Below, piece by piece: positions 1-64,000 of a stretch of DNA of 64,000 bases. A program made the position numbers and the translations under genes. Origin of the DNA: Pseudothermotoga thermarum DSM 5069 (GTDB lineage: Bacteria; Thermotogota; Thermotogae; Thermotogales; DSM-5069); NCBI RefSeq assembly GCF_000217815.1, contig NC_015707.1:1228014-1292013 (forward strand), written 5' to 3'. The notes below the pieces were generated by a model that was not told the DNA's origin, searched no databases, and saw only the letters and a program-made list of their open reading frames with translations. Position 1 is the first letter of the stretch. The number at the start of each line of letters is the position of its first letter.

Positions 1-496
1 GCTCTACAGTAACAAGGTTGAATTCTGCTGCCAAAGAGTTTGCCAACATATCCTGGGGGTTGAAGACGACCTTTGATTTGTCTATTATGTATCGTTTTGC
101 AAAAATGTGAAGAGGTCTTTCTGTGGTTTGAAATTCATCGAGTATGGCTTCGCGCAATTGTTCAACAGTGGTTTCATCGATCGGCTTTTTTTCGTTTTCG
201 GATAAAACTACCTCTTTTTCAACGCTTCTAAGATTAAACTTTCCGCAGCTTGTTGATACAACTATTTCGCTTGTTTCAAGTTTGGCGACTTCTTCCACCT
301 CGGATATCACCTTTTCCAAAACTTCTCTGAAAGAAACAACGTCTTTGGTCTCCCCGTTTTCAATCCCCCTGGTTCTCGCTGTAAAGTTTTTGAGTAATTC
401 ATATTCTCTTTGTGATGTTTCTCCAATCACCAAACATTTTACGTAGTGGTTACCAACATCGATCAGTACATACTTTTTACTTTTTCTCACTCTCAT
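1..496 (-). CDS. ftsA: Cell division protein FtsA, N-terminal part (cut by window edge)
   Basis: FtsA is the actin-like ATPase that tethers FtsZ to the membrane and recruits later division proteins. Only the first ~165 codons are present, reading off the left edge. The frame from ATG at 496 starts MRVRKSKKYVLIDVGNHYVK, an actin-fold phosphate-1 segment. It then has a conserved TARTRGIENGE-like turn and the 1C (SHS2) domain containing PLHIFAKRY and FNPQDM, which closely match the corresponding motifs of Thermotoga maritima FtsA as I remember them. The start overlaps the end of the FtsQ-like gene by 20 bases, so the two are probably translationally coupled. ftsZ would be expected just beyond the left edge. 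The frame is open to base 2. Confidence 0.9.
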   Translation of the reverse strand, partial: MRVRKSKKYVLIDVGNHYVKCLVIGETSQREYELLKNFTARTRGIENGETKDVVSFREVLEKVISEVEEVAKLETSEIVVSTSCGKFNLRSVEKEVVLSENEKKPIDETTVEQLREAILDEFQTTERPLHIFAKRYIIDKSKVVFNPQDMLANSLAAEFNLVTVE

Positions 497-992
497 CACC
501 TCTGAGTTTATAAAAAAGCCCAACAGGACTTAAAAAATATTCCGACTTTGGTTCCATGAATCTTATCGCCGTTTCCAATTTTGAACAGTGTGTTATCAAG
601 TCGTTCCATTCATTAAAATATAATACAACACCTTTTAGTAAAATTGCACATTTATCTTTAAGTCTAACTTCGGTAACGTATGGACTTTGTAAAACTATTT
701 TGAGCCTTTTCATAGTTTCCAGGCTGACTTTATCCACCTTCAGATCTACAACATCTACTTGACTTACAAAAGCGTTGGTTGCTAGATCACTCAACTTTGC
801 CACTCCTAGAATGTCTCCATTCTCACTCACAAGCCAGTATCTGTTTTTATAAGCGATCACGAAAGCTGGTTTTTCTTCGGGTTCCTTGCGATCAAAGCTA
901 ACTCTGTAAGGCAATTTGTATAAAAACCAAGCAAACGTTATGAAATAAAAAGTTAAAACGAACACGAATGCTTTTTTAAAATTATACATCAT
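477..992 (-). CDS. FtsQ/DivIB-like membrane-anchored division protein, no evident POTRA domain
   Basis: A 171-aa protein with a short basic N-terminus, one transmembrane segment at about residues 7-26 and a ~145-residue extracytoplasmic part. The outer part has the sequence logic of the FtsQ/DivIB beta domain: a strand followed by YWLVSENGDILGVA, a segment around VTEVRLKDKCAILLKG, then a final strand FLSPVGLFYKL. The position between gyrB and ftsA also fits FtsQ. The ~70-residue POTRA domain that normally follows the membrane anchor seems to be missing: only ~25 residues separate the membrane from the beta-domain-like part. Start ATG at 992 overlaps the gyrB stop by one base (TAATG); a second ATG follows immediately. 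The identification is inference from weak similarity plus context. Confidence 0.6.
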   Translation of the reverse strand: MMYNFKKAFVFVLTFYFITFAWFLYKLPYRVSFDRKEPEEKPAFVIAYKNRYWLVSENGDILGVAKLSDLATNAFVSQVDVVDLKVDKVSLETMKRLKIVLQSPYVTEVRLKDKCAILLKGVVLYFNEWNDLITHCSKLETAIRFMEPKSEYFLSPVGLFYKLRGDESEKK

Positions 993-2884
993 TACACGTC
1001 CAAATAAGTCACCTTCAAGGCATGCCGTTCAATAAAGCTTCTTCTTTCTGCGGTGTTTTCACCCATCAATATGTTGAACAAAGTATCGGCTTCTTCGGCA
1101 TCCTCAATAGTTACCTTTATCATCTTCCTGGTTTGCGGGTTCATAGTCGTTTCCCAAAGTTGTTCTGGGTTCATTTCACCAAGTCCTTTGTACCTTTGTA
1201 CTTCGATTTTTGTTCCTTCTTTCAATTGACTTTTGAATTTTTCATATTCCTCTTCGCTGTACAGATAATAAATTTTTCCATTCACGGAAACCTTGTAGAG
1301 TGGAGGAACAGCTATGAAGACTCTTCCTTCTTCAATTAGAGGTCTCATGTATCTGAAGAAGAAAGTGAGCAGCAAAGTTCTTATGTGAGCACCGTCGATG
1401 TCCGCATCGGTCATTATTATTATTTTTCCATACCGCAACCTCGAGCGGTCGAATTTATCCCCTATACCTGTTCCGATTGCGACGATTATGTCCTTGATTT
1501 GCTCGTTGTTCAAAAGCTTATGAATTGAAGACTTTTCCACGTTGAGAATTTTTCCCCTTATGGGAAGAACAGCTTGAAATTCCCTGTCTCTGGCTTGCTT
1601 TGCCGAACCACCAGCCGAATCACCTTCTACGATGAAAAGCTCTGATTTTTCCAGATCGGTTGAAACACAATCTGCAAGTTTTCCGGGCAAAGCGGAATTT
1701 TCAAGGGCATTTTTACGTCGAACTAAATCTCTGGCTTTCTTTGCAGCTTCTCTAGCTCTCATCGCTTGCGCGATTCTTTCCAAAATGATTTTCAGTGTGG
1801 CTTTGTTTATTTCAAAGTATTCGGTCAATTTTTCTCTCACAACCTTTGACACTGCCACACCAGCTATTTCGCTTCCAAGTTTTGCTTTAGTTTGCCCTTC
1901 AAACTCTGGATTTTTCAGAAGAACGCTCACAACCGCGATTAAACCTTCTCGAACATCTTCTCCTTGAAAACTCTCGTCTTTTTTCAAAATCCCCAGGGAC
2001 TTTGCGTATTCGTTGAACAACTTTGTTATAGCGTTCTTGAAAGCTGTCACGTGTGTTCCATGGTCAACGGTTCTAATGGTGTTGGCATACGAATAAATCA
2101 AATCTTGCTCTTGTGAATCCGTGTAAACCATCGCTACATCAACTTTGACATCTTCCCATTCACCAGATATTCTGATCACTTCGTGCAGCATTTTTCTGTT
2201 GCCAGCTAGGTAGCGAACGTATTCGCTTATTCCACCTTTGTATTGATAAACTTCTGTGTAACCATTTATCTTGTCTTCGAATATGATTTTCAAACCAACG
2301 TTAAGGTAAGCAAGCTCACGAAGCTTGGTTTGAATTATGTCCGGGTCAAACTCCACCGTTGAAAAGATCTCTGGGTCCGGTTTGAACCTAACGATCGTCC
2401 CGCGTTTGTTAGTTTTTCCAACAACCGTTACTTCGCAAAGCGGTTTTCCCCTAGAGTAAGCTTGATAGTAAATCAAACCATCTCTGTGTACCCAAACTTC
2501 CATTTTTTCAGAGAGCGCGTTTACCACAGAAGCTCCAACTCCATGAAGTCCTCCACTAACTTTATAAGCATCTTTCGAAAATTTTCCTCCGGCATGCAGA
2601 GTCGTCATCACAACTTCCAAGGCACTTTTTCCAGTTTCTGGATGTGGATCAACAGGGATTCCCCTTCCGTTATCCTCAACTTCCACGGAACCATCCTCGT
2701 GAAGACTCACTTTTATCGTGTCGCAAAAACCAGCAAGCGCTTCATCAACGCTGTTGTCAATTATTTCATAAACAAGATGATGAAGTCCACTTTTGCCAGT
2801 GGACCCAATGTACATTCCTGGTCTTGCCCTAACCGGTTCTAAACCCTTGAGAATTTGAATGCTTTCAGCCGTGTATTCTGTCAC
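992..2884 (-). CDS. gyrB: DNA gyrase subunit B
   Basis: ATPase subunit of the type IIA topoisomerase that introduces negative supercoils. The 630-aa protein has the full family layout: a GHKL ATPase with EIIDNSVDEALAG and DNGRGIPVD, the G-rich lid KVSGGLHGVGASVVNALS, a transducer domain, then TOPRIM with FIVEGDSAGGSAKQARDR and the metal-binding MTDADIDGAHIRTL, ending in the gyrase C-terminal motif RYKGLGEMNPEQLW. Length is normal for a gyrase B lacking the proteobacterial insert. Start is GTG at 2884, preceded by AGGAGGTG at good spacing. The upstream DUF721 gene overlaps the start by 20 bases. No gyrA is in the window. Confidence 0.98.
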   Translation of the reverse strand: MTEYTAESIQILKGLEPVRARPGMYIGSTGKSGLHHLVYEIIDNSVDEALAGFCDTIKVSLHEDGSVEVEDNGRGIPVDPHPETGKSALEVVMTTLHAGGKFSKDAYKVSGGLHGVGASVVNALSEKMEVWVHRDGLIYYQAYSRGKPLCEVTVVGKTNKRGTIVRFKPDPEIFSTVEFDPDIIQTKLRELAYLNVGLKIIFEDKINGYTEVYQYKGGISEYVRYLAGNRKMLHEVIRISGEWEDVKVDVAMVYTDSQEQDLIYSYANTIRTVDHGTHVTAFKNAITKLFNEYAKSLGILKKDESFQGEDVREGLIAVVSVLLKNPEFEGQTKAKLGSEIAGVAVSKVVREKLTEYFEINKATLKIILERIAQAMRAREAAKKARDLVRRKNALENSALPGKLADCVSTDLEKSELFIVEGDSAGGSAKQARDREFQAVLPIRGKILNVEKSSIHKLLNNEQIKDIIVAIGTGIGDKFDRSRLRYGKIIIMTDADIDGAHIRTLLLTFFFRYMRPLIEEGRVFIAVPPLYKVSVNGKIYYLYSEEEYEKFKSQLKEGTKIEVQRYKGLGEMNPEQLWETTMNPQTRKMIKVTIEDAEEADTLFNILMGENTAERRSFIERHALKVTYLDV

Positions 2885-3167
2885 TGCTACACCTCCTAAA
2901 GATTATCTTTTGAACTATGTTTTGACCAAGTTTTTCGTTTATCTTTTTCAATATTTTTTTACTCATAAATTTTGCTTCCATGAGCCAAATGTCATCATCG
3001 CATTCAAAGTAAACAGTTGATCCATCGAAATCCAAAAATTTGAAATGTTTTGCCAAAGATGGTCCAAACAAATCCTCCATGTTCAACAGGGCAATTCTCA
3101 ACTTCAGCTGCTTGAAAAGGTTGTCCTTCTCGGACAAAAGGTTAAGTATATCACCTATTTTCATCAT
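2865..3167 (-). CDS. DUF721 / DciA-like protein
   Basis: A 100-aa protein of the DUF721 type, with the pattern of an N-terminal helix, a strand DFDGSTVYFECDDDIWLMEAKFM and a C-terminal helix ending in a KIIFRR strand. Proteins with this fold often sit next to gyrB or recF, and some (DciA) load the replicative helicase. That role is family knowledge and is not shown here. The ATG at 3167 lies inside the stop region of the aminotransferase gene (ATGATGA overlap), implying coupling. A TTG at 3173 is an alternative start, but its spacing to GAGG is only four bases. The 3' end overlaps the gyrB start. Confidence 0.7.
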   Translation of the reverse strand: MMKIGDILNLLSEKDNLFKQLKLRIALLNMEDLFGPSLAKHFKFLDFDGSTVYFECDDDIWLMEAKFMSKKILKKINEKLGQNIVQKIIFRRCSSDRIHG

Positions 3168-3997
3168 AGCCAATTTTCCTCTACTTTCTTGATGTAAGTT
3201 TCAAAAAGCTCTGAAAGTTGTTTTCCAAAACTAGTTTTGTAAGCTCTCCAACCATCGATTTCGTCAACTGGTACTATTCCTCTGCTCGTGTGAGTTAAGA
3301 ATACTTCATCGGCTGCGAAAAGCTCCGACAGTTCTACTTGTCTTTCCTCTATTGGAATACCGTATTCTTTGCACATCTGTATGACGTTTTTTCTCGTTAT
3401 ACCTGGAAGAATCCCGCTTTCCAAATCAGGGGTTATAACCTTTGAATCTTTGACTATGAAAACGTTTGTAAAGGTTCCTTCACAAAGCTGTCCTTTACTT
3501 CCAAGCATCAAAACATCGTAAGCATTGCCTTTGCTGGCTTTTGCAAGAAGTATATCAGTTCTTCCTGTGCTTTTGAAATCCGCTGGAGTAGCCGAAGGAT
3601 CGATTTTTCTAACTTTGCTGATTTTGACAGTAACTTTATCGATTTTCTTGAGATTCAAAACAGAGGCGTATACAATTAACTCAGAGCTTTCGGGCGAATA
3701 TTCAAATGCGGATATTTTTCCTTTTGGCAAAAGCAAAACGCGGATTGAGATATCTTGTCCAAGTTTTTCAACAGCTTCATTCAAAATGTCTTTGAATTCC
3801 TCATAACTTATGGGCACTTTACAACCGATGTAGCTTGCCGATTTTTCCAAGCGTTCGTAATGATATTTCCCAGCGAGAATTCTCCCTTCGTAGCTTCGAA
3901 GGGTTTCGTAAACAGTTCCACCGTATAGAAAGGAAGGTTCTTGCAGGGAAAGGAAAAACTCACTTTCATTCAACCAATGACCTCTCCAAATCAACAA
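3164..3997 (-). CDS. Aminotransferase class IV (branched-chain aminotransferase / ADC lyase family)
   Basis: A PLP enzyme of fold type IV. The characteristic elements are present: SFLYGGTVYETLRSYEGR near the N-terminus, the PLP-lysine region DFKSTGRTDILLAKA, LCEGTFTNVFIV, and GILPGITRKNVI followed by a C-terminal FLTHTSRGIVPV. These do not separate branched-chain aminotransferase from 4-amino-4-deoxychorismate lyase or D-amino acid transaminase. I place the start at TTG 3997, because the usual family N-terminus matches from LLIWRGHWL and a GATGGTG-like site lies upstream. The frame is open back to GTG 4018, which would deepen the overlap with mtaB. It overlaps mtaB upstream and the DUF721 gene downstream, so it belongs to the same operon. 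Confidence 0.82.
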   Translation of the reverse strand: MLIWRGHWLNESEFFLSLQEPSFLYGGTVYETLRSYEGRILAGKYHYERLEKSASYIGCKVPISYEEFKDILNEAVEKLGQDISIRVLLLPKGKISAFEYSPESSELIVYASVLNLKKIDKVTVKISKVRKIDPSATPADFKSTGRTDILLAKASKGNAYDVLMLGSKGQLCEGTFTNVFIVKDSKVITPDLESGILPGITRKNVIQMCKEYGIPIEERQVELSELFAADEVFLTHTSRGIVPVDEIDGWRAYKTSFGKQLSELFETYIKKVEENWL

Positions 3998-5270
3998 TTT
4001 GCGACACCATCCCAACACCGTTCAGTAATTTTGCCACAACTTTTTGCAAACTCCCAGGTTTTCCACCTGCAAATTCGTGTCGAACGTAGTACTCATCATA
4101 ACCTGTGCTGATCCCGTTTCTAACCTGCTCGACCAGCACTTCCCTTACTTTTCCAAGACATGTTTCACGATACGACCTTGAAACCTTTTCGGATAACTCT
4201 TTGAGTTCTTTTAATCTTCTTTCCTTTTCTTTAGGTGGGATCTGCTTGTCGAAACTGCTTGCCGGCGTACCAGGTCTTGGAGAGAATCTGAAAGCATGAA
4301 CCTTCGTGAATTTAACTTGTTCGATAACTTTTAAAGTTTGGTGAAAGTCTCCCAGCGTTTCGCCAGGAAAACCAACTATTATATCCGTCGTGAAAGAGAA
4401 ATCGGTATTTATCTCTCTGAATTTCTCCACGACGTTAAGAAAATCCGATACCTTGTATTTTCTGTTCATCATGGAAAGGATCCTATCGGAGCCACTTTGA
4501 AGAGGTATATGAAGGTGAGGACACAAACGATTATATCTCTTAAAAACTTCCACAAGATCTTCGCCTATATCTTGAACATTTATGGAACTTAACCTTATTC
4601 TGAATTCACCATTTACTTGATTGAAGCAACTTTCAATAAGCTTTGATAAACTCTCGCCTGTATCTTTTCCGTATTTTCCAAGATTAACTCCCACAAGCAC
4701 TATTTCTTTGTAACCACTTGATACAAGTTTTTGAACTTCATCAACAACCTCGTGAATGGGCTTGCTTCTTATCTTCTGGCCTCTGGCGTATGGCACTATG
4801 CAGTAGCTGCACATTTCATAACAACCATCTTCGATTTTTACATAAGCACGCGTTCGATCTGTGAGAAAGCTTTCGACTTTTTCTTCAACTATGGAATCTG
4901 ATTTTGTCACACGATGGAGGGGCTTTCTAGTTTGTAAGTAATCAAGGATGTATTCCACTATATTTTGTTTTTCGGCATTTCCCAAAACCAAATCTGCTCC
5001 AATTTTTATCAATTTCTGGCCATCTAGGTGTGAATAACAACCAACGGCAACAACTACGCAATTTGGATTGACTCTTTTGAACTTTCTGATAACTTGCCTG
5101 GATTGTCTTGCCGCCTCGTTTGTCACCATGCAAGTGTTAACAACACAAATGTCAGCACTGGATGGATCGGTAACATGAACAAATCCGTTTTTTTCCAGTT
5201 TTTCTATCAAAAATTCCGTTTCATATTGGTTTACTTTACATCCAAGGAAAGTTACGTAAACCTTGCTCAT
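3966..5270 (-). CDS. mtaB: tRNA (t6A37) methylthiotransferase MtaB
   Basis: A radical SAM enzyme that adds a methylthio group to t6A37 of tRNA. The 434 residues contain the N-terminal UPF0004 domain with FLGCKVNQYE, NTCMVTNEAARQSRQ and VAVGCYSH, which supply the three cysteines for the auxiliary iron-sulfur cluster. The radical SAM motif is CYEMCSYC followed by IVPYARG. A C-terminal TRAM-like region carries VREVLVEQVRNG. The GCKVNQYE form is typical of MtaB rather than MiaB (GCQMN) or RimO. Start is ATG at 5270, three bases after the CBS gene stop. The 3' end overlaps the aminotransferase. Confidence 0.93.
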   Translation of the reverse strand: MSKVYVTFLGCKVNQYETEFLIEKLEKNGFVHVTDPSSADICVVNTCMVTNEAARQSRQVIRKFKRVNPNCVVVAVGCYSHLDGQKLIKIGADLVLGNAEKQNIVEYILDYLQTRKPLHRVTKSDSIVEEKVESFLTDRTRAYVKIEDGCYEMCSYCIVPYARGQKIRSKPIHEVVDEVQKLVSSGYKEIVLVGVNLGKYGKDTGESLSKLIESCFNQVNGEFRIRLSSINVQDIGEDLVEVFKRYNRLCPHLHIPLQSGSDRILSMMNRKYKVSDFLNVVEKFREINTDFSFTTDIIVGFPGETLGDFHQTLKVIEQVKFTKVHAFRFSPRPGTPASSFDKQIPPKEKERRLKELKELSEKVSRSYRETCLGKVREVLVEQVRNGISTGYDEYYVRHEFAGGKPGSLQKVVAKLLNGVGMVSQIVDLERSLVE

Positions 5271-5273
5271 GGC

Positions 5274-5720
5274 TCAGGTTCCTCTCTCAGCAACTGCCTG
5301 CAATATGTTCATTCTGTTTACAACTCCAACAAGTCTACCGAAATCATCGACAACTGCTATGACTCTAACGTTGTTTTTTATCATCAGGTCAGCGACGTGC
5401 ATGAGGTTCGCGTTTTCGTTCACAACTAGTGCAGGACTTCTCATAAATTGAGAGACAGGCTTATCCTTAATCAGGTTCAAATTCTTGAACAGTTGATTTA
5501 TGTCCGGAAGAAAACTGGCTGATTGAAGCAAAGAGAAATAACCTGGAACAACGGCTTTTACTATATCGTCCTCACCTATGAAGCCTATTACCCTCATGTC
5601 TTCTGAAACAACCGGTACTCCAGACAAAAGTTGGCTTGACATGATCTTAAGAACGTTTTCTATAGTCTCATCCGGTGTAACTGCCGTGAGATCTCTCACC
5701 ATCACATCGCTCACACGCAA
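5274..5720 (-). CDS. Tandem CBS-domain protein
   Basis: A 148-aa protein made almost entirely of two CBS motifs. The first (about residues 1-60) starts VMVRDLTAVTPDETIENVLK and ends VIGFIGEDDIVK. The second (about 85-145) starts FMRSPALVVNENANLMHVA and ends RLVGVVNRMNILQA. CBS pairs bind adenine nucleotides such as AMP or ATP and act as energy sensors; no catalytic domain is attached, so its partner is unknown. Start is TTG at 5720 with GGTGA upstream, 11 bases after the sugar-kinase gene. It could regulate a neighbouring gene product, but nothing in the sequence proves this. Confidence 0.85.
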   Translation of the reverse strand: MRVSDVMVRDLTAVTPDETIENVLKIMSSQLLSGVPVVSEDMRVIGFIGEDDIVKAVVPGYFSLLQSASFLPDINQLFKNLNLIKDKPVSQFMRSPALVVNENANLMHVADLMIKNNVRVIAVVDDFGRLVGVVNRMNILQAVAERGT

Positions 5721-5731
5721 AACAAAATCAC

Positions 5732-6703
5732 CTACCCGATTTTTTCAATCTTGCAATCTTTCAAACAAGCAGCAATCTCGCTGTACTCGGGCATTTCTTT
5801 GGCGGGTTTTCGCGTCTTGGCCAAAGCTGCTGCATAACCAAATTTTGCCATGTCGATTGGATCGGATTTTGGCTCAACCAATTTTTTGTAAACCATGGCT
5901 GCAACGTATGCATCACCGGCTCCAAGTAAATTCGCAAGATCAACCTCAACGGTTGGACTGATCAGCCATACACCATCCTTTGTTGCAACTATGTCGTTTT
6001 TTATTTCGTACGACAACACAACCACCTTGCATCCCATTTTGACAAGCTCTTTGGCTGCCTCAACATGATCTTCCAAACTTTTTAACTGTTTGCCAAGCAC
6101 AACTGCACGATCTCTGACATCGGGTTTTATAACATCCGGTGGGTATACGTCCAAGGTTGGTTTTATGTAATCGTCTGTTATTTCCGAGAAAACAACTTTG
6201 TTGGCTTCTTTTGCCATTTTAGTCATAATTCCGTAAATATCCAAACCAATCCCAGGCATTGCAGTTCCAGAGAGAACAACGGTATCACAATTGCTCAGAT
6301 ATATCTTGTATCTTTTCAAAAGTAGATCCACAGCGTTTTGATCGGCAAGAGGACCTGGGGAGTTTATGGCAGTCATCGTGTGGTTTTCGGGGTCAACTAT
6401 GACTATGTTTTCCCTGGTATCTTGCTCTATGTGCACAAACGATGTGCTTATCAATGGGCTGATCTTGTTCAGCTCGGACAACAAAACCTTGCCAATGTAT
6501 CCACCCAATATTCCAATTGCAACAGATTTTACCCTCAATTTTGCAAGCGCTATTGAAACGTTTATACCTTTTCCACCAGGTGACATTCTGACCAAATTAT
6601 GCGAAGAAATTCTGTGAAGAGAACCAACACAAAAATTTTTAACAACAAACTCCCTATCCAAAGCAGGGTTCAAGGTCACAGTAACAACTTTCAATTTTTT
6701 CAC
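5732..6703 (-). CDS. PfkB-family kinase, 1-phosphofructokinase-like
   Basis: A 323-aa ribokinase-family sugar kinase. The N-terminus VVTVTLNPALDREFVV and the substrate-binding stretch SPGGKGINVSIALAKL are typical of the FruK/LacC branch (1-phosphofructokinase and tagatose-6-phosphate kinase). The C-terminal anion hole and catalytic Asp are in LLGAGDAYVAAMVY. No PTS fructose gene is nearby, so the true substrate is open; LacC-like activity is equally compatible. Start is GTG at 6703, overlapping the last four bases of the ABC ATPase gene, with GAGG just upstream. It lies upstream of the CBS gene in the same operon. Confidence 0.87.
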   Translation of the reverse strand: MKKLKVVTVTLNPALDREFVVKNFCVGSLHRISSHNLVRMSPGGKGINVSIALAKLRVKSVAIGILGGYIGKVLLSELNKISPLISTSFVHIEQDTRENIVIVDPENHTMTAINSPGPLADQNAVDLLLKRYKIYLSNCDTVVLSGTAMPGIGLDIYGIMTKMAKEANKVVFSEITDDYIKPTLDVYPPDVIKPDVRDRAVVLGKQLKSLEDHVEAAKELVKMGCKVVVLSYEIKNDIVATKDGVWLISPTVEVDLANLLGAGDAYVAAMVYKKLVEPKSDPIDMAKFGYAAALAKTRKPAKEMPEYSEIAACLKDCKIEKIG

Positions 6704-7446
6704 CTCTTAAAGACCAAATCCCTTGTTGATCCCTTGTATTCAATTGTACCATTTTTTAGCGAAACATACAAATCTGCAATAGGCAGAAAGCGCATTCTAT
6801 GACGCGTACTTAAAATGATGATTCTGTCTTCTTTCAGTCGAAGCAATTCCTTCAAGATGGGCTCAATAGTTTCATCGTCAACGTGATCAAGGATACAATC
6901 AAGAACAATTACAAAAGATCTACGAACAATTGCGGCAAAAAGTAATATCAGGATTTTTTCCATGGTGTAGAAGTTTTTCAAAGGAGTTTTTATATCTTTT
7001 TTCATAAATTGAAGCAGCCCTAACCTGTCTAAATCCGCTGCAAATTCGTCTATCGAGTCAGGCTTTTCACGCAAGGTTATTTCAATAAACTCATCTAGTC
7101 GAAGCTTGTCGAGAGCTTCTACAAAACCGGGTTCTATGTAGGTTATAAAGGTTCTCAGCGTTTTTCTGTCGTAGGTTGTTATAGATTTTCCGTTAATCTT
7201 TAAATCTCCTGTCCAAGAAACGTTTGGGTATATTTCTCTGTTCAAGGCTAAAATCGATCTAAGCAAAGTTGATTTGCCTGCCCCGCGCTGACCATAGATG
7301 ATAGTTAATTGTCCTGTTTTGAATACAAGATCTATATCTCTTAAAACTTGGATGCCATCGATAGACAATGAAAAGTTCAAAAATTCAATTTTTCCCAGAT
7401 TCTGTATTGCCGTTATTTGATTTTGGTCTGCTAAGTCCATCATCAA
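6700..7446 (-). CDS. ABC-type ATPase domain protein with degenerate catalytic motifs
   Basis: A 248-aa single nucleotide-binding domain. It has a good Walker A (YGQRGAGKSTLLRSI) and an overall fold reminiscent of PstB-type ATPases. The other motifs are eroded. The Q-loop Gln is replaced in YIEPG. The LSGGQ signature position reads NFYTMEK. Walker B is FVIVLDCILD, where the catalytic Glu is Cys. A switch His survives in STRHR. No permease gene is adjacent. It may bind ATP without normal turnover, perhaps in a regulatory role; this is inference. Start is TTG at 7446 (ATG at 7443 possible), with an AAGGAGGA site nine bases upstream. It overlaps the upstream small gene by 62 bases. Confidence 0.75.
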   Translation of the reverse strand: MMMDLADQNQITAIQNLGKIEFLNFSLSIDGIQVLRDIDLVFKTGQLTIIYGQRGAGKSTLLRSILALNREIYPNVSWTGDLKINGKSITTYDRKTLRTFITYIEPGFVEALDKLRLDEFIEITLREKPDSIDEFAADLDRLGLLQFMKKDIKTPLKNFYTMEKILILLFAAIVRRSFVIVLDCILDHVDDETIEPILKELLRLKEDRIIILSTRHRMRFLPIADLYVSLKNGTIEYKGSTRDLVFKR

Positions 7447-7558
7447 GAAGTGACATCCTCCTTCTCATCTCTTCCTCGGCGTCTTTATCACCGTTTTTGA
7501 CCATTTTCAAAAGTTCGTATTGCGATACGATCCTTGGATTTTGAATTCTTTTTTTCAT
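7385..7558 (-). CDS. Small basic protein (57 aa), first gene of the minus-strand operon
   Basis: An unrecognised 57-aa protein starting MKKRIQNPRIVSQYELLKMV and containing a charged helical segment DKDAEEEMRRRMSLL with a polar tail. Support comes from the ATG at 7558 with AGAGGTGAG placed about five bases upstream, and from its head-of-operon position, 107 bases divergent from rsmA. Its 3' end overlaps the ABC ATPase start by 62 bases, and the SD of the ATPase lies inside this gene. No signal peptide or membrane segment. Function unknown. Confidence 0.55.
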   Translation of the reverse strand: MKKRIQNPRIVSQYELLKMVKNGDKDAEEEMRRRMSLLDDGLSRPKSNNGNTESGKN

Positions 7559-7619
7559 CCACTCACCTCTCTGTATGTCAGCAACATTTTACACCACCAA
7601 AATTAATTGGTCTTTTACC

Positions 7620-7652
7620 TATAATTACAATTAGAAATGGTTATACTATACT
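7620..7652 (+). promoter_or_regulatory. Candidate promoter elements upstream of rsmA
   Basis: The rsmA/small-gene divergent region holds TATAAT at 7620-7625 and two overlapping TATACT hexamers at 7642-7652. A weak TTACAA lies 16 bases before the last of these. The ATG at 7666 has no clear SD, so a transcript starting near 7659 would have a very short leader. The -35 match is poor; treat as tentative. Confidence 0.3.
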
Positions 7653-7665
7653 CGGAACACCGAAG

Positions 7666-8412
7666 ATGAGAAAATACGGTCAGCATTTTTTGAAGGATGA
7701 GAAGCTTGGGAAAAAATTCATAGAGCTTTTAAAGCTAAAACCAGGTCAAAGCGTTGTGGAAATAGGTCCTGGAACTGGGGCTTTGACCAAATTGTTGATC
7801 GAAGAAGGGTGCAGAGTTTTGGCATTTGAAATAGATGAGGAGTTGGCTGAAAAATTACAATCAAGCTTGAAAAGTGAATTGTTAGAAGTAAGAGTTAAAG
7901 ACTTTTTGAGAGTGGAAAAGGAGGAAATAAATGGTATAAACCTTTGCGTTGGAAGTATTCCATATCAAAATTCCCTTGAAATAGTTTTGAAAATATGCCT
8001 TCTTGGATTTGAAAAAGCTGCCTTGATCGTGCAGAAAGAATTTGCACAAAAGTTAATGGCTTTGCCTGGAGACAGAAGATACACTTTTGTATCCGCACTC
8101 GTTCAAAGCATTTACGCGGTGAAAGTGGTTTTTGACATACCTCGTTGGGCTTTTTCTCCTCCTCCAAAGGTAACATCAAGTGCTTTGATCATGGAGAAAA
8201 TCAGACAAATACAGGATCTGCCAAGGTATATAAGGTTTTTAAGACAGTTGTTCACAACCCCAAACAAACTTTTGAAAAACTCCGTGGAAATTTTTGATCT
8301 GGATGAAAAGTTTTTGAACAAAAGAGTTAGGCAGCTTTCTAGTGAAGAATTAATCTACCTTTATGGGAAGTGGTTAAATGTTGAGACAGGATCTTTTGGA
8401 AATGGTACTTGA
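7666..8412 (+). CDS. rsmA: 16S rRNA adenine dimethyltransferase RsmA (KsgA)
   Basis: Dimethylates two adjacent adenines in helix 45 of 16S rRNA, a late step of small-subunit assembly. The 248-aa protein starts with the family hallmark [11 protein letters not shown]. It continues with the SAM-binding motif [15 protein letters not shown] and the acidic loop [13 protein letters not shown]-terminal helical domain includes [17 protein letters not shown]. Motif IV, normally NLPY, reads SIPYQ here, a notable change at the target-base pocket. The frame is open upstream to 7534, but homology begins at ATG 7666. It overlaps the next gene by 35 bases. Confidence 0.88.
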
Positions 8413-10084
8413 TTCGATAATTGAGGGAGTAATAATTGTCGACAAGCAAGCAAGGGTGATTTACATCAACAAGCAAGCTTGCTTGCTTTTAGGAGTTGAT
8501 CAAAATCAAGTTTTAAATCGTTACGTTGTCGATGTGATACCAAATACCAGGCTTCACATAGTTGTTCAAACCGGGGTTCCTGAGTTCGATAGATTACAAG
8601 AGATCGGCTCCACAAAGATCATAACAAGCCGTGTGCCCATAAGGGACAAAAACGGTGAAGTCATAGCTGCTGCAGCTATTTTCAGGGATGTTACCAGCGT
8701 TCAAAAGATGGCTGAGGAAGTTACCAACTTAAAAGAAATCGAGGCCACGCTAAAAGCGATAATAGAATCCACAAGCGATGCCATATCTGTAGCCGATGCG
8801 GAGGGTAGAATTGTTCTTGTAAACAGTGCTTACACAAAGATCACCGGTTTTACAGCCCAAGAAGTTATAGGAAAGCCAGCAACCGTTGACATAGCTGAGG
8901 GAGAAAGTATGCACATAAAAGTCGCACAAACAAAACAACCGATATACGGAGCTCGTCTTCTTGTAGGTCCAACAAAGAAAGAAGTGATTGTAAACGTCAC
9001 ACCCCTTTTCGTCAAAGGCCAGTTCAAAGGAAGTGTTGCCGTCATACACGATGTTTCAGAAATAATGAGATTAACCAGGGAACTTGAAGAGGTAAAACGC
9101 TTGATAAGAAGAATGGGTGCAAAATACACCTTTGAAGACATCGTGGCTGTCAGCGAAAAGATGAAGGTTGCTTTGACGCAAGCCATGAAGGTTGCTCCAA
9201 CACCTGCGACGGTTCTTTTAAGAGGAGAAAGTGGCACAGGAAAAGAGCTTTTTGCACACGCTATACACAATGCTAGCGACCGAAAAGATAAACCTTTTAT
9301 CAGCGTCAACTGCGCAGCCATACCTGAATCGATTTTCGAATCCGAACTTTTTGGATACACCGCAGGAGCTTTCACGGGAGCTAGACGCGAGGGGAAAAAA
9401 GGTCTACTTGAAGAGGCAAACCACGGAACTATCTTTTTCGACGAAATAGGAAAAATGCCTCTTTCGGTTCAATCGAAATTGTTAAGATTCATTGAAAGCA
9501 AGGAGATTGTTCCAATTGGTGATACTAAACCTATCAAGGTGGACGTTAGGATAATAGCTTCGACAAACATGAATTTGGAAAAGATGGTTCAGGATGGTTC
9601 CTTCCTTCCGGATTTGTATTTCAGATTGAACGTTTTTCCGATTTTTCTTCCACCGCTCAGAGAAAGGAAGGAGGATATACCGCTGCTGGTTCAAAGGATA
9701 ATAAGGAAACTCAACCAGGAGTACGGAAGAACAGTGGAAGGAATTTCACCGGATGCACTTCACAAACTTTTGAATTACGACTGGCCCGGAAACGTTCGAG
9801 AACTTGAAAACGTCATTGGAAGGGCAATGATAAACATGGAACCTGATGAAAAATACATAAGAGCTCACCATCTTCCGCCTTTGAGAATCTCTTTTGCCAC
9901 AGCCGAGGTTTCAAAAATAGGCGATTTAAGGCAATTGGTTCGTGAGTACGAAAAAGGGTTAATAGCAAAAGCACTTGAAGAAAGTAATTGGAACGTACAG
10001 GAGGCTGCAAAAATACTTGGTTTGAGTGTTAGAACACTTTATTATAAAATGAAAATCTTGAATGTAAAAAGGAAAAGCAATTGA
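8378..10084 (+). CDS. Sigma-54-dependent activator with two PAS domains
   Basis: A 568-aa enhancer-binding protein. Two PAS sensor domains lie at about residues 5-110 and 120-225. The AAA+ domain (about 250-480) has Walker [16 protein letters not shown], the sigma-54 contact loop GAFTGA inside [15 protein letters not shown], Walker [12 protein letters not shown] and the arginine-finger region [17 protein letters not shown] Fis-type helix-turn-helix ends the protein ([20 protein letters not shown]). The intact GAFTGA implies a sigma-54 in the genome. The PAS pair suggests an intracellular ligand. Position just before a TetR-type regulator and the acyl-CoA gene set makes those genes the likely targets (inference). 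Start ATG 8378 overlaps rsmA. Confidence 0.92.
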
Positions 10085-10093
10085 GCAGGTGAG

Positions 10094-11311
10094 ATGAACT
10101 TGAGAAGAAAACCAACACGGTCTGATGGCAAAAGAACTTTACAAAATCTTTTGAATTCAGCGTTGAAACTTTTTGCACTCTATGGTTATCACGGTGTATC
10201 AACACCGATGATAGCAAAAAAAGCCAACGTCAAAACTGCCACGTTTTATCAGTACTTCACGGATAAAGACGCTATCTACAAAAAGCTCCTTTCCAAAGCT
10301 ATTTTTTTATTTGAAAACAACATGAAACGTGTGGAAGGCAAATTGCTTGAAGATAGACTCAGAAAATTTGTTGAAAATTACCTTTTGTTTTTTGCCGAAA
10401 ATCCCGAATATTACAGAATCCTGCACGAAGCTGTGTACCTTAAAAAGAGAGTTTTTGAAAAAATTCAGAAGATACTTGATTCCACGGTAAATCAGATATG
10501 TCAGATTGATGATCCCATAGATCAAATGGTTTTACGTTGGTTTATCACAGGTCCAACAAGGTTTATTGCCATTTACAACTCGCTGAATTCAAACTACAAA
10601 GTTGATGAAAAAGTTGTCGAAGAAATTATCGATTTCACTTTGAATGGAATAGATCCAGACAACCATGAAGTGATGGATGAGGTTTTCAAAATAGATGTTA
10701 AACCTATAGCACTTGAAACTGCCACAACAAGAATGAAAATTCTACAAGCTGCCGAAAAACTTTTCGGAAGTCGAGGTTACAAAAACACTCAAGTGAGCGA
10801 TATAGCAAAAGCAGCTAGGGTTGCCAGTGGTACCGTCTACGTTTATTTCCAAAGCAAAGAACAAATTCTTGAAGAACTTGTGATGAGTACAAACAGAAAC
10901 TTGCGTTTAACGTTATCAACTGCGATCAAACGTTTTGAAGATCGCCGCGATGCCGAAATAGCTGGTTATTACACCTTTTTAAGGTTTTTCAGCCTTCACC
11001 GCAATATGTATTTGATAGTTCGTCAAGCAGAATTTTTCAATCCTGAAATTTCCCGAAATTATTACAGGAAAATTTTTGAAAGCTACCTCCCACCTTTGGA
11101 AAAGGCAATTTCAGCTGGTCAGTTTCGAAAAATTTCCCCTCAAACGCTTGCTCTAATTTTTATGGGAATAGGTCACTTCATGGGTGAGGATTTGGTCGTT
11201 AAAAACTACGCAAGCAATGTCGACGTGAAAGAACATCTCTTGAGGCTGTCGCTTTATATTTACAAAGGTTTGGCGGTGAAAGAAAAAGAAACATCAAGTT
11301 TGAAGAAGTAA
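10094..11311 (+). CDS. Tandem TetR-family regulator (two TetR units in one chain)
   Basis: A 405-aa protein about twice the usual TetR length, with two DNA-binding domains. The first (about residues 14-60) is LLNSALKLFALYGYHGVSTP followed by AKKANVKTATFYQYF. The second (about 212-258) is KILQAAEKLFGSRGYKNTQ followed by AKAARVASGTVYVYF. Each is followed by its own helical ligand/dimerisation region, so the protein looks like a fused TetR dimer. It begins 10 bases after the sigma-54 activator, with AGGTGAG before the ATG, and it precedes the acyl-CoA cluster. TetR regulators of this type often sense acyl-CoAs; that link is inference from the neighbours. Confidence 0.9.
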   Translation: MNLRRKPTRSDGKRTLQNLLNSALKLFALYGYHGVSTPMIAKKANVKTATFYQYFTDKDAIYKKLLSKAIFLFENNMKRVEGKLLEDRLRKFVENYLLFFAENPEYYRILHEAVYLKKRVFEKIQKILDSTVNQICQIDDPIDQMVLRWFITGPTRFIAIYNSLNSNYKVDEKVVEEIIDFTLNGIDPDNHEVMDEVFKIDVKPIALETATTRMKILQAAEKLFGSRGYKNTQVSDIAKAARVASGTVYVYFQSKEQILEELVMSTNRNLRLTLSTAIKRFEDRRDAEIAGYYTFLRFFSLHRNMYLIVRQAEFFNPEISRNYYRKIFESYLPPLEKAISAGQFRKISPQTLALIFMGIGHFMGEDLVVKNYASNVDVKEHLLRLSLYIYKGLAVKEKETSSLKK

Positions 11312-11355
11312 AAGTAAGAATCTCCCCACATTTTTCCAAAGAAATCTTTCTTAAA

Positions 11356-11379
11356 TGCCATTTTTTGCCAAAAATGCCG
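11356..11379. promoter_or_regulatory. Three phased TGCC units upstream of the acyl-CoA cluster
   Basis: TGCCA at 11356-11360 and 11366-11370 and TGCCG at 11375-11379 sit 9-10 bases apart, i.e. on one DNA face, in the 157-base leader between the TetR-type gene and the first KAS III-like gene. This may be an activator or repressor site. No convincing -10/-35 or -24/-12 promoter was found in the same leader. Confidence 0.25.
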
Positions 11380-11468
11380 AAAAATCATCCTTGATTTTAA
11401 CGTGACCAAAATGTTAAGCTTTCAAGCGAATCAACTATCAGATTTTAGATTTAAAAAGAGGTGACTTG

Positions 11469-12500
11469 ATGAGGGATCACGTTGGGATATTATCAATAGG
11501 TACTTATCTTCCTTCGAGATTTCTAACTGCAAAGGAACTGGCTGAGCAAACAGGCATTCCTGAGCAAGTTATCGTGGAGAAGATGGGGATCAAGAAAAAA
11601 TATATCCCTGGTCCAAATGACACAACTAGTTTCATGGGTATAATGGCGGCAAGAGAAGCCATAAAAAGGGCAGAAATCGATCCAAAGGAAATCGATGTTG
11701 TTATATGGAATGGTGCACAACACAAAGATTACCCTTGCTGGCTTGCTTCAACAAAAGTTGCTTACGAAATTGGTGCGACAAAAGCCTGGACTTTCGACAT
11801 GGAAGCCATGTGTGGTTCAATGATTGTCGGGCTTCAAGTTGCGCGTTCGTTGATGCTTTCTGAAAAGGATATCAACACCGTGATACTTGTCAGTGGTTAT
11901 AGAAACGTGGATTTGGTGAACGCTAAGAATAAAGCCACATCATTCATGTTTGACATAGGAACAAGCGGCTCTGCGGCGATAATCAGAAAAAACCTTGGCA
12001 AAAATGTGATCTTGGGAATCTCGAATATAGTGGATGGATCTTTTGCGGAAGATTGCATAATACCAGTCGGAGGGACAAAAAAGTGGCCGATGGTTCCAGA
12101 AGATCTTGAAAATTATTTCTTCCAGATAAAGGATCCAGAAAGTTTCAAAGAAAGACTTTCCAGTGTCACTTTAAAGAATTTCTACTTTGTGATTGACGAT
12201 GCCCTTAGAAAAAGCAATTTGAGCAGGAAAGATATCGATTATCTTGCAATACTTCACTTCAAGCGTTCCGCACACTACGAAGTTCTCAAAGAACTTGGGT
12301 TGGATGAATCAAAGACTACTTATCTTGAAGAATACGGTCACATGGGCCAAAACGACCAAATATTCTCAATAGAAGAGGGATTGAAAAGCGGAAAAATCAA
12401 GGAAGGATCTGTTGTAGTTTTGGTAGGAGCAGGTGTGGGCTGGACGTGGAATGCAGCCGTTGTAAGATGGGGAAAAGCCGTTGAACCAACTTGTTGGTAA
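11469..12500 (+). CDS. KAS III-like condensing enzyme A (thiolase superfamily)
   Basis: A 343-aa protein of the FabH / KAS III type. The nucleophilic cysteine is Cys115 in DMEAMCGSMIVGL, the usual position. A His is present in AILHFKRSAHYEV, and the normal GNTS-type Asn region reads EYGHMGQNDQIF, with an Asn one step along. KAS III enzymes condense an acyl-CoA with malonyl-ACP. Here, beside a CoA-transferase, SDR and thiolase and away from fab genes, a role in CoA-linked chemistry (OleA-, HMG-CoA synthase- or keto-acyl-transfer-like) is more likely than fatty acid initiation. ATG 11469 follows AGAGGTGAC. The downstream CoA-transferase begins 15 bases later. Confidence 0.8.
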   Translation: MRDHVGILSIGTYLPSRFLTAKELAEQTGIPEQVIVEKMGIKKKYIPGPNDTTSFMGIMAAREAIKRAEIDPKEIDVVIWNGAQHKDYPCWLASTKVAYEIGATKAWTFDMEAMCGSMIVGLQVARSLMLSEKDINTVILVSGYRNVDLVNAKNKATSFMFDIGTSGSAAIIRKNLGKNVILGISNIVDGSFAEDCIIPVGGTKKWPMVPEDLENYFFQIKDPESFKERLSSVTLKNFYFVIDDALRKSNLSRKDIDYLAILHFKRSAHYEVLKELGLDESKTTYLEEYGHMGQNDQIFSIEEGLKSGKIKEGSVVVLVGAGVGWTWNAAVVRWGKAVEPTCW

Positions 12501-12515
12501 AGGAGGTCTAGAGGG

Positions 12516-13820
12516 ATGGATTACAAGGACCTTTATAAATCCAAACTAACCGATATTGACTCGATTTTAAAGTTGGTACATTCCAACAGCACCGTTGTGG
12601 TAGGTATGACACCTTGTGAGCCTAAGCTTTTTCTTAGAAATCTTCACAAGGTAGCGGATCAAGTTGAAAACGTTACTGTATTCACCTGTTTGAACACAGA
12701 GCCTTATCCATTCTATCTAGACGAAAAATATTCAAAAGCTTTTACAAATGCCTCTTGGTATTTTGGCCCTTCCAACAGAGAAGCAGTCAAATCAGGTTAT
12801 GGAACGGTCAGCTATGTTCCAAACAATTTGCACCAGGCTGGAACGAATTTGCTCGAAAGCCGCTCGGTTGATTTGTTTGTTGGAGTTGCTTCACCCATGG
12901 ATAAAAATGGCTTTTTAACGTTATCAGTATCTGTTGTTTACGAGAAGGACGTTGTCGAAAAAGCGAAAAAGATTGTTCTTGAGGTAAACCCAAAGGCACC
13001 GAGAACTCATGGAGATACTCAGATACACATAAAAGATGTTGATTACATAGTAGAAGTTGATTACGATCTTCCAGAAGTCGAATTGATTGAACCTACAGAG
13101 GTTGAAGCAAAAATAGCTCAGCATATAAGTGAACTTGTGGAAGATGGTTCAACTTTGCAGCTTGGTATCGGTGGAATACCAAACGCTGTGGCAAAGTTTT
13201 TGATGAACAAACACGATATAGGTATTCACACAGAGATGTTCACCGAATCGATGATAGATCTATTCGAAGCTGGTGTGATAACGAACAAAAAGAAGTCTTT
13301 GTGGCCTGGAAAGTTTGTCTGTGCTTTCGCATTTGGAACCAAGAGAATGTACAGTTTTGTAGATGATAATCCTGCTGTTTTTTTCCTAAGAGGAAGGTAT
13401 GTCAACGATCCTTACGTTATAGCTCAAAATGAGAAGATGGTGAGTATAAACACCGCTTTGATGGTCGATTTAACTGGAAACGTCTGCTCGGAAGCTCTTG
13501 GAACCAATCATTACAGCGGTACAGGTGGACAACTTGATACTCACCGTGGGGCGGTGAAAAGCAAGGGTGGAAAAGGCATAATAGCACTAAGATCAACTGC
13601 AAAGGGTGGAACAGTTTCGACAATCGTGCCACTTCTTCCACTTGGTTCACCGGTAACTGTTCCAAGACAGGAGATTGACTACGTTGTTACCGAATACGGT
13701 GTGGCTTGGCTTAGGGGAAAAACTGTGCGAGAAAGAGCCGAAGCGCTTATATCAATTGCGCATCCAGATTTTAGGTCGTGGTTGATGGAGGAGGCCAGAA
13801 AGCTGGGATTAATTATTTAA
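12516..13820 (+). CDS. Acetyl-CoA hydrolase/transferase family (4-hydroxybutyrate/butyrate CoA-transferase-like)
   Basis: A 434-aa family I CoA-transferase of the AbfT/Cat1 type. These enzymes move CoA between acetyl-CoA and a carboxylic acid through a glutamyl-CoA thioester. The N-terminal half has FVGVASPMDKNGFLTLS and LEVNPKAPRTHGD. The C-terminal half has LQLGIGGIPNAVAKFL, the catalytic Glu (about residue 240) in IGIHTEMFTES, and GTGGQLDTHRGA. It probably activates the imported acid in this cluster at the expense of acetyl-CoA. AAAGGAGGTCTAGAGGG precedes the ATG. The exact acid substrate cannot be read from the sequence. Confidence 0.87.
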   Translation: MDYKDLYKSKLTDIDSILKLVHSNSTVVVGMTPCEPKLFLRNLHKVADQVENVTVFTCLNTEPYPFYLDEKYSKAFTNASWYFGPSNREAVKSGYGTVSYVPNNLHQAGTNLLESRSVDLFVGVASPMDKNGFLTLSVSVVYEKDVVEKAKKIVLEVNPKAPRTHGDTQIHIKDVDYIVEVDYDLPEVELIEPTEVEAKIAQHISELVEDGSTLQLGIGGIPNAVAKFLMNKHDIGIHTEMFTESMIDLFEAGVITNKKKSLWPGKFVCAFAFGTKRMYSFVDDNPAVFFLRGRYVNDPYVIAQNEKMVSINTALMVDLTGNVCSEALGTNHYSGTGGQLDTHRGAVKSKGGKGIIALRSTAKGGTVSTIVPLLPLGSPVTVPRQEIDYVVTEYGVAWLRGKTVRERAEALISIAHPDFRSWLMEEARKLGLII

Positions 13821-13870
13821 GCTTAATAAGATTGGTGTTATCAAATTTTGTTTTTATGGATTAAAAAATA

Positions 13871-13887
13871 AGTTTATTAGATAAACT
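13871..13887. promoter_or_regulatory. Perfect 7-bp inverted repeat, candidate operator
   Basis: AGTTTAT-TAG-ATAAACT lies in the 160-base gap between the CoA-transferase and the SDR gene. The size and symmetry suit a TetR-type operator, and the cluster encodes a tandem TetR protein. It does not look like a terminator: the stem is AT-rich and no T-run follows. Confidence 0.4.
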
Positions 13888-13980
13888 CAAAAAGCACGAC
13901 ACGATTCAAAGATGATAAGATAGTTTTTGTCGAACGGGTGATTGAAAAAATTTAAAAAGTACAGAAAAGGGGTGAACAAA

Positions 13981-14727
13981 ATGAGGCTAGAAGGAAAAGT
14001 TTGTATCATCACAGGAGCGGCAAGTGGGATTGGTAAGGCGGCGTCACTTTTGTTTGCAAAAGAAGGTGCGGTGGTCTGTGCTTGCGATGTTTCGAAAGAA
14101 GCACTCGAAAATTTAGTTCAAGAGGCAAGTGGACTTGCCGGAAAGGTTGATCCATACGTTCTAGATGTCACAAACCGCGAACAAGTTTCCAAAGTCGTTG
14201 AGGAAATAGTCAACAAGTATGGAAAAATCGACGTTCTTGTCAACAACGCTGGTATAACAAGGGACGCTCTGCTTTTGAAAATGACCGAAGAAGAGTGGGA
14301 TGCAGTTATAAACGTCAATTTGAAAGGAGTTTTCAACATGACACAAGCAGTCGCACCCCACATGATCAAAGCCGGCAAAGGTTCAATAATAAACACATCT
14401 TCCGTCGTTGGTATATACGGCAACATAGGACAGACAAATTATGCTGCCACGAAAGCCGGTGTGATTGGAATGACAAAAACATGGGCGAAGGAACTTGCAA
14501 GAAAAGGAGCGCAAATAAGGGTTAACGCAGTTGCACCTGGTTTTATAAAAACACCAATGACCGAAAAGGTTCCAGAGAAAATCATCGAAGCCGTTTTGGC
14601 TAGAACACCACTTGCAAGGATGGGTACACCGGAAGAAGTTGCTTACGTTTACCTTTTCTTGGCAAGTGATGAATCATCTTACGTGACTGGTCAAGTCATA
14701 GGTGTGGACGGAGGACTTGTGATTTAA
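13981..14727 (+). CDS. SDR-family 3-hydroxyacyl-CoA / 3-oxoacyl reductase (FabG/PhaB type)
   Basis: A 248-aa classical short-chain dehydrogenase with all catalytic elements: cofactor motif TGAASGIG at residues 11-18, NNAG at 88-91, Ser about 140, Tyr154 and Lys158 in YAATK. The second beta strand ends in ...CACDVS. An Asp at this point (Asp36) normally binds the adenosine ribose hydroxyls and favours NAD(H) over NADP(H). That would suit oxidation of a 3-hydroxyacyl-CoA rather than fatty acid synthesis (inference). The frame is open from 13942, but ATG 13981 is preceded by AAAAGGGGTGA and matches the family start. It sits just upstream of the thiolase. Confidence 0.88.
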   Translation: MRLEGKVCIITGAASGIGKAASLLFAKEGAVVCACDVSKEALENLVQEASGLAGKVDPYVLDVTNREQVSKVVEEIVNKYGKIDVLVNNAGITRDALLLKMTEEEWDAVINVNLKGVFNMTQAVAPHMIKAGKGSIINTSSVVGIYGNIGQTNYAATKAGVIGMTKTWAKELARKGAQIRVNAVAPGFIKTPMTEKVPEKIIEAVLARTPLARMGTPEEVAYVYLFLASDESSYVTGQVIGVDGGLVI

Positions 14728-14758
14728 AAAATAGCTGTTTGAAAGAGGTGTTAGGCAA

Positions 14759-15967
14759 ATGAGAAAAGTTTACATAGTTGGTGCCAAAAGAACAGCGATA
14801 GGCACTTTTGGTGGTTCTTTGAAAGACGTACCAGCTGTTCAACTTGGTGTGGTGGCGGCCAAGGCGGCGATGGAACAAGCTGGTATAAAACCTGAGATGG
14901 TGGATGAAACGATTGTAGGTTGTATTCTTACAGCTGGACAAGGAATGGGACCTGGAAGGCAAGTTTCGATTTACTCAGGCATACCAGTTGAAAAACCAGC
15001 TTACACTGTGAACATGCTCTGTGGCTCTGGCATGAAAGCGCTCATGATCGGTGCCATAGATATCATGGTTGGAGAAGCTGAAATCGTACTTGCAGGTGGA
15101 ATTGAAAACATGTCTATGGCCCCGTATTTGCTGCCAAGAGCAAGGTTTGGATACAGGCTTGGAAATGGAGAGATCATCGACCACATGGTTTTTGATGGCT
15201 TAACAGATGCTTTCAACATGTACCACATGGGGATTACAGCCGAAAACCTTGCAGAAATGTACAAAATAACCAGAGAGGAGCAAGATCTGTTTGCTTACAA
15301 AAGCCAAATGAAAGCCAAGAAGGCTATTGAAACAGGTAGGTTCAAAGACGAAATAGTTGCAGTGGTGATAAAAGACAAAAAAGGCGACAAAGTTTTCGAT
15401 ACCGATGAACATCCAAGGTTTGACACAACATTGGAAGCCTTAGCCAAGCTCAAACCTGTTTTTAAACCAGATGGGACAATAACTGCTGGCAACGCGTCTG
15501 GGATAAACGACGGTGCTTCGATGACCGTTTTGGCAAGTGAGGATGCTGTGAAAAAGTATGGGTTAAAACCGCTTGCAGAAGTGATTTCCTTTGCGCAACA
15601 CGGAGTAGATCCAAAGATAATGGGTATAGGGCCTGTTGGAGCTATAAGAAAAGCTTTGGAAAAGGCGAAATTGAATCTTAAAGAAGATATAGCATTAGTT
15701 GAGCTGAACGAAGCTTTTGCTGCGCAAAGTTTAGCAGTTTTGAAGGAGTTGAAGAAGGAGCATGGTATCGATGACGATTGGATAGAGGAACGAGTGAATG
15801 TGAATGGTGGGGCGATCGCTTTAGGACATCCGATAGGAGCAAGTGGAAATAGAATAATAGTCACTCTTTTGTACGAAATGAAAAAAAGACAAGTTGAATT
15901 TGGTTTGGCAAGCTTGTGCATAGGCGGTGGTATGGGTACTGCGGTGATAATAAGAAATGTTGAATAA
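14759..15967 (+). CDS. Acetyl-CoA C-acetyltransferase (thiolase)
   Basis: A 402-aa degradative/biosynthetic thiolase. The nucleophilic Cys88 is in VNMLCGSGMKA, the His loop is GGAIALGHPIGASGNRI, and the second Cys lies in the C-terminal SLCIGGGMGTAVII. The reaction is 3-ketoacyl-CoA plus CoA to acyl-CoA plus acetyl-CoA, or the reverse condensation of two acetyl-CoA. After the SDR gene, it would accept the 3-ketoacyl-CoA made there. AGAGGTG lies before the ATG. The spacing of 31 bases to the SDR gene and the short gap to the binding-protein gene indicate one operon. Confidence 0.93.
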   Translation: MRKVYIVGAKRTAIGTFGGSLKDVPAVQLGVVAAKAAMEQAGIKPEMVDETIVGCILTAGQGMGPGRQVSIYSGIPVEKPAYTVNMLCGSGMKALMIGAIDIMVGEAEIVLAGGIENMSMAPYLLPRARFGYRLGNGEIIDHMVFDGLTDAFNMYHMGITAENLAEMYKITREEQDLFAYKSQMKAKKAIETGRFKDEIVAVVIKDKKGDKVFDTDEHPRFDTTLEALAKLKPVFKPDGTITAGNASGINDGASMTVLASEDAVKKYGLKPLAEVISFAQHGVDPKIMGIGPVGAIRKALEKAKLNLKEDIALVELNEAFAAQSLAVLKELKKEHGIDDDWIEERVNVNGGAIALGHPIGASGNRIIVTLLYEMKKRQVEFGLASLCIGGGMGTAVIIRNVE

Positions 15968-16005
15968 CGTTGAATAACCAAAAATCTTTTAAAGGAGGTG
16001 TTTTT

Positions 16006-17166
16006 ATGAAGAGGTTTGCTGTGTTGGCTCTTGCTCTCATTGTTGCCTTGGTGTTTGCAGAAGTTGGAGTTTATCCAGACAAAATAGTTGTTGGAACCTT
16101 TCAGGCTCTTTCTGGTCCTTACGCAATAATAGGGCAAGAAATGTCAAAGGGAATGCAGGCTTATTTCAACTGGGTAAACAAAAACGGCGGTGTTTATGGT
16201 CGAAAAATTGAGCTCATAATTGCAGATGATCAACTCAATCCCGCAAAAACAGTTGTAGAGGTCAAAAGACTTGTTGAATCCGACAAGGTTTTCGCAATAG
16301 TTGGCGGACTTGGAACATATGGCTGTCTGGCTGTAATGGATTATCTGGAGCAAAACAAAGTACCGTTTGTTTACCAAGGTGCTGGAACCAGTCTTTTGGT
16401 CGTCCCACCGAAAAGGTACATCTTCGGCGTTCAACCAGATTACACACTCGAAGGACAACTTATAGCAAAATTCTTGGTTGAAAATCTTGGAAAAAAGAGA
16501 ATAGCAATTCTTTACATGTCCAACGACGTTGGTGAGGAAGGTAGAGCCGCTGTAAAACTCAGACTTGAAAAGTACAATATGAAACCCGTTCTCGAGATAG
16601 GTTATAACCCTGCTGAGACAGATTACAGTGCCTTGGCTGTGAGAGTTCTTGGCGCAAATCCAGATGCAATAGTTATATACGGCTTTATAACCGACACAAT
16701 CAGATGGATTAAAACACTTAGAGACTACGGCGTGAAAAGCGATATAGTCTCAACCTATGCCAACGCCGATCCTAGCTTCATCACACTTGGTGGAAAATAC
16801 GTTGAAGGCGTTTATCTGACAGGTTGGGTTCCACTTGCAACCCCAGATCGTCCGGAATTCTTCAGAGACTACCAAAGAGCTGTTGCTATATACCAAGAGA
16901 CCTTCCCAGATGCAGTGATGTCTTCTTATGCTGTGGCTGGCTTTATAGCAGCTGAGGTTTTCGTAGAAGGTTTGCTCAGGGCAGGTCCAGATCTTACAAG
17001 AGAAAAACTTGTCGAAGCTTTGGAAACCTTTAAAAACTGGAATGGAATTTTGGCAAAAGACATAACCTGGGGACCTGGTCAAAGACGTGGAAAAACAACC
17101 ATGTACTTCATGAGAATTGAAAACGGTATGTTTGTCGCAAAGACGGATTTGATAGGACTCGAATAA
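16006..17166 (+). CDS. livJ: LIV-type ABC transporter, substrate-binding protein
   Basis: A 386-aa periplasmic binding protein of the branched-chain amino acid (HAAT, type I) class. It has a signal peptide MKRFAVLALALIVALVFAEV with no lipobox Cys. The mature part opens with KIVVGTFQALSGPYAIIGQE and contains GVYGRKIELIIADDQLNPAK and FAIVGGLGTYGCLA, as usual for this family. Such proteins bind branched-chain amino acids but also aromatic and aliphatic acids, amides and urea. Neighbouring CoA enzymes point to a carboxylate or its ester (inference). ATG 16006 has AAAGGAGGTG nine bases upstream; the frame is open earlier but without SD. A hairpin follows the gene. Confidence 0.93.
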   Translation: MKRFAVLALALIVALVFAEVGVYPDKIVVGTFQALSGPYAIIGQEMSKGMQAYFNWVNKNGGVYGRKIELIIADDQLNPAKTVVEVKRLVESDKVFAIVGGLGTYGCLAVMDYLEQNKVPFVYQGAGTSLLVVPPKRYIFGVQPDYTLEGQLIAKFLVENLGKKRIAILYMSNDVGEEGRAAVKLRLEKYNMKPVLEIGYNPAETDYSALAVRVLGANPDAIVIYGFITDTIRWIKTLRDYGVKSDIVSTYANADPSFITLGGKYVEGVYLTGWVPLATPDRPEFFRDYQRAVAIYQETFPDAVMSSYAVAGFIAAEVFVEGLLRAGPDLTREKLVEALETFKNWNGILAKDITWGPGQRRGKTTMYFMRIENGMFVAKTDLIGLE

Positions 17167-17170
17167 TAAG

Positions 17171-17195
17171 GCTGGGGGCTACGCCCCCGGCTTTT
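17171..17195 (+). terminator. Attenuating hairpin between livJ and livG
   Basis: GCTGGGGGC (17171-17179), loop TAC, GCCCCCGGC (17183-17191) forms a 9-bp stem with one G-U pair, followed by TTTTG. The short T-run suggests partial termination, giving more binding protein than transporter. Confidence 0.7.
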
Positions 17196-17211
17196 GTGGG
17201 GGTTGTTGGCT

Positions 17212-17976
17212 TTGCTTGAGATAAAAAACCTCACAGTAAAGTTTGGTGGTTTAACTGCTGTTGACAACTTATCGATGGAAGTTAAAAAAGGTACGATTCA
17301 TTCTTTGATCGGTCCAAACGGTGCCGGCAAGACCACTGTTTTCAACGCCATAACAGGTGTTGTCAAACCGTTTTCTGGACAAATTTTGCTCGATGGACAA
17401 GATCTGACGAAGTTAAGTCCACACAAGATAGTAGAGCATAAGGTTAGTAGAACTTTTCAAAACGTTGTGGTTTTCAAGTACATGTCGGTCTTGGAAAATC
17501 TCTACATAGGATATCATTCCAAATTACATATCGGAATTCTAGACGAGGTGCTTTCGACGAAGCGAATGCATTTGAAAACCGGCGAGATGTATTTCAAAGC
17601 CTTGAAAATAGCAGATCTTCTTGGGCTTAAAAGTAGGCTTTTGAGTTATGCGGGATCCATACCTTTTTTCCACCAAAAACTGGTTGAAATTGGAAGAGCT
17701 TTGATGAGCGATCCAAAAATTCTTCTTCTCGACGAGCCAGCGGCAGGATTAACAGACACTGAGACAGAAATTATGATTCAACTTATAAAAGCGATCAGAG
17801 ATGAGCTTGGAATAACAATTTTACTTGTAGAACACGACATGAGAGTTGTTATGAACATATCCGACGTTGTCACTGTGATGGATTTTGGAAGAAAAATAGC
17901 CGAAGGAAAGCCAGAAGAAGTGAAAAATGATCCTGCCGTTATAAGGGCTTATTTGGGAGAGATGGAAAGTGCTTGA
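17212..17976 (+). CDS. livG: LIV-type ABC transporter ATPase LivG
   Basis: One of the two ATPases of the importer, cytoplasmic and membrane-associated. Walker A is GPNGAGKTTVFNAI, Walker B ILLLDEPAAGL, switch His in LLVEHDMRVV. The signature segment, LPYGxQR-like in most LivG proteins, reads IPFFHQKLVEIGRAL, so the invariant glycine is replaced by Phe or His. Start is uncertain: TTG 17212 gives MLEIKNLTVKFGG, lies nine bases after GGGGG and matches the family. Open frame extends to TTG 17194 inside the hairpin. The 3' end overlaps livF by eight bases. Confidence 0.92.
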   Translation: MLEIKNLTVKFGGLTAVDNLSMEVKKGTIHSLIGPNGAGKTTVFNAITGVVKPFSGQILLDGQDLTKLSPHKIVEHKVSRTFQNVVVFKYMSVLENLYIGYHSKLHIGILDEVLSTKRMHLKTGEMYFKALKIADLLGLKSRLLSYAGSIPFFHQKLVEIGRALMSDPKILLLDEPAAGLTDTETEIMIQLIKAIRDELGITILLVEHDMRVVMNISDVVTVMDFGRKIAEGKPEEVKNDPAVIRAYLGEMESA

Positions 17977-18667
17977 AGTGCGAAATATTACGGTTCAGTA
18001 TGGTCCGGTTGTTGCCGTTAAAGATGTTTCAATGGTGGTAAGGCCTTCAAGTATAACTGTTCTTTTGGGTGCAAACGGGGCCGGAAAAACGTCAACGCTG
18101 ATGGCCATAGCAGGTTTAAACAGAGTTTCCTCAGGACAGATAATTTTTGACGGTGAAAGAATAGACAAGCTTCCCGCTTACGAAATTGTGAAAAGAGGTT
18201 TGGTGCTTTGTCCAGAAAGCAAACTTGTTTTTCACAAAATGACCGTCATGGAGAATTTGAAGGTAGGTGCATACACAAGGAAAGACGATGTTTCCGAGGA
18301 ACTCGATTTTGTTTTCCAGCTCTTCCCAAGATTAAAAGAACGTGCAAAGCAATTGGCTGGAACGCTTTCTGGTGGAGAAAGGCAAATGCTTGTGATAGCT
18401 CGATCGTTAATGGCAAAACCAAAGTGTATCCTTTTTGACGAACCATCTATGGGATTGGCTCCAAACTTGGTCGCGGAGATCATGAAGGTCATACAAAAAA
18501 TAAAAGAAACTGGGAAGACAATTCTTTTGGTTGAGCAAAATGCTTACAGTGCTCTTAAAATAGCGGATTACGCGTACATCATGAAAAATGGTCGAATAGT
18601 TTTCGAAGGTTATCCAAAAGATCTTTTGAAAGACAAAACAATAGTTGAAAAATACCTGGGAGGCTGA
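17969..18667 (+). CDS. livF: LIV-type ABC transporter ATPase LivF
   Basis: Second ATPase of the importer, 232 aa. Walker A GANGAGKTSTLMAI, canonical signature LSGGERQMLVIARSL, Walker B CILFDEPSMGLAP, switch His position occupied by Gln in LVEQNA, which is usual in LivF. GTG start at 17969 inside the end of livG implies coupled translation. The protein ends 4 bases before livH. Confidence 0.95.
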   Translation: MLEVRNITVQYGPVVAVKDVSMVVRPSSITVLLGANGAGKTSTLMAIAGLNRVSSGQIIFDGERIDKLPAYEIVKRGLVLCPESKLVFHKMTVMENLKVGAYTRKDDVSEELDFVFQLFPRLKERAKQLAGTLSGGERQMLVIARSLMAKPKCILFDEPSMGLAPNLVAEIMKVIQKIKETGKTILLVEQNAYSALKIADYAYIMKNGRIVFEGYPKDLLKDKTIVEKYLGG

Positions 18668-18671
18668 ATTG

Positions 18672-19550
18672 ATGTTTTTGAATCGGTTGATTTTGGGCTT
18701 ATCGGTTGGATCAGTCTACTCTCTAGTTGCGCTGGGTATAGTCACGATATATAAAACAACTGGTTTGATGAACTTTGCCTTTGGAAACATGGCAATGTTC
18801 ATGACCTACGTTGCCTATACCTTCGTTAGCCTTAGGATCAATCCAATAATCGCTTTGCTATTGGTGTTACCGATTTCCGCTGTTTTTGGCTATGCAGTGG
18901 AGCGATTCACCTTAAGACCAATAAGACATCTTTCTCACGCTTCAATGCTTATAGTTACTCTTGGGTTGTTGATGATCCTTGAAGGGCTTTCAACTCAAAT
19001 TTGGGGGACTCAATACAAAGGTTTTCCGGAACTTGTTAGTGGTACACCAATCATATTGAGGGGAGTCTTTGGAATAGTTGTTTTTCGAAGACAAGATATA
19101 CTGATCTTTTCAATTCTCGGTTTGGTAAGTTTGATTTTCTATCTGCTTTTAAATCACACCAAACTTGGAATTTCCATAAAGGCTGTTTCGGAAAACGAAA
19201 CGGCGGCTCAGATCGTTGGTATAAATCCCGGAAAAACCTTTTCTTGGGCTTGGATGATCGGTACGATGCTTGGCACAGTGGTCGCAATCCTAGCAGCTCC
19301 GAGAACCTATGTTTCGCCAACAATGATGTTGTTTTATCAAATACAAGGTTTTACAGCCGCAGTCTTAGGGGGATTTGATAGTTTCCTTGGAGCCGTGGTT
19401 GGAGGACTTGCCCTCGGTGTCATTGAAAATCTGATTGGCGGATACATAGGAAACGAATTTAAAACTTCTTTCTCTCTGCTCTTGATAATTGCCATTCTGC
19501 TAATACGTCCAGAAGGTTTCTTTGGAAGTCGCGAGATCAGGAGAGTGTAG
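18672..19550 (+). CDS. livH: LIV-type ABC transporter permease LivH
   Basis: A 292-aa integral membrane permease. The N-terminal LILGLSVGSVYSLVALG, the amphipathic ISIKAVSENETAAQIVGIN coupling-helix region and the C-terminal RPEGFFGSREIRRV are all characteristic of LivH. About eight hydrophobic segments are visible. It pairs with LivM to form the channel. ATG 18672 with GGGAGGC upstream is preferred over an earlier in-frame ATG at 18645 that lies inside livF. Confidence 0.94.
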   Translation: MFLNRLILGLSVGSVYSLVALGIVTIYKTTGLMNFAFGNMAMFMTYVAYTFVSLRINPIIALLLVLPISAVFGYAVERFTLRPIRHLSHASMLIVTLGLLMILEGLSTQIWGTQYKGFPELVSGTPIILRGVFGIVVFRRQDILIFSILGLVSLIFYLLLNHTKLGISIKAVSENETAAQIVGINPGKTFSWAWMIGTMLGTVVAILAAPRTYVSPTMMLFYQIQGFTAAVLGGFDSFLGAVVGGLALGVIENLIGGYIGNEFKTSFSLLLIIAILLIRPEGFFGSREIRRV

Positions 19551-19553
19551 AGC

Positions 19554-20777
19554 ATGATGAAGTTGTTGACTTTGTTGCTGCTCGTGCTTTTGCCATTTGT
19601 ATTTGGAACCAGCAAATTTATCCTCACAATCTTGAATTTGACGATGATCCATGCCATAGCAGCTGTGGGGTTGAATTTGATAATGGGTTACACCGGGCAA
19701 GTTTCAATAGGACATGCTGCATTTATGAGCATCGGTGCTTATACCTCGGCTTTGCTGGCGATGAAACTTTCTATTCCACTTGCACTCAGTATTCCAATTG
19801 CCGTTTTAGTCTCTGGAATCTTTGGTTTTATCTTTGGCTTTCCATCTCTAAGACTAACAGGTTTTTACCTTGCCATAACAACGATGGGATTTGCAGTTGC
19901 CGTTGAACAGCTACTTGGAGCATGGAAAGATTTAACCAAAGGTCACATTGGTCTTAGAGGCGTACCAAAACTTGGTTCAGAATTGTTCAACTATTATGTC
20001 ATACTCGCTGTTGTCGTGTTGTGCTTTTATGCGTTTACAAAACTTACAAGTCACAAAACCGGTAGAGCCTTGAAAGCCATAAGGGAAAATCCGTTGGTTG
20101 CGAGAGTTTTTGGAATAAATCTGACCAAGTACAAGTTGCTTGCTTTTACCGTTGGTTCTGCTTTTGCAGGTCTGGCCGGTGCTTTGTACGCTCACGAGAT
20201 AGGATATCTTGCCCCTTCAGTTTTTGGACTTGGTAAATCTTTGGAACTACTTGCAATAGTCGTTGTAGGTGGAATGGGTTTAGCAGTTGGTCCGTTTTTT
20301 GGATCGGTGGTTTACACTGTTTTGCCATTTTTGTTCAGCAGAAGCGGTATATCGCTTTCGATAATCTTTGGAATCATTTTGATAGCAACCGTTCTTTTCA
20401 TGCCCAGAGGAATTGCATATTATGCACAAAACTTTTGGCTCAAATACGGTGAACTTCCCGTGATATTTTTGAAGCGAAGAAAGAAGAGCAAGGAAGGATA
20501 TTTCGTTCAACTTCCTTTTGGAAAACTTCACTGTGTTGAAGAAGGACAAGGTGAAAAAGTTTTGCTTTGCATACACGGTAATTTTGGATCTTGGCGATGG
20601 TTCAAACCGTTGATGGAAGAACTGAAAGACAGATACAGATTTTTAGCCGTCGATCTGCCAAATTTTGGGGATTCTTCAAGGACAAAATCTTCGCTTGAAT
20701 TTTACGCTGAGGCCGTAAAGCAATGTTGGACCTGTCAACTTAAGAAGGAAAATTGCACTAATAAGAAATGGAAATAG
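19554..20777 (+). pseudogene. livM: LivM permease fused to alpha/beta hydrolase; 5' part, interrupted by IS copy 1
   Basis: The 5' part of a split gene. Residues 1 to about 300 are a full LivM permease: GYTGQVSIGHAAFMSIGAY, FPSLRLTGFYLAITTMG, AIRENPLVARVFGIN, and GGMGLAVGPFFGS near the end. A basic linker LKRRKKSKEG at the cytoplasmic face follows, then the start of an alpha/beta hydrolase (VLLCIHGNFGSWRWFKP, oxyanion-hole HGNFG). At 20728 an insertion ends the natural frame and 16 foreign codons follow to 20777. Removing the insertion and one 7-base duplicate restores a single 568-aa frame. The permease half may still work alone. LivM normally stops after the last membrane helix, so the fusion itself is unusual. 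Confidence 0.9.
20721..20727. repeat. Target-site duplication, left copy (CAATGTT)
   Basis: CAATGTT occurs directly before the insertion and again at 21220-21226 directly after it, a clean 7-base target duplication. Confidence 0.85.
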
Positions 20778-21219
20778 CCACTTCACTATGTCCTCATCCC
20801 TCCTTTTGTACCATAACCTGCTTATGTTAAAACGCCTCAGCCTGTACCTTGTTATCCCTATCACACTCTCAACAAGGCTTCTTTCCCCAAACCTCATTTA
20901 TGTTCACCTTCATCTCGTCTATAGCTACTACTGCATTGCCTTCTATCTTCTCAGCAAATATCTCTTCTTTCATTCTTGCCCACCATTTCCTCAAGGCTTC
21001 ATGACTGACTCCAATTATGGCTGCTGCCTTCCTTAATGCAAGTTCATACTTTCGCCTCATGTGGAACTCTTTGTCTTTGAAAAAGGTTTGGTATAATTTG
21101 GTATAGGTACTGGGTGATATTTGTTGTTGTAACTTTCATCTTTACGGGAACCTCCTTTCGGTGAGAAGAGTTGGTTCCCGTTTATTTTATCGTATTTCCC
21201 GGCTTAAGTTGACACCTCC
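20728..21219 (-). mobile_element. MITE-like internally deleted IS (copy 1)
   Basis: 492 bases bounded by inverted repeats: left end GGACCTGTCAACTTAAG, right end the complement of GGAGGTGTCAACTTAAG. Inside, on the minus strand, are the IS leader with its CGGGAACC/GGTTCCCG hairpin, a 31-aa frame, then an overlapping frame MRRKYELALRKAAAIIGVSH that runs to DEMKVNINEV. From there it jumps straight into the C-terminal transposase remnant beginning in GERSLVESVIGITRYRL. Compared with the copy at 32289, the middle is missing between two GAGGTT words. The element therefore cannot make a DDE transposase and would need another copy to move. Related protein fragments resemble IS6/IS240-type transposases, but the family call is tentative. 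Confidence 0.85.
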
Positions 21220-21226
21220 CAATGTT
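21220..21226. repeat. Target-site duplication, right copy (CAATGTT)
   Basis: Second copy of the 7-base duplicate flanking IS copy 1. Joining here to the base after 20720 restores the hydrolase reading frame through QCLDQMNLKKVVVIGHSLGG. Confidence 0.85.
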
Positions 21227-21759
21227 TGGACCAGATGAATCTTAAAAAAGTTGTGGTAATTGGACATTCCCTAGGTGGAGCCGTTGCGATGTTGTTTGCC
21301 TTGAAATACCCAGAAATGGTTGAAAAACTGATACTTGTAGCCCCATGCCCAGTTGATGGTTTACCAACTCCCACAGAAAACCTGCCGTACCTTGCGTTGT
21401 ACAAAACCAGCAGAACGCTTTTGAAACGTTCCATAAGAGGACTTTTGCCCACGCTGAAAGATAAAAAATTCTTGGAAGCACTTGCCGACGACGCTTTGAA
21501 GATGAACCCAGACAGTATTTATCCGCATGTCGAAGAGCTTGGTAAATTCAACGTCGTTGACCTTGTAAAAAACAATTTTGTTCCCACAATAATTGTTTTT
21601 GGCGATATGGATCCACTTCTAACCTACTCGCAGATGGAAAAGACAGCCAAAACTTTAGGTGCAAAGCTTGCGGTTTTAAACGGTGTAGGTCATACTCCTT
21701 TTGTGGAAAAAACAGATTTGTTCGTGCAAATAATTGAAGATTTTCTGGGAGGTGCATAA
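21227..21759 (+). pseudogene. Alpha/beta hydrolase, 3' part of the livM fusion gene
   Basis: The remainder of the interrupted fusion protein. It has the nucleophile elbow GHSLGGAVAMLFALKYP, an acid residue in VFGDMDPLLTY and the catalytic His in NGVGHTPFVEK. Together with the HGNFG segment before the insertion, the hydrolase was complete. The family includes esterases, lactonases and C-C hydrolases, so specificity cannot be read. No good start codon with SD follows the insertion, and a product lacking the first strands and oxyanion loop would be inactive. The next gene's SD (GGGAGGTG) lies in its last codons. Confidence 0.88.
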
Positions 21760-21760
21760 A

Positions 21761-22744
21761 GTGAAGTACGCCAAGATAATTTCCTCGGGAATTTACGTGC
21801 CAAAAAGAAAAATGACCAACAAGGAATTTGAGGAATTGACGCACTTTCAAATCGATCCTTACTTTTCCGAACAAATAGGTATCACGCATCGCTACATTTC
21901 CGATGAAACTGAAACGCCTACCTATATGGCAGCCGAAGCGGCAAAGAAGGCTTTGGCAAGGATATCGATGAAACCTGAGGAGATCGATTTGATAATCGTT
22001 GGAACTGATACGCCTGAAGCTATTTCACCACCAGATGCTGCAAGAGTTCAGTACCTTATAGGAGCAAGTAAAGCTGAACCTTTGGCGTTCAATGTGAACG
22101 CATCGTGTGCCAACGGAGCTCTTCTTTTGGATATAGCCTCAAGGTACATAGCCTTGGGAGACTACAGGAATGTGCTTGTAATAGGTGTTTATGCTATGAC
22201 GAAATTTCTCAGCTGGAAATACTCCTGGGAAGCTCTCTTTTCCGATGGAGCGGGTGCTTTGATCCTAACAGCCGACGATAAACCTGGATATCTTGGAAGC
22301 GTTTCAAGATGCGATGGAAGTTGGTGGTACAACTGGGGTATTTACATGGGTGCTGGAACGATGAATTTGAATGGCTTTGAAAGAGGTCTTCACAAACTCG
22401 ATCTTCGCGCAGCTTATCCAGCTACCGTTAACGAAGAAGGTTGGCCTATTTTGATAAACAAGTTGATGGAAAAGTGCAATTTCACCAAGGAAGAAATTGG
22501 TATGATTTTCTTCACTCAAGTTCGCAAGAAAACCATAATTACTGTTATGGAAAAACTACAGCTTCCTGTTGAAAAAGCACACATGGTTATGGACAAGTTT
22601 GGTTACACTGGATCAGCTTGTGTTTACATGGCTTACGATGATGCTTTCGAACAGGGGAAACTGAAGGATATGGAAGGAAAAGTCATTATCTTTCTAACAT
22701 CGGGAGTTGGATTTCAACAGGTTGCAGTTGCTTTTAGGGGGTGA
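21761..22744 (+). CDS. KAS III-like protein B, catalytic His and Asn replaced
   Basis: A 327-aa FabH-type fold with the nucleophilic Cys116 in NVNASCANGALLLD and the usual FSDGAGALILTAD segment. Of the KAS III triad Cys-His-Asn, only Cys is clear. The PHQAN-like site reads MIFFTQVRKKTI and the GNTSAAS-like site reads KFGYTGSACVYM. It therefore cannot use the standard decarboxylating mechanism, but could form an acyl-enzyme and transfer the acyl group, or act as partner of KAS III-like protein A. GTG 21761 follows GGGAGGTGCATAAA and is preferred over the open frame back to 21734. It sits between two alpha/beta hydrolase genes. Confidence 0.8.
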   Translation: MKYAKIISSGIYVPKRKMTNKEFEELTHFQIDPYFSEQIGITHRYISDETETPTYMAAEAAKKALARISMKPEEIDLIIVGTDTPEAISPPDAARVQYLIGASKAEPLAFNVNASCANGALLLDIASRYIALGDYRNVLVIGVYAMTKFLSWKYSWEALFSDGAGALILTADDKPGYLGSVSRCDGSWWYNWGIYMGAGTMNLNGFERGLHKLDLRAAYPATVNEEGWPILINKLMEKCNFTKEEIGMIFFTQVRKKTIITVMEKLQLPVEKAHMVMDKFGYTGSACVYMAYDDAFEQGKLKDMEGKVIIFLTSGVGFQQVAVAFRG

Positions 22745-22748
22745 AATT

Positions 22749-23534
22749 TTGTTCAAAACCTCCGATGGCGTGTTGATTGATTATCAAGTCATAGGTGATT
22801 CACCTGAAGCAATCGTATTTCTCAACGGTGTATTCATGCACTACAACAGTTGGTTGTTCGCCGTGGAAAATCTCAAACGAGATTTCAAAATCGTCTTGCA
22901 CAACTTTCGATGTCAATGGACCTCACAAAATGCGCCGTGTTCTTTCGACAGGCATGTTGAAGATCTGAAAGAATTGCTTAAATATCTTGGTATAGATAAT
23001 GCTCACCTTGTTGGAACTTCATATGGCGGAGAAGTTGCGATGCATTTTGCCATAAAATACCCCGCTTTTGTCAAAACTCTCGTCGTTATAACTGCTGCTG
23101 CAAGGATAAACGAAGCTTTGAAATATCGCGCCATAAGGTGGAAAGAAGGTGCAAAGACAAAAGATCCTCACAAATTTGTGCTCAGTTGGATAGACGATGT
23201 GTACAGTGATTTCTTTTTGGATAGCCACGAAAATCTTTTGGAAAACATTGCAGAAAGAATGAAAAACTTTAACTACGATGGAGCTGTTATGCTTTTGGAC
23301 AGCTTTTTGCAGATGCAAAAAGAACCACTGTTGCCAAAATTGCATGGAATAAAAGCTCCTACAACAATTGTTTCTGCGCAGTTCGACAGGACGAAACCAC
23401 CTTATTTTTCCCAAGAAATATCCAACGCTATACCAAATTCCAGACACATCATGATACCAAACTGCGGCCATGCAGCCGTTGTCGAAAAACCTCAAGAAGT
23501 TTTGAGCGTGATCAAAGCGGCGATATCAGGATGA
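22749..23534 (+). CDS. Alpha/beta hydrolase
   Basis: A 261-aa single-domain hydrolase: oxyanion region VFLNGVFMHYNSW, nucleophile elbow LVGTSYGGEVAMHFAIKYP, acid in VSAQFDRTKPPYF and catalytic His in IPNCGHAAVVEKP. It lacks the usual HG motif (LNGV instead), as in some lactonases and dehalogenase-like members. Sequence is clearly different from the hydrolase fused to LivM, so the two are not a recent duplication. TTG 22749, five bases after the KAS III-like B stop, follows AGGGGGTG; the frame is open further upstream without a better start. Last gene of the cluster; a hairpin overlaps its stop. Confidence 0.85.
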   Translation: MFKTSDGVLIDYQVIGDSPEAIVFLNGVFMHYNSWLFAVENLKRDFKIVLHNFRCQWTSQNAPCSFDRHVEDLKELLKYLGIDNAHLVGTSYGGEVAMHFAIKYPAFVKTLVVITAAARINEALKYRAIRWKEGAKTKDPHKFVLSWIDDVYSDFFLDSHENLLENIAERMKNFNYDGAVMLLDSFLQMQKEPLLPKLHGIKAPTTIVSAQFDRTKPPYFSQEISNAIPNSRHIMIPNCGHAAVVEKPQEVLSVIKAAISG

Positions 23535-23552
23535 GGCGTTTCAGCCTCATCC
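23529..23552. terminator. Bidirectional hairpin between hydrolase and cutA
   Basis: GGATGAGGC (23529-23537), loop GTTTCA, GCCTCATCC (23544-23552), a perfect 9-bp stem spanning both convergent stop codons. T-runs are weak on either side, so efficiency is uncertain. Confidence 0.65.
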
Positions 23553-23852
23553 TGTAACTTGTACAAGCCACGATAGGTACTTTTGATCAACTTCTTCGAC
23601 TTCAATTGAAAAGATCGCTGGTGTCGTGTAAGGGTGAAGTTCCTTCAACCTTTTGAAGACTAATTCTTTCTTTACCTTGCTGGTTTTCAATATCACCGCT
23701 GTTTCTGCGTCATAGGTGATCTCACCGTTCCACCAATAACCAGATTTGATAGGAAAGGCGTTGTAACAGGCGATGAGTTTTTCTTCCAAAAGTTTCTTGC
23801 AAACTTCCAAAGCCTTTTCTTCGCTTGGAAATGTGGAGTAAATGAGTATCAT
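23547..23852 (-). CDS. cutA: CutA1 divalent-cation tolerance protein
   Basis: A 101-aa trimeric CutA1 with the family motifs IYSTFPSEEKALEVC, LIACYNAFPIKSGYWWNGEI, AVILKTSKVK and ELHPYTTPAIFSIEV. It has been linked to copper tolerance, but its biochemical role is unsettled. Very high stability of CutA1 trimers is known in thermophiles. It lies four bases after the EamA transporter gene, suggesting a two-gene unit, with GGAGGTGTG before the ATG. Confidence 0.95.
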   Translation of the reverse strand: MILIYSTFPSEEKALEVCKKLLEEKLIACYNAFPIKSGYWWNGEITYDAETAVILKTSKVKKELVFKRLKELHPYTTPAIFSIEVEEVDQKYLSWLVQVTG

Positions 23853-23856
23853 CCTT

Positions 23857-24771
23857 TCACACCTCCTTTATCTTTGGATTTTTCGTGCCTTTTATCGTCA
23901 CAAAAGTTAGCGAAGTTAAGATTAAAATCATTCCCAAGATTTGAGTTGGCATGATCTTTTCGTTCCTAAAGATTACACCTGCTATCACCGAAACAACGGT
24001 TGTCAAGTTTGAAAACAAAGATGTGAAAATTGGAGATGCTTTACTTATCATGTAATTTACAAGAAAGAATGCCACCGTTGATGATAATGCCCCAAGGTAC
24101 AAAGCTGAAATTAAAACTTGTGGATGAAAGACTATTTTGAATCTTCCCATTATCAAGCTAAATGTTGTAAAATAAACAAATCCGACGAGCATCATAAAAT
24201 GAGTTATTTGAAGCGGTGAAAATTCCCGCGAAAATTTCCTTGAGAGTATGTTGTAAAAACCCGCTGAAAGGACTGCTCCCATCAAAAGAATTTTTCCGAG
24301 AAAGTTTTGACTTGTGATTTCAAAGCCGATTATCAAAACTGCCCCAACAAAAGAAATCAAGACAAGAAGATAATGCAACCAATCGGCATGTTCCTTGAGA
24401 AAAAGATATGCAAGCAAATTCACCATGATCGGTATCAAAGCTATCAACATTCCTGCTTCTGCTGAACTGGTGAGCTTTAAACCGTTGATTTCGAAGGTGA
24501 AGTAGAGTATTGGTTGAAAAATGGCAAGGGGGATTAATTTGTAATATTTCGTACTGACCTTATGCTGTTTTGACTTTATCATCCATATTATTTGTACAAA
24601 GCACAACGCAACGGCGAATCTATAGGAAAGAAAAGTATAAACGTCGATGTATTCAATGGCATTCTTTGTAAAAAGAAAAGAAAGGCCAAATATGAGTGAA
24701 ACTGCCACACCAGAGAAAACAACCGTCAAAGGCAAAGCACTTGCTGATTTTTCAATTGTGGTTATTTTCAC
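23857..24771 (-). CDS. EamA/DMT-family transporter
   Basis: A 304-aa inner membrane protein with about ten hydrophobic segments arranged as two five-helix EamA repeats. Examples are GLSFLFTKNAIEYIDVYTFLSYRFAVALCF-like content in repeat 1, and SSTVAFFLVNYMISKASPI with SVIAGVIFRNEKIMPTQILG in repeat 2, both typical of RhaT/YdcZ-type exporters. Substrate (amino acid, purine or other metabolite) cannot be told. Start GTG 24771 after AAAGGGTGATGAAGG. It is divergent from the HAD phosphatase gene, 99 bases away. Confidence 0.9.
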   Translation of the reverse strand: MKITTIEKSASALPLTVVFSGVAVSLIFGLSFLFTKNAIEYIDVYTFLSYRFAVALCFVQIIWMIKSKQHKVSTKYYKLIPLAIFQPILYFTFEINGLKLTSSAEAGMLIALIPIMVNLLAYLFLKEHADWLHYLLVLISFVGAVLIIGFEITSQNFLGKILLMGAVLSAGFYNILSRKFSREFSPLQITHFMMLVGFVYFTTFSLIMGRFKIVFHPQVLISALYLGALSSTVAFFLVNYMISKASPIFTSLFSNLTTVVSVIAGVIFRNEKIMPTQILGMILILTSLTFVTIKGTKNPKIKEV

Positions 24772-24870
24772 CCTTCATCACCCTTTGTTTTGAGATTTTT
24801 AAATGTAATATATCCGCTGTATGTTAAGAAAGCCTACAAAGTTCTGTTATACTTTTATTCGGTGATGACG

Positions 24871-25704
24871 ATGATCAAACTGGTGTGCATAGACCTCGAT
24901 GGAACTTTACTCGACGATAAGAAGGAAATCTCGTCAAAAAATCGTGAAGCGATAAAAGAACTGCAAAAACTAGGTGTTCAAGTGACGATATTCACTGGAA
25001 GAAGTTACCATTCGGCCCTTGCTTATGTTAACCAGCTGGACATTCAAATACCTGTGGTTTTCCAAAACGGAGCCTTGATCTGCACACCAGATAGACAAAA
25101 AATTTTCAGACAAGTTTGGCTTGACGGTGAAATTGCAATCAGCGCCGTTGAACTTTCAAAACAATTCGATGTTTATCCGGTTGTATATGAATCTTTCTTT
25201 TCCGAAAAGGACATGTACGTAGAAAGTGATTACGAAGGGGCTTTTGAAGAGTACTTCAGACAAAATTTAAGTCGGACGAATTTTATCAGCGATTTGATCG
25301 GCTTTTTGCAAAAAACGCCAAAGATTGTTGAAATAGCATTGGTTGGACATGTTGAAAATGTACAAGCTGTGGTCGAAAACCTTTCAAAAAAATACGAAAG
25401 CCAGTTCACACCCGTTAAAAACCGGCAGATTGATGATACGGTTTTCCTTGAAATATTCGGTAAAGACGTGGGAAAAGAAATTGCCTTGGACTTTTTGCTG
25501 AATTTGTTCGATGCTAGTCCATCAGACACCATGTTCATAGGCGATAATTACAACGATCTTGAAGTGATGAAAAAGGTTGGATATCCGGTTGCCATGGGAA
25601 ACGCCCCGGACGAGGTGAAAAAAGTGGCTAAGTTTATCACATCAACCAACAACGATTCCGGGGTAGCGAAAGCTATTGAGGAAATACTCATAAAAAGAAG
25701 GTGA
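24871..25704 (+). CDS. HAD-superfamily Cof-type phosphatase
   Basis: A 277-aa HAD IIB hydrolase. Motif I is CIDLDGTLLDD with both catalytic aspartates, motif II TIFTGRSYHSA, motif III Lys in the middle region, motif IV MFIGDNYNDLEVMKKVGYPVAMGNA. Such enzymes dephosphorylate sugar phosphates, FMN or PLP. GGTG before ATG 24871 decides the start; an in-frame ATG at 24865 is possible and longer frames lack support. A TATACT hexamer at 24848-24853 could be the -10 box. Six bases separate it from lnt. Confidence 0.9.
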   Translation: MIKLVCIDLDGTLLDDKKEISSKNREAIKELQKLGVQVTIFTGRSYHSALAYVNQLDIQIPVVFQNGALICTPDRQKIFRQVWLDGEIAISAVELSKQFDVYPVVYESFFSEKDMYVESDYEGAFEEYFRQNLSRTNFISDLIGFLQKTPKIVEIALVGHVENVQAVVENLSKKYESQFTPVKNRQIDDTVFLEIFGKDVGKEIALDFLLNLFDASPSDTMFIGDNYNDLEVMKKVGYPVAMGNAPDEVKKVAKFITSTNNDSGVAKAIEEILIKRR

Positions 25705-25710
25705 CGGTTT

Positions 25711-27210
25711 GTGATTTTTTTGGTTGTTTCAGCTGTTTTGACGGCGCTTTCCATGCCAGGCTTTCTTTTGGGAATCTTAGTTTGGTTCTCACTGGTTTTT
25801 CTGTTCAAATCTCTCGAAAATAAAGGACCATTTTTCGGGGCGCTTTATGGTTTTTTGTTTTATTACATCTTCTGCGTGATAAATTTGTTTTGGGTTCTTC
25901 CGGTTTTAACGGAAAATCTTCCCAAAGTTTTCGGAAGATTTCCTAGTTGGTTGGGGTTTTTCGTCTTTCTTTTGATGTGCGCCATAGAAGCTCTCCCATT
26001 CGCTGGATTTGGTTTGATATATGGCTTCATGGAAAGATTCATAAAGACCAATCCTTACAAAGAAATACTTTTCACGGCAAGCTTGTACACGTTGTTTGAC
26101 TATCTTCGCGGAATAGGTCAAATGGGTTTCACCGGTGGTACACTGTCCGATGCCCTTTACAAAGACGTTGGGATACTACAGCTTGCTTCCATAATTGGAC
26201 CATATGGCCTAACCTTTTTGATAGTGGCTTTCAACTGTTGGTTGTACATAAACTGGAGAAGATCTCTAAAACCACTTGAAAAATTGATTTTTTACGTTCT
26301 TATTGTGATCGCGATATCACACGTTGTAGCAGCTTTTCTACCATTCCCGGTTACAAGCGAAAAAGCCATCGTTAGTGTTCAAACAAATGTGAAACAAGAC
26401 GAAAAATATTCCACAGACGCTTTCACGCTTGCCCAACGCTATCTTGATTTGGTTTTGGGTTTTCAAGATTTACTCGTCGTTTTCCCTGAGGAGACTTTCA
26501 CAAACGACATCAGAGGTGGTGCAGTCGAAAGGCTTTTCGTCGATACAGCAAGAGAAACCAACCTTAAGTTTCTCATTGGATTTCCAACCTTTGAAGGTGA
26601 TGGTTACAAAAATTCCGCTGTTCTTCTAAGCAGTGCAGGTGTGGTGGATCAATACTCAAAAGTCATTCTTTTCCCGTTTGTGGAAATGCTTCCTTATCCA
26701 AGATTTTTCAGAGTTTTTGGCTTCTTAAGGGGACTTGAATACCTTAAGCCTGGGCAAGATTTTAAGCCTTTAGTTTTACCGGATTATCCACCGTTAGGGG
26801 TTCAGATATGCTTTGAATCTTACTTTTCCAAGCCGTCCAGGGAACTTGTGAAAAACGGTGCTGAAGTTTTGTTGGTGTGCACGAACGATGGATGGTTTGC
26901 TTACAACGTAGCTTTAAAACAACACTTCGCCAAAGCCGTCATGCGTGCCGTTGAAAATCGAAGACAAGTTATTCAAGTTTCCAACGCAGGTATAACCGGT
27001 ATGATAGATCCATATGGAAGAATCCTTAAAATCGTTCCTTTGCGCAAAGAATTGGCAGCAAAGTTTGAGTTGATTCCAAACGATACAGTGACAATTTACT
27101 GCAGAATTGGTGATGTGATAATTTGGCTTTGCGTGGGTATATTAATAGTCGTCTTACTTTTACCACGACGGCAATACGTAAAAAGCGAGAGGAGGATCTT
27201 TTTAAGATGA
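25711..27210 (+). CDS. lnt: Apolipoprotein N-acyltransferase
   Basis: A 499-aa membrane enzyme that N-acylates the lipid-modified cysteine of lipoproteins. About six N-terminal transmembrane segments (to ~residue 215) lead to a nitrilase domain with the catalytic triad in VFPEETF (Glu), [16 protein letters not shown] (Lys) and VQICFES (Cys), plus one C-terminal helix followed by a basic tail. It implies mature triacylated lipoproteins, consistent with an outer envelope (toga). GTG 25711 start. Its last codons contain the SD for deoB and the two genes overlap by four bases (ATGA). Confidence 0.93.
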
Positions 27211-28376
27211 GAGTTATAGCCATCGTTCTTGACAGTGTTGGAATTGGTGAGCTTCCAGATTCGCACCTTTACGGCGATCAAGGCAGCAACACTCTTGTGA
27301 ATACCGCTAAAGCCGTCGGAGGTTTAAATCTGCCAAATTTGGCAAAAATGGGTCTTGGAAATCTGGACGACATACTGGGTGTTCCAAAGATGAAGGCAAT
27401 TGGAGCCTATGGAATAATGCACGAAAAAAGCCCTGGAAAAGATTCGACGACTGGTCATTGGGAACTAGCTGGAATAATACTCAAGAAACCATTTGACATT
27501 TTTCCAAACGGTTTTCCAAAAGAATTGATCGAAGAATTTGAAAGAAGAACAAGAAGAAAGGTTATAGGAAACAAACCAGCCTCGGGGACCGAGATAATAA
27601 AAGAACTTGGGCCTGAACATGAAAAAACAGGTGCTTTGATCGTTTATACTTCTGCAGACAGTGTTTTTCAAATAGCCGCAAAGGAAGAGATAATTCCAGT
27701 TGAAGAACTTTACAAATACTGTGAAATAGCTAGAAAGCTTTTGGACGAAATGGGATACAAGGTAGGTCGTGTAATAGCAAGGCCTTTCACTGGCAAATAT
27801 CCAAACTACGTTAGAACACCTAGAAGACACGACTATTCCCTTGAACCTGAAGATGAAACGCTTTTGGATATACTCGTTGAAAGTGGTATACCGGTCTATG
27901 GGATTGGCAAAATTTACGATCTCTACGCCGGAAGGGGCATAACGCAGCATATAAAAACTGAGGATAACTTGGACGGGATTTTAAAGACTATAGAAGCCAT
28001 CAAAGAAAAGAACCACACTTGTATGATTTTCACAAACCTAGTTGACTTCGACATGAAGTACGGTCACAGAAACGATCCATACGGTTATGCGAAAGCTTTA
28101 GAGCAGTTTGATCAATACCTACCAGAAATTTGGTCAAACATGAAAGACGATGATTTTCTTTTCATAACGGCCGATCATGGATGTGATCCCACAACACCTT
28201 CGACCGATCATTCAAGAGAACGTGTGCCGATTTTAGTCTGTGGCAAGATAGTCAAACAAGATGTTAACCTTGGTATCAGAGAAACTTTCGCCGATTTTGG
28301 TCAAACCATAGCCGATTTATTCGGCGTGAGAAAGTTAAAGAGTGGAACATCCTTCAAAGACTTGATAATTGGCTGA
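27207..28376 (+). CDS. deoB: Phosphopentomutase
   Basis: Interconverts ribose/deoxyribose 1- and 5-phosphates in nucleoside salvage; alkaline-phosphatase superfamily with two metal ions. The 389-aa protein begins [19 protein letters not shown] (metal Asp), has the phosphorylated Thr region [15 protein letters not shown], and later metal ligands in [22 protein letters not shown] and [15 protein letters not shown] 27207 is preceded by GAGGAGGATC and overlaps the lnt stop; the longer open frame runs inside lnt. A strong terminator follows. Confidence 0.96.
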
Positions 28377-28399
28377 AAGTTTAACGTTGATTTGCAAAG

Positions 28400-28433
28400 A
28401 GCACCGCCTTGCGCGGTGCTTTTTTTGTTTTTT
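28400..28433 (+). terminator. Rho-independent terminator after deoB
   Basis: AGCACCGC (28400-28407), loop CTTGC, GCGGTGCT (28413-28420), then TTTTTTGTTTTTT. A perfect 8-bp GC-rich stem with a long T-run. Confidence 0.92.
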
Positions 28434-28447
28434 CACTCTAATTTTAT

Positions 28448-28476
28448 TTGACAAGTTTAACCACCAGGTGTATGCT
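28448..28476 (+). promoter_or_regulatory. Promoter of the VWA protein gene
   Basis: TTGACA (28448-28453), 17-base spacer, TATGCT (28471-28476), giving a leader of about 70 bases before ATG 28556. The best sigma-A-type promoter in the window, located right after the deoB terminator. Confidence 0.8.
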
Positions 28477-28555
28477 TGAATGACTTAGCGAAAAAACCAT
28501 CGCTTGAAAAATTTGCCTTTCAAAACTGACTTTGACAATCCAAGGGGGGATATCT

Positions 28556-29470
28556 ATGAGAGCCAAGTTGGTTTTGGCTGTTGTTCTTACAACAATTTTT
28601 GCTTTTGGCTCAAATCTTGTTTTAAGAGATCATGAAGTGTGGGATCGTCACGACTATTGGAACAGGATCTACTGTGCTGTAACTGTAAAGAGTGATTCCT
28701 CTAATCTTGTCACCGATCTAAGATTGCAAGATTTTGTGATTACGGAATCTGCCTATGACGACGAAGGCAATGTGTTGATAACATGCAATGCAAGCTTTGA
28801 CAATCCGTCCTACCAGTTTGACGGACCCGGTTTTTGGGAAGAATCTGTCAACTCGGACAAACTGGACATCGTCTTCCTCATCGATAGCACAGGAAGCATG
28901 GAAGAACATATTGACAACATCAAAAAGCAGCTAAGAATCTTCATCAAAAGATTAGCAGAACAGTATACGAACTTCCGAATGGTGATCGCTGTGTACGAAA
29001 CCGACGAAATGCCAAGATGGCCAGATGGCAGGCGTGTCTATTTCTTCTACGGACCCATGATGAAGGAAGAGCTGGAATACCAAATTGAAAAACTCACCAC
29101 AGGAGGCGAATGGTGGAACTTTCAGTGGGGATACGATGCATTTCTTTGGACGCTCGACCTACCATGGAGAGACGATGCAAGGAAGATAGTAGTTATAATC
29201 ACAGACGTTTTCACAGACTCTGTTCATGGTCCAAACTGGTACTTCGCGCACGGTTGCTCAAGCTCGCCATATGCCGTGGACATGGCTATGAGAGAAAAGA
29301 ACATTCATCTGTATTTCTGTCAGCCAGATGAAGAAAACATGGCGAAAACAGAACTTAGCGAGAATTTCTCTGAAATGGTCAACCCAAAGGTCAGGGAAGC
29401 AAATTTCGATATTCTACTCAAACTCAACGACCTTACAAAGAAGCTCTCTTGGCCATTTTGCCTGGGTTAG
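28556..29470 (+). CDS. Secreted VWA-domain protein, N-terminal part (frameshifted)
   Basis: The first part of a large exported protein. It has a signal peptide MRAKLVLAVVLTTIFAFG, a ~75-residue N-terminal region and a von Willebrand A domain from about residue 98 with the MIDAS motif DIVFLIDSTGSMEEH and later VVIITDVFTDS. VWA domains bind proteins through a coordinated metal ion. The frame ends at 29470 shortly after the VWA domain, but a second long frame (+1) carries on without a natural start. The shift most simply lies in CTCTCTT at 29444-29450, where loss of one CT would explain it. ATG 28556 follows AAGGGGGGAT. Confidence 0.8.
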   Translation: MRAKLVLAVVLTTIFAFGSNLVLRDHEVWDRHDYWNRIYCAVTVKSDSSNLVTDLRLQDFVITESAYDDEGNVLITCNASFDNPSYQFDGPGFWEESVNSDKLDIVFLIDSTGSMEEHIDNIKKQLRIFIKRLAEQYTNFRMVIAVYETDEMPRWPDGRRVYFFYGPMMKEELEYQIEKLTTGGEWWNFQWGYDAFLWTLDLPWRDDARKIVVIITDVFTDSVHGPNWYFAHGCSSSPYAVDMAMREKNIHLYFCQPDEENMAKTELSENFSEMVNPKVREANFDILLKLNDLTKKLSWPFCLG

Positions 29471-30992
29471 CGATTTTGCAAATGTTCCTTTCCAAGTTCG
29501 AAGAAGTATATCCAAAGTCAAGATATCCATAGCAACCGTTGATGGATCAAACCAAGTGGAATTTGATTTTTGTCCTTCAACAAGCCTTGAACCCTGTCCA
29601 AAAACCACGGTGAAACTACTTGTTCGGGATGAAACAGATCAAATTCTTCAGGGAAGAAGAAACGTTGACGTCAGCCTTTACAAAGTGATTGGCGAATTGG
29701 GCAGATTTAAGAAGATTTTCCAAGGCTGCGATGAAAACGGTTTAGTGGAACTTGATTTGATACCTTTGGAAGATTACTACTGCACCGTGGAAACCGGTTC
29801 GAAACCAGATTACAGATACTACATGTTCGGCTTGTGTTGGAGAGGCTGGCTATCTGTAAAAGAACTCGAACCAATATTCGAAATAACCGTCCAAACTGCC
29901 TACAAGGACATGGAAATCTATCGCTTGAAAGGGCTTCTGCAGGAAATCAAAGTTATGAAAATTGCCACTTCAAGAACGATTCAGCTTGCACATCAGATTG
30001 AAAATCTTTTAAAAGATATTCTTCACGATGGTACTGTAAGTATTCAAGAACTTGATTTGGTCAAGAGAGCTATCTTCACATTGGCTGTTTTGGTAAACTG
30101 TTCTCACTATGCAACTGTTGAAAATGATCGCTTAATGGATGATATACTTCAAACAGTACATAAAGTCAATGCCATGCTTGATACGGCTTTGGAACTTGCT
30201 GAAGGACTTAGCAAATTCAAGGATAAACTCGAGTCAGCCGTAAACATCATAATCGATGTCGTCACCGGGAATTGGGAAGGTATCGCCAAGGATCTGACGG
30301 TCGAAGCATTGGTCCAAAAATTGATTGACTACATAAAGAAGGAACTTCCCGATAGGATAATAGATGCGTTAATTGACAAGTTGCGCGAAGTGTTGGACGT
30401 ACCAGATATCTTGGTGGGATATTTCGATACGTTCATAAGACATGCCATTCGGAGAGACTTTGAAGACTTGAAGAATCGCATCGAAAGTTTTGTGCTCACA
30501 AATGTTGTACAACCGAATTTTGTCAGTTTTATGGATGAAGCACTTGACAAACTAATCGCCAGCGCACCGAGTTTCTTAAGCGTAGTACCAACTGAATGGC
30601 TTGATCTAAGTGATTCTTCGACAAAGCTAAAACAGATCTTTGAGAACTTTCGACAGGACTACATGAACAATCTTTTCTACAGCGCTTATGAAAACCCGAA
30701 AGAGCAACCTGTCATCGACGATTGGGCATCGACACTATCAACCTTTAACGAGATGCTGATGCTTGTTCTATCGTTGGTACAGATTCTGCAGAACAATTCT
30801 CTTGCAATTGAGGAATCCTTTGGATTAATGCCAGATTTTACACCGCTCATAAATGCCATAACAAACCTTTTCCCATTCTTTGATGAGCTAAAAGCGATGA
30901 CAAAAACCTTCGAGATGGCTTTAAAAACTAACCATTTGCTTTCGATGCAAACCATTCTTAAAAAAGTGCCCCAACTTGTACTCAAAAATTGA
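29444..30992 (+). CDS. Secreted VWA-domain protein, C-terminal part (frameshifted continuation)
   Basis: The continuation of the VWA protein in the +1 frame: LGHFAWVSDFANVPFQVRR, then a beta-rich segment (KISIATVDGSNQVEFDFC, TVKLLVRDETDQILQGRRNV, LIPLEDYYCTVETG), which looks like an immunoglobulin-like domain. A ~330-residue helical region with long amphipathic helices and no recognised family follows. There is no membrane anchor or sorting motif. The open frame reaches back to 29328, but the part before 29444 is the out-of-frame shadow of the VWA domain. With the shift repaired the protein would be ~812 aa. Function unknown; an envelope or toga-associated role is inference. A terminator follows. 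Confidence 0.7.
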
Positions 30993-31010
30993 TTCAAATA
31001 AGAAAATTAA

Positions 31011-31037
31011 AACCCCGCCTAATTGGCGGGGTTTTCT
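31011..31037. terminator. Bidirectional terminator between the VWA gene and spoVS
   Basis: AACCCCGCC (31011-31019), loop TAATT, GGCGGGGTT (31025-31033), then TTC; on the other strand the stem is followed by TTTTAATTTTC. Serves both convergent genes. Confidence 0.88.
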
Positions 31038-31054
31038 TCCAAAGTTCCAATTGC

Positions 31055-31318
31055 TTAACTTCTTGGAAAAACTATGAACTTAATGGCGGTTCTTGTTTCG
31101 TTGTCAATTTGAACATCGGTGAATGCTGGGATGCTCACTAGATCAATGCCACTTGGTGCAAGGTATCCTCTTGCAATAGCTATTGCTTTGACTGCTTGGT
31201 TGACTGCCCCTGCACCGATTGCCTGAAGTTCTGCCCTTCCATGTTCTCTTATCATACCAGCCAAAGCTCCAGCCACCTTGTTAGGATTGGAGTTGGAAGC
31301 CACCTTTAGTACTTCCAT
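31055..31318 (-). CDS. spoVS: Stage V sporulation protein S
   Basis: An 87-aa member of the SpoVS family, with VLKVASNSNPNKVAGALAG, AELQAIGAGAVNQAVKAIAIARGYLAP and a final TAIKFIVFPRS strand. In Bacillus it affects sporulation and septation; Thermotogae carry it without sporulating, and it has been proposed to bind nucleic acid. GGGAGGTAGAACGA precedes the ATG. It lies 68 bases downstream of the tRNA cluster on the same strand, so read-through from the tRNA promoter is possible. Confidence 0.95.
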   Translation of the reverse strand: MEVLKVASNSNPNKVAGALAGMIREHGRAELQAIGAGAVNQAVKAIAIARGYLAPSGIDLVSIPAFTDVQIDNETRTAIKFIVFPRS

Positions 31319-31385
31319 TCGTTCTACCTCCCTCGTAGTTCTATTGTTTTACCAAAGTTTGCAGCATAGTTTATTACTAACCATT

Positions 31386-31462
31386 TGGCGCGCCTGGCAG
31401 GACTTGAACCCGCAACCATCGGATCCGAAGTCCGACGCTCTATCCAATTGAGCTACAGGCGC
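31386..31462 (-). tRNA. tRNA-Arg (anticodon UCG)
   Basis: Acceptor GCGCCTG pairs with CAGGCGC, discriminator G, encoded CCA. D-arm GCTC/GAGC, anticodon stem TCGGA/TCCGA with loop CTTCGGA (anticodon TCG), T-arm GCGGG TTCAAGT CCTGC. 77 nt. Last gene of the cluster. Confidence 0.95.
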
Positions 31463-31468
31463 GCCCTT

Positions 31469-31545
31469 TGGGGTGACCAGCGGGATTTGAACCCGCGACC
31501 ACCTGATCCACAGTCAGGCGCTCTGCCAGCTGAGCTATGGTCACC
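31469..31545 (-). tRNA. tRNA-His (anticodon GUG)
   Basis: Acceptor GTGACCA/TGGTCAC with the extra 5' G (position 31545) opposite discriminator C, as required for tRNA-His; encoded CCA. Anticodon stem CCTGA/TCAGG with loop CTGTGGA (GTG). Six bases from the next tRNA. Confidence 0.95.
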
Positions 31546-31550
31546 ACAGC

Positions 31551-31627
31551 TGGTGCGCCCGGCGGGAGTCGAACCCACAACCCTCGGATTAGAAGTCCGA
31601 TGCTCTATCCTGTTGAGCTACGGGCGC
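31551..31627 (-). tRNA. tRNA-Arg (anticodon UCU)
   Basis: Acceptor GCGCCCG/CGGGCGC, discriminator A, encoded CCA. Anticodon stem TCGGA/TCCGA with loop CTTCTAA (TCT). T-arm GTGGG TTCGACT CCCGC. Its first base abuts the CCA of tRNA-Gly with no spacer. Confidence 0.95.
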
Positions 31628-31702
31628 TGGAGCGGGCGACGGGATTCGAACCCGCAACCCTCGGCTTGGAAGGCCGATGCTCTACCGTTGAGCTACACCC
31701 GC
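31628..31702 (-). tRNA. tRNA-Gly (anticodon UCC)
   Basis: Acceptor GCGGGTG/CGCCCGC, discriminator T, encoded CCA. Anticodon stem TCGGC/GCCGA with loop CTTCCAA (TCC). First gene of the four-tRNA unit. Confidence 0.95.
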
Positions 31703-31722
31703 TCGCTTGATTACCAGTCATT

Positions 31723-31750
31723 ATTTTACTATAATCTTTCCAAAAATCAA
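31723..31750 (-). promoter_or_regulatory. Promoter of the tRNA cluster
   Basis: On the minus strand TTGATT (31745-31750), 16-base spacer, TAAAAT (31723-31728), 20 bases before the tRNA-Gly 5' end. It lies immediately after the stop of the DUF996 gene. Confidence 0.6.
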
Positions 31751-31754
31751 TACC

Positions 31755-32285
31755 CTAACCAACGTTTTCACTTTTTTTCGGTTGATCTGGTGCGGTGAAA
31801 AAGCCGACGATTGCAAGTATATCTCCAACTAACATCAAAATCATTCCTACAAGAATGATCAACAATATCGCGCCCCATTTGTAAAGACTGGCAGCAGTGT
31901 TGAAAATAGGAACGTTCAACCTCTCTGCCAACAGTCTATAAGCCTTCACCCGGTAGACAAGAGATATTATACCCAAAACCACAACAGCTATGAAGCCTCC
32001 TATTGTTGAAGCACCTGCGCTGAAGAACCTTCCCATCATTATCAAGCCAAAACTACTCATCAATGTGACGGAGATGACTACCAGCGCGACAAACCAAAGA
32101 ATCGTCGGGATCAAAAAGTACGTGAAAACATTTTGATCTTCGACTATTTTCGCAATGTTGTTAACCGCCACAAGAAAGAGTATTAACCCAATCAAACCCA
32201 AAAGCCAGCCAGCTGCTGGAATGGATCCAAGCAAAGTTAATATAAGTCCAACTCCTGCAAGTGTTTTAGCCGTTTTCATATCCAT
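31755..32285 (-). CDS. DUF996-like membrane protein
   Basis: A 176-aa protein with about five hydrophobic segments and the start KTAKTLAGVGLILTLLGSIP. It has the pattern GWLLGLIGLILFLVAVNNIA and ILLIILVGMILMLVGDILAIVGFF seen in DUF996 membrane proteins of archaea and Thermotogae. Function unknown. The IS at 32289 lies only three bases before the ATG, so the native promoter and SD are gone. The bases now upstream (ACACCTCCA) are the wrong strand sense for an SD. An internal ATG two codons later has only a weak GATGGAT before it. Expression is probably reduced. Confidence 0.75.
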   Translation of the reverse strand: MDMKTAKTLAGVGLILTLLGSIPAAGWLLGLIGLILFLVAVNNIAKIVEDQNVFTYFLIPTILWFVALVVISVTLMSSFGLIMMGRFFSAGASTIGGFIAVVVLGIISLVYRVKAYRLLAERLNVPIFNTAASLYKWGAILLIILVGMILMLVGDILAIVGFFTAPDQPKKSENVG

Positions 32286-32327
32286 CTTGGAGGTGTCAAC
32301 TTAAGCCGGGGAATAAGATAAAATAAA

Positions 32328-32363
32328 CGGGAACCAACTCTTCTCACCGAAAGGAGGTTCCCG
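32328..32363 (+). promoter_or_regulatory. Leader hairpin of the IS that covers the transposase SD
   Basis: CGGGAACC (32328-32335) pairs perfectly with GGTTCCCG (32356-32363). The SD AAAGGAGG (32350-32357) lies in the loop and the 3' arm, just before the ATG at 32369. Present unchanged in copy 1; copy 3 has only the 3' arm. It probably hides the SD in read-through transcripts, as known for several IS families. Confidence 0.6.
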
Positions 32364-32368
32364 TGAAT

Positions 32369-32684
32369 ATGAAAGTTACAACAACAAATATCACCGAGTA
32401 CCTATACCAAATTATACCAAACCTTTTTCAAAGACAAAGAGTTCCACATGAGGCGAAAGTATGAACTTGCATTAAGGAAGGCAGCAGCCATAATTGGAGT
32501 CAGTCATGAAGCCTTGAGGAAATGGTGGGCAAGAATGAAAGAAGAGATATTTGCTGAGAAGATAGAAGGCAATGCAGTAGTAGCTATAGACGAGATGAAG
32601 GTGAACATAAATGAGGTTAAGAGGAAGAAAGTGATCTATGCGTTGGTCAGTAAGACACGAGAGAAAGGCAAAGCAGAGACTTAG
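32369..32684 (+). pseudogene. N-terminal transposase fragment of IS copy 2
   Basis: Two overlapping frames. A 31-aa frame from ATG 32369 (MKVTTTNITEYLYQIIPNLF) ends at 32464. A second from ATG 32448 reads MRRKYELALRKAAAIIGVSH, an HTH-like region, and continues to VVAIDEMKVNINEV, which carries the first DDE aspartate. A +1 shift at GTATGAAC would join them into HEAKV-ELALRKAA. The second frame ends at the IS256 junction. The overlap is identical in all three copies, so it is either programmed or inherited from one defective parent. The fold resembles IS6/IS240-type transposases (tentative). Confidence 0.7.
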
Positions 32685-33925
32685 GGTGAATTTTGTGTCT
32701 GGACAAAATACCTCAGTTGAAACATCTGGTTCAGCTCATACATACATCCCTTTACCCTCATTATCCCGTTCCTCCATTTTGTCTCCCTCAGGTTCTTCCT
32801 GTGCAAATATACGCTTAACTCCAATAGCTCAACACTCCCAAAATATCCCCCACTTTTTATCCTTACTCGCTCTATCTTGCTGTTTATGCTCTCCACCGCA
32901 TTCGTCGTGTATATGTATCCCCTCAATTCCTCAGGATATTTCGTATATGCCACGTATTTCTCTTTCTTACCCTCCAAATATCTCACAAAACTCGGATACT
33001 CCTCTTTGTACTTCTCAAGCAGCTTCCCCATCTTCCCTAATGCCTCTTCATAGCTGAGTTTCTTCAATTCGTCCAACCCTTCCTTGAACCCCTTCGCATC
33101 CTCTCGCTTCATTTGCCTATCCGCATTCCTCTTCAAATGCTTCACACAAAGCTGGTGATCCGCTAATGGATATACCATCCTTATTATCTCCCCTAAGCCA
33201 CTTAAATCGTCGCTTACTACTACCATCACCCTCTTCAAGCCACGTCTCACCAAATCCTCAAATACCTTCCCCCATTCCACCCTGCTCTCCTTACCCAAAT
33301 ACGTGTACAAACCGTATATGTCCTTCTTCCCCTCCATGTCTATCCCCAATACTATGTAACATACCCCATACCTTACTTTCCCTTCTTCCCTTATCTCACT
33401 GTGGTAACCATCTATTATTAGCGCAAATGCCTCACTCGGTAGCTCCCTCTCCTTGAACCATCTCAATTCTTCCTTCAACCCTTCCTTTATCCTCTCAAGC
33501 TCCTTCTCCGAGTATGGTAACCCTAACCTCTTCAAAACACTCATTATCTCAGACTCCGAAAACCCACTCGCTATCATCGATTCCAATAACTTAACATACG
33601 ATTCGTCCAGCCTCTTGTACTTTTCCTTCAATAAATGTGGCCTAAAACCGCCTTTCCTCGTCCTCGGTACTTCAAGTTCCAAAATTCCATACGTGCTGTA
33701 AAGATCCCTTTCATACTTCCCGTTCCCTTTGTCCCCTTCCTCAGTCTCAAGATATATCTTTCTCTCTGAAAGCATTATCGTGTTCAAAAGCCTTTCAAAC
33801 AAATCTGCAAGTGTTTCCCTTTGCTTTTGATCAGAATCATCCGCATATTCCTTAAGCAACATCTCTAAAGACCTTTTCTTGACTTGTTCAAAGTATTCCC
33901 TGTCTTCCAGAAATTTGTTCGACAT
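32681..33925 (-). CDS. IS256-family transposase (mutator type)
   Basis: An apparently intact 414-aa DDE transposase of the IS256/mutator family: LIIDGYHSEIREEGKVRYG with the first Asp, VMVVVSDDLSGLGEIIRMVYPLADHQLCVKHLKRNA with the second Asp and the C/H motif, and TTNAVESINSKIERVRIKSGG with the catalytic Glu. ATG 33925 follows AAGGAGGTGTCGGGC. The frame runs through its own terminal repeat and uses a stop (TAA at 32681-32683) in the host sequence, which is odd. Possibly still active. Confidence 0.93.
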   Translation of the reverse strand: MSNKFLEDREYFEQVKKRSLEMLLKEYADDSDQKQRETLADLFERLLNTIMLSERKIYLETEEGDKGNGKYERDLYSTYGILELEVPRTRKGGFRPHLLKEKYKRLDESYVKLLESMIASGFSESEIMSVLKRLGLPYSEKELERIKEGLKEELRWFKERELPSEAFALIIDGYHSEIREEGKVRYGVCYIVLGIDMEGKKDIYGLYTYLGKESRVEWGKVFEDLVRRGLKRVMVVVSDDLSGLGEIIRMVYPLADHQLCVKHLKRNADRQMKREDAKGFKEGLDELKKLSYEEALGKMGKLLEKYKEEYPSFVRYLEGKKEKYVAYTKYPEELRGYIYTTNAVESINSKIERVRIKSGGYFGSVELLELSVYLHRKNLRETKWRNGIMRVKGCMYELNQMFQLRYFVQTQNSP

Positions 33926-33978
33926 GCCCGACACCTCCTTATTGTACAATAATCTTACCACCAGACACAAAATTATCC
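32685..33978 (-). mobile_element. IS256-family insertion sequence nested in IS copy 2
   Basis: Ends are GGTGAATTTTGTGTCTGG at 32685 and, on the other strand, GGATAATTTTGTGTCTGG at 33978; these share the core AATTTTGTGTCTGG. Length 1294 bases. No 8-9 base duplication is seen (left AGAGACTTA, right GAACTCCCA). The outer transposase is also missing its central part, so insertion was followed by deletion, or this is a recombinant of two copies. Confidence 0.85.
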
Positions 33979-34183
33979 GAACTCCCAAAAGAATATGGGA
34001 TATTGGGAACACGAGCATGAGAGGTTTGGGGAAAGAAGTCTTGTTGAGAGTGTGATAGGGATAACAAAGTACAGGCTGAGGCGTTTTAACATAAGCAGGT
34101 TATGGTACAAGAAGAGGGATGAGGACATAGTGAAGTGGCTATTTCCATTTCTTCTATTAGTGCAGTTTTCCTTCTTAAGTTGA
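33979..34183 (+). pseudogene. C-terminal transposase fragment of IS copy 2
   Basis: The tail of the outer transposase: EHERFGERSLVESVIGITKY, then LRRFNISRLWYKKRDEDIVK and a hydrophobic end. The Glu in SLVES is in the place of the third catalytic residue of DDE enzymes of this type. The upstream ~half of the enzyme is lost to the IS256-type element and deletion. It retains ~60 bases that copy 1 lacks. Confidence 0.75.
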
Positions 34184-34267
34184 CAGGTCCATATTATAAT
34201 ATTTGAATTATTTTGAATTATAATATTTTTGGATCTTCAAAAAAAAACAAAAGGAGGAATTTCATCG

Positions 34268-35410
34268 ATGAAGCCTTCAAAACGAGTGCAGATGGTACCT
34301 GCTTCAAAAACACTTGAAGTAAATGCTTTGGCTCAAGTTTTGAGGGCAAAAGGGATTGATGTGGTTAACTTAACCGCTGGAGAACCGGATTTTCCCACTC
34401 CAGAACCTGTTGTTGAAGCCGCAATTGATGCGATGAAAAAAGGTTTTACAAAATACACAGATTCTTCTGGTATACCTCAACTTCGCGAAAGAATAGCCAA
34501 GTATGTTACGGAGAAATTCGGTGTAAAGTGCCAACCAGAGCAGGTGATAGTTTCCAACGGTGGAAAACAAGCTATATTCAATGCCTTGGCTGCCGTGGTT
34601 GATGAAGGCGACGAGGTTATAATCATCGATCCTTGTTGGGTTAGTTACGAACCAATGGTCACCTTACTTGGCGGTAAAGCTGTTCACGTAGAAACGAAAT
34701 TTGCCGACGGTTTTGTACCAAAAGTTGCCGAGATAGAAAAGAAAATTTCTCCAAACACCAAAGCAATCATTGTGAACAGTCCAAACAATCCATCCGGTGC
34801 GGTGTACGATTTTGAAACGTTGAAGGGAATCTACGAATTAGCCGTTAAGTATGATCTGCTGATCATCAGCGATGAAGTTTACAGCTGCTTGGTTTACGAT
34901 CAAGATCACATTTCGTTGTTCTCGATATCCAATGGAGATAGAACAGCTTTGGTGGATGCCTTTTCCAAGTCTCATTCAATGACAGGTTGGAGAGTCGGTT
35001 ATCTTGTCGCTCCTCTTGAAATAGCAAAAGCTGCTGCAAAAGTCCAATCGCACTTGACATCCAATATCAACACACCTACGCAATACGCAGCTTTGAAAAC
35101 CTTTGAAGTTGATACATCTTACATGAAGGCAAAGTTTAAAGAAAGAAGAGACTTGGTTTGTAAACTTCTCGACGAAGCAAAGATCCCATATGTCAAACCA
35201 AAAGGTGCATTTTACTTTCTTCTTGATATCAGCAAGTACGAACAAGACGATGTGAAATTCTGCAAAGACTTGCTGAACGAAAAACACGTTGCACTTGTTC
35301 CAGGAAGCGCCTTCAACGCACCTGGATTTGTAAGGTTGTCCTTTGCCACAAGCGAAGAAGTTTTGAAAGAGGGAATAAAAAGAATAGCCGAATTCATTGC
35401 AAAGAGGTGA
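34268..35410 (+). CDS. Aspartate-type aminotransferase (class I, fold type I)
   Basis: A 380-aa PLP aminotransferase of the subfamily I-gamma/AspB type. Key segments: VVNLTAGEPDFPTPEPV, TKYTDSSGIPQLRERIA, VSNGGKQAIFNAL, VNSPNNPSGAVY, IISDEVYSCLVYD and the PLP lysine in AFSKSHSMTGWRVGYL, with the substrate Arg in VRLSFATSEE. Probable reaction is aspartate/2-oxoglutarate transamination, though related enzymes take aromatic amino acids or prephenate. ATG 34268 follows AAAGGAGGAATT. The IS right end is only 78 bases upstream, so the native promoter may be partly replaced; a TATAAT at 34219-34224 lacks a good -35. Confidence 0.93.
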   Translation: MKPSKRVQMVPASKTLEVNALAQVLRAKGIDVVNLTAGEPDFPTPEPVVEAAIDAMKKGFTKYTDSSGIPQLRERIAKYVTEKFGVKCQPEQVIVSNGGKQAIFNALAAVVDEGDEVIIIDPCWVSYEPMVTLLGGKAVHVETKFADGFVPKVAEIEKKISPNTKAIIVNSPNNPSGAVYDFETLKGIYELAVKYDLLIISDEVYSCLVYDQDHISLFSISNGDRTALVDAFSKSHSMTGWRVGYLVAPLEIAKAAAKVQSHLTSNINTPTQYAALKTFEVDTSYMKAKFKERRDLVCKLLDEAKIPYVKPKGAFYFLLDISKYEQDDVKFCKDLLNEKHVALVPGSAFNAPGFVRLSFATSEEVLKEGIKRIAEFIAKR

Positions 35411-35418
35411 AGCGATAA

Positions 35419-37146
35419 GTGATTAAAGAGTTTTTGAAAAAACATTGGTACAAATATGTCCTTGGAATCACCTGTTTGGTGGTTGTTGATCTTCTTCAAC
35501 TTTACGTGCCAAGGTACGTTAGCAAGGTTGTTGATCATCTTCGATATGAAAAGCCCGATTTAAATTACGTTTCAATAATCATTTGGTCAGTCATAGGCAT
35601 AGCTTTTGGAATGGCAATAGTTAGATTCTTCTGGCGTTATTTCATAATTGGGGCTTCTAGAAAATTTGAATATCTTGCGCGCAACATACTTTTTGACAAA
35701 CTCCTTTCACTCTCCATGAGCTACTTCGATGTCAACAGAAGCGGTGATCTGATGGCAAAATTCACAAACGATTTGCAAGCAGTTAGAATGGCTCTGGCAC
35801 AGGGTGTGGTTCTTTCGGTCGACGCAACATTCATGGCGATAATGACGGTTATTTTCATGGGAAGCTTTGTAAACTGGCGCTTGACATGGATTGCCATAGC
35901 ACCCATGCCAGGAGTTGCGCTTGTGGCGCTCTTATTTGGTCGATTGATCCACAAAAAGTTCATGAAGGCACAGCAAGAATACTCAGCGCTCAGCGAAATC
36001 ACCGAAGAAACTGTTTCCGGTGTTCGAATCATCAAAAGTTTTGCGGCAAACGATTTAATGCACCGGTTATTCAACGAAAGATCCATGAGAAATTACAAAA
36101 CCAACATGTCTCTTGCAAAAGTTTCCTCGCTTTTCTTTCCACTGATGACCTTCTTTGCGTCACTATCATATGTGTTAGCGTTGCGGTTTGGAGGGGCAAT
36201 GGTTATTCGCGAGCAAGTTTCGCTCGGAGAATTCGTGGCTTTCAATTCCTACCTTGGAATGCTAACCTGGCCCATGATGGCTTTTGGATTTGTTTTGAAC
36301 GTGATTCAACGTGGAAGGGCATCTTACAAACGAATCATGGAAATAATGAAAGAAAAGCCACATGTTGTTGAACCTGATAATCCTATAAAAATCGAAAGTA
36401 TTGAGAAGGTAGAGTTTCGCAACTTAACTTACAGATATCCAGGTTCTACAAGGGATGTTTTAAAAAACGTTAGTTTTTCCTTCACCAAGGGGAACATGGT
36501 TGGGATAGTTGGAACAGTTGGGAGTGGAAAATCAACCATAGTGAAACTTCTAGCAAAGCTTTATCCAGTTGAAAGAGGAAAAATTTTCATAAACGATGTT
36601 GATATCAACGACATTTCTTCGCAGAATATCCGAAACTTGATTGCCTTCGTTCCTTCAGAAGCTTTTCTTTTCTCCGATGAGATCCAGAAAAACATTGCTT
36701 TCGCACAGGATACGATCGATTTTGAGAAGGTGGTAAATTACGCAAAACTTGCTGCTGTCCATGAAGATATCGAGAAATTCCCACAGGGTTACAAAACGAT
36801 CGTTGGAGAAAGAGGTGTGACACTCTCTGGTGGTCAAAAACAGCGTGTTACGATAGCACGTGCCTTGTACAGGGAAAAGGACGTTTTGATCTTTGACGAT
36901 TGTCTTTCCGCAGTCGATCCTGAAACGGAAGAGAGAATTATTTCCACGTTGAGGGAGAAATATCGAGATAAAACGATGATAATCATAACACACAGGCTTA
37001 AGGTTTTAAAGGACGCTGACTTGATAATCGTCCTAGATGATGGAAAGATCGTGGAGATGGGAAATCACGAAAAATTGATGCAACAGGAAGGTTTGTACTA
37101 CAAAATGTTCAAAAAACAACTCATAGAAGGAGAATTGAGAAAGTGA
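35419..37146 (+). CDS. ABC exporter half-transporter (MdlA/TM287-like)
   Basis: A 575-aa ABC exporter: an N-terminal transmembrane domain (six helices, about residues 15-310) and a C-terminal ATPase with Walker A GTVGSGKSTIVKLL, Q-loop, signature LSGGQKQRVTIARAL and switch His in IITHRLK. The residue after the Walker B Asp is Asp, not Glu (VLIFDDCLSAVD), the mark of the degenerate half in heterodimeric exporters such as T. maritima TM287/288. The partner half, normally the next gene, is absent here. GTG 35419 follows GAGGTGAAGCG, nine bases after the aminotransferase stop. The downstream secreted protein gene overlaps by four bases. Confidence 0.9.
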   Translation: MIKEFLKKHWYKYVLGITCLVVVDLLQLYVPRYVSKVVDHLRYEKPDLNYVSIIIWSVIGIAFGMAIVRFFWRYFIIGASRKFEYLARNILFDKLLSLSMSYFDVNRSGDLMAKFTNDLQAVRMALAQGVVLSVDATFMAIMTVIFMGSFVNWRLTWIAIAPMPGVALVALLFGRLIHKKFMKAQQEYSALSEITEETVSGVRIIKSFAANDLMHRLFNERSMRNYKTNMSLAKVSSLFFPLMTFFASLSYVLALRFGGAMVIREQVSLGEFVAFNSYLGMLTWPMMAFGFVLNVIQRGRASYKRIMEIMKEKPHVVEPDNPIKIESIEKVEFRNLTYRYPGSTRDVLKNVSFSFTKGNMVGIVGTVGSGKSTIVKLLAKLYPVERGKIFINDVDINDISSQNIRNLIAFVPSEAFLFSDEIQKNIAFAQDTIDFEKVVNYAKLAAVHEDIEKFPQGYKTIVGERGVTLSGGQKQRVTIARALYREKDVLIFDDCLSAVDPETEERIISTLREKYRDKTMIIITHRLKVLKDADLIIVLDDGKIVEMGNHEKLMQQEGLYYKMFKKQLIEGELRK

Positions 37147-38720
37147 GATATTTTGCACTTGCGATAATCTTCATAGCTTTTACTGTATTCGCAACGGTTG
37201 AATACCGCTTTGAAAGTTCATATTTGATCATAACGGGGCTAGAAAGTTATGATCAAGTCGAACTACACATCGATGGCTCCACTTTGAACTTACCAGGAAA
37301 CTCTCTTCGTATACCTTGGGAAAAAGGTAAGAATGCCGAGATAAAACTAATTCCCATCCGAAATAACGATAAATTGCAGCCGATTTTTTTGAAAATCAAC
37401 GCATCAAAGGACAATCCACCGGTTTTCAGAACCAGGATACCAAGTTATCTACCAGCTGGGAAAATACAGGTGGAATACCTCATTTACGACGATTGGGATA
37501 CACCCGAGAAGATCACCAAACGAGCTTTCATAGACGGAAATCCTGTGGATATTTTTCGCGAAGGGTACATTGAGCTTGACACGTTTTTTCTTCGCTCTGG
37601 TGAAAGAAGGCTTAGGATTGTTCTTAAGGACAGTTCAGGAAAGGTAACCGATCAAACTTATAGGTTTACGGTTGTACCGCATTTACCATCACCACCTTTG
37701 GTGAAAGATGGAAAAATTCTTTCAAGCAGACTTCACAGAATTTACACTATCCAAGGTGGAGAAATAATAAACAAGGAAGTTAGTGGAGAAATCGATTTGA
37801 AAGAAAGCATTTGCTTTATAACAGATGTCGATGGCGCTGGCAACGAGAGCGCGCCCGTTTTGTTTTACTCGTATCCAAATCTTCAGGTTTTGGAAAATGC
37901 CAGCCTAATTTCGCTGACAAGTGGCGAACTTAAAGACAAAGATTACACAGTTCTTGGAAGGGTTATGATAGCCAATAGAGACACGGTTGTTCTAAAATCT
38001 GGTGCGTCGTTGAGAATTGCACCAGGTTCTAGCATAATTGTAAGAGGATCCTTCATAGCAGAACCAGGTTCAAGAATATACGGTCAAGGGCAACTTATCA
38101 TAGGAGACGATGCAAAGGTTATCCTAAACGGTGCCAAAGTAGAAGCAGATGTTTTAATCAACGGGTCAAACATGGTTTGGATCGCTAACAGTAAGATAAA
38201 TTCAAGAATAAGTGTTTCAAGATCACTGCTTTTAGCTTTTCAAAACGTCAGTTTGAAAGAACTTTTCGCTTCAAACGTACGCCGATTGTGGTTTAACTCG
38301 GTATCAATTCAAAATCTTTCTTTGTCAAACATTTCTTACTTTCTTATGGTGGATAGTACAATATCCGAAAGAATTCAAATTGAAGATTTTTCAAATGGTA
38401 GAATTTACAACAGCAAATTTTACTCCAACGATCTACCGATTTTTGTGTCCAATTTTTCCCGCATTGAAATGATAGACTGTTGGGTATCGGCAAAAAGATG
38501 CGTACTTGTTCAAGACTTTTCGGTTTTCAGAGCTAGAAGCACTCAATTCAACGGCGATAACGCCATCTTTGTTTCTGGTTTCTCCATCTTCGATGGCTTT
38601 GCAATCAGTGTAACATCGGCGACCGCGATAACTTTGAGGGATTCTAGAGCAAGATTAGTCCAATCTGAGATCAACGGAAAAACGGTGAGTTTGGGAAGGT
38701 CTGAAATTCTAAAACCCTAG
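37143..38720 (+). CDS. Exported protein with beta-helix-like C-terminal repeats
   Basis: A 525-aa protein with a signal peptide (RYFALAIIFIAFTVFATVEY), no lipobox, and ~220 residues that look like Ig-like strands (YDDWDTPEKITKRAFIDGNP, LRSGERRLRIVLKDSSGKVT). From about residue 265 to the end there are short irregular repeats such as LKSGASLRIAPGSSIIVRGS and FIAEPGSRIYGQGQLIIGDD, then SNISYFLMVDSTI, the pattern of right-handed beta-helix proteins. No catalytic site is recognised. GTG 37143 overlaps the exporter stop (GTGA), so translation is coupled. An envelope or toga role is inference. Confidence 0.6.
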   Translation: MRYFALAIIFIAFTVFATVEYRFESSYLIITGLESYDQVELHIDGSTLNLPGNSLRIPWEKGKNAEIKLIPIRNNDKLQPIFLKINASKDNPPVFRTRIPSYLPAGKIQVEYLIYDDWDTPEKITKRAFIDGNPVDIFREGYIELDTFFLRSGERRLRIVLKDSSGKVTDQTYRFTVVPHLPSPPLVKDGKILSSRLHRIYTIQGGEIINKEVSGEIDLKESICFITDVDGAGNESAPVLFYSYPNLQVLENASLISLTSGELKDKDYTVLGRVMIANRDTVVLKSGASLRIAPGSSIIVRGSFIAEPGSRIYGQGQLIIGDDAKVILNGAKVEADVLINGSNMVWIANSKINSRISVSRSLLLAFQNVSLKELFASNVRRLWFNSVSIQNLSLSNISYFLMVDSTISERIQIEDFSNGRIYNSKFYSNDLPIFVSNFSRIEMIDCWVSAKRCVLVQDFSVFRARSTQFNGDNAIFVSGFSIFDGFAISVTSATAITLRDSRARLVQSEINGKTVSLGRSEILKP

Positions 38721-38736
38721 AGGGTGAAGAAGTTGC

Positions 38737-39405
38737 ATGAAACCATTCAACGAAAATCTCTTTGAAGGTCTTTTCATAGCAGATGCCGGAAAATCTTACA
38801 ACGTAACCCACGCTACAGTTGTTTTGGCTTGGAGTTCTACTCCAAACAAAAAGGTGGGAAAAATCGTTGAACTTGGTTGTGCCACAGGTGCTGTGGCTGC
38901 TTATCTTGCAAAAAATTTCAACGTACAAGTCGTTGGAGTGGAAAAGGAAAAATATTTGGCAGAACTTGCACAAGAAACAGTTAAAAGAAACAACTTGTCT
39001 GATAAGGTCAAAATTTACAACATTTCTTGTTGTGATGTGAAAAAGTATCTACCATGTGAAAGCTTTGACATGGTCGTTGCAAATCCTCCACATAATCTTT
39101 CGCATGTTCCTAGTCCTGATGAAATTCGCAGAAAAACTAGAACTGCTGATTTATCAACGGTGGAGGAGTTTGTCGATGCAACCTTTTATTTGCTTCGAAA
39201 TCGAGGATATTTCGTCTACGTACTTTCTCCAAACCATCTGACTTTTTGGCTTGAAAGGTTCTTAGAAAGGAAGCTTCAACCAAAAACTTTGATCCCAGTT
39301 TACGGAGAAAAAACTAGATCCGCCGTCTTGGTGGTTTTAAAAGGTGTGAAAAATGGGGGCATCGGTTTGAAGATAGAGCCCCCGCTGATCTTGAAAAAAT
39401 CTTAG
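38737..39405 (+). CDS. SAM-dependent methyltransferase (TrmN6/HemK-like)
   Basis: A 222-aa class I methyltransferase. SAM motif [15 protein letters not shown], acidic loop [14 protein letters not shown] and catalytic motif [13 protein letters not shown](Y/F/H) is the mark of enzymes acting on adenine N6 or glutamine side-chain amides; an His after NPP is less common. Closest in layout to tRNA1(Val) A37 methyltransferase, but the substrate cannot be assigned. The stop overlaps the ackA stop on the other strand (TTAG), with no terminator between them. Confidence 0.78.
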
Positions 39406-40622
39406 ACTATTTTCAATTCCTTAACTTTATTTTCGACAATGTATTTTGTATCGCGTGCAATCACCAATTCCTCGTTGGTTGGGATTACCAAAACGGCAAC
39501 TTTTGAATCAGGCGTGGAAATGATTCTCTCAACGCCTTTGACGTTGTTCAAGTTCTTGTCGATCTTAACTCCCAAAAATCCAAGATATTCACAAACCTTT
39601 TCTCTAATGTACGGAGAATTTTCGCCAACACCTGCTGTAAAAACAATTGCATCGACACCATTCATGGCTGCGGTATAAGCACCAATGTACTTTGCTATCC
39701 TGTATATGTAAATATCCAAAGCAAGCTGAGCCAATTCATTGCCGTGCAAAGCGGCATCTTCGATATCTCTCATATCCGAACTGAAATTCTTCGTTAAACC
39801 CAAAACTCCACTCTTCTTGTTCAAAATGTCATAAACTTGGTCAACCGACAAACCAAGATTCTGTTGCAAGTATACAACTATTGCAGGGTCTATATCTCCA
39901 CACCTGGTTCCCATGACAAGCCCTTCCAAAGGAGTAAATCCCATGGATGTATCTATTGACTTGCCATGCCTAATTGCAGCGATCGAAGCACCGTTTCCAA
40001 GATGACAGGTTATAACTTTGAAATCGTAATAATCTCTTCCGAGGATCTCTGCAGCCCTTCTTGAAACATACCTGTGGCTGGTTCCATGGAAACCATATCT
40101 TCTTATCTTGTATTTTTCATAGAACTCATATGGAATGGCGTATAAAAAGGCTTTTTTCGGCATAGATTGGTGGAAAGCAGTGTCAAAAACGGCAACACTT
40201 GGTACGTTTGGAAGCAGTTTTTGAATCGCTTTAATACCGAGTATGTTCGGCGGATTGTGAAGTGGAGCAAGGTATGCGTTTTCTTCTAAAGCTTTCATGA
40301 CATCATCGTCAATCAAAACAGAGCTTGCAAAAGCTTCTGCACCGTGTACAACCCTATGACCAACTGCTGCAATCTCTGAAAGATCTTTTATCACGCCTAT
40401 CTCTGGATCCAAAAGAACGTCCAAAATGAGTTTGATGGCTTCTTCATGGTTTTTAAGAGGCCTTTCTATCACATGTTTGTCCTCACCAATCCGATGAACC
40501 AGGCGACTTCCATCAATTCCGATCCTTTCCGCTATACCTTTGCACAGGACCTTTTCTCCATCCATTTCGATGAATTGATACTTCACCGATGAGCTTCCGC
40601 AGTTGAGGACCAGTATTTTCAC
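39402..40622 (-). CDS. ackA: Acetate kinase
   Basis: Converts acetyl phosphate and ADP to acetate and ATP, the main ATP-yielding step from acetyl-CoA in Thermotogae. The 406-aa protein has the N-terminal [86 protein letters not shown] and the C-terminal [17 protein letters not shown] 40622 follows AAGGAGGGAAAGA; the frame is open upstream into dprA. A phosphotransacetylase gene is not in the window. It starts 13 bases after dprA. Confidence 0.97.
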
Positions 40623-40635
40623 ACTCTTTCCCTCC

Positions 40636-41646
40636 TTAACTTTTATAATAACGTCCATCAAAGGTTTTCACGATTTTTCCAGAAAGTTCGTACTCGGTGA
40701 GCTTTACCAAAACCTCTGATACGCTTAAGCCAACTTTTTCAGCGATTTCTTCAACTTGCATTGGACCATCTTTGAAAATTTCAAGAAAATCGTCTTTTGT
40801 TTTTTCTACTTCACCTTTTATTCCATAAAGATCAAAAATCTGTTGACAATCCGTAAGGGGAATAGCTCCCATTTTGATCAGCCAGTTACAACCTTCGCTG
40901 GATTTTCTGTCTATGTCGCCGGGTACTGCAAAGACTTCTCTTCCCATTTCGGCAGCTTGACGCGCCGTTATCAAAGCGCCACTTTCCAAAGGTGCTTCCA
41001 CAACGATTGTAGCACGAGATAAGCCGGCTATGATCCGATTTCTCATTGGAAATTGGTATTTAGCCGGCTTTGTACCCATTGGAAACTCGCTGATTAAGCA
41101 TCCGGTTTGAACAATCTTCTCATAGATTCTCCTGTTCGAAGAAGGATAGCAAATATCAACCCCTGTACCAAGAACTGCAACAGTTTTCCCGCCAAGCTCC
41201 AAAGCTGTTTCGTGTGCAAAAGCGTCTATCCCAAACGCCAGGCCACTGACGATAACAAAATCAGCTTGAACAAGCTGCGAAACTATTTTCTTTACGACCG
41301 CTTTGCCGTAACTGGTAGGCTTTCTTGTGCCAACAACGGATATGCATCTTTCGTTTAAAAGTTTCACATTGCCAAGACAAAAAAGAACAGGAGGCGGAGA
41401 AAAAGTTTCTCTTAAAAGTTTCGGATAATCTTCGTGCCAGTAGTCTATCAACTTTACCCCGTGTTCTTCGATTTTTCTTTTTTGATCCAAAAGAAATTTT
41501 TCGTCGTATCTTGCTTTGAATTTTTCATTTCCCTGCAAAAAATCCGATTCAAGGATATCTTTCAACGTTTTTCCCTTGATCGACTCTATCTCTTCAACTT
41601 TGAACTTTCCAAAATGGCTGAGCGCAAAGATTTCAATTGGCTGCAT
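40636..41646 (-). CDS. dprA: DNA processing protein DprA
   Basis: Loads RecA on incoming single-stranded DNA during natural transformation. The 336-aa protein has the Rossmann-like core with [73 protein letters not shown] and GSGA-type [14 protein letters not shown], plus a C-terminal winged-helix region ([21 protein letters not shown]). The N-terminal SAM-like part is short. The start overlaps the rnfB stop by 14 bases. comEC also occurs in the window (54390), so natural competence is plausible. Confidence 0.96.
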
Positions 41647-41923
41647 TTTGTTTCAATATCTCCTTTATCTTCTCAGGAACACCTGCAGCTTTTCCAGGTA
41701 AACACATATCTGGAGTTGCTTTCCCAGCGACAACCGCTTTTGCAAAACCATCGCAACCAGGATAACCGCACGCACCACAGTTTGCACCTGGAAGAACTTG
41801 CCTTACAAGTTCCACACGTGGATCTTCTTTAACTTCAAATTTTTTTGCAGAGTATGCAAGAAAAGTTCCAAAAGCAAAGCCAAGAATCGCAAGCAATATA
41901 GTTGAATAAACAATTGTCAGCAT
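41633..41923 (-). CDS. rnfB: Rnf complex subunit B, short form
   Basis: A 96-aa protein with one N-terminal membrane helix and a single [4Fe-4S] domain carrying ANCGACGYPGCDGFAKAV and a fourth Cys in DMCLPG. RnfB takes electrons from reduced ferredoxin. Most RnfB proteins are 180-330 aa and have two or more further ferredoxin-type clusters after this domain; here the protein stops with [10 protein letters not shown] and no more Cys. The truncation is not caused by a nearby frameshift that I can find: dprA begins at the stop. The electron path must therefore differ, or another ferredoxin-like subunit fills in. Confidence 0.9.
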   Translation of the reverse strand: MLTIVYSTILLAILGFAFGTFLAYSAKKFEVKEDPRVELVRQVLPGANCGACGYPGCDGFAKAVVAGKATPDMCLPGKAAGVPEKIKEILKQNAAN

Positions 41924-41938
41924 CGTTTACCACACTCC

Positions 41939-42514
41939 TTATAGCTTTATCAAACCTTGAAAGCCCATGAAAGCCATTGAAATTATCGATGCTATTATCA
42001 ACGCTATGGGCAAGCCTTCAAAAGGCTTTGGCAAATCGTACAGTTCGAGTCTTTCCCTGATTCCAGCGAAAATCACCAAGGCAAGCAAAAATCCCAATCC
42101 TGCACCAAGGGCATGGAATATCGATTCAAGAAGAGAATACTTTGCCTGGGCGTTCAATATGGCAACACCGAGTATTATACAATTTGTCGTTATCAAAGGA
42201 AGGTATATTCCAAGCGCTTCGTACAACCCAGGACTGTTCTTTTTCAAGAATAACTCAACGAACTGAACAAAGGTTGCTATGACGAGAATGAATGTAACGG
42301 TCCTCAAAAAGTCTATTCCCAGTGCAACCAAAAGCCTGTTGACAAACCACGTTATCGTCGAGGACATGACGAGGACGAAAGTTGCAGCAAATCCCATTCC
42401 AACGGCTGTATCCATCTTCTTTGATACGCCGAGAAACGGACAAATTCCCAAAAATCTTATGAACACATAGTTGTTTATGAGAATTGCGGAAAAGAGTATC
42501 AAGAAAACCCTCAT
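41939..42514 (-). CDS. rnfA: Rnf complex subunit A
   Basis: A 191-aa membrane subunit with six helices. Recognisable by INNYVFIRFLGICPFLGVSK, TNCIILGVAILNAQ and GAGLGFLLALVIFAGIRERLE. RnfA and RnfE have inverted topology to each other and bind a shared iron-sulfur centre through conserved Cys (here in GICPF and TTNCIIL). It overlaps rnfE by four bases and is 15 bases upstream of rnfB. Confidence 0.96.
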   Translation of the reverse strand: MRVFLILFSAILINNYVFIRFLGICPFLGVSKKMDTAVGMGFAATFVLVMSSTITWFVNRLLVALGIDFLRTVTFILVIATFVQFVELFLKKNSPGLYEALGIYLPLITTNCIILGVAILNAQAKYSLLESIFHALGAGLGFLLALVIFAGIRERLELYDLPKPFEGLPIALIIASIISMAFMGFQGLIKL

Positions 42515-43119
42515 TTGCTTTCACTTCCTTTCTTGCGTTTTAAAGAAATCCAAGCAAAAAGTGCAGCCAATAAACCAAGAGTCATGTAAGCACCGGGAGG
42601 AAGTATCATGACAAACATGTTGAAAGATTTTTCCCAAACTTTTATTCCAAAGATTGTTCCAGAACCAAGAAGTTCTCTTATGCTTCCAAGAAGCACCAGC
42701 GATCCAGTAAAGCCCAAGCCATTACCAAGTCCATCCAGTGCTGAATGCCATATGCTGTTTTTAGAGGCAAAAGCTTCAGCACGTCCCATTATTATACAGT
42801 TCACAACGATTAAAGGTATGAACAAACCCAAAGTCTTCCAAAGATCGTAAGTGAACGCGTGCATCAAAAGGTCGATGATAGTCACGAAGGTCGCTATAAC
42901 CACTATGAATATCGGTATTCTCAAATTTTTTGGAACGGTTTTTCTTATCGCAGAAATGACGATGTTGGACATCGTTAAAACGCTAGTTGCTGCAAGTCCC
43001 ATACCAAAACCGTTGATTGCACTTGTTGTCACCGCCAAGGTAGGGCACATTCCAAGAACTTGCACATAGGTCGGATTTTCTTTGAAAAATCCTTTCGTAA
43101 ATTCTTTCAGAGAGCTCAT
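42511..43119 (-). CDS. rnfE: Rnf complex subunit E
   Basis: A 202-aa membrane subunit homologous to RnfA: NPTYVQVLGMCPTLAVTTSA, VVNCIIMGRAEAFASKNS and LDGLGNGLGFTGSLVLLGSIRELLGSG. It contains the paired Cys that face those of RnfA. It overlaps rnfG and rnfA by four bases each, a typical tightly coupled rnf order C-D-G-E-A-B. Confidence 0.96.
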   Translation of the reverse strand: MSSLKEFTKGFFKENPTYVQVLGMCPTLAVTTSAINGFGMGLAATSVLTMSNIVISAIRKTVPKNLRIPIFIVVIATFVTIIDLLMHAFTYDLWKTLGLFIPLIVVNCIIMGRAEAFASKNSIWHSALDGLGNGLGFTGSLVLLGSIRELLGSGTIFGIKVWEKSFNMFVMILPPGAYMTLGLLAALFAWISLKRKKGSESK

Positions 43120-43784
43120 TTTAACACCTCCGTGTACAGATATTGGATCATCACAGTTAAAGCGTCTGCCACAGCTCTGGAGGTTATTGTCGCACCGGTC
43201 ATAACGTCACTGATTTTTGCTATCCCTTTCTTCTTTGCTTCTTCTGGAGACAGATGAGTCGCCCTTGCATCCACGTCCACAAGAATGCCGTTCTTTATGG
43301 CCTCTGCTGGCATTGGATAGAACCTTCTTTGGACTTCCTCTTCACCTATCCTTGCCCCCAGTCCAGGGGTTTCTTTGGCATACTCTGTCACACGCACGGA
43401 GAAAAGCTCAAAACCTTCAGGCTTTTTAATAAAGCTGGCAACAACTTTTACTTCCCCGCCATAACCAATACCTGAACCTGTGAGAACATAAATATCACCC
43501 AAAGGTGATTTGAACTTGTAAACTGGCGCATAAACTTTTCCAAATGGGTCGGAGAAAATAACACCTTCGCCCTCTGCTGCTTCCAATCCCGCCTTTATTT
43601 CAGACAGTGAAGTTATGTAGTTTCCTTTGTCATCCTTCAAAACCGTTTCAATAGCCTGCAACTTCTCCGATAGTTCGGCCAAAAGAATCCTATCTCTTGT
43701 TACAACGTAAACGATCCCAAGGGCAAATCCAGCTATGGCGCAATAAGCCAACAAGATCAAACCCATCTTCATGTATTCTTTCAT
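43116..43784 (-). CDS. rnfG: Rnf complex subunit G (covalent FMN)
   Basis: A 222-aa protein with one N-terminal membrane helix and an FMN-binding domain. The covalent FMN threonine lies in SDVMTGATITSRAV (S/T-G-A-T-x-T). GYGGEVKVVASF and ETPGLGARIGEE are also family motifs. RnfG passes electrons between RnfD and the other subunits. Four-base overlaps on both sides. Confidence 0.96.
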   Translation of the reverse strand: MKEYMKMGLILLAYCAIAGFALGIVYVVTRDRILLAELSEKLQAIETVLKDDKGNYITSLSEIKAGLEAAEGEGVIFSDPFGKVYAPVYKFKSPLGDIYVLTGSGIGYGGEVKVVASFIKKPEGFELFSVRVTEYAKETPGLGARIGEEEVQRRFYPMPAEAIKNGILVDVDARATHLSPEEAKKKGIAKISDVMTGATITSRAVADALTVMIQYLYTEVLK

Positions 43785-44755
43785 GCTCTAACCTCCCCAA
43801 AGATTTTAGGTTTGAAAACTCTGTCTATCAACGGCGTGATGGCATTCATGAGAAGTATGGCAAGGGAAACTCCCTCAGGATAACCGGCGAAGAATCTTAT
43901 CACCATGGTGACAATACCACAACCCAAGCCAAAAACAGCTTGGCCTTTCAAAGTCATCGGGGTTGTAACCATATCCGTTGCCATAAACAAAGCACCAAGC
44001 ATTAAACCACCTGCAAGAATGTGAAGCAATGGTGTTCCAAATCTCTCTGGATTGACAAAATAGGTTATACTGGAAAAGACAAAAACAGTTCCAATGTAGG
44101 TTACAGGTATCATGATCTTTATACGCTTTCTAAAAACCAAGTAGGCAAAACCTATTAAAAGCATCAAAGCGCTTGTCTCTCCGATACAACCTCCCACGTT
44201 TCCTAAGAAAAGATCCAAGTAGGAAAATTTAGCTATAACCTGCGAAAATCCTTGTTGCTTCAAAACACCAAGAGCAGTGGCAGAAGTCAAAGCATCCGGT
44301 GCAAAAGCTTTAAACGAAGAAACTGGATTGATCCACCTTGTCATCAAAGTTGGAAAAGATATGAGCAGAAAAACTCTTCCAACCAAAGCTGGATTGAAGA
44401 TATTTTGACCAATTCCACCAAAAGCCTGCTTTGCAACACCTATGGCTACCACTATTCCTATGAGTAAAAGCCACCAAGGTGCCGTCGGTGGAAGGTTCAT
44501 GGCAAGAAGTAAGCCCGTTACCGCAGCACTCAAATCTGGTGTAAAATCTTTTTGCTTTCTCAAAACTTTAACTATGAACAATTCTATCAATTCAGCTATC
44601 AACGCACCAAAAATACAGAGCACCAGAGCATACCAACCAAAGAAAAGCGCACCTGCCGCAACGGCTGGAGCAAGCGCGATCAAAACGTCCGCCATTATTT
44701 TTCTGACAGAGTCATCCGTCCTAAGATGGGGTGCATCCTTGACTACCAGGTTCAT
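43781..44755 (-). CDS. rnfD: Rnf complex subunit D (covalent FMN, ion-translocating)
   Basis: A 324-aa multi-helix membrane subunit with the covalent FMN site in PDALTSATALGV (S-A-T) and the motifs GGIGQNIFNPALVGRVFLLIS and FMATDMVTTPMT. By homology to NqrB it takes part in Na+ (or H+) translocation. Overlaps rnfC and rnfG by four bases. Confidence 0.96.
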   Translation of the reverse strand: MNLVVKDAPHLRTDDSVRKIMADVLIALAPAVAAGALFFGWYALVLCIFGALIAELIELFIVKVLRKQKDFTPDLSAAVTGLLLAMNLPPTAPWWLLLIGIVVAIGVAKQAFGGIGQNIFNPALVGRVFLLISFPTLMTRWINPVSSFKAFAPDALTSATALGVLKQQGFSQVIAKFSYLDLFLGNVGGCIGETSALMLLIGFAYLVFRKRIKIMIPVTYIGTVFVFSSITYFVNPERFGTPLLHILAGGLMLGALFMATDMVTTPMTLKGQAVFGLGCGIVTMVIRFFAGYPEGVSLAILLMNAITPLIDRVFKPKIFGEVRA

Positions 44756-46071
44756 TTCTTACCACCCCTTATCGCTTGGTAAACTTTCTTAGCAAGTTTT
44801 ATGGCTCTCACATGTTCCACTTTGGATGGACAAACGTAAGCGCAAACACCGCATTCGATACAGCTAAATAAACCCTCAGAATACGCCGCATCGTATTTTT
44901 TCTTCGTTGAAAGATAGTAGAGCAAATACGGCTGCAGTCCCATTGGACAAGCCTGAACACATTTGCTGCAGCGAATGCAGTTTTTTTGAACGGATGGTTT
45001 TTCCTTCAGCAAAACGGTGATCCCGCTTGTACCCTTCATTATCGGTATATCGAGTCGATTTATTGCTATTCCAGTCATCGGACCTCCCAAAATCACCCTT
45101 TCTGCGTCTTCTTTTAACCCCCCGGCGAAGTTTAAAAGTTGCTCCACAGTTGTTCCTATGCGAGCATAAACATTCACAGGATTTTTAACCCCTTCACCGC
45201 TTATGGTCAGGGCACGTCGCACAAGTGGCTTTCTGTCAACCACGGCTTCTTTTATGGCTATCACTGTTTGAACATTCTGAACCACAACACCAACGTCCAT
45301 TGGAAGTCCGCCAACCGGTACTTTCCTTCCAGTTATAGCGTAGATAAGTTGTTTTTCGGCTCCCTGCGGATATTTTGTCTTAAGAAGTTTTACTTCTATT
45401 TTGTCGGCTGAATCAAGAAAACTCTTCAAATGTTTATAAGCATCTAACTTGTTCGATTCAACACCTATGTAAGCTTTTTCTGCTCCAAGTATCTTCATGA
45501 CAATTTGTATCCCAATGATTAGATCTTGCGTTCTTTCCAAAAGCAACCTGTGATCAACTGTTAGGTAAGGTTCACATTCAGCACCGTTGACGATAAACAC
45601 ATCTATCTTTTTGTCAGGTGGTGGGTTTAATTTAACGTGAGTTGGAAACATTGCGCCACCAAGTCCAACTATCCCGGCTTTTTTGACAACATCAATCAAC
45701 TGTTCTTTGGTCATGCTTTGCCAATCTTGCTCGTGATCCAAAAGTTGCCACTCATCATTTGATGTTCGTTCAATCACCACCACGTCCATGGGTCTGCCTT
45801 GAATTGGATGATAAATCTTGTCAATCTTCTTAACAACACCGGTCACCGGAGAATGAACATAGGCTGAAATGAATCCGCCTGGTTCACCGATAACTTGACC
45901 AGTTTTCACAAAATCATTTTCTTTCACTACGCATTTTGCAGGTGCTCCAGCGTGATTTGAAAGAAAGACATAAACTATTTCGGGAACAAGCATTTCAGCG
46001 ATGGAGACTTTGTTTGAGAGTTCTTTTTTCTCAGGAGGATGCGTCCCACCTTTGAAAGTTAGCATTTTCAC
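44752..46071 (-). CDS. rnfC: Rnf complex subunit C (NADH-binding)
   Basis: A 439-aa peripheral subunit that transfers electrons to NAD+. It has the N-terminal FKGGTHPPEKKELS, the NADH/FMN-binding GIVGLGGAMFPTHVKL, and two [4Fe-4S] motifs, CIRCSKCVQACPMGL and CIECGVCAYVCPSKVEHV. The Rnf complex couples ferredoxin oxidation to NAD+ reduction and ion pumping, giving a sodium or proton gradient in this fermentative organism. GTG 46071 with GGAGGCGAGAAC upstream; it overlaps the radical SAM gene by four bases. Confidence 0.96.
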   Translation of the reverse strand: MKMLTFKGGTHPPEKKELSNKVSIAEMLVPEIVYVFLSNHAGAPAKCVVKENDFVKTGQVIGEPGGFISAYVHSPVTGVVKKIDKIYHPIQGRPMDVVVIERTSNDEWQLLDHEQDWQSMTKEQLIDVVKKAGIVGLGGAMFPTHVKLNPPPDKKIDVFIVNGAECEPYLTVDHRLLLERTQDLIIGIQIVMKILGAEKAYIGVESNKLDAYKHLKSFLDSADKIEVKLLKTKYPQGAEKQLIYAITGRKVPVGGLPMDVGVVVQNVQTVIAIKEAVVDRKPLVRRALTISGEGVKNPVNVYARIGTTVEQLLNFAGGLKEDAERVILGGPMTGIAINRLDIPIMKGTSGITVLLKEKPSVQKNCIRCSKCVQACPMGLQPYLLYYLSTKKKYDAAYSEGLFSCIECGVCAYVCPSKVEHVRAIKLAKKVYQAIRGGKK

Positions 46072-46976
46072 GTTCTCGCCTCCTCGATAAATCTTTCACC
46101 GTTTAACAACTCTTCCGCATGTATGTTGTAAAGATATTTTCCGGGTTTTTCGTTGTAGTACGGCCTTGTACAGTCGGGACACCCACTTGTTAAAAAAGCC
46201 TTTTGGTAATCCTCTGGGAGATCTTTGAAACCAACTATCGCATCATTTTCAAATATTATTGAATCCGATTTGCCTTCGAAAATGAGCCACCTTGCAAGCT
46301 GAATTTTTCTGTATCTTTCCAAAGATGGTGGGGTATGATTTTCAAGTTTGCTACCTTTAACAGGAGTGAAGGCAAAGAGGGCGACGGCAACGTTTATCTT
46401 ACTCATTCTCTCAATAATTTGAACGATTTCTCGATCGGTTTCACCTAATCCTACAATCAAATGGGTTGAAATTTTTCCAGGATAAAGCTGGGCAGCTTCC
46501 TCGATGAGATTCAAGGTTTTCTTCAAGTTTCCTCCGCGTATTTTTCTGTAAAGATCTTCGTTGGCAACGTCTATTGCTATTCCTATTCTTTCTGCACCAG
46601 CTTCAAAATATTGCTTAACCTCTTCGATATCACAAACCCGAACTGAAATTGATATGGGTATTTCAAGCGACTTTAACGCTTTTAAAAGATTCAGCAGATC
46701 TTGCTTGTAGTTTTTGTAAGATACAACCTGAAGGCAAATCCTTGAAAAAACATCCTTTTTCAAGGATTTGACCAAATCGTCCAAAGATATTTCCAACCAC
46801 AAAACTCGACTGAGAAATTCTCGGCGGGAAGATGACTCAAAAGAATGGGTGCAGTACAAGCAATTGTATTGGCACCTTCCATCGAGAAGTAGATATGCTG
46901 TCTTCAATCCTGCAGGTACGTTACCTTTTCTTATTCCCAATTTGTACAAAGTCCCAACTGATGCGTGAATTATCAA
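46068..46976 (-). CDS. Radical SAM protein, first gene of the rnf unit
   Basis: A 302-aa radical SAM enzyme with the cluster motif DGRCQYNCLYCTHSFESS. The barrel continues through ISISVRVCDIEEVKQYFEAG and ISTHLIVGLGETDREIVQII. Near the C-terminus a second Cys pair occurs in TSGCPDCTRPYYNEKPGKYLY, which may bind an auxiliary cluster. This C-terminal pattern recalls biotin-synthase-like and LipS-type sulfur-inserting enzymes, but I cannot place it. It overlaps rnfC by four bases, which suggests either a maturation role for Rnf or shared regulation. TTG 46976 follows GGGAGGTAAAAAAC. Confidence 0.75.
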   Translation of the reverse strand: MIIHASVGTLYKLGIRKGNVPAGLKTAYLLLDGRCQYNCLYCTHSFESSSRREFLSRVLWLEISLDDLVKSLKKDVFSRICLQVVSYKNYKQDLLNLLKALKSLEIPISISVRVCDIEEVKQYFEAGAERIGIAIDVANEDLYRKIRGGNLKKTLNLIEEAAQLYPGKISTHLIVGLGETDREIVQIIERMSKINVAVALFAFTPVKGSKLENHTPPSLERYRKIQLARWLIFEGKSDSIIFENDAIVGFKDLPEDYQKAFLTSGCPDCTRPYYNEKPGKYLYNIHAEELLNGERFIEEART

Positions 46977-46984
46977 ATTGTTTT

Positions 46985-47260
46985 TTACCTCCCAAAGTGC
47001 ACGTGAAAATCCACGTTATTCTTTGAAAGAGTAAAACCATCCTCTTTTTCAATTATCTCAAAACCATTGATATTTTTGCAAATTTCACATTTAACAAATT
47101 GTCTCACAAGAACGTTTACAACAGTTCTGTTTGCCAAGTCGTACTCAAAAGCTCTTTGGTTCACCGTTTCGTACAGCGCGACTGTTTGAAACACAAAACC
47201 GATTGAAATTAACAGTACCAAAATTCCAAACAAAGCGTCAACCAAAATAAATCCTTTCAT
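46985..47260 (-). CDS. Type IV pseudopilin-like protein
   Basis: A 91-aa protein that begins MKGFILVDALFGILVLLISI, a class III signal: a short basic leader ending in Gly, then Phe and a long hydrophobic helix. Position 5 of the mature protein is Asp rather than the usual Glu. The rest is a short soluble tail with two Cys (CEICKN), possibly a disulfide. It would be cleaved by a prepilin peptidase and join a pilus or type II secretion pseudopilus. It overlaps the upstream gene by four bases and lies nine bases before the radical SAM gene. Confidence 0.75.
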   Translation of the reverse strand: MKGFILVDALFGILVLLISIGFVFQTVALYETVNQRAFEYDLANRTVVNVLVRQFVKCEICKNINGFEIIEKEDGFTLSKNNVDFHVHFGR

Positions 47261-48294
47261 AGCATGAAGAAATACGAAAAAACCAAAACTATTCCAAGAA
47301 TCATCAAAGTGAGCAAGAAGGCTATCAAAAGATCCTGTTTTTCAAAACTGGAAGCCGCTTTGTAATTACCTTGCACTGCAGGACGAACAACTGCTTTTTC
47401 TTCTTTCAGCATCTCTTCTATTTTACTTTCCCAACTTTTTTCTTCCATTTGGGAGATTTTTTCTTCGTATCTTGAATAATCGCTCATAACCTTTATCGAT
47501 TTCGGAACGATTGCTTTCCCAACAAATCCATTTCCCATATCAACTTTTATCAGAAAGTAATCGGTTTTCTTTCCCTTAACAAGTTCTTTGGCGATCAGTG
47601 TGCCTGCAAGTGGAACAACATTCACTCCTTTTGAAAAATGTTTGGGATAAAGCGTTTTCAATAGTTCCAAATGCTCAGGTTTCCGAACGTTCAAAACAAC
47701 AAAAAATATCGGATCACCGAGATCAAAATCCGCGATCGTTCTTCCTTTTATTGGGTCAATCAATGGAAAAACTTCCGGTAGGTCAACCAAATCAGCTCTT
47801 TTCAAAGTGTCCGCAAAACCTTCGTTTTCAAATTCCTCAAGCAGTTGCGTAAAACTTTCCGCAGAAAGCTCTTCGTGAGTTACTTCGCTGAATTCCACAG
47901 CAACCTCAACTTTTGGGGCCCATTCTTTGAAGACTTCCTGGATTATGTAATGAACAAGGTCTGCATCCTTACCTTGGATTGCAGCTGTAAGCTCAGAGCC
48001 AAACAAGGGTCCTCCTTTTCTGTTGATGTAACTTTTTAGGTAATTTGAAAGCTCTCTTGTCATGTCTTCTGCCTCTGGGATTTGCTGGAAAATCCTGCGT
48101 TTAAGCTCTGAAAAATTCTTTGTAAAGGTAACATAATCTGCAGATAAATCAATAGAAAGATAGTTTGCAAAACGGGTCGGCACGACTATCAAATCGTATT
48201 CGGGAGCATCGTTGACTTTCCCAAAGAAGTATCCAACTCCATCTTCTCCTGTTACCCTTCCTCTGAATTTGTATTTGACAAAGTAAAAATCCAT
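47257..48294 (-). CDS. Tail-anchored protein, DUF4899-like
   Basis: A 345-aa protein without signal peptide, mostly soluble with alternating strands and charged helices (YDLIVVPTRFANYLSIDLSA; YEEKISQMEEKSWESKIEEM). It ends in one transmembrane helix LIAFLLTLMILGIVLVFSYF, so it is likely anchored with its bulk in the cytoplasm. Resembles the Thermotogae-restricted DUF4899 type; function unknown. Partnership with the pseudopilin (four-base overlap) suggests a surface-assembly role, as inference only. Confidence 0.65.
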   Translation of the reverse strand: MDFYFVKYKFRGRVTGEDGVGYFFGKVNDAPEYDLIVVPTRFANYLSIDLSADYVTFTKNFSELKRRIFQQIPEAEDMTRELSNYLKSYINRKGGPLFGSELTAAIQGKDADLVHYIIQEVFKEWAPKVEVAVEFSEVTHEELSAESFTQLLEEFENEGFADTLKRADLVDLPEVFPLIDPIKGRTIADFDLGDPIFFVVLNVRKPEHLELLKTLYPKHFSKGVNVVPLAGTLIAKELVKGKKTDYFLIKVDMGNGFVGKAIVPKSIKVMSDYSRYEEKISQMEEKSWESKIEEMLKEEKAVVRPAVQGNYKAASSFEKQDLLIAFLLTLMILGIVLVFSYFFML

Positions 48295-48301
48295 TATTTT
48301 A

Positions 48302-49564
48302 TCACTCCTTGGCTAGAACATAGCCGCCAGATGGTACGACGTTCGTTGCAAAATCTTCTTTTTTCACCGAAATACCTATCACGCAATTTTTTCCAATTCT
48401 GCATTTTGCCGGAATGGTTGAATACATGCCTACCACAGTTATCCTACCAGTGTAAACCTCAGGATCCAATTGGTTAACGGCATCTTCTCCCTCTCCTATT
48501 ACAACCTCATCTTCTATAACCACATTTTCAGCTATTATGGCATCGACAATTTTGCAGTTTTTACCAATGTGAACGTTTGTCATAACAACGCTGTTTTTCA
48601 CATAAGAATTTTCACCTATGTAGACACCTTGGAAAATCACGCTTCCTTCAACTGTTCCGTGGATCTCACATCCTTCGCTTATTATAGAATTCACTATTTT
48701 GGAGTTTGGAGAGCAGTATGCAGGTGGCATCTCCTCAGTTTGCGTGAAAAACCTCCAGTGTCTATCGTAAAGATTGAGCGGTGGTACTGGCCTGGTCAAT
48801 TCCAAATTGCTTTCCCAATAAGATTGAATTGTTCCAACATCACGCCAATAACCTTCGAATTTGAAAGCGAAAATTCTTTCACCGTTTTTAACCATTTTCG
48901 GAATAATGTCCTTTCCAAAATCGTGTGAGCTTTTTTCATCATGTGCATCCTCGATTAAATGCTTTTTCAAAAAGTCCCAGTTGAAAACATAAATACCCAA
49001 AGAAACTAAATTTGATCTTGGCTTTGGTGGTTTTTCCTCAAAATCGACTATTCTGAAGTTCAAATCGGTTATCATTGTTCCAAATCTGCTGGCTTCCTCT
49101 ATGGGAACTTCCATGCACGCTATAGTTCCGTCTGCTCCTTTCATTATGTGAAAATCTATCATATCGTTGTAATCCATCGCATAGACATGATCACCAGAAA
49201 GGATCAACACGTAATCAGGAGAATGCGAATCAACGTATTCAATGTTTTGATAAACCGCATCAGCAGTACCTTTGTACCACCCCGCAACTCCTCCTAGATA
49301 AGGCGGCAAGATCGTAACTCCTCCCTTTTTTCTGTCAAGATCCCAAGGTCTGCCTATGCCGATGTGACTTGTGAGAATGTGAGGGCGATACTGCGTCAAA
49401 ACTCCAACGGTGTATATACCAGAATTTACACAGTTGCTGAGGGTAAAATCTATCAACCTGTATTTTCCACCAAAAGGAACAGCGGGTTTGGCTATTTTTT
49501 CCGTCAAGACCCCCAACCTTTTGCCATGCCCACCAGCCAAGATCAAAGCGACAACTTTTCTCAT
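48302..49564 (-). CDS. glgC: Glucose-1-phosphate adenylyltransferase, catalytic subunit
   Basis: Makes ADP-glucose from glucose-1-phosphate and ATP for glycogen synthesis. The 420-aa protein has [35 protein letters not shown] (split by function into catalytic and activator contacts), [39 protein letters not shown] and a C-terminal left-handed beta-helix. The catalytic GxGxRL-type loop is intact, unlike in the neighbouring GlgD. ATG 49564 is placed six bases after GAGGTG; a GTG at 49573 is in frame but lies at the SD. Ten bases downstream of glgD. Confidence 0.96.
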
Positions 49565-49574
49565 AAAGATCACC

Positions 49575-50684
49575 TCAGAGAACCGCTCTTTTTTCCAAAA
49601 CAGCCAAACTTTCTTGTTGACCTATCAGCTTCATCTCTTGCCTGATCAAAACTTCTTTATCGAGTATTGCATTTTTGACGACTGCTCCTTCCTCTATAAC
49701 CGTGTCTTGCATTACCACGGCGTTTTGAACAACAGCGCCTGCCTTTACAACAACTCCGCGGAACAAAACAGAGTTTTCAACGTATCCATTGACAATGCAA
49801 CCATCTGAAACAATGCTGTTTCTGACAACAGTGGTACTTCCTATTTTTGGTGGTGGAAGATCTTTTAACTTTGTATAAACCTTTCCATACTTGTAAAACA
49901 ACTCATCCCTAATTTCTTTCTTAAGACCGTCCATGTTTATTCTGAAATATTCGTTTATGCCTTTTTTGACGTTTCTCCAATATCCTTTGAAGAGATATCC
50001 ATTTACCCTAAGTCTGTCCAACTCTGAAATGATTATGTTCAAAAGATCCGTTTCACCTTTGGTCACGTAAGCGTACAAAAGTTCCATGAGAAGATATTTG
50101 TTCATGAAATAGATTCCCAAGAAAGCCAAATTGCCTTTTGGATTTTTTGGTTTTTCCTCTATTTCAACGATTCTATGTCCGTTCATTTGCACAATTCCAT
50201 ACTGACTCAAGTTGTATGTTTCATCCAGTTCCTTAACAAGAAGGGTGATATCCGCATCGGTTGCAAAGTGAAAATCAAAAACCTCTGTAAAATCTATTTT
50301 GTAGATGTGATCTCCTGAACCAATCAAAACGTAATCTTCTTCTCCACGCCTTAAAAGCGTCATGTTTTGAAAAATTGCATCGGCGGTGCCTTTGTACCAA
50401 TATTGACCCTCCGCGCTCACGTAAGGTTGCAAGATAAATAGGCCACCGTTCTTCCTGTCAAGATCCCATTCCTTTCCCGAGCCAAGATGGTCCATCAAAC
50501 TCCTTGGGTTGTACTGCGTTAAAACACCAACCTTCTTTATACCGGCATTTACCATGTTGCTCAAAGTAAAGTCTATGGCGCGGTATTTACCAAAAACCGG
50601 TAAAGCAGCGCTTGCTCTTTTCAGAACAAGTGGACCCAGATTCTCACCGGCACCACCTGCAAGTATCAATCCAAGGACTTTCAA
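49575..50684 (-). CDS. glgD: GlgD-type regulatory subunit of glucose-1-phosphate adenylyltransferase
   Basis: A 369-aa GlgC paralog. It keeps the fold ([62 protein letters not shown], beta-helix tail) but has lost the catalytic G-x-x-x-R-L loop: GAGENLGPL replaces GHGKRLGVL. GlgD subunits combine with GlgC and change its regulation and activity. Start is TTG 50684 after GGAGGGATTATC. The pair glgD-glgC is divergent from rbgA, with an 80-base gap. Confidence 0.94.
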
Positions 50685-50764
50685 GATAATCCCTCCATGA
50701 GTTTATTTTACCATCATCTAGACAGAAAAAACCGATGTTGTACAATTTTCAAGGAGGTATTTTC

Positions 50765-51559
50765 ATGTGGTATCCAGGGCACATGGCAAAGGCTGCAAGA
50801 ATGTTAGAGAAAATTAAAAAACACATAGACCTTTTCGTGGAGCTTTTGGATGCAAGAGCCCCGATTGCAACTCGTTCTTACGATAGAAACATAATCAAAG
50901 GCAAAAGAAACGTGATTTTGTTGACAAAATCCGATCTAGCCGATCCTGTTTTGACACAGAAATGGAAAAAGTTTTTCGAATCAAAGGGCGAAAACGTTTT
51001 CGTTGTAGATAAAAACTCTTCAAGACAAAGTTTGATCAACTTCATATCGAAATTTGCCCCAAAAAACTCGTTGATAGCCATAGTCGGTTGTCCAAACGTT
51101 GGGAAATCCACCGTGATAAACAAACTCAAAGGAACAAGGTCTGCAAAGGTTGGAGCTGTACCTGGAATTACCCGTGGATTACAGTGGTTTTCAGTTGAAG
51201 ATCTTTTCAGAGTTCTGGATACACCTGGATTGCTCTTACCAAAAATTTCTGAGATTGAAACGGCGGCAAAACTTTTGCTTGTGGGATCTCTTCCGCTTGA
51301 ATTGACCCCACCAGAAGTTCTTCAGAAAGCCTACGAGATATACGCAAAATTGACAAAGAAGGATTCTGTTTCGTTCGATGAATTCATCGAAGCTTATGCT
51401 TTGGAAAAAAAGATGTTGGCAAAAGGTGGGGTGTTGGACAAAGAGAGAGCTATTGTTAGTTTTTTCAACAACATTTCTCAAGGAAAAATTGGTAGAATCA
51501 CTTTTGAAATACCACAGGAGGCGATAGAAGATAAAAGCGATAGTTTACCTTCCGCTTGA
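50765..51559 (+). CDS. rbgA: Ribosome biogenesis GTPase RbgA (YlqF)
   Basis: A 264-aa circularly permuted GTPase needed for late 50S assembly. G4 (LLTKSDLAD) comes first, then G1 VGCPNVGKSTVINKL, G2 and G3 LDTPGLLLPK, followed by a C-terminal helical domain that contacts rRNA. The N-terminal MWYPGHMAKAARMLEK motif is diagnostic. ATG 50765 follows AAGGAGGTATTTTC; the longer open frame has no SD. The SD of the next gene lies inside its last codons. Confidence 0.96.
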   Translation: MWYPGHMAKAARMLEKIKKHIDLFVELLDARAPIATRSYDRNIIKGKRNVILLTKSDLADPVLTQKWKKFFESKGENVFVVDKNSSRQSLINFISKFAPKNSLIAIVGCPNVGKSTVINKLKGTRSAKVGAVPGITRGLQWFSVEDLFRVLDTPGLLLPKISEIETAAKLLLVGSLPLELTPPEVLQKAYEIYAKLTKKDSVSFDEFIEAYALEKKMLAKGGVLDKERAIVSFFNNISQGKIGRITFEIPQEAIEDKSDSLPSA

Positions 51560-53168
51560 TCCAGAAAAAGCGAAAATTTCAAATTTACCGATTAAGCTGC
51601 CAGTATTGGTTGAAGATTTACCTTTGATCATCGAAGCAAACCAAATTCCTTTGGACGTGATCGTTCGAGGACTCGAAGCTCAGTATGAATTAACAAAGGA
51701 CGAATACTATGCGAGTTATTTGGTTTACTTTTACTACGAAAAACTCAAAGAAGCTCTAAACAAAGAAGATCTTCAAAAAGCCGAAGAATACCTTGAAAAG
51801 GCTGGAAAAATTTCCAAAGATTATCGCTACGATTTCTTCAAAGCTTTGATTGCGGCAAAGGTAAAGGACTATGAATCGGCTGAAATTTTTCTAAGGTCCT
51901 GCCTTTCCAAACACGACAAATTTTCCTTAGCTTACTTTGAACTTGGCAATATTTTGATGGCAAAAAAGGAATATGAAGATGCCATCTTGCAGTATCAAAA
52001 AGCTTTTGAATGCGACAAAAATTTCCTATTACCCTTGTTGAAAATCGGTGATTGTTATGTGGAAATGGGCGAACTAAGACAAGCTCAAGATTTTTATCAG
52101 GCTATTGTTCAACGTGATCCAGAATTTCAACAAGCCCACGCGAGGTTAGGAGTAGTCTTGAACCTGCTTCAGAAATTTTCCCACGCTGAGAAAGCTTTGA
52201 AAAAAGCCATTCAACTTGATCCAGAAGATCTAAACAGCACCTTTAATTTGTGCTACACGCTCACCAAGCTTGGAAAACATTTCGAGGCTTTACAGCTTTT
52301 GAAGAAGTTGGTTGAAAAAGATCCAAACAACGTGGCGTTCTTGGTTGAGTATGCTCTTGAACTTAGAAGGGTAGGACTTTACGAAGAAGCCGTTGAAACA
52401 ATAGAAAAAGCATACCAACTTAGCCAGGAATCGTACGTTGCCTACAACCGCGCGATACTGACACTTTTCGTGGACTTCCAGCGCGGCATCAAAATGTTGA
52501 AAGATTTGTCCGAAGAGTACTCTGGAAAAGCGGAGGAACTGGAAAATTTCTTAAGATTTTGGAAGCCAAAGTTAAAACCAGTTGGAATAATCGAACAAAA
52601 ACTAGAGTTGATAAAAAAATCCATGCATCTTGGGAAATTGAATTTGGTGCGGCTAGCTCATCTTTTACCAGTTTCAGAAAGAATAATCGCACTAAGACAA
52701 GGTATCGTTCCAGGTTACGATACCGACGTTGACACTGTAAAAGACATTGAGCTAGTGATCGCAACGATATTTGCCAGCAACTTCGATCCCATTGAAATAG
52801 AAAAGAACGCTACAAAGATATCCGTTGGTTTGTATGGCAGCGGAATAATGCTAGCAGTTGCAATAGCCCTTGCGAGATTGTACATATTCATCGAATCAAA
52901 CGAGGTTTTCAATCTTCAGGAATTTTTGAGAGAATGCATCCCAGACATTCAAGAATACCATTGGAACTTAGCTTTGAGAATGTCCAGATTGGAGGAAGAA
53001 GAGAGCTTCAGTTTTGAAGAAATAGATTTTGACAAAATCGAAACTGGTTCAGACTTTTTGATAACCTTGATCAAAACCTTGGCTACAGAACCTTCGCTGC
53101 AAGAGGTTGAAACTATATCCAACGAGGTCTTCAAGGATACAATAAAAAGCTTTCTGAAAAAAGAGTGA
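51531..53168 (+). CDS. TPR-repeat protein with probable ATA start
   Basis: A cytoplasmic protein with at least five tetratricopeptide repeats at about residues 60-330, for example YFELGNILMAKKEYEDAILQ, AHARLGVVLNLLQKFSHAEK and FNLCYTLTKLGKHFEALQLL, then a helical C-terminal part with no recognised domain. No signal peptide. Function unknown; probably a scaffold. The start is unusual: the frame is open from 51528, AGGAGG (51516-51521) is spaced nine bases before ATA 51531, and the reading KAIVYLPLDPEKAKISNLP looks like real protein. The first standard start, TTG 51606, has no SD. From ATA the product is 545 aa, and it overlaps rbgA by 29 bases. Confidence 0.8.
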   Translation: MKAIVYLPLDPEKAKISNLPIKLPVLVEDLPLIIEANQIPLDVIVRGLEAQYELTKDEYYASYLVYFYYEKLKEALNKEDLQKAEEYLEKAGKISKDYRYDFFKALIAAKVKDYESAEIFLRSCLSKHDKFSLAYFELGNILMAKKEYEDAILQYQKAFECDKNFLLPLLKIGDCYVEMGELRQAQDFYQAIVQRDPEFQQAHARLGVVLNLLQKFSHAEKALKKAIQLDPEDLNSTFNLCYTLTKLGKHFEALQLLKKLVEKDPNNVAFLVEYALELRRVGLYEEAVETIEKAYQLSQESYVAYNRAILTLFVDFQRGIKMLKDLSEEYSGKAEELENFLRFWKPKLKPVGIIEQKLELIKKSMHLGKLNLVRLAHLLPVSERIIALRQGIVPGYDTDVDTVKDIELVIATIFASNFDPIEIEKNATKISVGLYGSGIMLAVAIALARLYIFIESNEVFNLQEFLRECIPDIQEYHWNLALRMSRLEEEESFSFEEIDFDKIETGSDFLITLIKTLATEPSLQEVETISNEVFKDTIKSFLKKE

Positions 53169-53181
53169 TGGAGGTGATTCT

Positions 53182-54393
53182 GTGAACTACGACAGACAGG
53201 AAATTCTAAAAGAACTAGTTCAACCAGCTCAAACCAAGATAGTGCTTCTTGTGATGGATGGCGTAGGTGATATTCCACAAGACTCAACTGGAACGGCCCT
53301 TCAAATGGCTAAAAAACCGAATTTGGATGCCTTGGCGCAAAAATCCGATCTTGGACAAACCATTCCCGTTTTGCCTGGTATAACTCCTGGAAGTGGTCCT
53401 GGACATTTGAGCTTGTTCGGCTATGATCCGATCAAGTATCAAATTGGAAGAGGTATCCTTGAGGCACTTGGGAGCAACGTGGATGTTGGAGAAAAAGACG
53501 TTGTGGCAAGGGCAAACTTCGCTACGGTGAAAGATGGTGTAGTTGTTGACAGAAGAGCAGGTAGACCGAGTACAGAGGAAAGTGCAAAGGTTGTGGCTAA
53601 ACTTGCTGAACAGATTAAAAAGATCGAAGATGTTGAGATTCGATTTTATCCTGGCAAAGAACACCGTTTTGTGGTGAAGTTTACGGGAGAAGATCTTGAC
53701 GATCAACTTACCGATGCCGATCCTCAAAAAGATGGCAAACCGATTGTTTACACAGAACCGTTGCGACCTCAGGCAGAAAAAACCGCAAAGATAGTCAATC
53801 AATTGATGAACAAAATAGCCGAAGTGCTCAAAGATGAACCGAAGATGAACTTTGCTTTGATCAGGGGATTTTCGAAATATCCAAAACTTCCGCTTTTCCC
53901 AGAGGTCTACAAATTGAAAGCTGCAGCGATAGCAACTTATCCAATGTATCGTGGAATAGCAAAACTAGTGGGAATGGAAGTTTTGGAAACAGGATCAACG
54001 GTGGAAGACGAAATAAAGACTTTGAAAGAAAACTGGGAAAAGTACGACTTTTTCTACCTGCACGTTAAAAAAACCGATTCTTACGGTGAAGATGGCAATT
54101 TGCAAGATAAGGTGCACGTCATAGAAGAAGTTGATCGATTTATACCCGAGATTTTGTCCTTAAATCCAGATGTTTTCGTTGTAACCGGTGATCATTCCAC
54201 ACCTGCTGCCTTGAAATCACACAGCTGGCACCCTGTTCCGTTCATGATTTACTCAAAATATACCAGAAGAGGTTTGAGCAAAGCCTTTGATGAATTCGAA
54301 TGCGCCCGCGGATCACTTGGAACCTTTTACGCAATCGATGCAATGGGGTTGATCCTAGCCCACGCGCTTAGACTCGAAAAGTTCGGCGCATGA
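53182..54393 (+). CDS. apgM: 2,3-bisphosphoglycerate-independent phosphoglycerate mutase, archaeal type
   Basis: Interconverts 3- and 2-phosphoglycerate in glycolysis. The 403-aa ApgM has metal-binding LLVMDGVGDIPQDSTGTALQ, the phospho-Ser region PGSGPGHLSLFGYDPIKYQI, GRGILEALGSNVDV, HVKKTDSYGEDG and VVTGDHSTPAALKSHSWHPVP. All expected metal ligands (Asp, His) are present. GTG 53182 follows GGAGGTGATTCT. comEC starts within its last codons (ATGA overlap), and a terminator hairpin for this gene lies inside comEC. Confidence 0.96.
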   Translation: MNYDRQEILKELVQPAQTKIVLLVMDGVGDIPQDSTGTALQMAKKPNLDALAQKSDLGQTIPVLPGITPGSGPGHLSLFGYDPIKYQIGRGILEALGSNVDVGEKDVVARANFATVKDGVVVDRRAGRPSTEESAKVVAKLAEQIKKIEDVEIRFYPGKEHRFVVKFTGEDLDDQLTDADPQKDGKPIVYTEPLRPQAEKTAKIVNQLMNKIAEVLKDEPKMNFALIRGFSKYPKLPLFPEVYKLKAAAIATYPMYRGIAKLVGMEVLETGSTVEDEIKTLKENWEKYDFFYLHVKKTDSYGEDGNLQDKVHVIEEVDRFIPEILSLNPDVFVVTGDHSTPAALKSHSWHPVPFMIYSKYTRRGLSKAFDEFECARGSLGTFYAIDAMGLILAHALRLEKFGA

Positions 54394-55670
54394 GATATGC
54401 CTGGCTGATTTGTTTCATAGGCTTGATGACTGGGGTGATAATAACCCCAGTCATCTTTTTGCTTCTTTTACCGTTGATTTTTGTTAGAAAAAACTACATC
54501 AAACTATACGTTGTTTGTGTTGCATTAGGATTTTTGCTTTCACAAGGTTCAAAACTGAACAAAGAAATCGAAGTGGTTGGGTTTGTGACTGTGAAAAAAT
54601 CGAATTACTGCATTGCAACCAATGTTAGGTACTATCAAAATGGAAAGTGGAAACGGTTGAAACACGATTTGAAAATACTTGAGGCGAAAATCGAAGCTGG
54701 TAAGGAATTTTACGCATTTGGAAATATTTCAACAACCTTTTCTTACCCAAGGTATGTTCTTAAACCTATATTCTGCGAAACTTCACCATACACCGCCAAA
54801 GGTTTGTGGAAAATTTTATCCATCTTGCAAGATTGGAAGAAAGACCAACAAAAACTCATAGAAGAAGCTTTACCGAACCACGCTAAAACAATCAACGGAT
54901 TAATTTTCAGCGATGGTAATTTTGATAAAGCCGAATCGGAAAAGATAGCGAAAAGTGGTCTTGGACATTTGTTCGCGGTATCTGGCCTTCACGTTGGAAT
55001 AGTTTACGCGGCTTTTGAAATTTTGATCAGCTTTTTTACCTACAAGTTCTATCTTAGAAGATCCATAAGCACAATCTTTGCGATTTTGTTTGCCCTTTCA
55101 ACGGGTCCAACCCCATCTGCACTCAGAGCAGCGTTAATGCTTGCGATTTGGAATCTTTTTAAGATCTTGGATTATCCCATAGAACCACTGAACGTGTTGG
55201 GAATAGTTGGAGCCGTTAATATTTTGCTTGAACCATACTCTGTGTTATCGCTATCTTTCTTGATGAGCTATTCAGCCACTGGTGCAATTTTATTTTTCCT
55301 TCCAAAGTTGAAAAAGTCTTCAAAATTGCTTCAACCTTTCGCTGTATCCTTGTCGGCTTTTCTAGGTGTGGCGCCTTTTTTGAGCCTGTTTTCGTACGTT
55401 AACTTTTTATCTCCTTTTGTTGGAATCGTTGCAACGTTTGCAATTACTCCTTTGCTTTGGGGAATTTGTACTTCGCTTGTTCTTAACCTCATAGGACTTA
55501 GATCATTAGCACTTTTAACAACGAAGGGCACGTGGCCCTTCGCTTTTGTTGCTGAAAAACTTTTGGATTTTTCACTGATTTTTCCATCAGTTCACTTTGG
55601 TATTTTCGGTTATGTGTTGTTTGTTGGAATACTGCTGTTTTCAGTTTGGCATTTTGGGCACAAACCGTAA
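54390..55670 (+). CDS. comEC: ComEC/Rec2-like DNA uptake channel, competence domain only
   Basis: A 426-aa membrane protein with two N-terminal helices, a small soluble segment (about residues 60-140) and the Competence domain. The latter is recognised by INGLIFSDGNFDKAESEKIA and SGLGHLFAVSGLHVGIVYAAF and followed by about seven helices with STGPTPSALRAALMLAIW. The C-terminal metallo-beta-lactamase-like domain of full ComEC (usually ~250 residues more) is absent. The protein would move single-stranded DNA across the membrane during transformation. Two terminator-like hairpins lie inside the coding region. The last 61 bases overlap the Fur-type gene on the opposite strand. Confidence 0.92.
   Translation: MRYAWLICFIGLMTGVIITPVIFLLLLPLIFVRKNYIKLYVVCVALGFLLSQGSKLNKEIEVVGFVTVKKSNYCIATNVRYYQNGKWKRLKHDLKILEAKIEAGKEFYAFGNISTTFSYPRYVLKPIFCETSPYTAKGLWKILSILQDWKKDQQKLIEEALPNHAKTINGLIFSDGNFDKAESEKIAKSGLGHLFAVSGLHVGIVYAAFEILISFFTYKFYLRRSISTIFAILFALSTGPTPSALRAALMLAIWNLFKILDYPIEPLNVLGIVGAVNILLEPYSVLSLSFLMSYSATGAILFFLPKLKKSSKLLQPFAVSLSAFLGVAPFLSLFSYVNFLSPFVGIVATFAITPLLWGICTSLVLNLIGLRSLALLTTKGTWPFAFVAEKLLDFSLIFPSVHFGIFGYVLFVGILLFSVWHFGHKP
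54425..54460 (+). terminator. Intragenic terminator near the start of comEC
   Basis: GATGACTGGGGT (54425-54436), loop GATAATA, ACCCCAGTCATC (54444-54455), then TTTTTG. A perfect 12-bp stem with T5, at codons 12-22 of comEC. It has all features of an intrinsic terminator for apgM, placed inside the next gene. Confidence 0.75.
55522..55546 (+). terminator. Second terminator-like hairpin inside comEC
   Basis: CGAAGGGC (55522-55529), loop ACGTG, GCCCTTCG (55535-55542), then CTTTTG. A perfect 8-bp GC-rich stem about 130 bases before the comEC stop. On the minus strand it is not followed by a useful T-run. Confidence 0.45.
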
Positions 55671-56074
55671 AATTTTATGTCGTGATAATCTATGATATAT
55701 CCAGTTTTGCTTGCAACGTTTTTAACCAACTCGTTGACAAGTTTTTCATCTATCTCGGCAATGTTTCCACAGTTTTTACAGATTATATGTTGATGCAAGG
55801 TATCTTTATTTTGAGCTGCCAATTCGTACCTGTATATTCCCTCTCCAAACTCAAGTTTTCTTAGAAAACCTAACTTTGAAAGCAATTCAACCGTCCTATA
55901 GACCGTTGCCTTGCTTATTCTGTACCTTTTTTCGATGAGTTTTCTATAAACATCCTCAGCTCCGAGATGTTTTTCATCGGACTCTGCAAAGATTTTTAAA
56001 ATTATTTCCCTTTGGGCGGTCATTCTATACTTTTTTGAACGCAATTCTTTTCTTAAAGCTTCATAAATGAACAA
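55610..56074 (-). CDS. Fur-family metal-dependent regulator
   Basis: A 154-aa Fur/PerR/Zur-type repressor. The N-terminal winged helix has YRMTAQREIILKIFAES, EKHLGAEDVYRKL and ISKATVYRTVELLSKLGFL. The C-terminal dimerisation part has KDTLHQHIICKNCGNIAEID (H-Q-H and Cys pair) and FYGLCPKCQTENSS (second Cys pair), forming the structural zinc site. Without more ligands I cannot separate Fur, Zur and PerR. The 3' end overlaps comEC by 61 bases in antisense orientation. It lies 15 bases downstream of nusA. Confidence 0.9.
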   Translation of the reverse strand: MFIYEALRKELRSKKYRMTAQREIILKIFAESDEKHLGAEDVYRKLIEKRYRISKATVYRTVELLSKLGFLRKLEFGEGIYRYELAAQNKDTLHQHIICKNCGNIAEIDEKLVNELVKNVASKTGYIIDYHDIKFYGLCPKCQTENSSIPTNNT

Positions 56075-56089
56075 CTTCTTTACCTCCCT

Positions 56090-57124
56090 TCATGCGTTCA
56101 TGATAGGTTTTATGTCTATCTTCCATCCGGTCAACTTTGCTGCCAGTCTTGCGTTCTGCCCACCTTTCCCAATCGCAAGCGAAAGCTGAGTGGGTGGAAC
56201 AAGAACTCTTGCCACTTTTTTCTCGCTGTCAAGTATTTCAACGTTTACAACCGATGCAGGTGCAAGTGCATTTGCTATCAACTGCCTTGAATCGTCTGAC
56301 CACTTGAATATATCCACCTTTTCACCTTTCAGTTCTCTCAGTACAGCTGCAATTCTACCTCCACCTTCTCCAATGCAAGCTCCAACTGGATCAACCTGTG
56401 GGTTGGTCGAAACAACGGCAACTTTCGTCCTTATGCCAGGCTCTCTCGCGATCGCCACAACTTTAACTATACCGGCTTCCACTTCTGGTACTTCCAATCT
56501 AAGCAGTCCAATCACAAACTCTGGACAAGCTCTGGAGACGATCAGTTTTGGACCTTTCTTGTCCTTTACAACTTCCTGAACGTAAACTTTCACCAAATCA
56601 CCAGGTTTGAAAGTCTCGTCGTCTATCCATTCTTTTTTCAAAAGCCTTGTTTCAAGCTTTCCAATCCTCAAATCAACCCAATCGGGTGTAACCCTTATGA
56701 CCTCTGCCGTCGTGATGTTTCCAGCAAGCTGGCTGTAGTATTCATACTGCTTCTCCTTTTCAAGTTCACGAATTCTCTGTATCAAAACTTGTTTAGCAGT
56801 TTGAGCGGCTATTCTTCCAAAATTTTTCACGTTGATTTTTTTGTACACTTTCTGCCCAATTTCTGCAGAAGGGTTTATCTTCCTTGCCTCTTCAAGCGAA
56901 ATTTGAGTGAGAGGATCTTTTGGCTCTTCCACGACTTCGAAAACTTGGAATAACTGGATATCCCCAGTCATTGGATCTATCTTCACTTCAACGTTTTTCG
57001 CTGTACCAAAGTTCTTCTTGTAAGCGCTCACCAAAGCTTTTTCTAAGATTGATATAACCTCGTCCTTTGCTATACCCTTTTCTTGTTCAAGTTGATCAAG
57101 TGCTTCCAAAAGATTTATGTTCAT
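56090..57124 (-). CDS. nusA: Transcription termination/antitermination factor NusA
   Basis: A 344-aa NusA: an N-terminal RNA-polymerase-binding domain (LEALDQLEQEKGIAKDEVIS), an S1 domain (AGNITTAEVIRVTPDWVDLRIG), KH1 (IVSRACPEFVIGLLRLEVPE) and KH2 (VDPVGACIGEGGGRIAAVLREL) and a further VPPTQLSLAIGKGGQNARLAAKLTGWKIDIK segment in two parts. The acidic repeats of E. coli NusA are missing, as usual outside Proteobacteria. ATG 57124 with GGAGGGATGAAGC upstream. Follows rimP by 13 bases. Confidence 0.97.
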   Translation of the reverse strand: MNINLLEALDQLEQEKGIAKDEVISILEKALVSAYKKNFGTAKNVEVKIDPMTGDIQLFQVFEVVEEPKDPLTQISLEEARKINPSAEIGQKVYKKINVKNFGRIAAQTAKQVLIQRIRELEKEKQYEYYSQLAGNITTAEVIRVTPDWVDLRIGKLETRLLKKEWIDDETFKPGDLVKVYVQEVVKDKKGPKLIVSRACPEFVIGLLRLEVPEVEAGIVKVVAIAREPGIRTKVAVVSTNPQVDPVGACIGEGGGRIAAVLRELKGEKVDIFKWSDDSRQLIANALAPASVVNVEILDSEKKVARVLVPPTQLSLAIGKGGQNARLAAKLTGWKIDIKPIMNA

Positions 57125-57137
57125 GCTTCATCCCTCC

Positions 57138-57587
57138 TTAGAATTCAACTTCAAGCCTTGCTTTTTTTATCTGCGACAGTTTCAAAACTACCTCTCCTTG
57201 ATCAGTGTTGACTTTTAGTTCATCTTCAGATAACTCTCCTATATGACCTGTTACAACCTTCCCTTCACTTAACCAAAACTTTGCAAGTCTTCCAGCAAAA
57301 CGTTTGTAATCTTTAGGGCCTCGAAGCGGCCTGTCCAAACCCGGTGACGAGACCTCAAGGATATAGCTTGTCGGTATCAAATCCTCGTGAAGGTCTAAAT
57401 ATTTTCCAACCTCATTCGAAACTTGTTCACACTGGCGGATGCTGACATACCCATTTGGATCGTCTATGACGATCTTTAAAGTCCACTTTCCTCTCTGTTT
57501 TGTGAAAGACATGTCAAAAAGTTCTAGTCCAAAACCTTCCAGTATATCCACAACAACGGGTCTAAGTTTTTCAACGATTTCTTCCAC
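57138..57587 (-). CDS. rimP: Ribosome maturation factor RimP
   Basis: A 149-aa RimP needed for 30S assembly. Two-domain layout: N-terminal LRPVVVDILEGFGLELFDMS, then VIDDPNGYVSIRQCEQVSNE and the highly conserved YILEVSSPGLDRPL, followed by a C-terminal SH3-like part. GTG 57587 is preceded by AAGGAGGTGA at eight bases. The frame is open back to 57722 through the tRNA-Ser gene, which cannot be protein. rimP-nusA is the classical order. Confidence 0.95.
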   Translation of the reverse strand: MEEIVEKLRPVVVDILEGFGLELFDMSFTKQRGKWTLKIVIDDPNGYVSIRQCEQVSNEVGKYLDLHEDLIPTSYILEVSSPGLDRPLRGPKDYKRFAGRLAKFWLSEGKVVTGHIGELSEDELKVNTDQGEVVLKLSQIKKARLEVEF

Positions 57588-57605
57588 AAAAATCACCTCC
57601 TTATT

Positions 57606-57630
57606 GAAAAACCGGGACATACGTCCCGGT
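57606..57630 (-). terminator. Terminator of tRNA-Ser
   Basis: On the minus strand ACCGGGAC, loop GTAT, GTCCCGGT followed by TTTTTC: a perfect 8-bp stem between tRNA-Ser and the rimP SD. Read-through would feed rimP-nusA. Confidence 0.88.
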
Positions 57631-57637
57631 ACCTGTT

Positions 57638-57728
57638 TGGCGGAGAGGGTGGGATTTGAACCCACGGGTGGGTTTTGCCCACCACACGCTCTCCAGGCGT
57701 GCGCCTTAGACCGCTCGGCCACCTCTCC
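57638..57728 (-). tRNA. tRNA-Ser (anticodon GGA)
   Basis: Class II tRNA, 91 nt. Acceptor GGAGAGG/CCTCTCC, discriminator G, encoded CCA. Anticodon stem CACGC/GCGTG with loop CTGGAGA (GGA). Long variable arm GGTGGGC-AAAA-CCCACC. T-arm GTGGG TTCAAAT CCCAC. Confidence 0.96.
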
Positions 57729-57913
57729 GTTAAATGATGGTGTATCTCAAAGTATACACATAAATTTATACCATATTAAAACAAAATAGGCAAGTCCAAA
57801 TGTCTAGGTGAAAGATTTTTCACCGCTGTTGAATATATTTTATACGCTCTCTTGATTTTTTTGAAGTATAATGTAAAATATTTTGAGGTAGCACTTTAAA
57901 AAGGGGTGAGCAC

Positions 57914-59178
57914 ATACTAAAACAAAGTAAAAAAACCAGCAACCTTTTACTTTTTGTCACGGGAAGATTTGAATCACTTCTTGGATGGTCGGCTTTGATG
58001 GTAGCTTTACCGTTGTACATCCTTGATCTGACTGGTTCTGGAACGATGATGGGAATTTTCACCCTTGTGGGAAGCCTGCCAAGATTCTTCATACCTTCAT
58101 ACTCCCTTTTGCCGGTGTGATAGGAGATAGACTCAACAGAAAGCATCTGATGGTTTACCTTGATCTTGCCAAGGGGCTTGCTTTGACAATCGCCTTTTTG
58201 TTTGCAACAATGAACAGGTTGAATTTCTCTGCGTTACTCATTTTTTATGGGATATTTGGAATCATAAGTGCACTTTTTGACGCGCCAACTTCTGCGATGC
58301 TCGCAGATTTGGTTGAACCTGAAAAATTAAGGCAAGCAGCTTCTTTGAATTCCGCAGCTGCTTCAATAGCTCAAATGATTGGACCGGCAATTGGTGGAGT
58401 TCTCTATGGACTGGCAGGGATCAAAAATGTCTTGCTTTTTACCGCAATCTTTTATTTTCTGTCCGCATTGAGTGAGATGTTTATTAAATACGAGTACAGA
58501 AAGAGAGGCGGAAAGATCAGGGTATTCAAAGAAATCAGCGAAAGCGTCAAATTCTTGCTCAGACACAGAGGACTGAAGTTCCTTTTCGCATTTGCAGCAG
58601 CGTTAAACTTCTTTTCCGCGCCATTTTTTGCTGTCATTTTTCCTTACCTTTTTAGACAAGAACTTTGCTTTCCACCTCAGGCTTTCGGTGTACTTCAAAC
58701 GATGCTTATGGTGGGAGTACTTTTCGGTAGCATACTGACAGGAACAGTATTTTCAAAAACAAGTTCAAGAAAACTCATCACCCTGGGCTTGATATCCCAA
58801 ACATTTTTGGGTTGTATCGTTACAATAACGCTTTGGTGGCTAAGTTCAGCAGGATTAGCTTTGATTGCGACAATTTCCTATTCATCATTTGTTGTCATGG
58901 GTATCCTGAATATGATGGTAAACATTCCAATAAACGCTAATCTACAACTTTTGATACCATCCGAAATGCGCTCGAGAGTGCTGTCTACTCTGACTTTTGT
59001 TGCAAGCGGCTTGACTCCGCTTGGATCGTTGATAGGAGGCTTGCTTATAGACAAGATGAATGTGTTTGCACTTCTTCTTGTTTTGAATTTGATACTCTTT
59101 GGAATTTCTATGATTTTCGTTTCCACCGCGCCTAAGGAAGCTTTCTTAGCGTCCGAGGTTCAAGAAGCATCTGGTTGA
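57914..59178 (+). pseudogene. MFS transporter with a frameshift and probable ATA start
   Basis: A major facilitator protein in two frames. The first 56 codons read LKQSKKTSNLLLFVTGRFES, LLGWSALMVALPLYILDLTG and FTLVGSLP, and stop out of frame at 58120. From 58081 the other frame continues KILHTFILPFAGVIGDRLNR and then a normal MFS body (SAMLADLVEPEKLRQAASLN, FVASGLTPLGSLIGGLLI). One missing A at 58081-58082 (CCAAG for CCAAAG) explains the shift. The repaired protein would have about 421 aa and 12 helices, close to the drug/efflux-type MFS with VIGDRLNRK as the loop 2-3 motif. AAGGGG lies seven bases before ATA 57914, and no ATG, GTG or TTG is nearby in this frame. Confidence 0.8.
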
Positions 59179-59219
59179 ACAAATCAAAAATGTGTAGAAT
59201 ATTTCTTGAGGTGATTGTT

Positions 59220-60104
59220 ATGAGAACGAACAAAGACAAACTTGTCATGATCTCTGTTCAAGGTACGATAGCCAAGCCCGAGCATACCGGAAGACATTCG
59301 GTTGCACATGACGGAACCCCTTTTATGTTACCTGGTACCGGTGGTATAACTTACAACGTCAGGGTTGGAGATCCTGTTTTCGGTTGGGCTGCAGATCACG
59401 TTGAACCAGGTGTTTCAACAATTCTTGACCAAGAAAAAAGAGAATCACCAACAAACCGTGGCTACAACTTCTATGCATGCATTGGTAATGAAGCGAAGGT
59501 TGTTACGGGAGATGCGAAGGGAGCCAAAGGCGTGGTGATAGGTCACCACGGTGGAGCAGAACACGTGTTGATCGATTTCCCAGAAGAAGTCTTGGAAAAA
59601 CTAACTTTGGACGACAAAATATTGATAAAAGCTTTCGGTCAGGGTTTGAAGCTCCTTGATTATCCGGATGTACACGTTTACAACATCGATCCAAATTTGC
59701 TTGAAAAATTTGGAATCATCGAGAAAAATGGGGAATTACACATTCCAGTTGTTGCCGTCGTACCAGCATTCTTGATGGGCTCAGGGATTGGATCAACGAG
59801 TATGGGTACTGGTGACTACGATATCATGACAGCCGACGAAGTTACGTTGCGCGATTATGGACTAGACAAACTTCGGTTTGGAGATATAGTCTACATCCAA
59901 GACCATGACAACAGCTTTGGAAGATGTTACAGAAAAGGCGCAGCCACAATAGGGGTAGTCATTCACAGCGATTGTAAGTACGCTGGACATGGCCCTGGGG
60001 TTACAACCTTCATGACTTGTGCAAAACCAATTTTAAAACCTATAATTTGCCCAGATGCCAACATAGGAAAGATTTTGAAGATAGGAAGGTTTGAAGAAAA
60101 ATAA
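59220..60104 (+). CDS. DUF4438-family protein
   Basis: A 294-aa protein with features LVMISVQGTIAKPEHTGRHS, FMLPGTGGITYNVRVGDPVF, AKGVVIGHHGGAEHVLIDFP, MGSGIGSTSMGTGDYDIMTA and GVVIHSDCKYAGHGPGVTTF. These match the DUF4438 family as I recall it, which is common in Thermotogae and known from a structural-genomics structure. Several conserved His, Asp and Cys (HHGG, DHDNSFGR, HSDCKYAGHGPG) suggest a metal-dependent enzyme, but no reaction is known. No signal peptide. ATG 59220 with GAGGTGATTGTT; the longer frame overlaps the MFS gene. Confidence 0.8.
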   Translation: MRTNKDKLVMISVQGTIAKPEHTGRHSVAHDGTPFMLPGTGGITYNVRVGDPVFGWAADHVEPGVSTILDQEKRESPTNRGYNFYACIGNEAKVVTGDAKGAKGVVIGHHGGAEHVLIDFPEEVLEKLTLDDKILIKAFGQGLKLLDYPDVHVYNIDPNLLEKFGIIEKNGELHIPVVAVVPAFLMGSGIGSTSMGTGDYDIMTADEVTLRDYGLDKLRFGDIVYIQDHDNSFGRCYRKGAATIGVVIHSDCKYAGHGPGVTTFMTCAKPILKPIICPDANIGKILKIGRFEEK

Positions 60105-60128
60105 CCCCACCTCTTGGTGGGGTTTTAA
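60103..60128. terminator. Bidirectional terminator after the DUF4438 gene
   Basis: AACCCCACC (60103-60111), loop TCTT, GGTGGGGTT (60116-60124), then TTAAAA; on the other strand followed by ATTTTTC. A perfect 9-bp stem overlapping the stop codon. Confidence 0.85.
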
Positions 60129-60724
60129 AATCGATAGCTGAAAACGATTTTTATCGGCACCGGCATAGATTTAACAACAAGATCTTGATCTTTGATGTAA
60201 AGATCGTAAAACCTTATCCCTATTCCAGCGCCTATCGAGAATTGTTCTGTCAAAGCTTTAAAAAATTCCACGTCTGTAAAATAAACTTTTCCTTCGAAAG
60301 ACCCTTCACCTTCTAAGTCAACGGCAGAAAGGTTTGTAGCTGGTCCAAGCAGAACAAAGTTTAAACCTGCCGAAATTCTGACAATGGATTCAACTTGAGG
60401 AAAAGGAAAAACAAAGCTTGTGGATATTCCTGCACCCAAAATGGTGGAATAGAGGGTGTCGTTTTGAGTTTTCAAAGCCAAGTTGTCAAAACTCAGCACA
60501 ACCCCAATCCTCAAACCTATCTCAAGTCCGTATTCAAAAATCATCGAAGCACCATAACTTGTTCCAAGGTTTACTTCCACCTCTTTTATTTGATCTTCTT
60601 GTAACACAGAAATGCTGTTGTAGCCTGATGCACCAAAGAACACATTTGGAACAAAGTAACCATACGCAGATGCAAAAACAAAACTTGCCAAACTCAGAAA
60701 CATTATGAACAGCAATCTTTTCAT
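60125..60724 (-). CDS. Outer-membrane beta-barrel-like protein
   Basis: A 199-aa exported protein: signal peptide MKRLLFIMFLSLASFVFASA, then alternating amphipathic strands with glycine-rich turns (YGASMIFEYGLEIGLRIGVV, ILGAGISTSFVFPFP, FSIGAGIGIRFYDLYIKD), ending in a strand IKIVFSYRF with terminal Phe. That end is the usual C-terminal signal of Bam-assembled outer membrane proteins. About eight strands, so a small OmpW/OmpA-like barrel for the toga. Function unknown. The ATG overlaps the psuG stop by four bases. Confidence 0.7.
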   Translation of the reverse strand: MKRLLFIMFLSLASFVFASAYGYFVPNVFFGASGYNSISVLQEDQIKEVEVNLGTSYGASMIFEYGLEIGLRIGVVLSFDNLALKTQNDTLYSTILGAGISTSFVFPFPQVESIVRISAGLNFVLLGPATNLSAVDLEGEGSFEGKVYFTDVEFFKALTEQFSIGAGIGIRFYDLYIKDQDLVVKSMPVPIKIVFSYRF

Positions 60725-61590
60725 CTAGTTTTCCCCCTTTCCAAATTAAAAAGGCAGTTCAAAATATCACACGCAAGCGATACGTTGTTTTTCAAAAGCG
60801 CTATGTTCGATTCAACGGTTTTTCCCGAAGAATACTCAGCTAATTTTGCAAGCAAAAACGGTGTGACATCTTTTCCTGTGATTTTTGCTTTTTGCAAATC
60901 TTCTAACGCTTTCTTTTCCCACTCTTGTAAATCCCTTTCGTCTATCGCGTACTCTTCTGGTATAGGGTTGAAAACCAAAAGCGAACCTGGCAAATCAAGC
61001 CTTTCTTTGGCTTTAAAAATCCTGACAATTTCTTCAACTGTTTCAACTCTTTTGATTTCAACATCCACACATCTCAAATAAAAAGCAGGAAGTTTATCTG
61101 TCCTAAAACCAACCACGGTAACTTCAAGACTTTCAAGCATTTCCATGGTGGCTTTTAAGTCCAGTATCGACTTTGGACCGGCGCTCACCACGATCATTCT
61201 TGTCCTTGAAAGCTCCAAAAGATCCTGAGAAACATCCCAATTTTGTGTGCTGTGAACACCACCTATGCCACCTGTTGCAAAAATTTTTATTCCATATTTT
61301 GAAGCAATCCTCATAGTTGCACTAACTGTTGTTGCAGCCCACAGCCTTTTCGCAACGGCATATGGGATTTCGGCTACACCAACTTTCAAAACATCGTCAC
61401 GTGTTCCAAGTTTTTGAATTTCCTCTTCGCTCAAACCAACCTTTATTTCTCCTTCAACGATGCCTATTGTCTTTGGCGCACAACCTTTTTCGCGTGCAAG
61501 CTTTTCAAGTTCCAAAGCCACTTCAACGTTGATAGGCTTTGGTAACCCATGCGCTATAACAGTTGATTCCAAAGCAAGTATTTTTTCCAA
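60721..61590 (-). CDS. psuG: Pseudouridine-5'-phosphate glycosidase
   Basis: Cleaves pseudouridine 5'-phosphate to uracil and ribose 5-phosphate, using Mn2+ and a lysine. The 289-aa protein contains ALESTVIAHGLPKPIN, GIVEGEIKVGLSEEEI, TTVSATMRIASKYGIKIFAT, GGIGGVHSTQNWDVSQDLLE, VVSAGPKSILDLKATME and VTPFLLAKLAEYSSGKTVESNIAL, all characteristic. The pseudouridine kinase PsuK is not seen next to it, though the PfkB kinase at 5732 is of the same superfamily. TTG 61590 follows GGTGAGCTAG. Upstream sits a remnant of the nitroreductase gene end. Confidence 0.95.
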   Translation of the reverse strand: MEKILALESTVIAHGLPKPINVEVALELEKLAREKGCAPKTIGIVEGEIKVGLSEEEIQKLGTRDDVLKVGVAEIPYAVAKRLWAATTVSATMRIASKYGIKIFATGGIGGVHSTQNWDVSQDLLELSRTRMIVVSAGPKSILDLKATMEMLESLEVTVVGFRTDKLPAFYLRCVDVEIKRVETVEEIVRIFKAKERLDLPGSLLVFNPIPEEYAIDERDLQEWEKKALEDLQKAKITGKDVTPFLLAKLAEYSSGKTVESNIALLKNNVSLACDILNCLFNLERGKTR

Positions 61591-61595
61591 CTAGC

Positions 61596-61631
61596 TCACC
61601 AACCTTCGTAGTGAATTCTATCAGATTTGAA
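61596..61631. repeat. Imperfect direct repeat, copy 1: remnant of the nitroreductase 3' end
   Basis: 36 bases matching 62129-62164 at 32 positions. Read on the minus strand it encodes FKSDRIHYEGW and stop, against FKPERIHYEGW in the intact nitroreductase. The preceding sequence is unrelated. It lies between hicA and psuG. Confidence 0.8.
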
Positions 61632-61646
61632 GATCTCAAAAAACTT

Positions 61647-61886
61647 TTAAAAAAGCTTCTTTATCTCATCGATACTGAGATTCAACTCACGCGCTACTTC
61701 CTTTAGAATACTGTTTACAATGCCAACCTTTAAGGTTTTATGATTAGGTATCGTGAGATGGTGAATCTTCTCTGAACTTTTATAAGTGAGTCTTATATGA
61801 CTACCCGATTGACGAGTAATCACATAACCAAGTTGCTCTAGAACTTTTACCAATTCCTCTCCACTTAAATCACGAGGAACTTTCAA
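61647..61886 (-). CDS. hicA: HicA mRNA interferase toxin
   Basis: A 79-aa dsRBD-fold toxin with SGEELVKVLEQLGYVITRQS, the catalytic His in SGSHIRLTY and VPRDL at the N-terminus, then LTIPNHKTLKVGIVNSILKE. HicA cleaves mRNA and tmRNA until bound by HicB. Start TTG 61886 overlaps the hicB stop (TTGA), so it depends on hicB translation, consistent with antitoxin-first dosage. GGAGG lies ten bases upstream within hicB. Confidence 0.93.
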   Translation of the reverse strand: MKVPRDLSGEELVKVLEQLGYVITRQSGSHIRLTYKSSEKIHHLTIPNHKTLKVGIVNSILKEVARELNLSIDEIKKLF

Positions 61887-62095
61887 AAAGTCAAAACCTC
61901 CTGTTTAACAATGTGAAGTCGAATAATCTTTGGACGATCTTTTTCATCGAAATGACATATAACAGCATCCTTAACAGATTCCCTAAGTTCCTCGAGACTT
62001 TCTGCTTGAGTAAATATTGAGTAACCTAGAGCACGTGCTTCAAAACCACCTTCTGGAGATTCCTCAACCAAGAAAATTATTTCAGGAACAGACAT
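61883..62095 (-). CDS. hicB: HicB antitoxin, short form without DNA-binding domain
   Basis: A 70-aa HicB-type protein with the partial RNase H-like fold: EIIFLVEESPEGGFEARALG, YSIFTQAESLEELRESVKDA and VICHFDEKDRPKIIRLHIVK. There is no C-terminal helix-turn-helix or ribbon-helix-helix, so it neutralises HicA but probably cannot bind its own operator. GAAGGAGGTTAGAG precedes the ATG. The hicBA order is toxin second, and the module sits between the nitroreductase gene and a duplicated piece of its end. Confidence 0.9.
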   Translation of the reverse strand: MSVPEIIFLVEESPEGGFEARALGYSIFTQAESLEELRESVKDAVICHFDEKDRPKIIRLHIVKQEVLTF

Positions 62096-62128
62096 ATTTG
62101 TACTCTAACCTCCTTCTTGTATTTTGAT

Positions 62129-62164
62129 TCACCAACCTTCGTAATGAATTCTTTCGGGTTTGAA
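62129..62164. repeat. Imperfect direct repeat, copy 2: 3' end of the nitroreductase gene
   Basis: The intact version of the 36-base repeat, coding for FKPERIHYEGW and stop. Together with 61596-61631 it brackets hicBA. Confidence 0.8.
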
Positions 62165-62635
62165 CTTTTCAACAGGTTTTGGCTCTTCAGCAGGATAACC
62201 TATGGCAATTACGGAAAATGGGATTATGTTTTTTGGTAGACTAAAAAGCTTCTTCAAACCGTTAATTCTTTCTTCATCAGGGTAAACTCCACACCAAACG
62301 CTTCCAAGCCCAAGTTCTGTAGCCCTTATGAGAATATTTTCCGTTGCAGCCGAACAATCTTGCGGCCAGAATTTTTCAGATTTTACAAGCGACAAATCGC
62401 AGCATACTATTATACAAACTGGAGCTTGAGCAACCATTTTGGCATATGGGTGAACCTCTGCAATTTGTTGCTTTTTGATCCTATCACGTATCACAATGAA
62501 ATGCCATGGCTGTTGGTTCCAAGCAGAGGGCGCACACATTGCAGCTTTTAAAAGCTCTAAAACCTTTTCTTGTTCAACCTCTTTCTCCTGATACTTTCTA
62601 ATGCTTCTTCTTTTGCAAATGAAACTCACATTCAT
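62129..62635 (-). CDS. Nitroreductase family protein
   Basis: A 168-aa FMN-dependent nitroreductase-like flavoprotein: CKRRSIRKYQEKEVEQEKVL (FMN phosphate contacts), KAAMCAPSAWNQQPWHFIVI (flavin), QDCSAATENILIRATELGLGSVWCGVYP and a tail KFKPERIHYEGW. Such enzymes use NAD(P)H to reduce nitro compounds, quinones or enones; the physiological substrate cannot be told. GGGGGATG is at the start, ATG 62635. The final 36 bases occur again at 61596-61631 beyond hicBA. Confidence 0.93.
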   Translation of the reverse strand: MNVSFICKRRSIRKYQEKEVEQEKVLELLKAAMCAPSAWNQQPWHFIVIRDRIKKQQIAEVHPYAKMVAQAPVCIIVCCDLSLVKSEKFWPQDCSAATENILIRATELGLGSVWCGVYPDEERINGLKKLFSLPKNIIPFSVIAIGYPAEEPKPVEKFKPERIHYEGW

Positions 62636-62742
62636 CCCCCTAAAAATTATTTTAGCTCAAAACAACACTATCTACGATGTTATCATCACTGCTTTCAACT
62701 TATTCAAAAGAGGAAAAAACCACAGAAAGATTATAAGGTCTA

Positions 62743-63850
62743 TCACTTTATCAATCCAAGGAGTCTTGGAACTACCATAGTTATGGCTGGAACATAGGTT
62801 ATCAAGAAAAGAGACCCAATCATCGCAGCATACAGTGGTAGCATAGCTACCGTGGTTTTTTCTATGGTTGTCTTACCAATCGCACAACCAGTGAACAACG
62901 CGTTGCCAACTGGTGGAGTGCAAAGACCTATTCCAAGGTTTATCATCATTATTATTCCAAATTGCTCAGCTGATACTCCAACACTCCTTACAAGGGGTAA
63001 CAATATCGGAGTCATTATGACTATCAAAGGGGCCATGTCCATAACAAGTCCTAGCACCAAGAGAAGCAAGTTCACCATCAATAACACGATGAATTTGTCT
63101 GTACTTACTGCAAGGATGGCTTTCGCTAAATAAACAGGTATTTGTAGATACGCCATTATGTAACTAAAAGCCGTAGCATTAGCGATCAAAAATAAAACCA
63201 TTGCTGCAGTCCGAGCTGACTCTTTGAAGACATTCAACACCGTTCGCCAAGATCTGGATTCCTTGTGAAAAATGAGTCCAAGTATAAGTGCAAGAAAAGC
63301 ACCAAATGCCGAAGCTTCTGCAGCCGTGAACCATCCAAAGATAATTCCTCCAGCCGTTATTAAACCAACGAGCAAAACAGGTATTGACCTTGAAAGTATC
63401 CCAGGGATCTTATCTCTTGGAACAGGTTCTCCTCTTGGAAAATTCTTCAATCTGGCAAGTATGAAAACCACAGCCATCTGACTTAAACCTAAAATCACCC
63501 CAGGGAGATAACCAGCTGCAAAAAGTGTTCCAACAGAAACTCCGCCTGCAGCCATAGCATAAATGATCATATTCTGGCTTGGTGGGATTATTATCCCTTG
63601 GATCGAAGAAGTCACAGTTAAAGCCGTTGCGAATTCTTTTGAGTATCCCTGTCTTTCCATCATTGGTATTTCAACAACTCCCAAGGATGCCACATCCGCT
63701 ACTGCTGAACCTGAAATTCCACCAAAAAGCATACTCGCCAAAATGTTAACGTACGCCAAACCGCCCTTGAATCTTCCCACGATAAGATTTGAAAGTTGTA
63801 TTAAATCATCAGTTAAACCGGTATAATTCACAGCCTGACCTAACAGTATA
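62743..63850 (-). pseudogene. dctM: TRAP transporter large permease DctM, 5'-truncated by IS copy 3
   Basis: A C-terminal ~365-residue part of a TRAP-T large membrane subunit, which imports organic acids with a cation gradient and a binding protein. Recognisable parts: GGLAYVNILASMLFGGISGSAVADVASLGVVEIPMM (in pieces), SSIQGIIIPPSQNMIIYAMA, VDMAPLIVIMTPILLP-like PLIVIMTPILLPLV and NLGIGLCTPPVGNALFTGCA. Full DctM proteins have ~425 residues and begin two helices earlier. Upstream of GTG 63831 the frame still reads PFILLGQAVNYTG, the family's PFFILAGELMNRGG, and then runs into the IS at 63851. The first ~60 residues are therefore missing and the gene is probably dead. TRAP small permease and binding protein would lie to the right. 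Confidence 0.85.
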
Positions 63851-64000
63851 AAAGGAGGTTCCCGTAAAGATGAAAGTTACAACAACAAATATCACCGAGT
63901 ACCTATACCAAATTATACCAAACCTTTTTCAAAGACAAAGAGTTCCACATGAGGCGAAAGTATGAACTTGCATTAAGGAAGGCAGCAGCCATAATTGGAG
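63851..64000 (+). mobile_element. IS copy 3, left end truncated, runs off the window
   Basis: From AAAGGAGGTTCCCGTAAAG at 63851 onward the sequence matches copies 1 and 2 of the IS almost exactly, including the ATG at 63870, the 31-aa frame and the overlapping MRRKYELALRK frame. The first ~62 bases of the element (inverted repeat and 5' hairpin arm) are missing. The junction shares AAAGG with the dctM side. Whether the right part holds a full transposase cannot be seen here. Confidence 0.88.

Follow-up and report, generated by a model that had tools for sequence, protein, structure and literature searches.

Genes and features of the locus

The window, that is, the whole 64,000-nucleotide stretch of Pseudothermotoga thermarum DSM 5069 that was analysed, carries a gene for a double TetR regulator and, around it, the following features, all on the forward strand.

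8378..10084, +, PAS/sigma-54 activator, just upstream of the double TetR; adjoins it in genera g1 and g4 alone
10094..11311, +, double TetR regulator, 405 aa; intact open reading frame, TetR_N domain found twice, AlphaFold2 model
10121..10645, +, N half (residues ~10-184, limits from model helices): fast-evolving HTH and ligand-type domain, both CoA-contacting arginines lost
10703..11278, +, C half (residues ~204-395): FadRSa-like TetR matching 6el2, R271 and R284 kept
11427..11444, +, candidate operator CGAATCAACTATCAGATT (consensus TGAATCAnnTnTCAnATT), 18 bp, non-palindromic; conserved leader element
11466..12500, +, KAS III-like synthase (NCBIfam PRK06840), the gene that directly follows the candidate operator; conserved neighbour
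12516..13820, +, butyryl-CoA:acetate CoA-transferase-like enzyme, scoring under the curated cut-off of its family; conserved neighbour
13942..14727, +, FabG-type short-chain dehydrogenase (annotation); putative target in trans in family f3
14759..15967, +, acetyl-CoA acetyltransferase (thiolase, annotation); putative target in trans in family f3
15970..20777, +, LivKGFHM-type ABC transporter genes (annotation), the last reading frame running into an alpha/beta hydrolase gene that is interrupted
21734..23534, +, second KAS III-like gene and an alpha/beta hydrolase (annotation)

The activator is perhaps co-transcribed with the double TetR. In 37 stretches, several of them short and showing only part of the gene set, the double TetR lies beside CoA-transferase, KAS III-like, FabG, thiolase and Liv-type ABC genes in varying order, and in the f3 loci it is the second KAS III that adjoins it. 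Liv-type transporter genes are also found near all six doubles outside the class, several of which show only a partial set. Neither an acyl-CoA dehydrogenase nor an enoyl-CoA hydratase came to notice in the annotation of the genes around it in the window, so that these genes would serve the uptake of a short-chain acid, a 3-hydroxy or 3-keto acid as a guess, and its conversion to acetyl-CoA rather than full beta-oxidation. An 18-bit, partial PADLOC match was taken as noise.

Downstream of livM, an insertion of about 490 bp (20735-21222) interrupts the alpha/beta hydrolase gene. Its ends are inverted repeats (20728-20753 and 21194-21219, 81%) with near-identical flanks resembling a target duplication. 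BLAST found 58 matches to it spread over the whole genome, so it seems to be a shortened member of an insertion sequence family.

The double TetR gene and its distribution

TetR repressors are typically symmetric dimers that bind palindromes. The reading frame at 10094-11311 runs from ATG to stop over 405 aa with zero internal stops, and the Pfam domain TetR_N (PF00440) was found twice in it, well above the curated cut-off (115.6 bits versus 24, E 8e-34), in such a way that the chain has two TetR domains, as Mce3R does. When profiles of the two halves were aligned, they were co-linear over 180 columns, covering HTH and ligand domain, with 19% identity. The two HTH motifs and two ligand-domain-sized regions of the original prediction are thus confirmed.

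Near full-length matches in one frame were detected in 67 of the 103 genomes of the phylum, and partial pieces in four more (G046, G057, G089, G102), which rules out an assembly error or a strain oddity. This class-wide conservation also answers the two concerns raised together with the original prediction, a stop between the halves in other strains and an assembly error joining two genes. The apparent internal stops that were examined turned out to be terminal ones (residue 392 of 393 in L022, 395 of 396 in L026), and a non-systematic look at the 37 stretches laid out showed no halves as separate adjacent genes. Further double TetRs, proposed earlier as something to look for, also exist outside the phylum: a scan of genome contigs gave doubles at 9 of the 80 loci listed, three in Thermotogae (L068, L069, L083) and the others in a Spirochaetes MAG (L070), Deltaproteobacteria (L071, L072, L073, L075) and a Firmicutes MAG (L080). 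The double TetR is real, old and widespread, with Mce3R as a precedent.

Predicted fold and the two halves

The AlphaFold2 model of the monomer, built from ten sequences with no templates, reached a pLDDT of 89.2 and a pTM of 0.87. Its best match among solved structures was Mce3R (9b7y), aligned over model residues 8-391, which takes in the N and the C half (Z 26.3, 352 residues, rmsd 4.6; Foldseek E 4e-10), whereas the best single-domain chain, FadRSa, matched only the C half (Z 18.4). The Firmicutes double L080 gave a similar model from nine sequences (pLDDT 85.2, pTM 0.82) with an Mce3R match of Z 25.6 over 350 residues, rmsd 6.3. The structure prediction suggested earlier thus yields a single-chain pseudo-dimer with the predicted omega fold of Mce3R, in which the two HTHs would lie on the same side, and the match over both halves gives this architecture one solved precedent.

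The halves differ in what they have kept. The C half resembles FadRSa of Sulfolobus acidocaldarius (6el2, E 3e-25; 141 bits in a second comparison), a protein that, according to its description (PDB 6el2/6en8; PMC6449355), represses fatty acid genes, is released by acyl-CoA and contacts the CoA phosphate through arginines 73 and 86. These residues map to R271 and R284 of the double TetR. With L080 set apart, 26 of 27 C halves and 68 of 71 single-domain relatives have Arg at both positions, as against none of 28 N halves; in L080 neither half keeps the two together. Position 250, in the recognition helix, is polar in all 28 N halves, while it is V, L, I or T in 26/27 C halves and L, I or V in 71/71 singles. 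Without the CoA-binding arginines and with a changed recognition helix, the N half would be mainly a second DNA reader and scaffold. The original prediction had allowed for two different ligands; this is not supported, as the arginines that contact CoA in FadRSa persist in the C half only, although a different ligand for the N half is possible.

A candidate operator with one main arm

The consensus TGAATCAnnTnTCAnATT emerged from reading the leader between regulator and KAS III gene in genomes of the same family, and the copy in the window has one mismatch. An asymmetric operator had been foreseen for the fused pair, and the leader 11312-11468 had been named as a place to look; the non-palindromic 18-bp element at 11427-11444 lies inside it and lends this idea support in silico, a non-palindromic site being also what Mce3R binds. 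The palindrome proposed at 13871-13887 (AGTTTAT-N3-ATAAACT) does exist, but it was rejected as an operator: it occurs in none of 33 related stretches (L031-L063), in such a way that the window is the only one of the 34 stretches scanned to have it.

Across the 103 genomes, the exact pattern was found in 28 of 71 genomes with a double TetR versus 0 of 32 without (p 6e-6), with 51 sites in total versus 3 for the reversed control pattern. A stricter count, leaving out G013, G093 and G101, whose only sites (among the exact sites L149 and L160-L164) do not resemble regulon promoters, and G102, whose site was unexamined, gave 24/71 (p 3e-5); both p values are optimistic, since the genomes are related. 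The exact site is absent from 43 of the 71 fusion genomes, including that of the window with its one mismatch, and almost entirely from families f9 and f11 (for example G072-G100), which mostly carry the double TetR and in which the operator may have diverged. All six doubles outside the class have a site with at most 3 mismatches beside the gene. Two further exact operator-like sites, L152 (~3955) and L161 (~4101), are intergenic and lie beside genes unrelated to the regulon of the window; they are possibly further targets or chance.

The asymmetry was assessed on sites selected by TGAATCA only, of which 12,281 bases of intergenic DNA contained 24 distinct ones. Conservation extended to the right (T10 in 22, T12 in 22, C13 in 21, A14 in 23, T18 in 22), and the left flank showed none comparable. 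Among 55 located sites, pair 5/10 was complementary in none and pair 6/9 in 5%, counts that are partly circular because these sites were picked by likeness to the consensus. The single-domain relatives, by contrast with these one-armed sites, have a 21-bp palindrome, TGAnAnnTGAwTCAnnTnTCA, upstream of their own genes (at most 2 mismatches, 26/71 versus 1/256 control windows), whose left TGA the doubles keep at only 2 of their 55 sites within the class and at 2 of 8 elsewhere. A strict one-arm claim had to be softened, given that a degenerate left arm was detected in 17 of the 55 sites versus 4.2 (sd 2.0) in shuffles, chiefly at thiolase promoters; judged from the sequences, the reduction of the operator to one arm would thus be strong but incomplete. 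The asymmetric core with at most 1 mismatch also occurs in 31 of 71 single relatives. This led us to drop a first framing, TGAAT-N4-ATTCA for singles versus TGAAT-N4-TnTCA for doubles, since singles match the second form (31/71) and not just the first (18/71, at most 1 mismatch); the palindrome centred on TGAWTCA fits them better.

One single TetR, in a Bacillales MAG (L077, 7956-8588), has a perfect 21-bp palindrome upstream and precedes acyl-CoA synthetase-like, MaoC-like and KAS III-like genes, these names being read from the translations.

Promoters and putative distant targets

In family f3 the element is reversed in orientation and lies upstream of the operon of the regulator, overlapping a TATAAT in 11/11 loci, and it is frequently doubled there, with a spacing of 23 bp. 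A promoter scan near the operator of the window gave matches no more frequent than in shuffles and none at 11380-11430, so the promoter reading is drawn from the relatives in f3. In these f3 genomes thiolase and FabG are far from the regulator, and the exact site is found directly upstream of the pair in 9/11; the remaining two fusion genomes have it with 1 and 2 mismatches, which makes 11/11 at no more than 2. By contrast, none of 13 genomes with the thiolase and without the double TetR, six of them in f3, has such a site (at most 2 mismatches) in the 400 bases upstream. In the genome of the window itself a search with at most 2 mismatches gave 41 matches versus 13 for the control, too many for naming further targets, and at most 1 mismatch left a single site.

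Proposed mechanism and alternatives

These observations are probably best explained by an asymmetric single-chain repressor, derived from a tandem-duplicated FadRSa-like TetR and acting on the one-armed operator of short-chain acid operons. The ancestor would have been an acyl-CoA-responsive regulator, and the two copies are predicted to pack as the subunits of an ordinary TetR dimer do, in such a way that the C half would keep the ancestral acyl-CoA pocket and the N half would serve mainly as second DNA reader and scaffold. The chain is predicted to bind TGAATCAnnTnTCAnATT over the -10 box and the start of the operons that would take up and convert short-chain acids (CoA-transferase, KAS III, FabG, thiolase, Liv-type ABC) and to repress them, release being brought about, we infer, by the acyl-CoA made from the substrate. 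From the changed helix, our guess is that the C half sits on TGAAT and the N half on the TnTCAnATT arm. The operator, the regulon and the division of labour are new predictions of the present analysis, and binding and ligand remain predicted throughout.

Same-strand pairs of sites exactly 23 bp apart occur 15 times, every other same-strand spacing being found once (L049-L064, L165, L166), which suggests, from site spacing, two chains bound side by side. Beyond this, two chains could assemble, through N-N and C-C pairs or as joined omega units like those of Mce3R, and bridge two operators in a DNA loop, such as the one preceding the regulator gene and the one preceding KAS III. Besides the tandem pairs, such looping would agree with sites flanking the regulator gene on both sides in 8 of 9 same-family stretches (L031-L039, at most 3 mismatches) and with Mce3R, described in PMC11667970 as a dimer of omega units for which the authors suggested looping. 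N-N and C-C pairing, however, would favour palindromic sites, the genome of the window has a single site at no more than 1 mismatch, and the predicted structure shows a single chain; we regard looping as possible but unlikely.

That the repressor integrates two signals, its N half binding a second, different ligand, appears improbable to us. The N ligand domain is full-sized and, in the model, well ordered, and the N halves have near-invariant residues of their own (LHEAEY, WFxxGPxRF). It is nevertheless the least conserved part of the protein (mean pairwise identity 0.26, and 0.44 in the HTH, versus 0.43 and 0.56 in the C half), and the loss of both arginines also argues against a second sensor.

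It is highly improbable that the operator belongs to another regulator and is linked only indirectly to the double TetR, be it another TetR, as other phyla have single relatives whose sites are similar, or the sigma-54 activator, which adjoins the double TetR in the nearest genera but is a neighbour in g1 and g4 only, since site and double TetR co-occur over genomes and over phyla and related sites precede the own genes of the single TetR relatives.

Origin of the fusion

A quick tree of halves and singles was built with 93 of 128 sequences, including 36 of 71 singles. Leaving L080 aside, the N halves fall on one side of a branch with support 97.8, and the C halves do likewise, but weakly (67.7). 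The halves of L080 are the nearest relatives of each other (support 99) and adjoin the single TetR L077. This pairing disfavours a single fusion event for all doubles, yet a topology forcing all N halves together, with L080 included, was not rejected (p-AU 0.072). On these sequences, the tree suggests one old fusion and a recent, independent one in L080.

A wider scenario, to which we give about even chances, is that the duplication of one acyl-CoA sensor created an ancient single-chain heterodimer with divided labour, while its operator went from the 21-bp palindrome to the one-armed form. One copy (C) would sense and read the old half-site; the other (N) would be blind to ligand and read a changed half-site, and the one-armed site would have become the regulon switch for much of a bacterial class. 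The same duplication and fusion would have taken place two more times, each independently, among the Firmicutes (the lineage of L080) and in mycobacteria (Mce3R).

Relation to known systems and meaning

Mce3R of Mycobacterium tuberculosis (PDB 9b7y) is, according to PMC11667970, a single-chain omega on a non-palindromic site, forms a homodimer of omega units through helix 15, and is termed by its authors the first structure of a double TFR. The double TetR shares with it one chain of ~405 aa with two TetR domains, a fold matched over both halves, genes of lipid or acyl metabolism and, as predicted here, a non-palindromic operator; the single ligand-binding domain described for Mce3R (PMC11667970) is another likeness. 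They differ in regulon and phylum, with 14% identity over the structural alignment, and the best stretch of the sequence profile on Mce3R, 7-75, comprises the HTH only, so a fusion event shared with Mce3R is no more than possible. The operators of Mce3R are described there as 25-27 bp (PMC11667970), versus the 18-bp candidate presented here, and a CoA pocket is not established for it.

Among solved structures, FadRSa is nearest to the C half in sequence as well as in fold, with the CoA-contacting arginines common to both. It differs from the double TetR in being, according to PMC6449355, a homodimer of ~196 aa with a 16-bp dyad-symmetric motif and no fused partner. No publication on the present double TetR group was found in the literature searched, where Mce3R was the only natural double TetR. 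The engineered single-chain TetR, scTetR, also has two TetR units per chain and allows unequal halves; it is man-made from one tetracycline repressor, rather than a duplicate that arose in nature and has an operator to itself.

The double TetRs described here are a second and much broader group beyond Mce3R, with persisting single-domain relatives and a conserved regulon. Since the predicted operator occurs in palindromic and one-armed forms, the question of how a symmetric protein-DNA pair becomes asymmetric is directly testable. The protein is also a single-chain repressor, probably heat-stable, for which a candidate site has been defined. For the Thermotogae, the analysis offers a regulon prediction for short-chain acid metabolism. 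If the wider scenario is true, duplication plus fusion would be a path by which evolution has more than once turned symmetric recognition of DNA into an asymmetric one.
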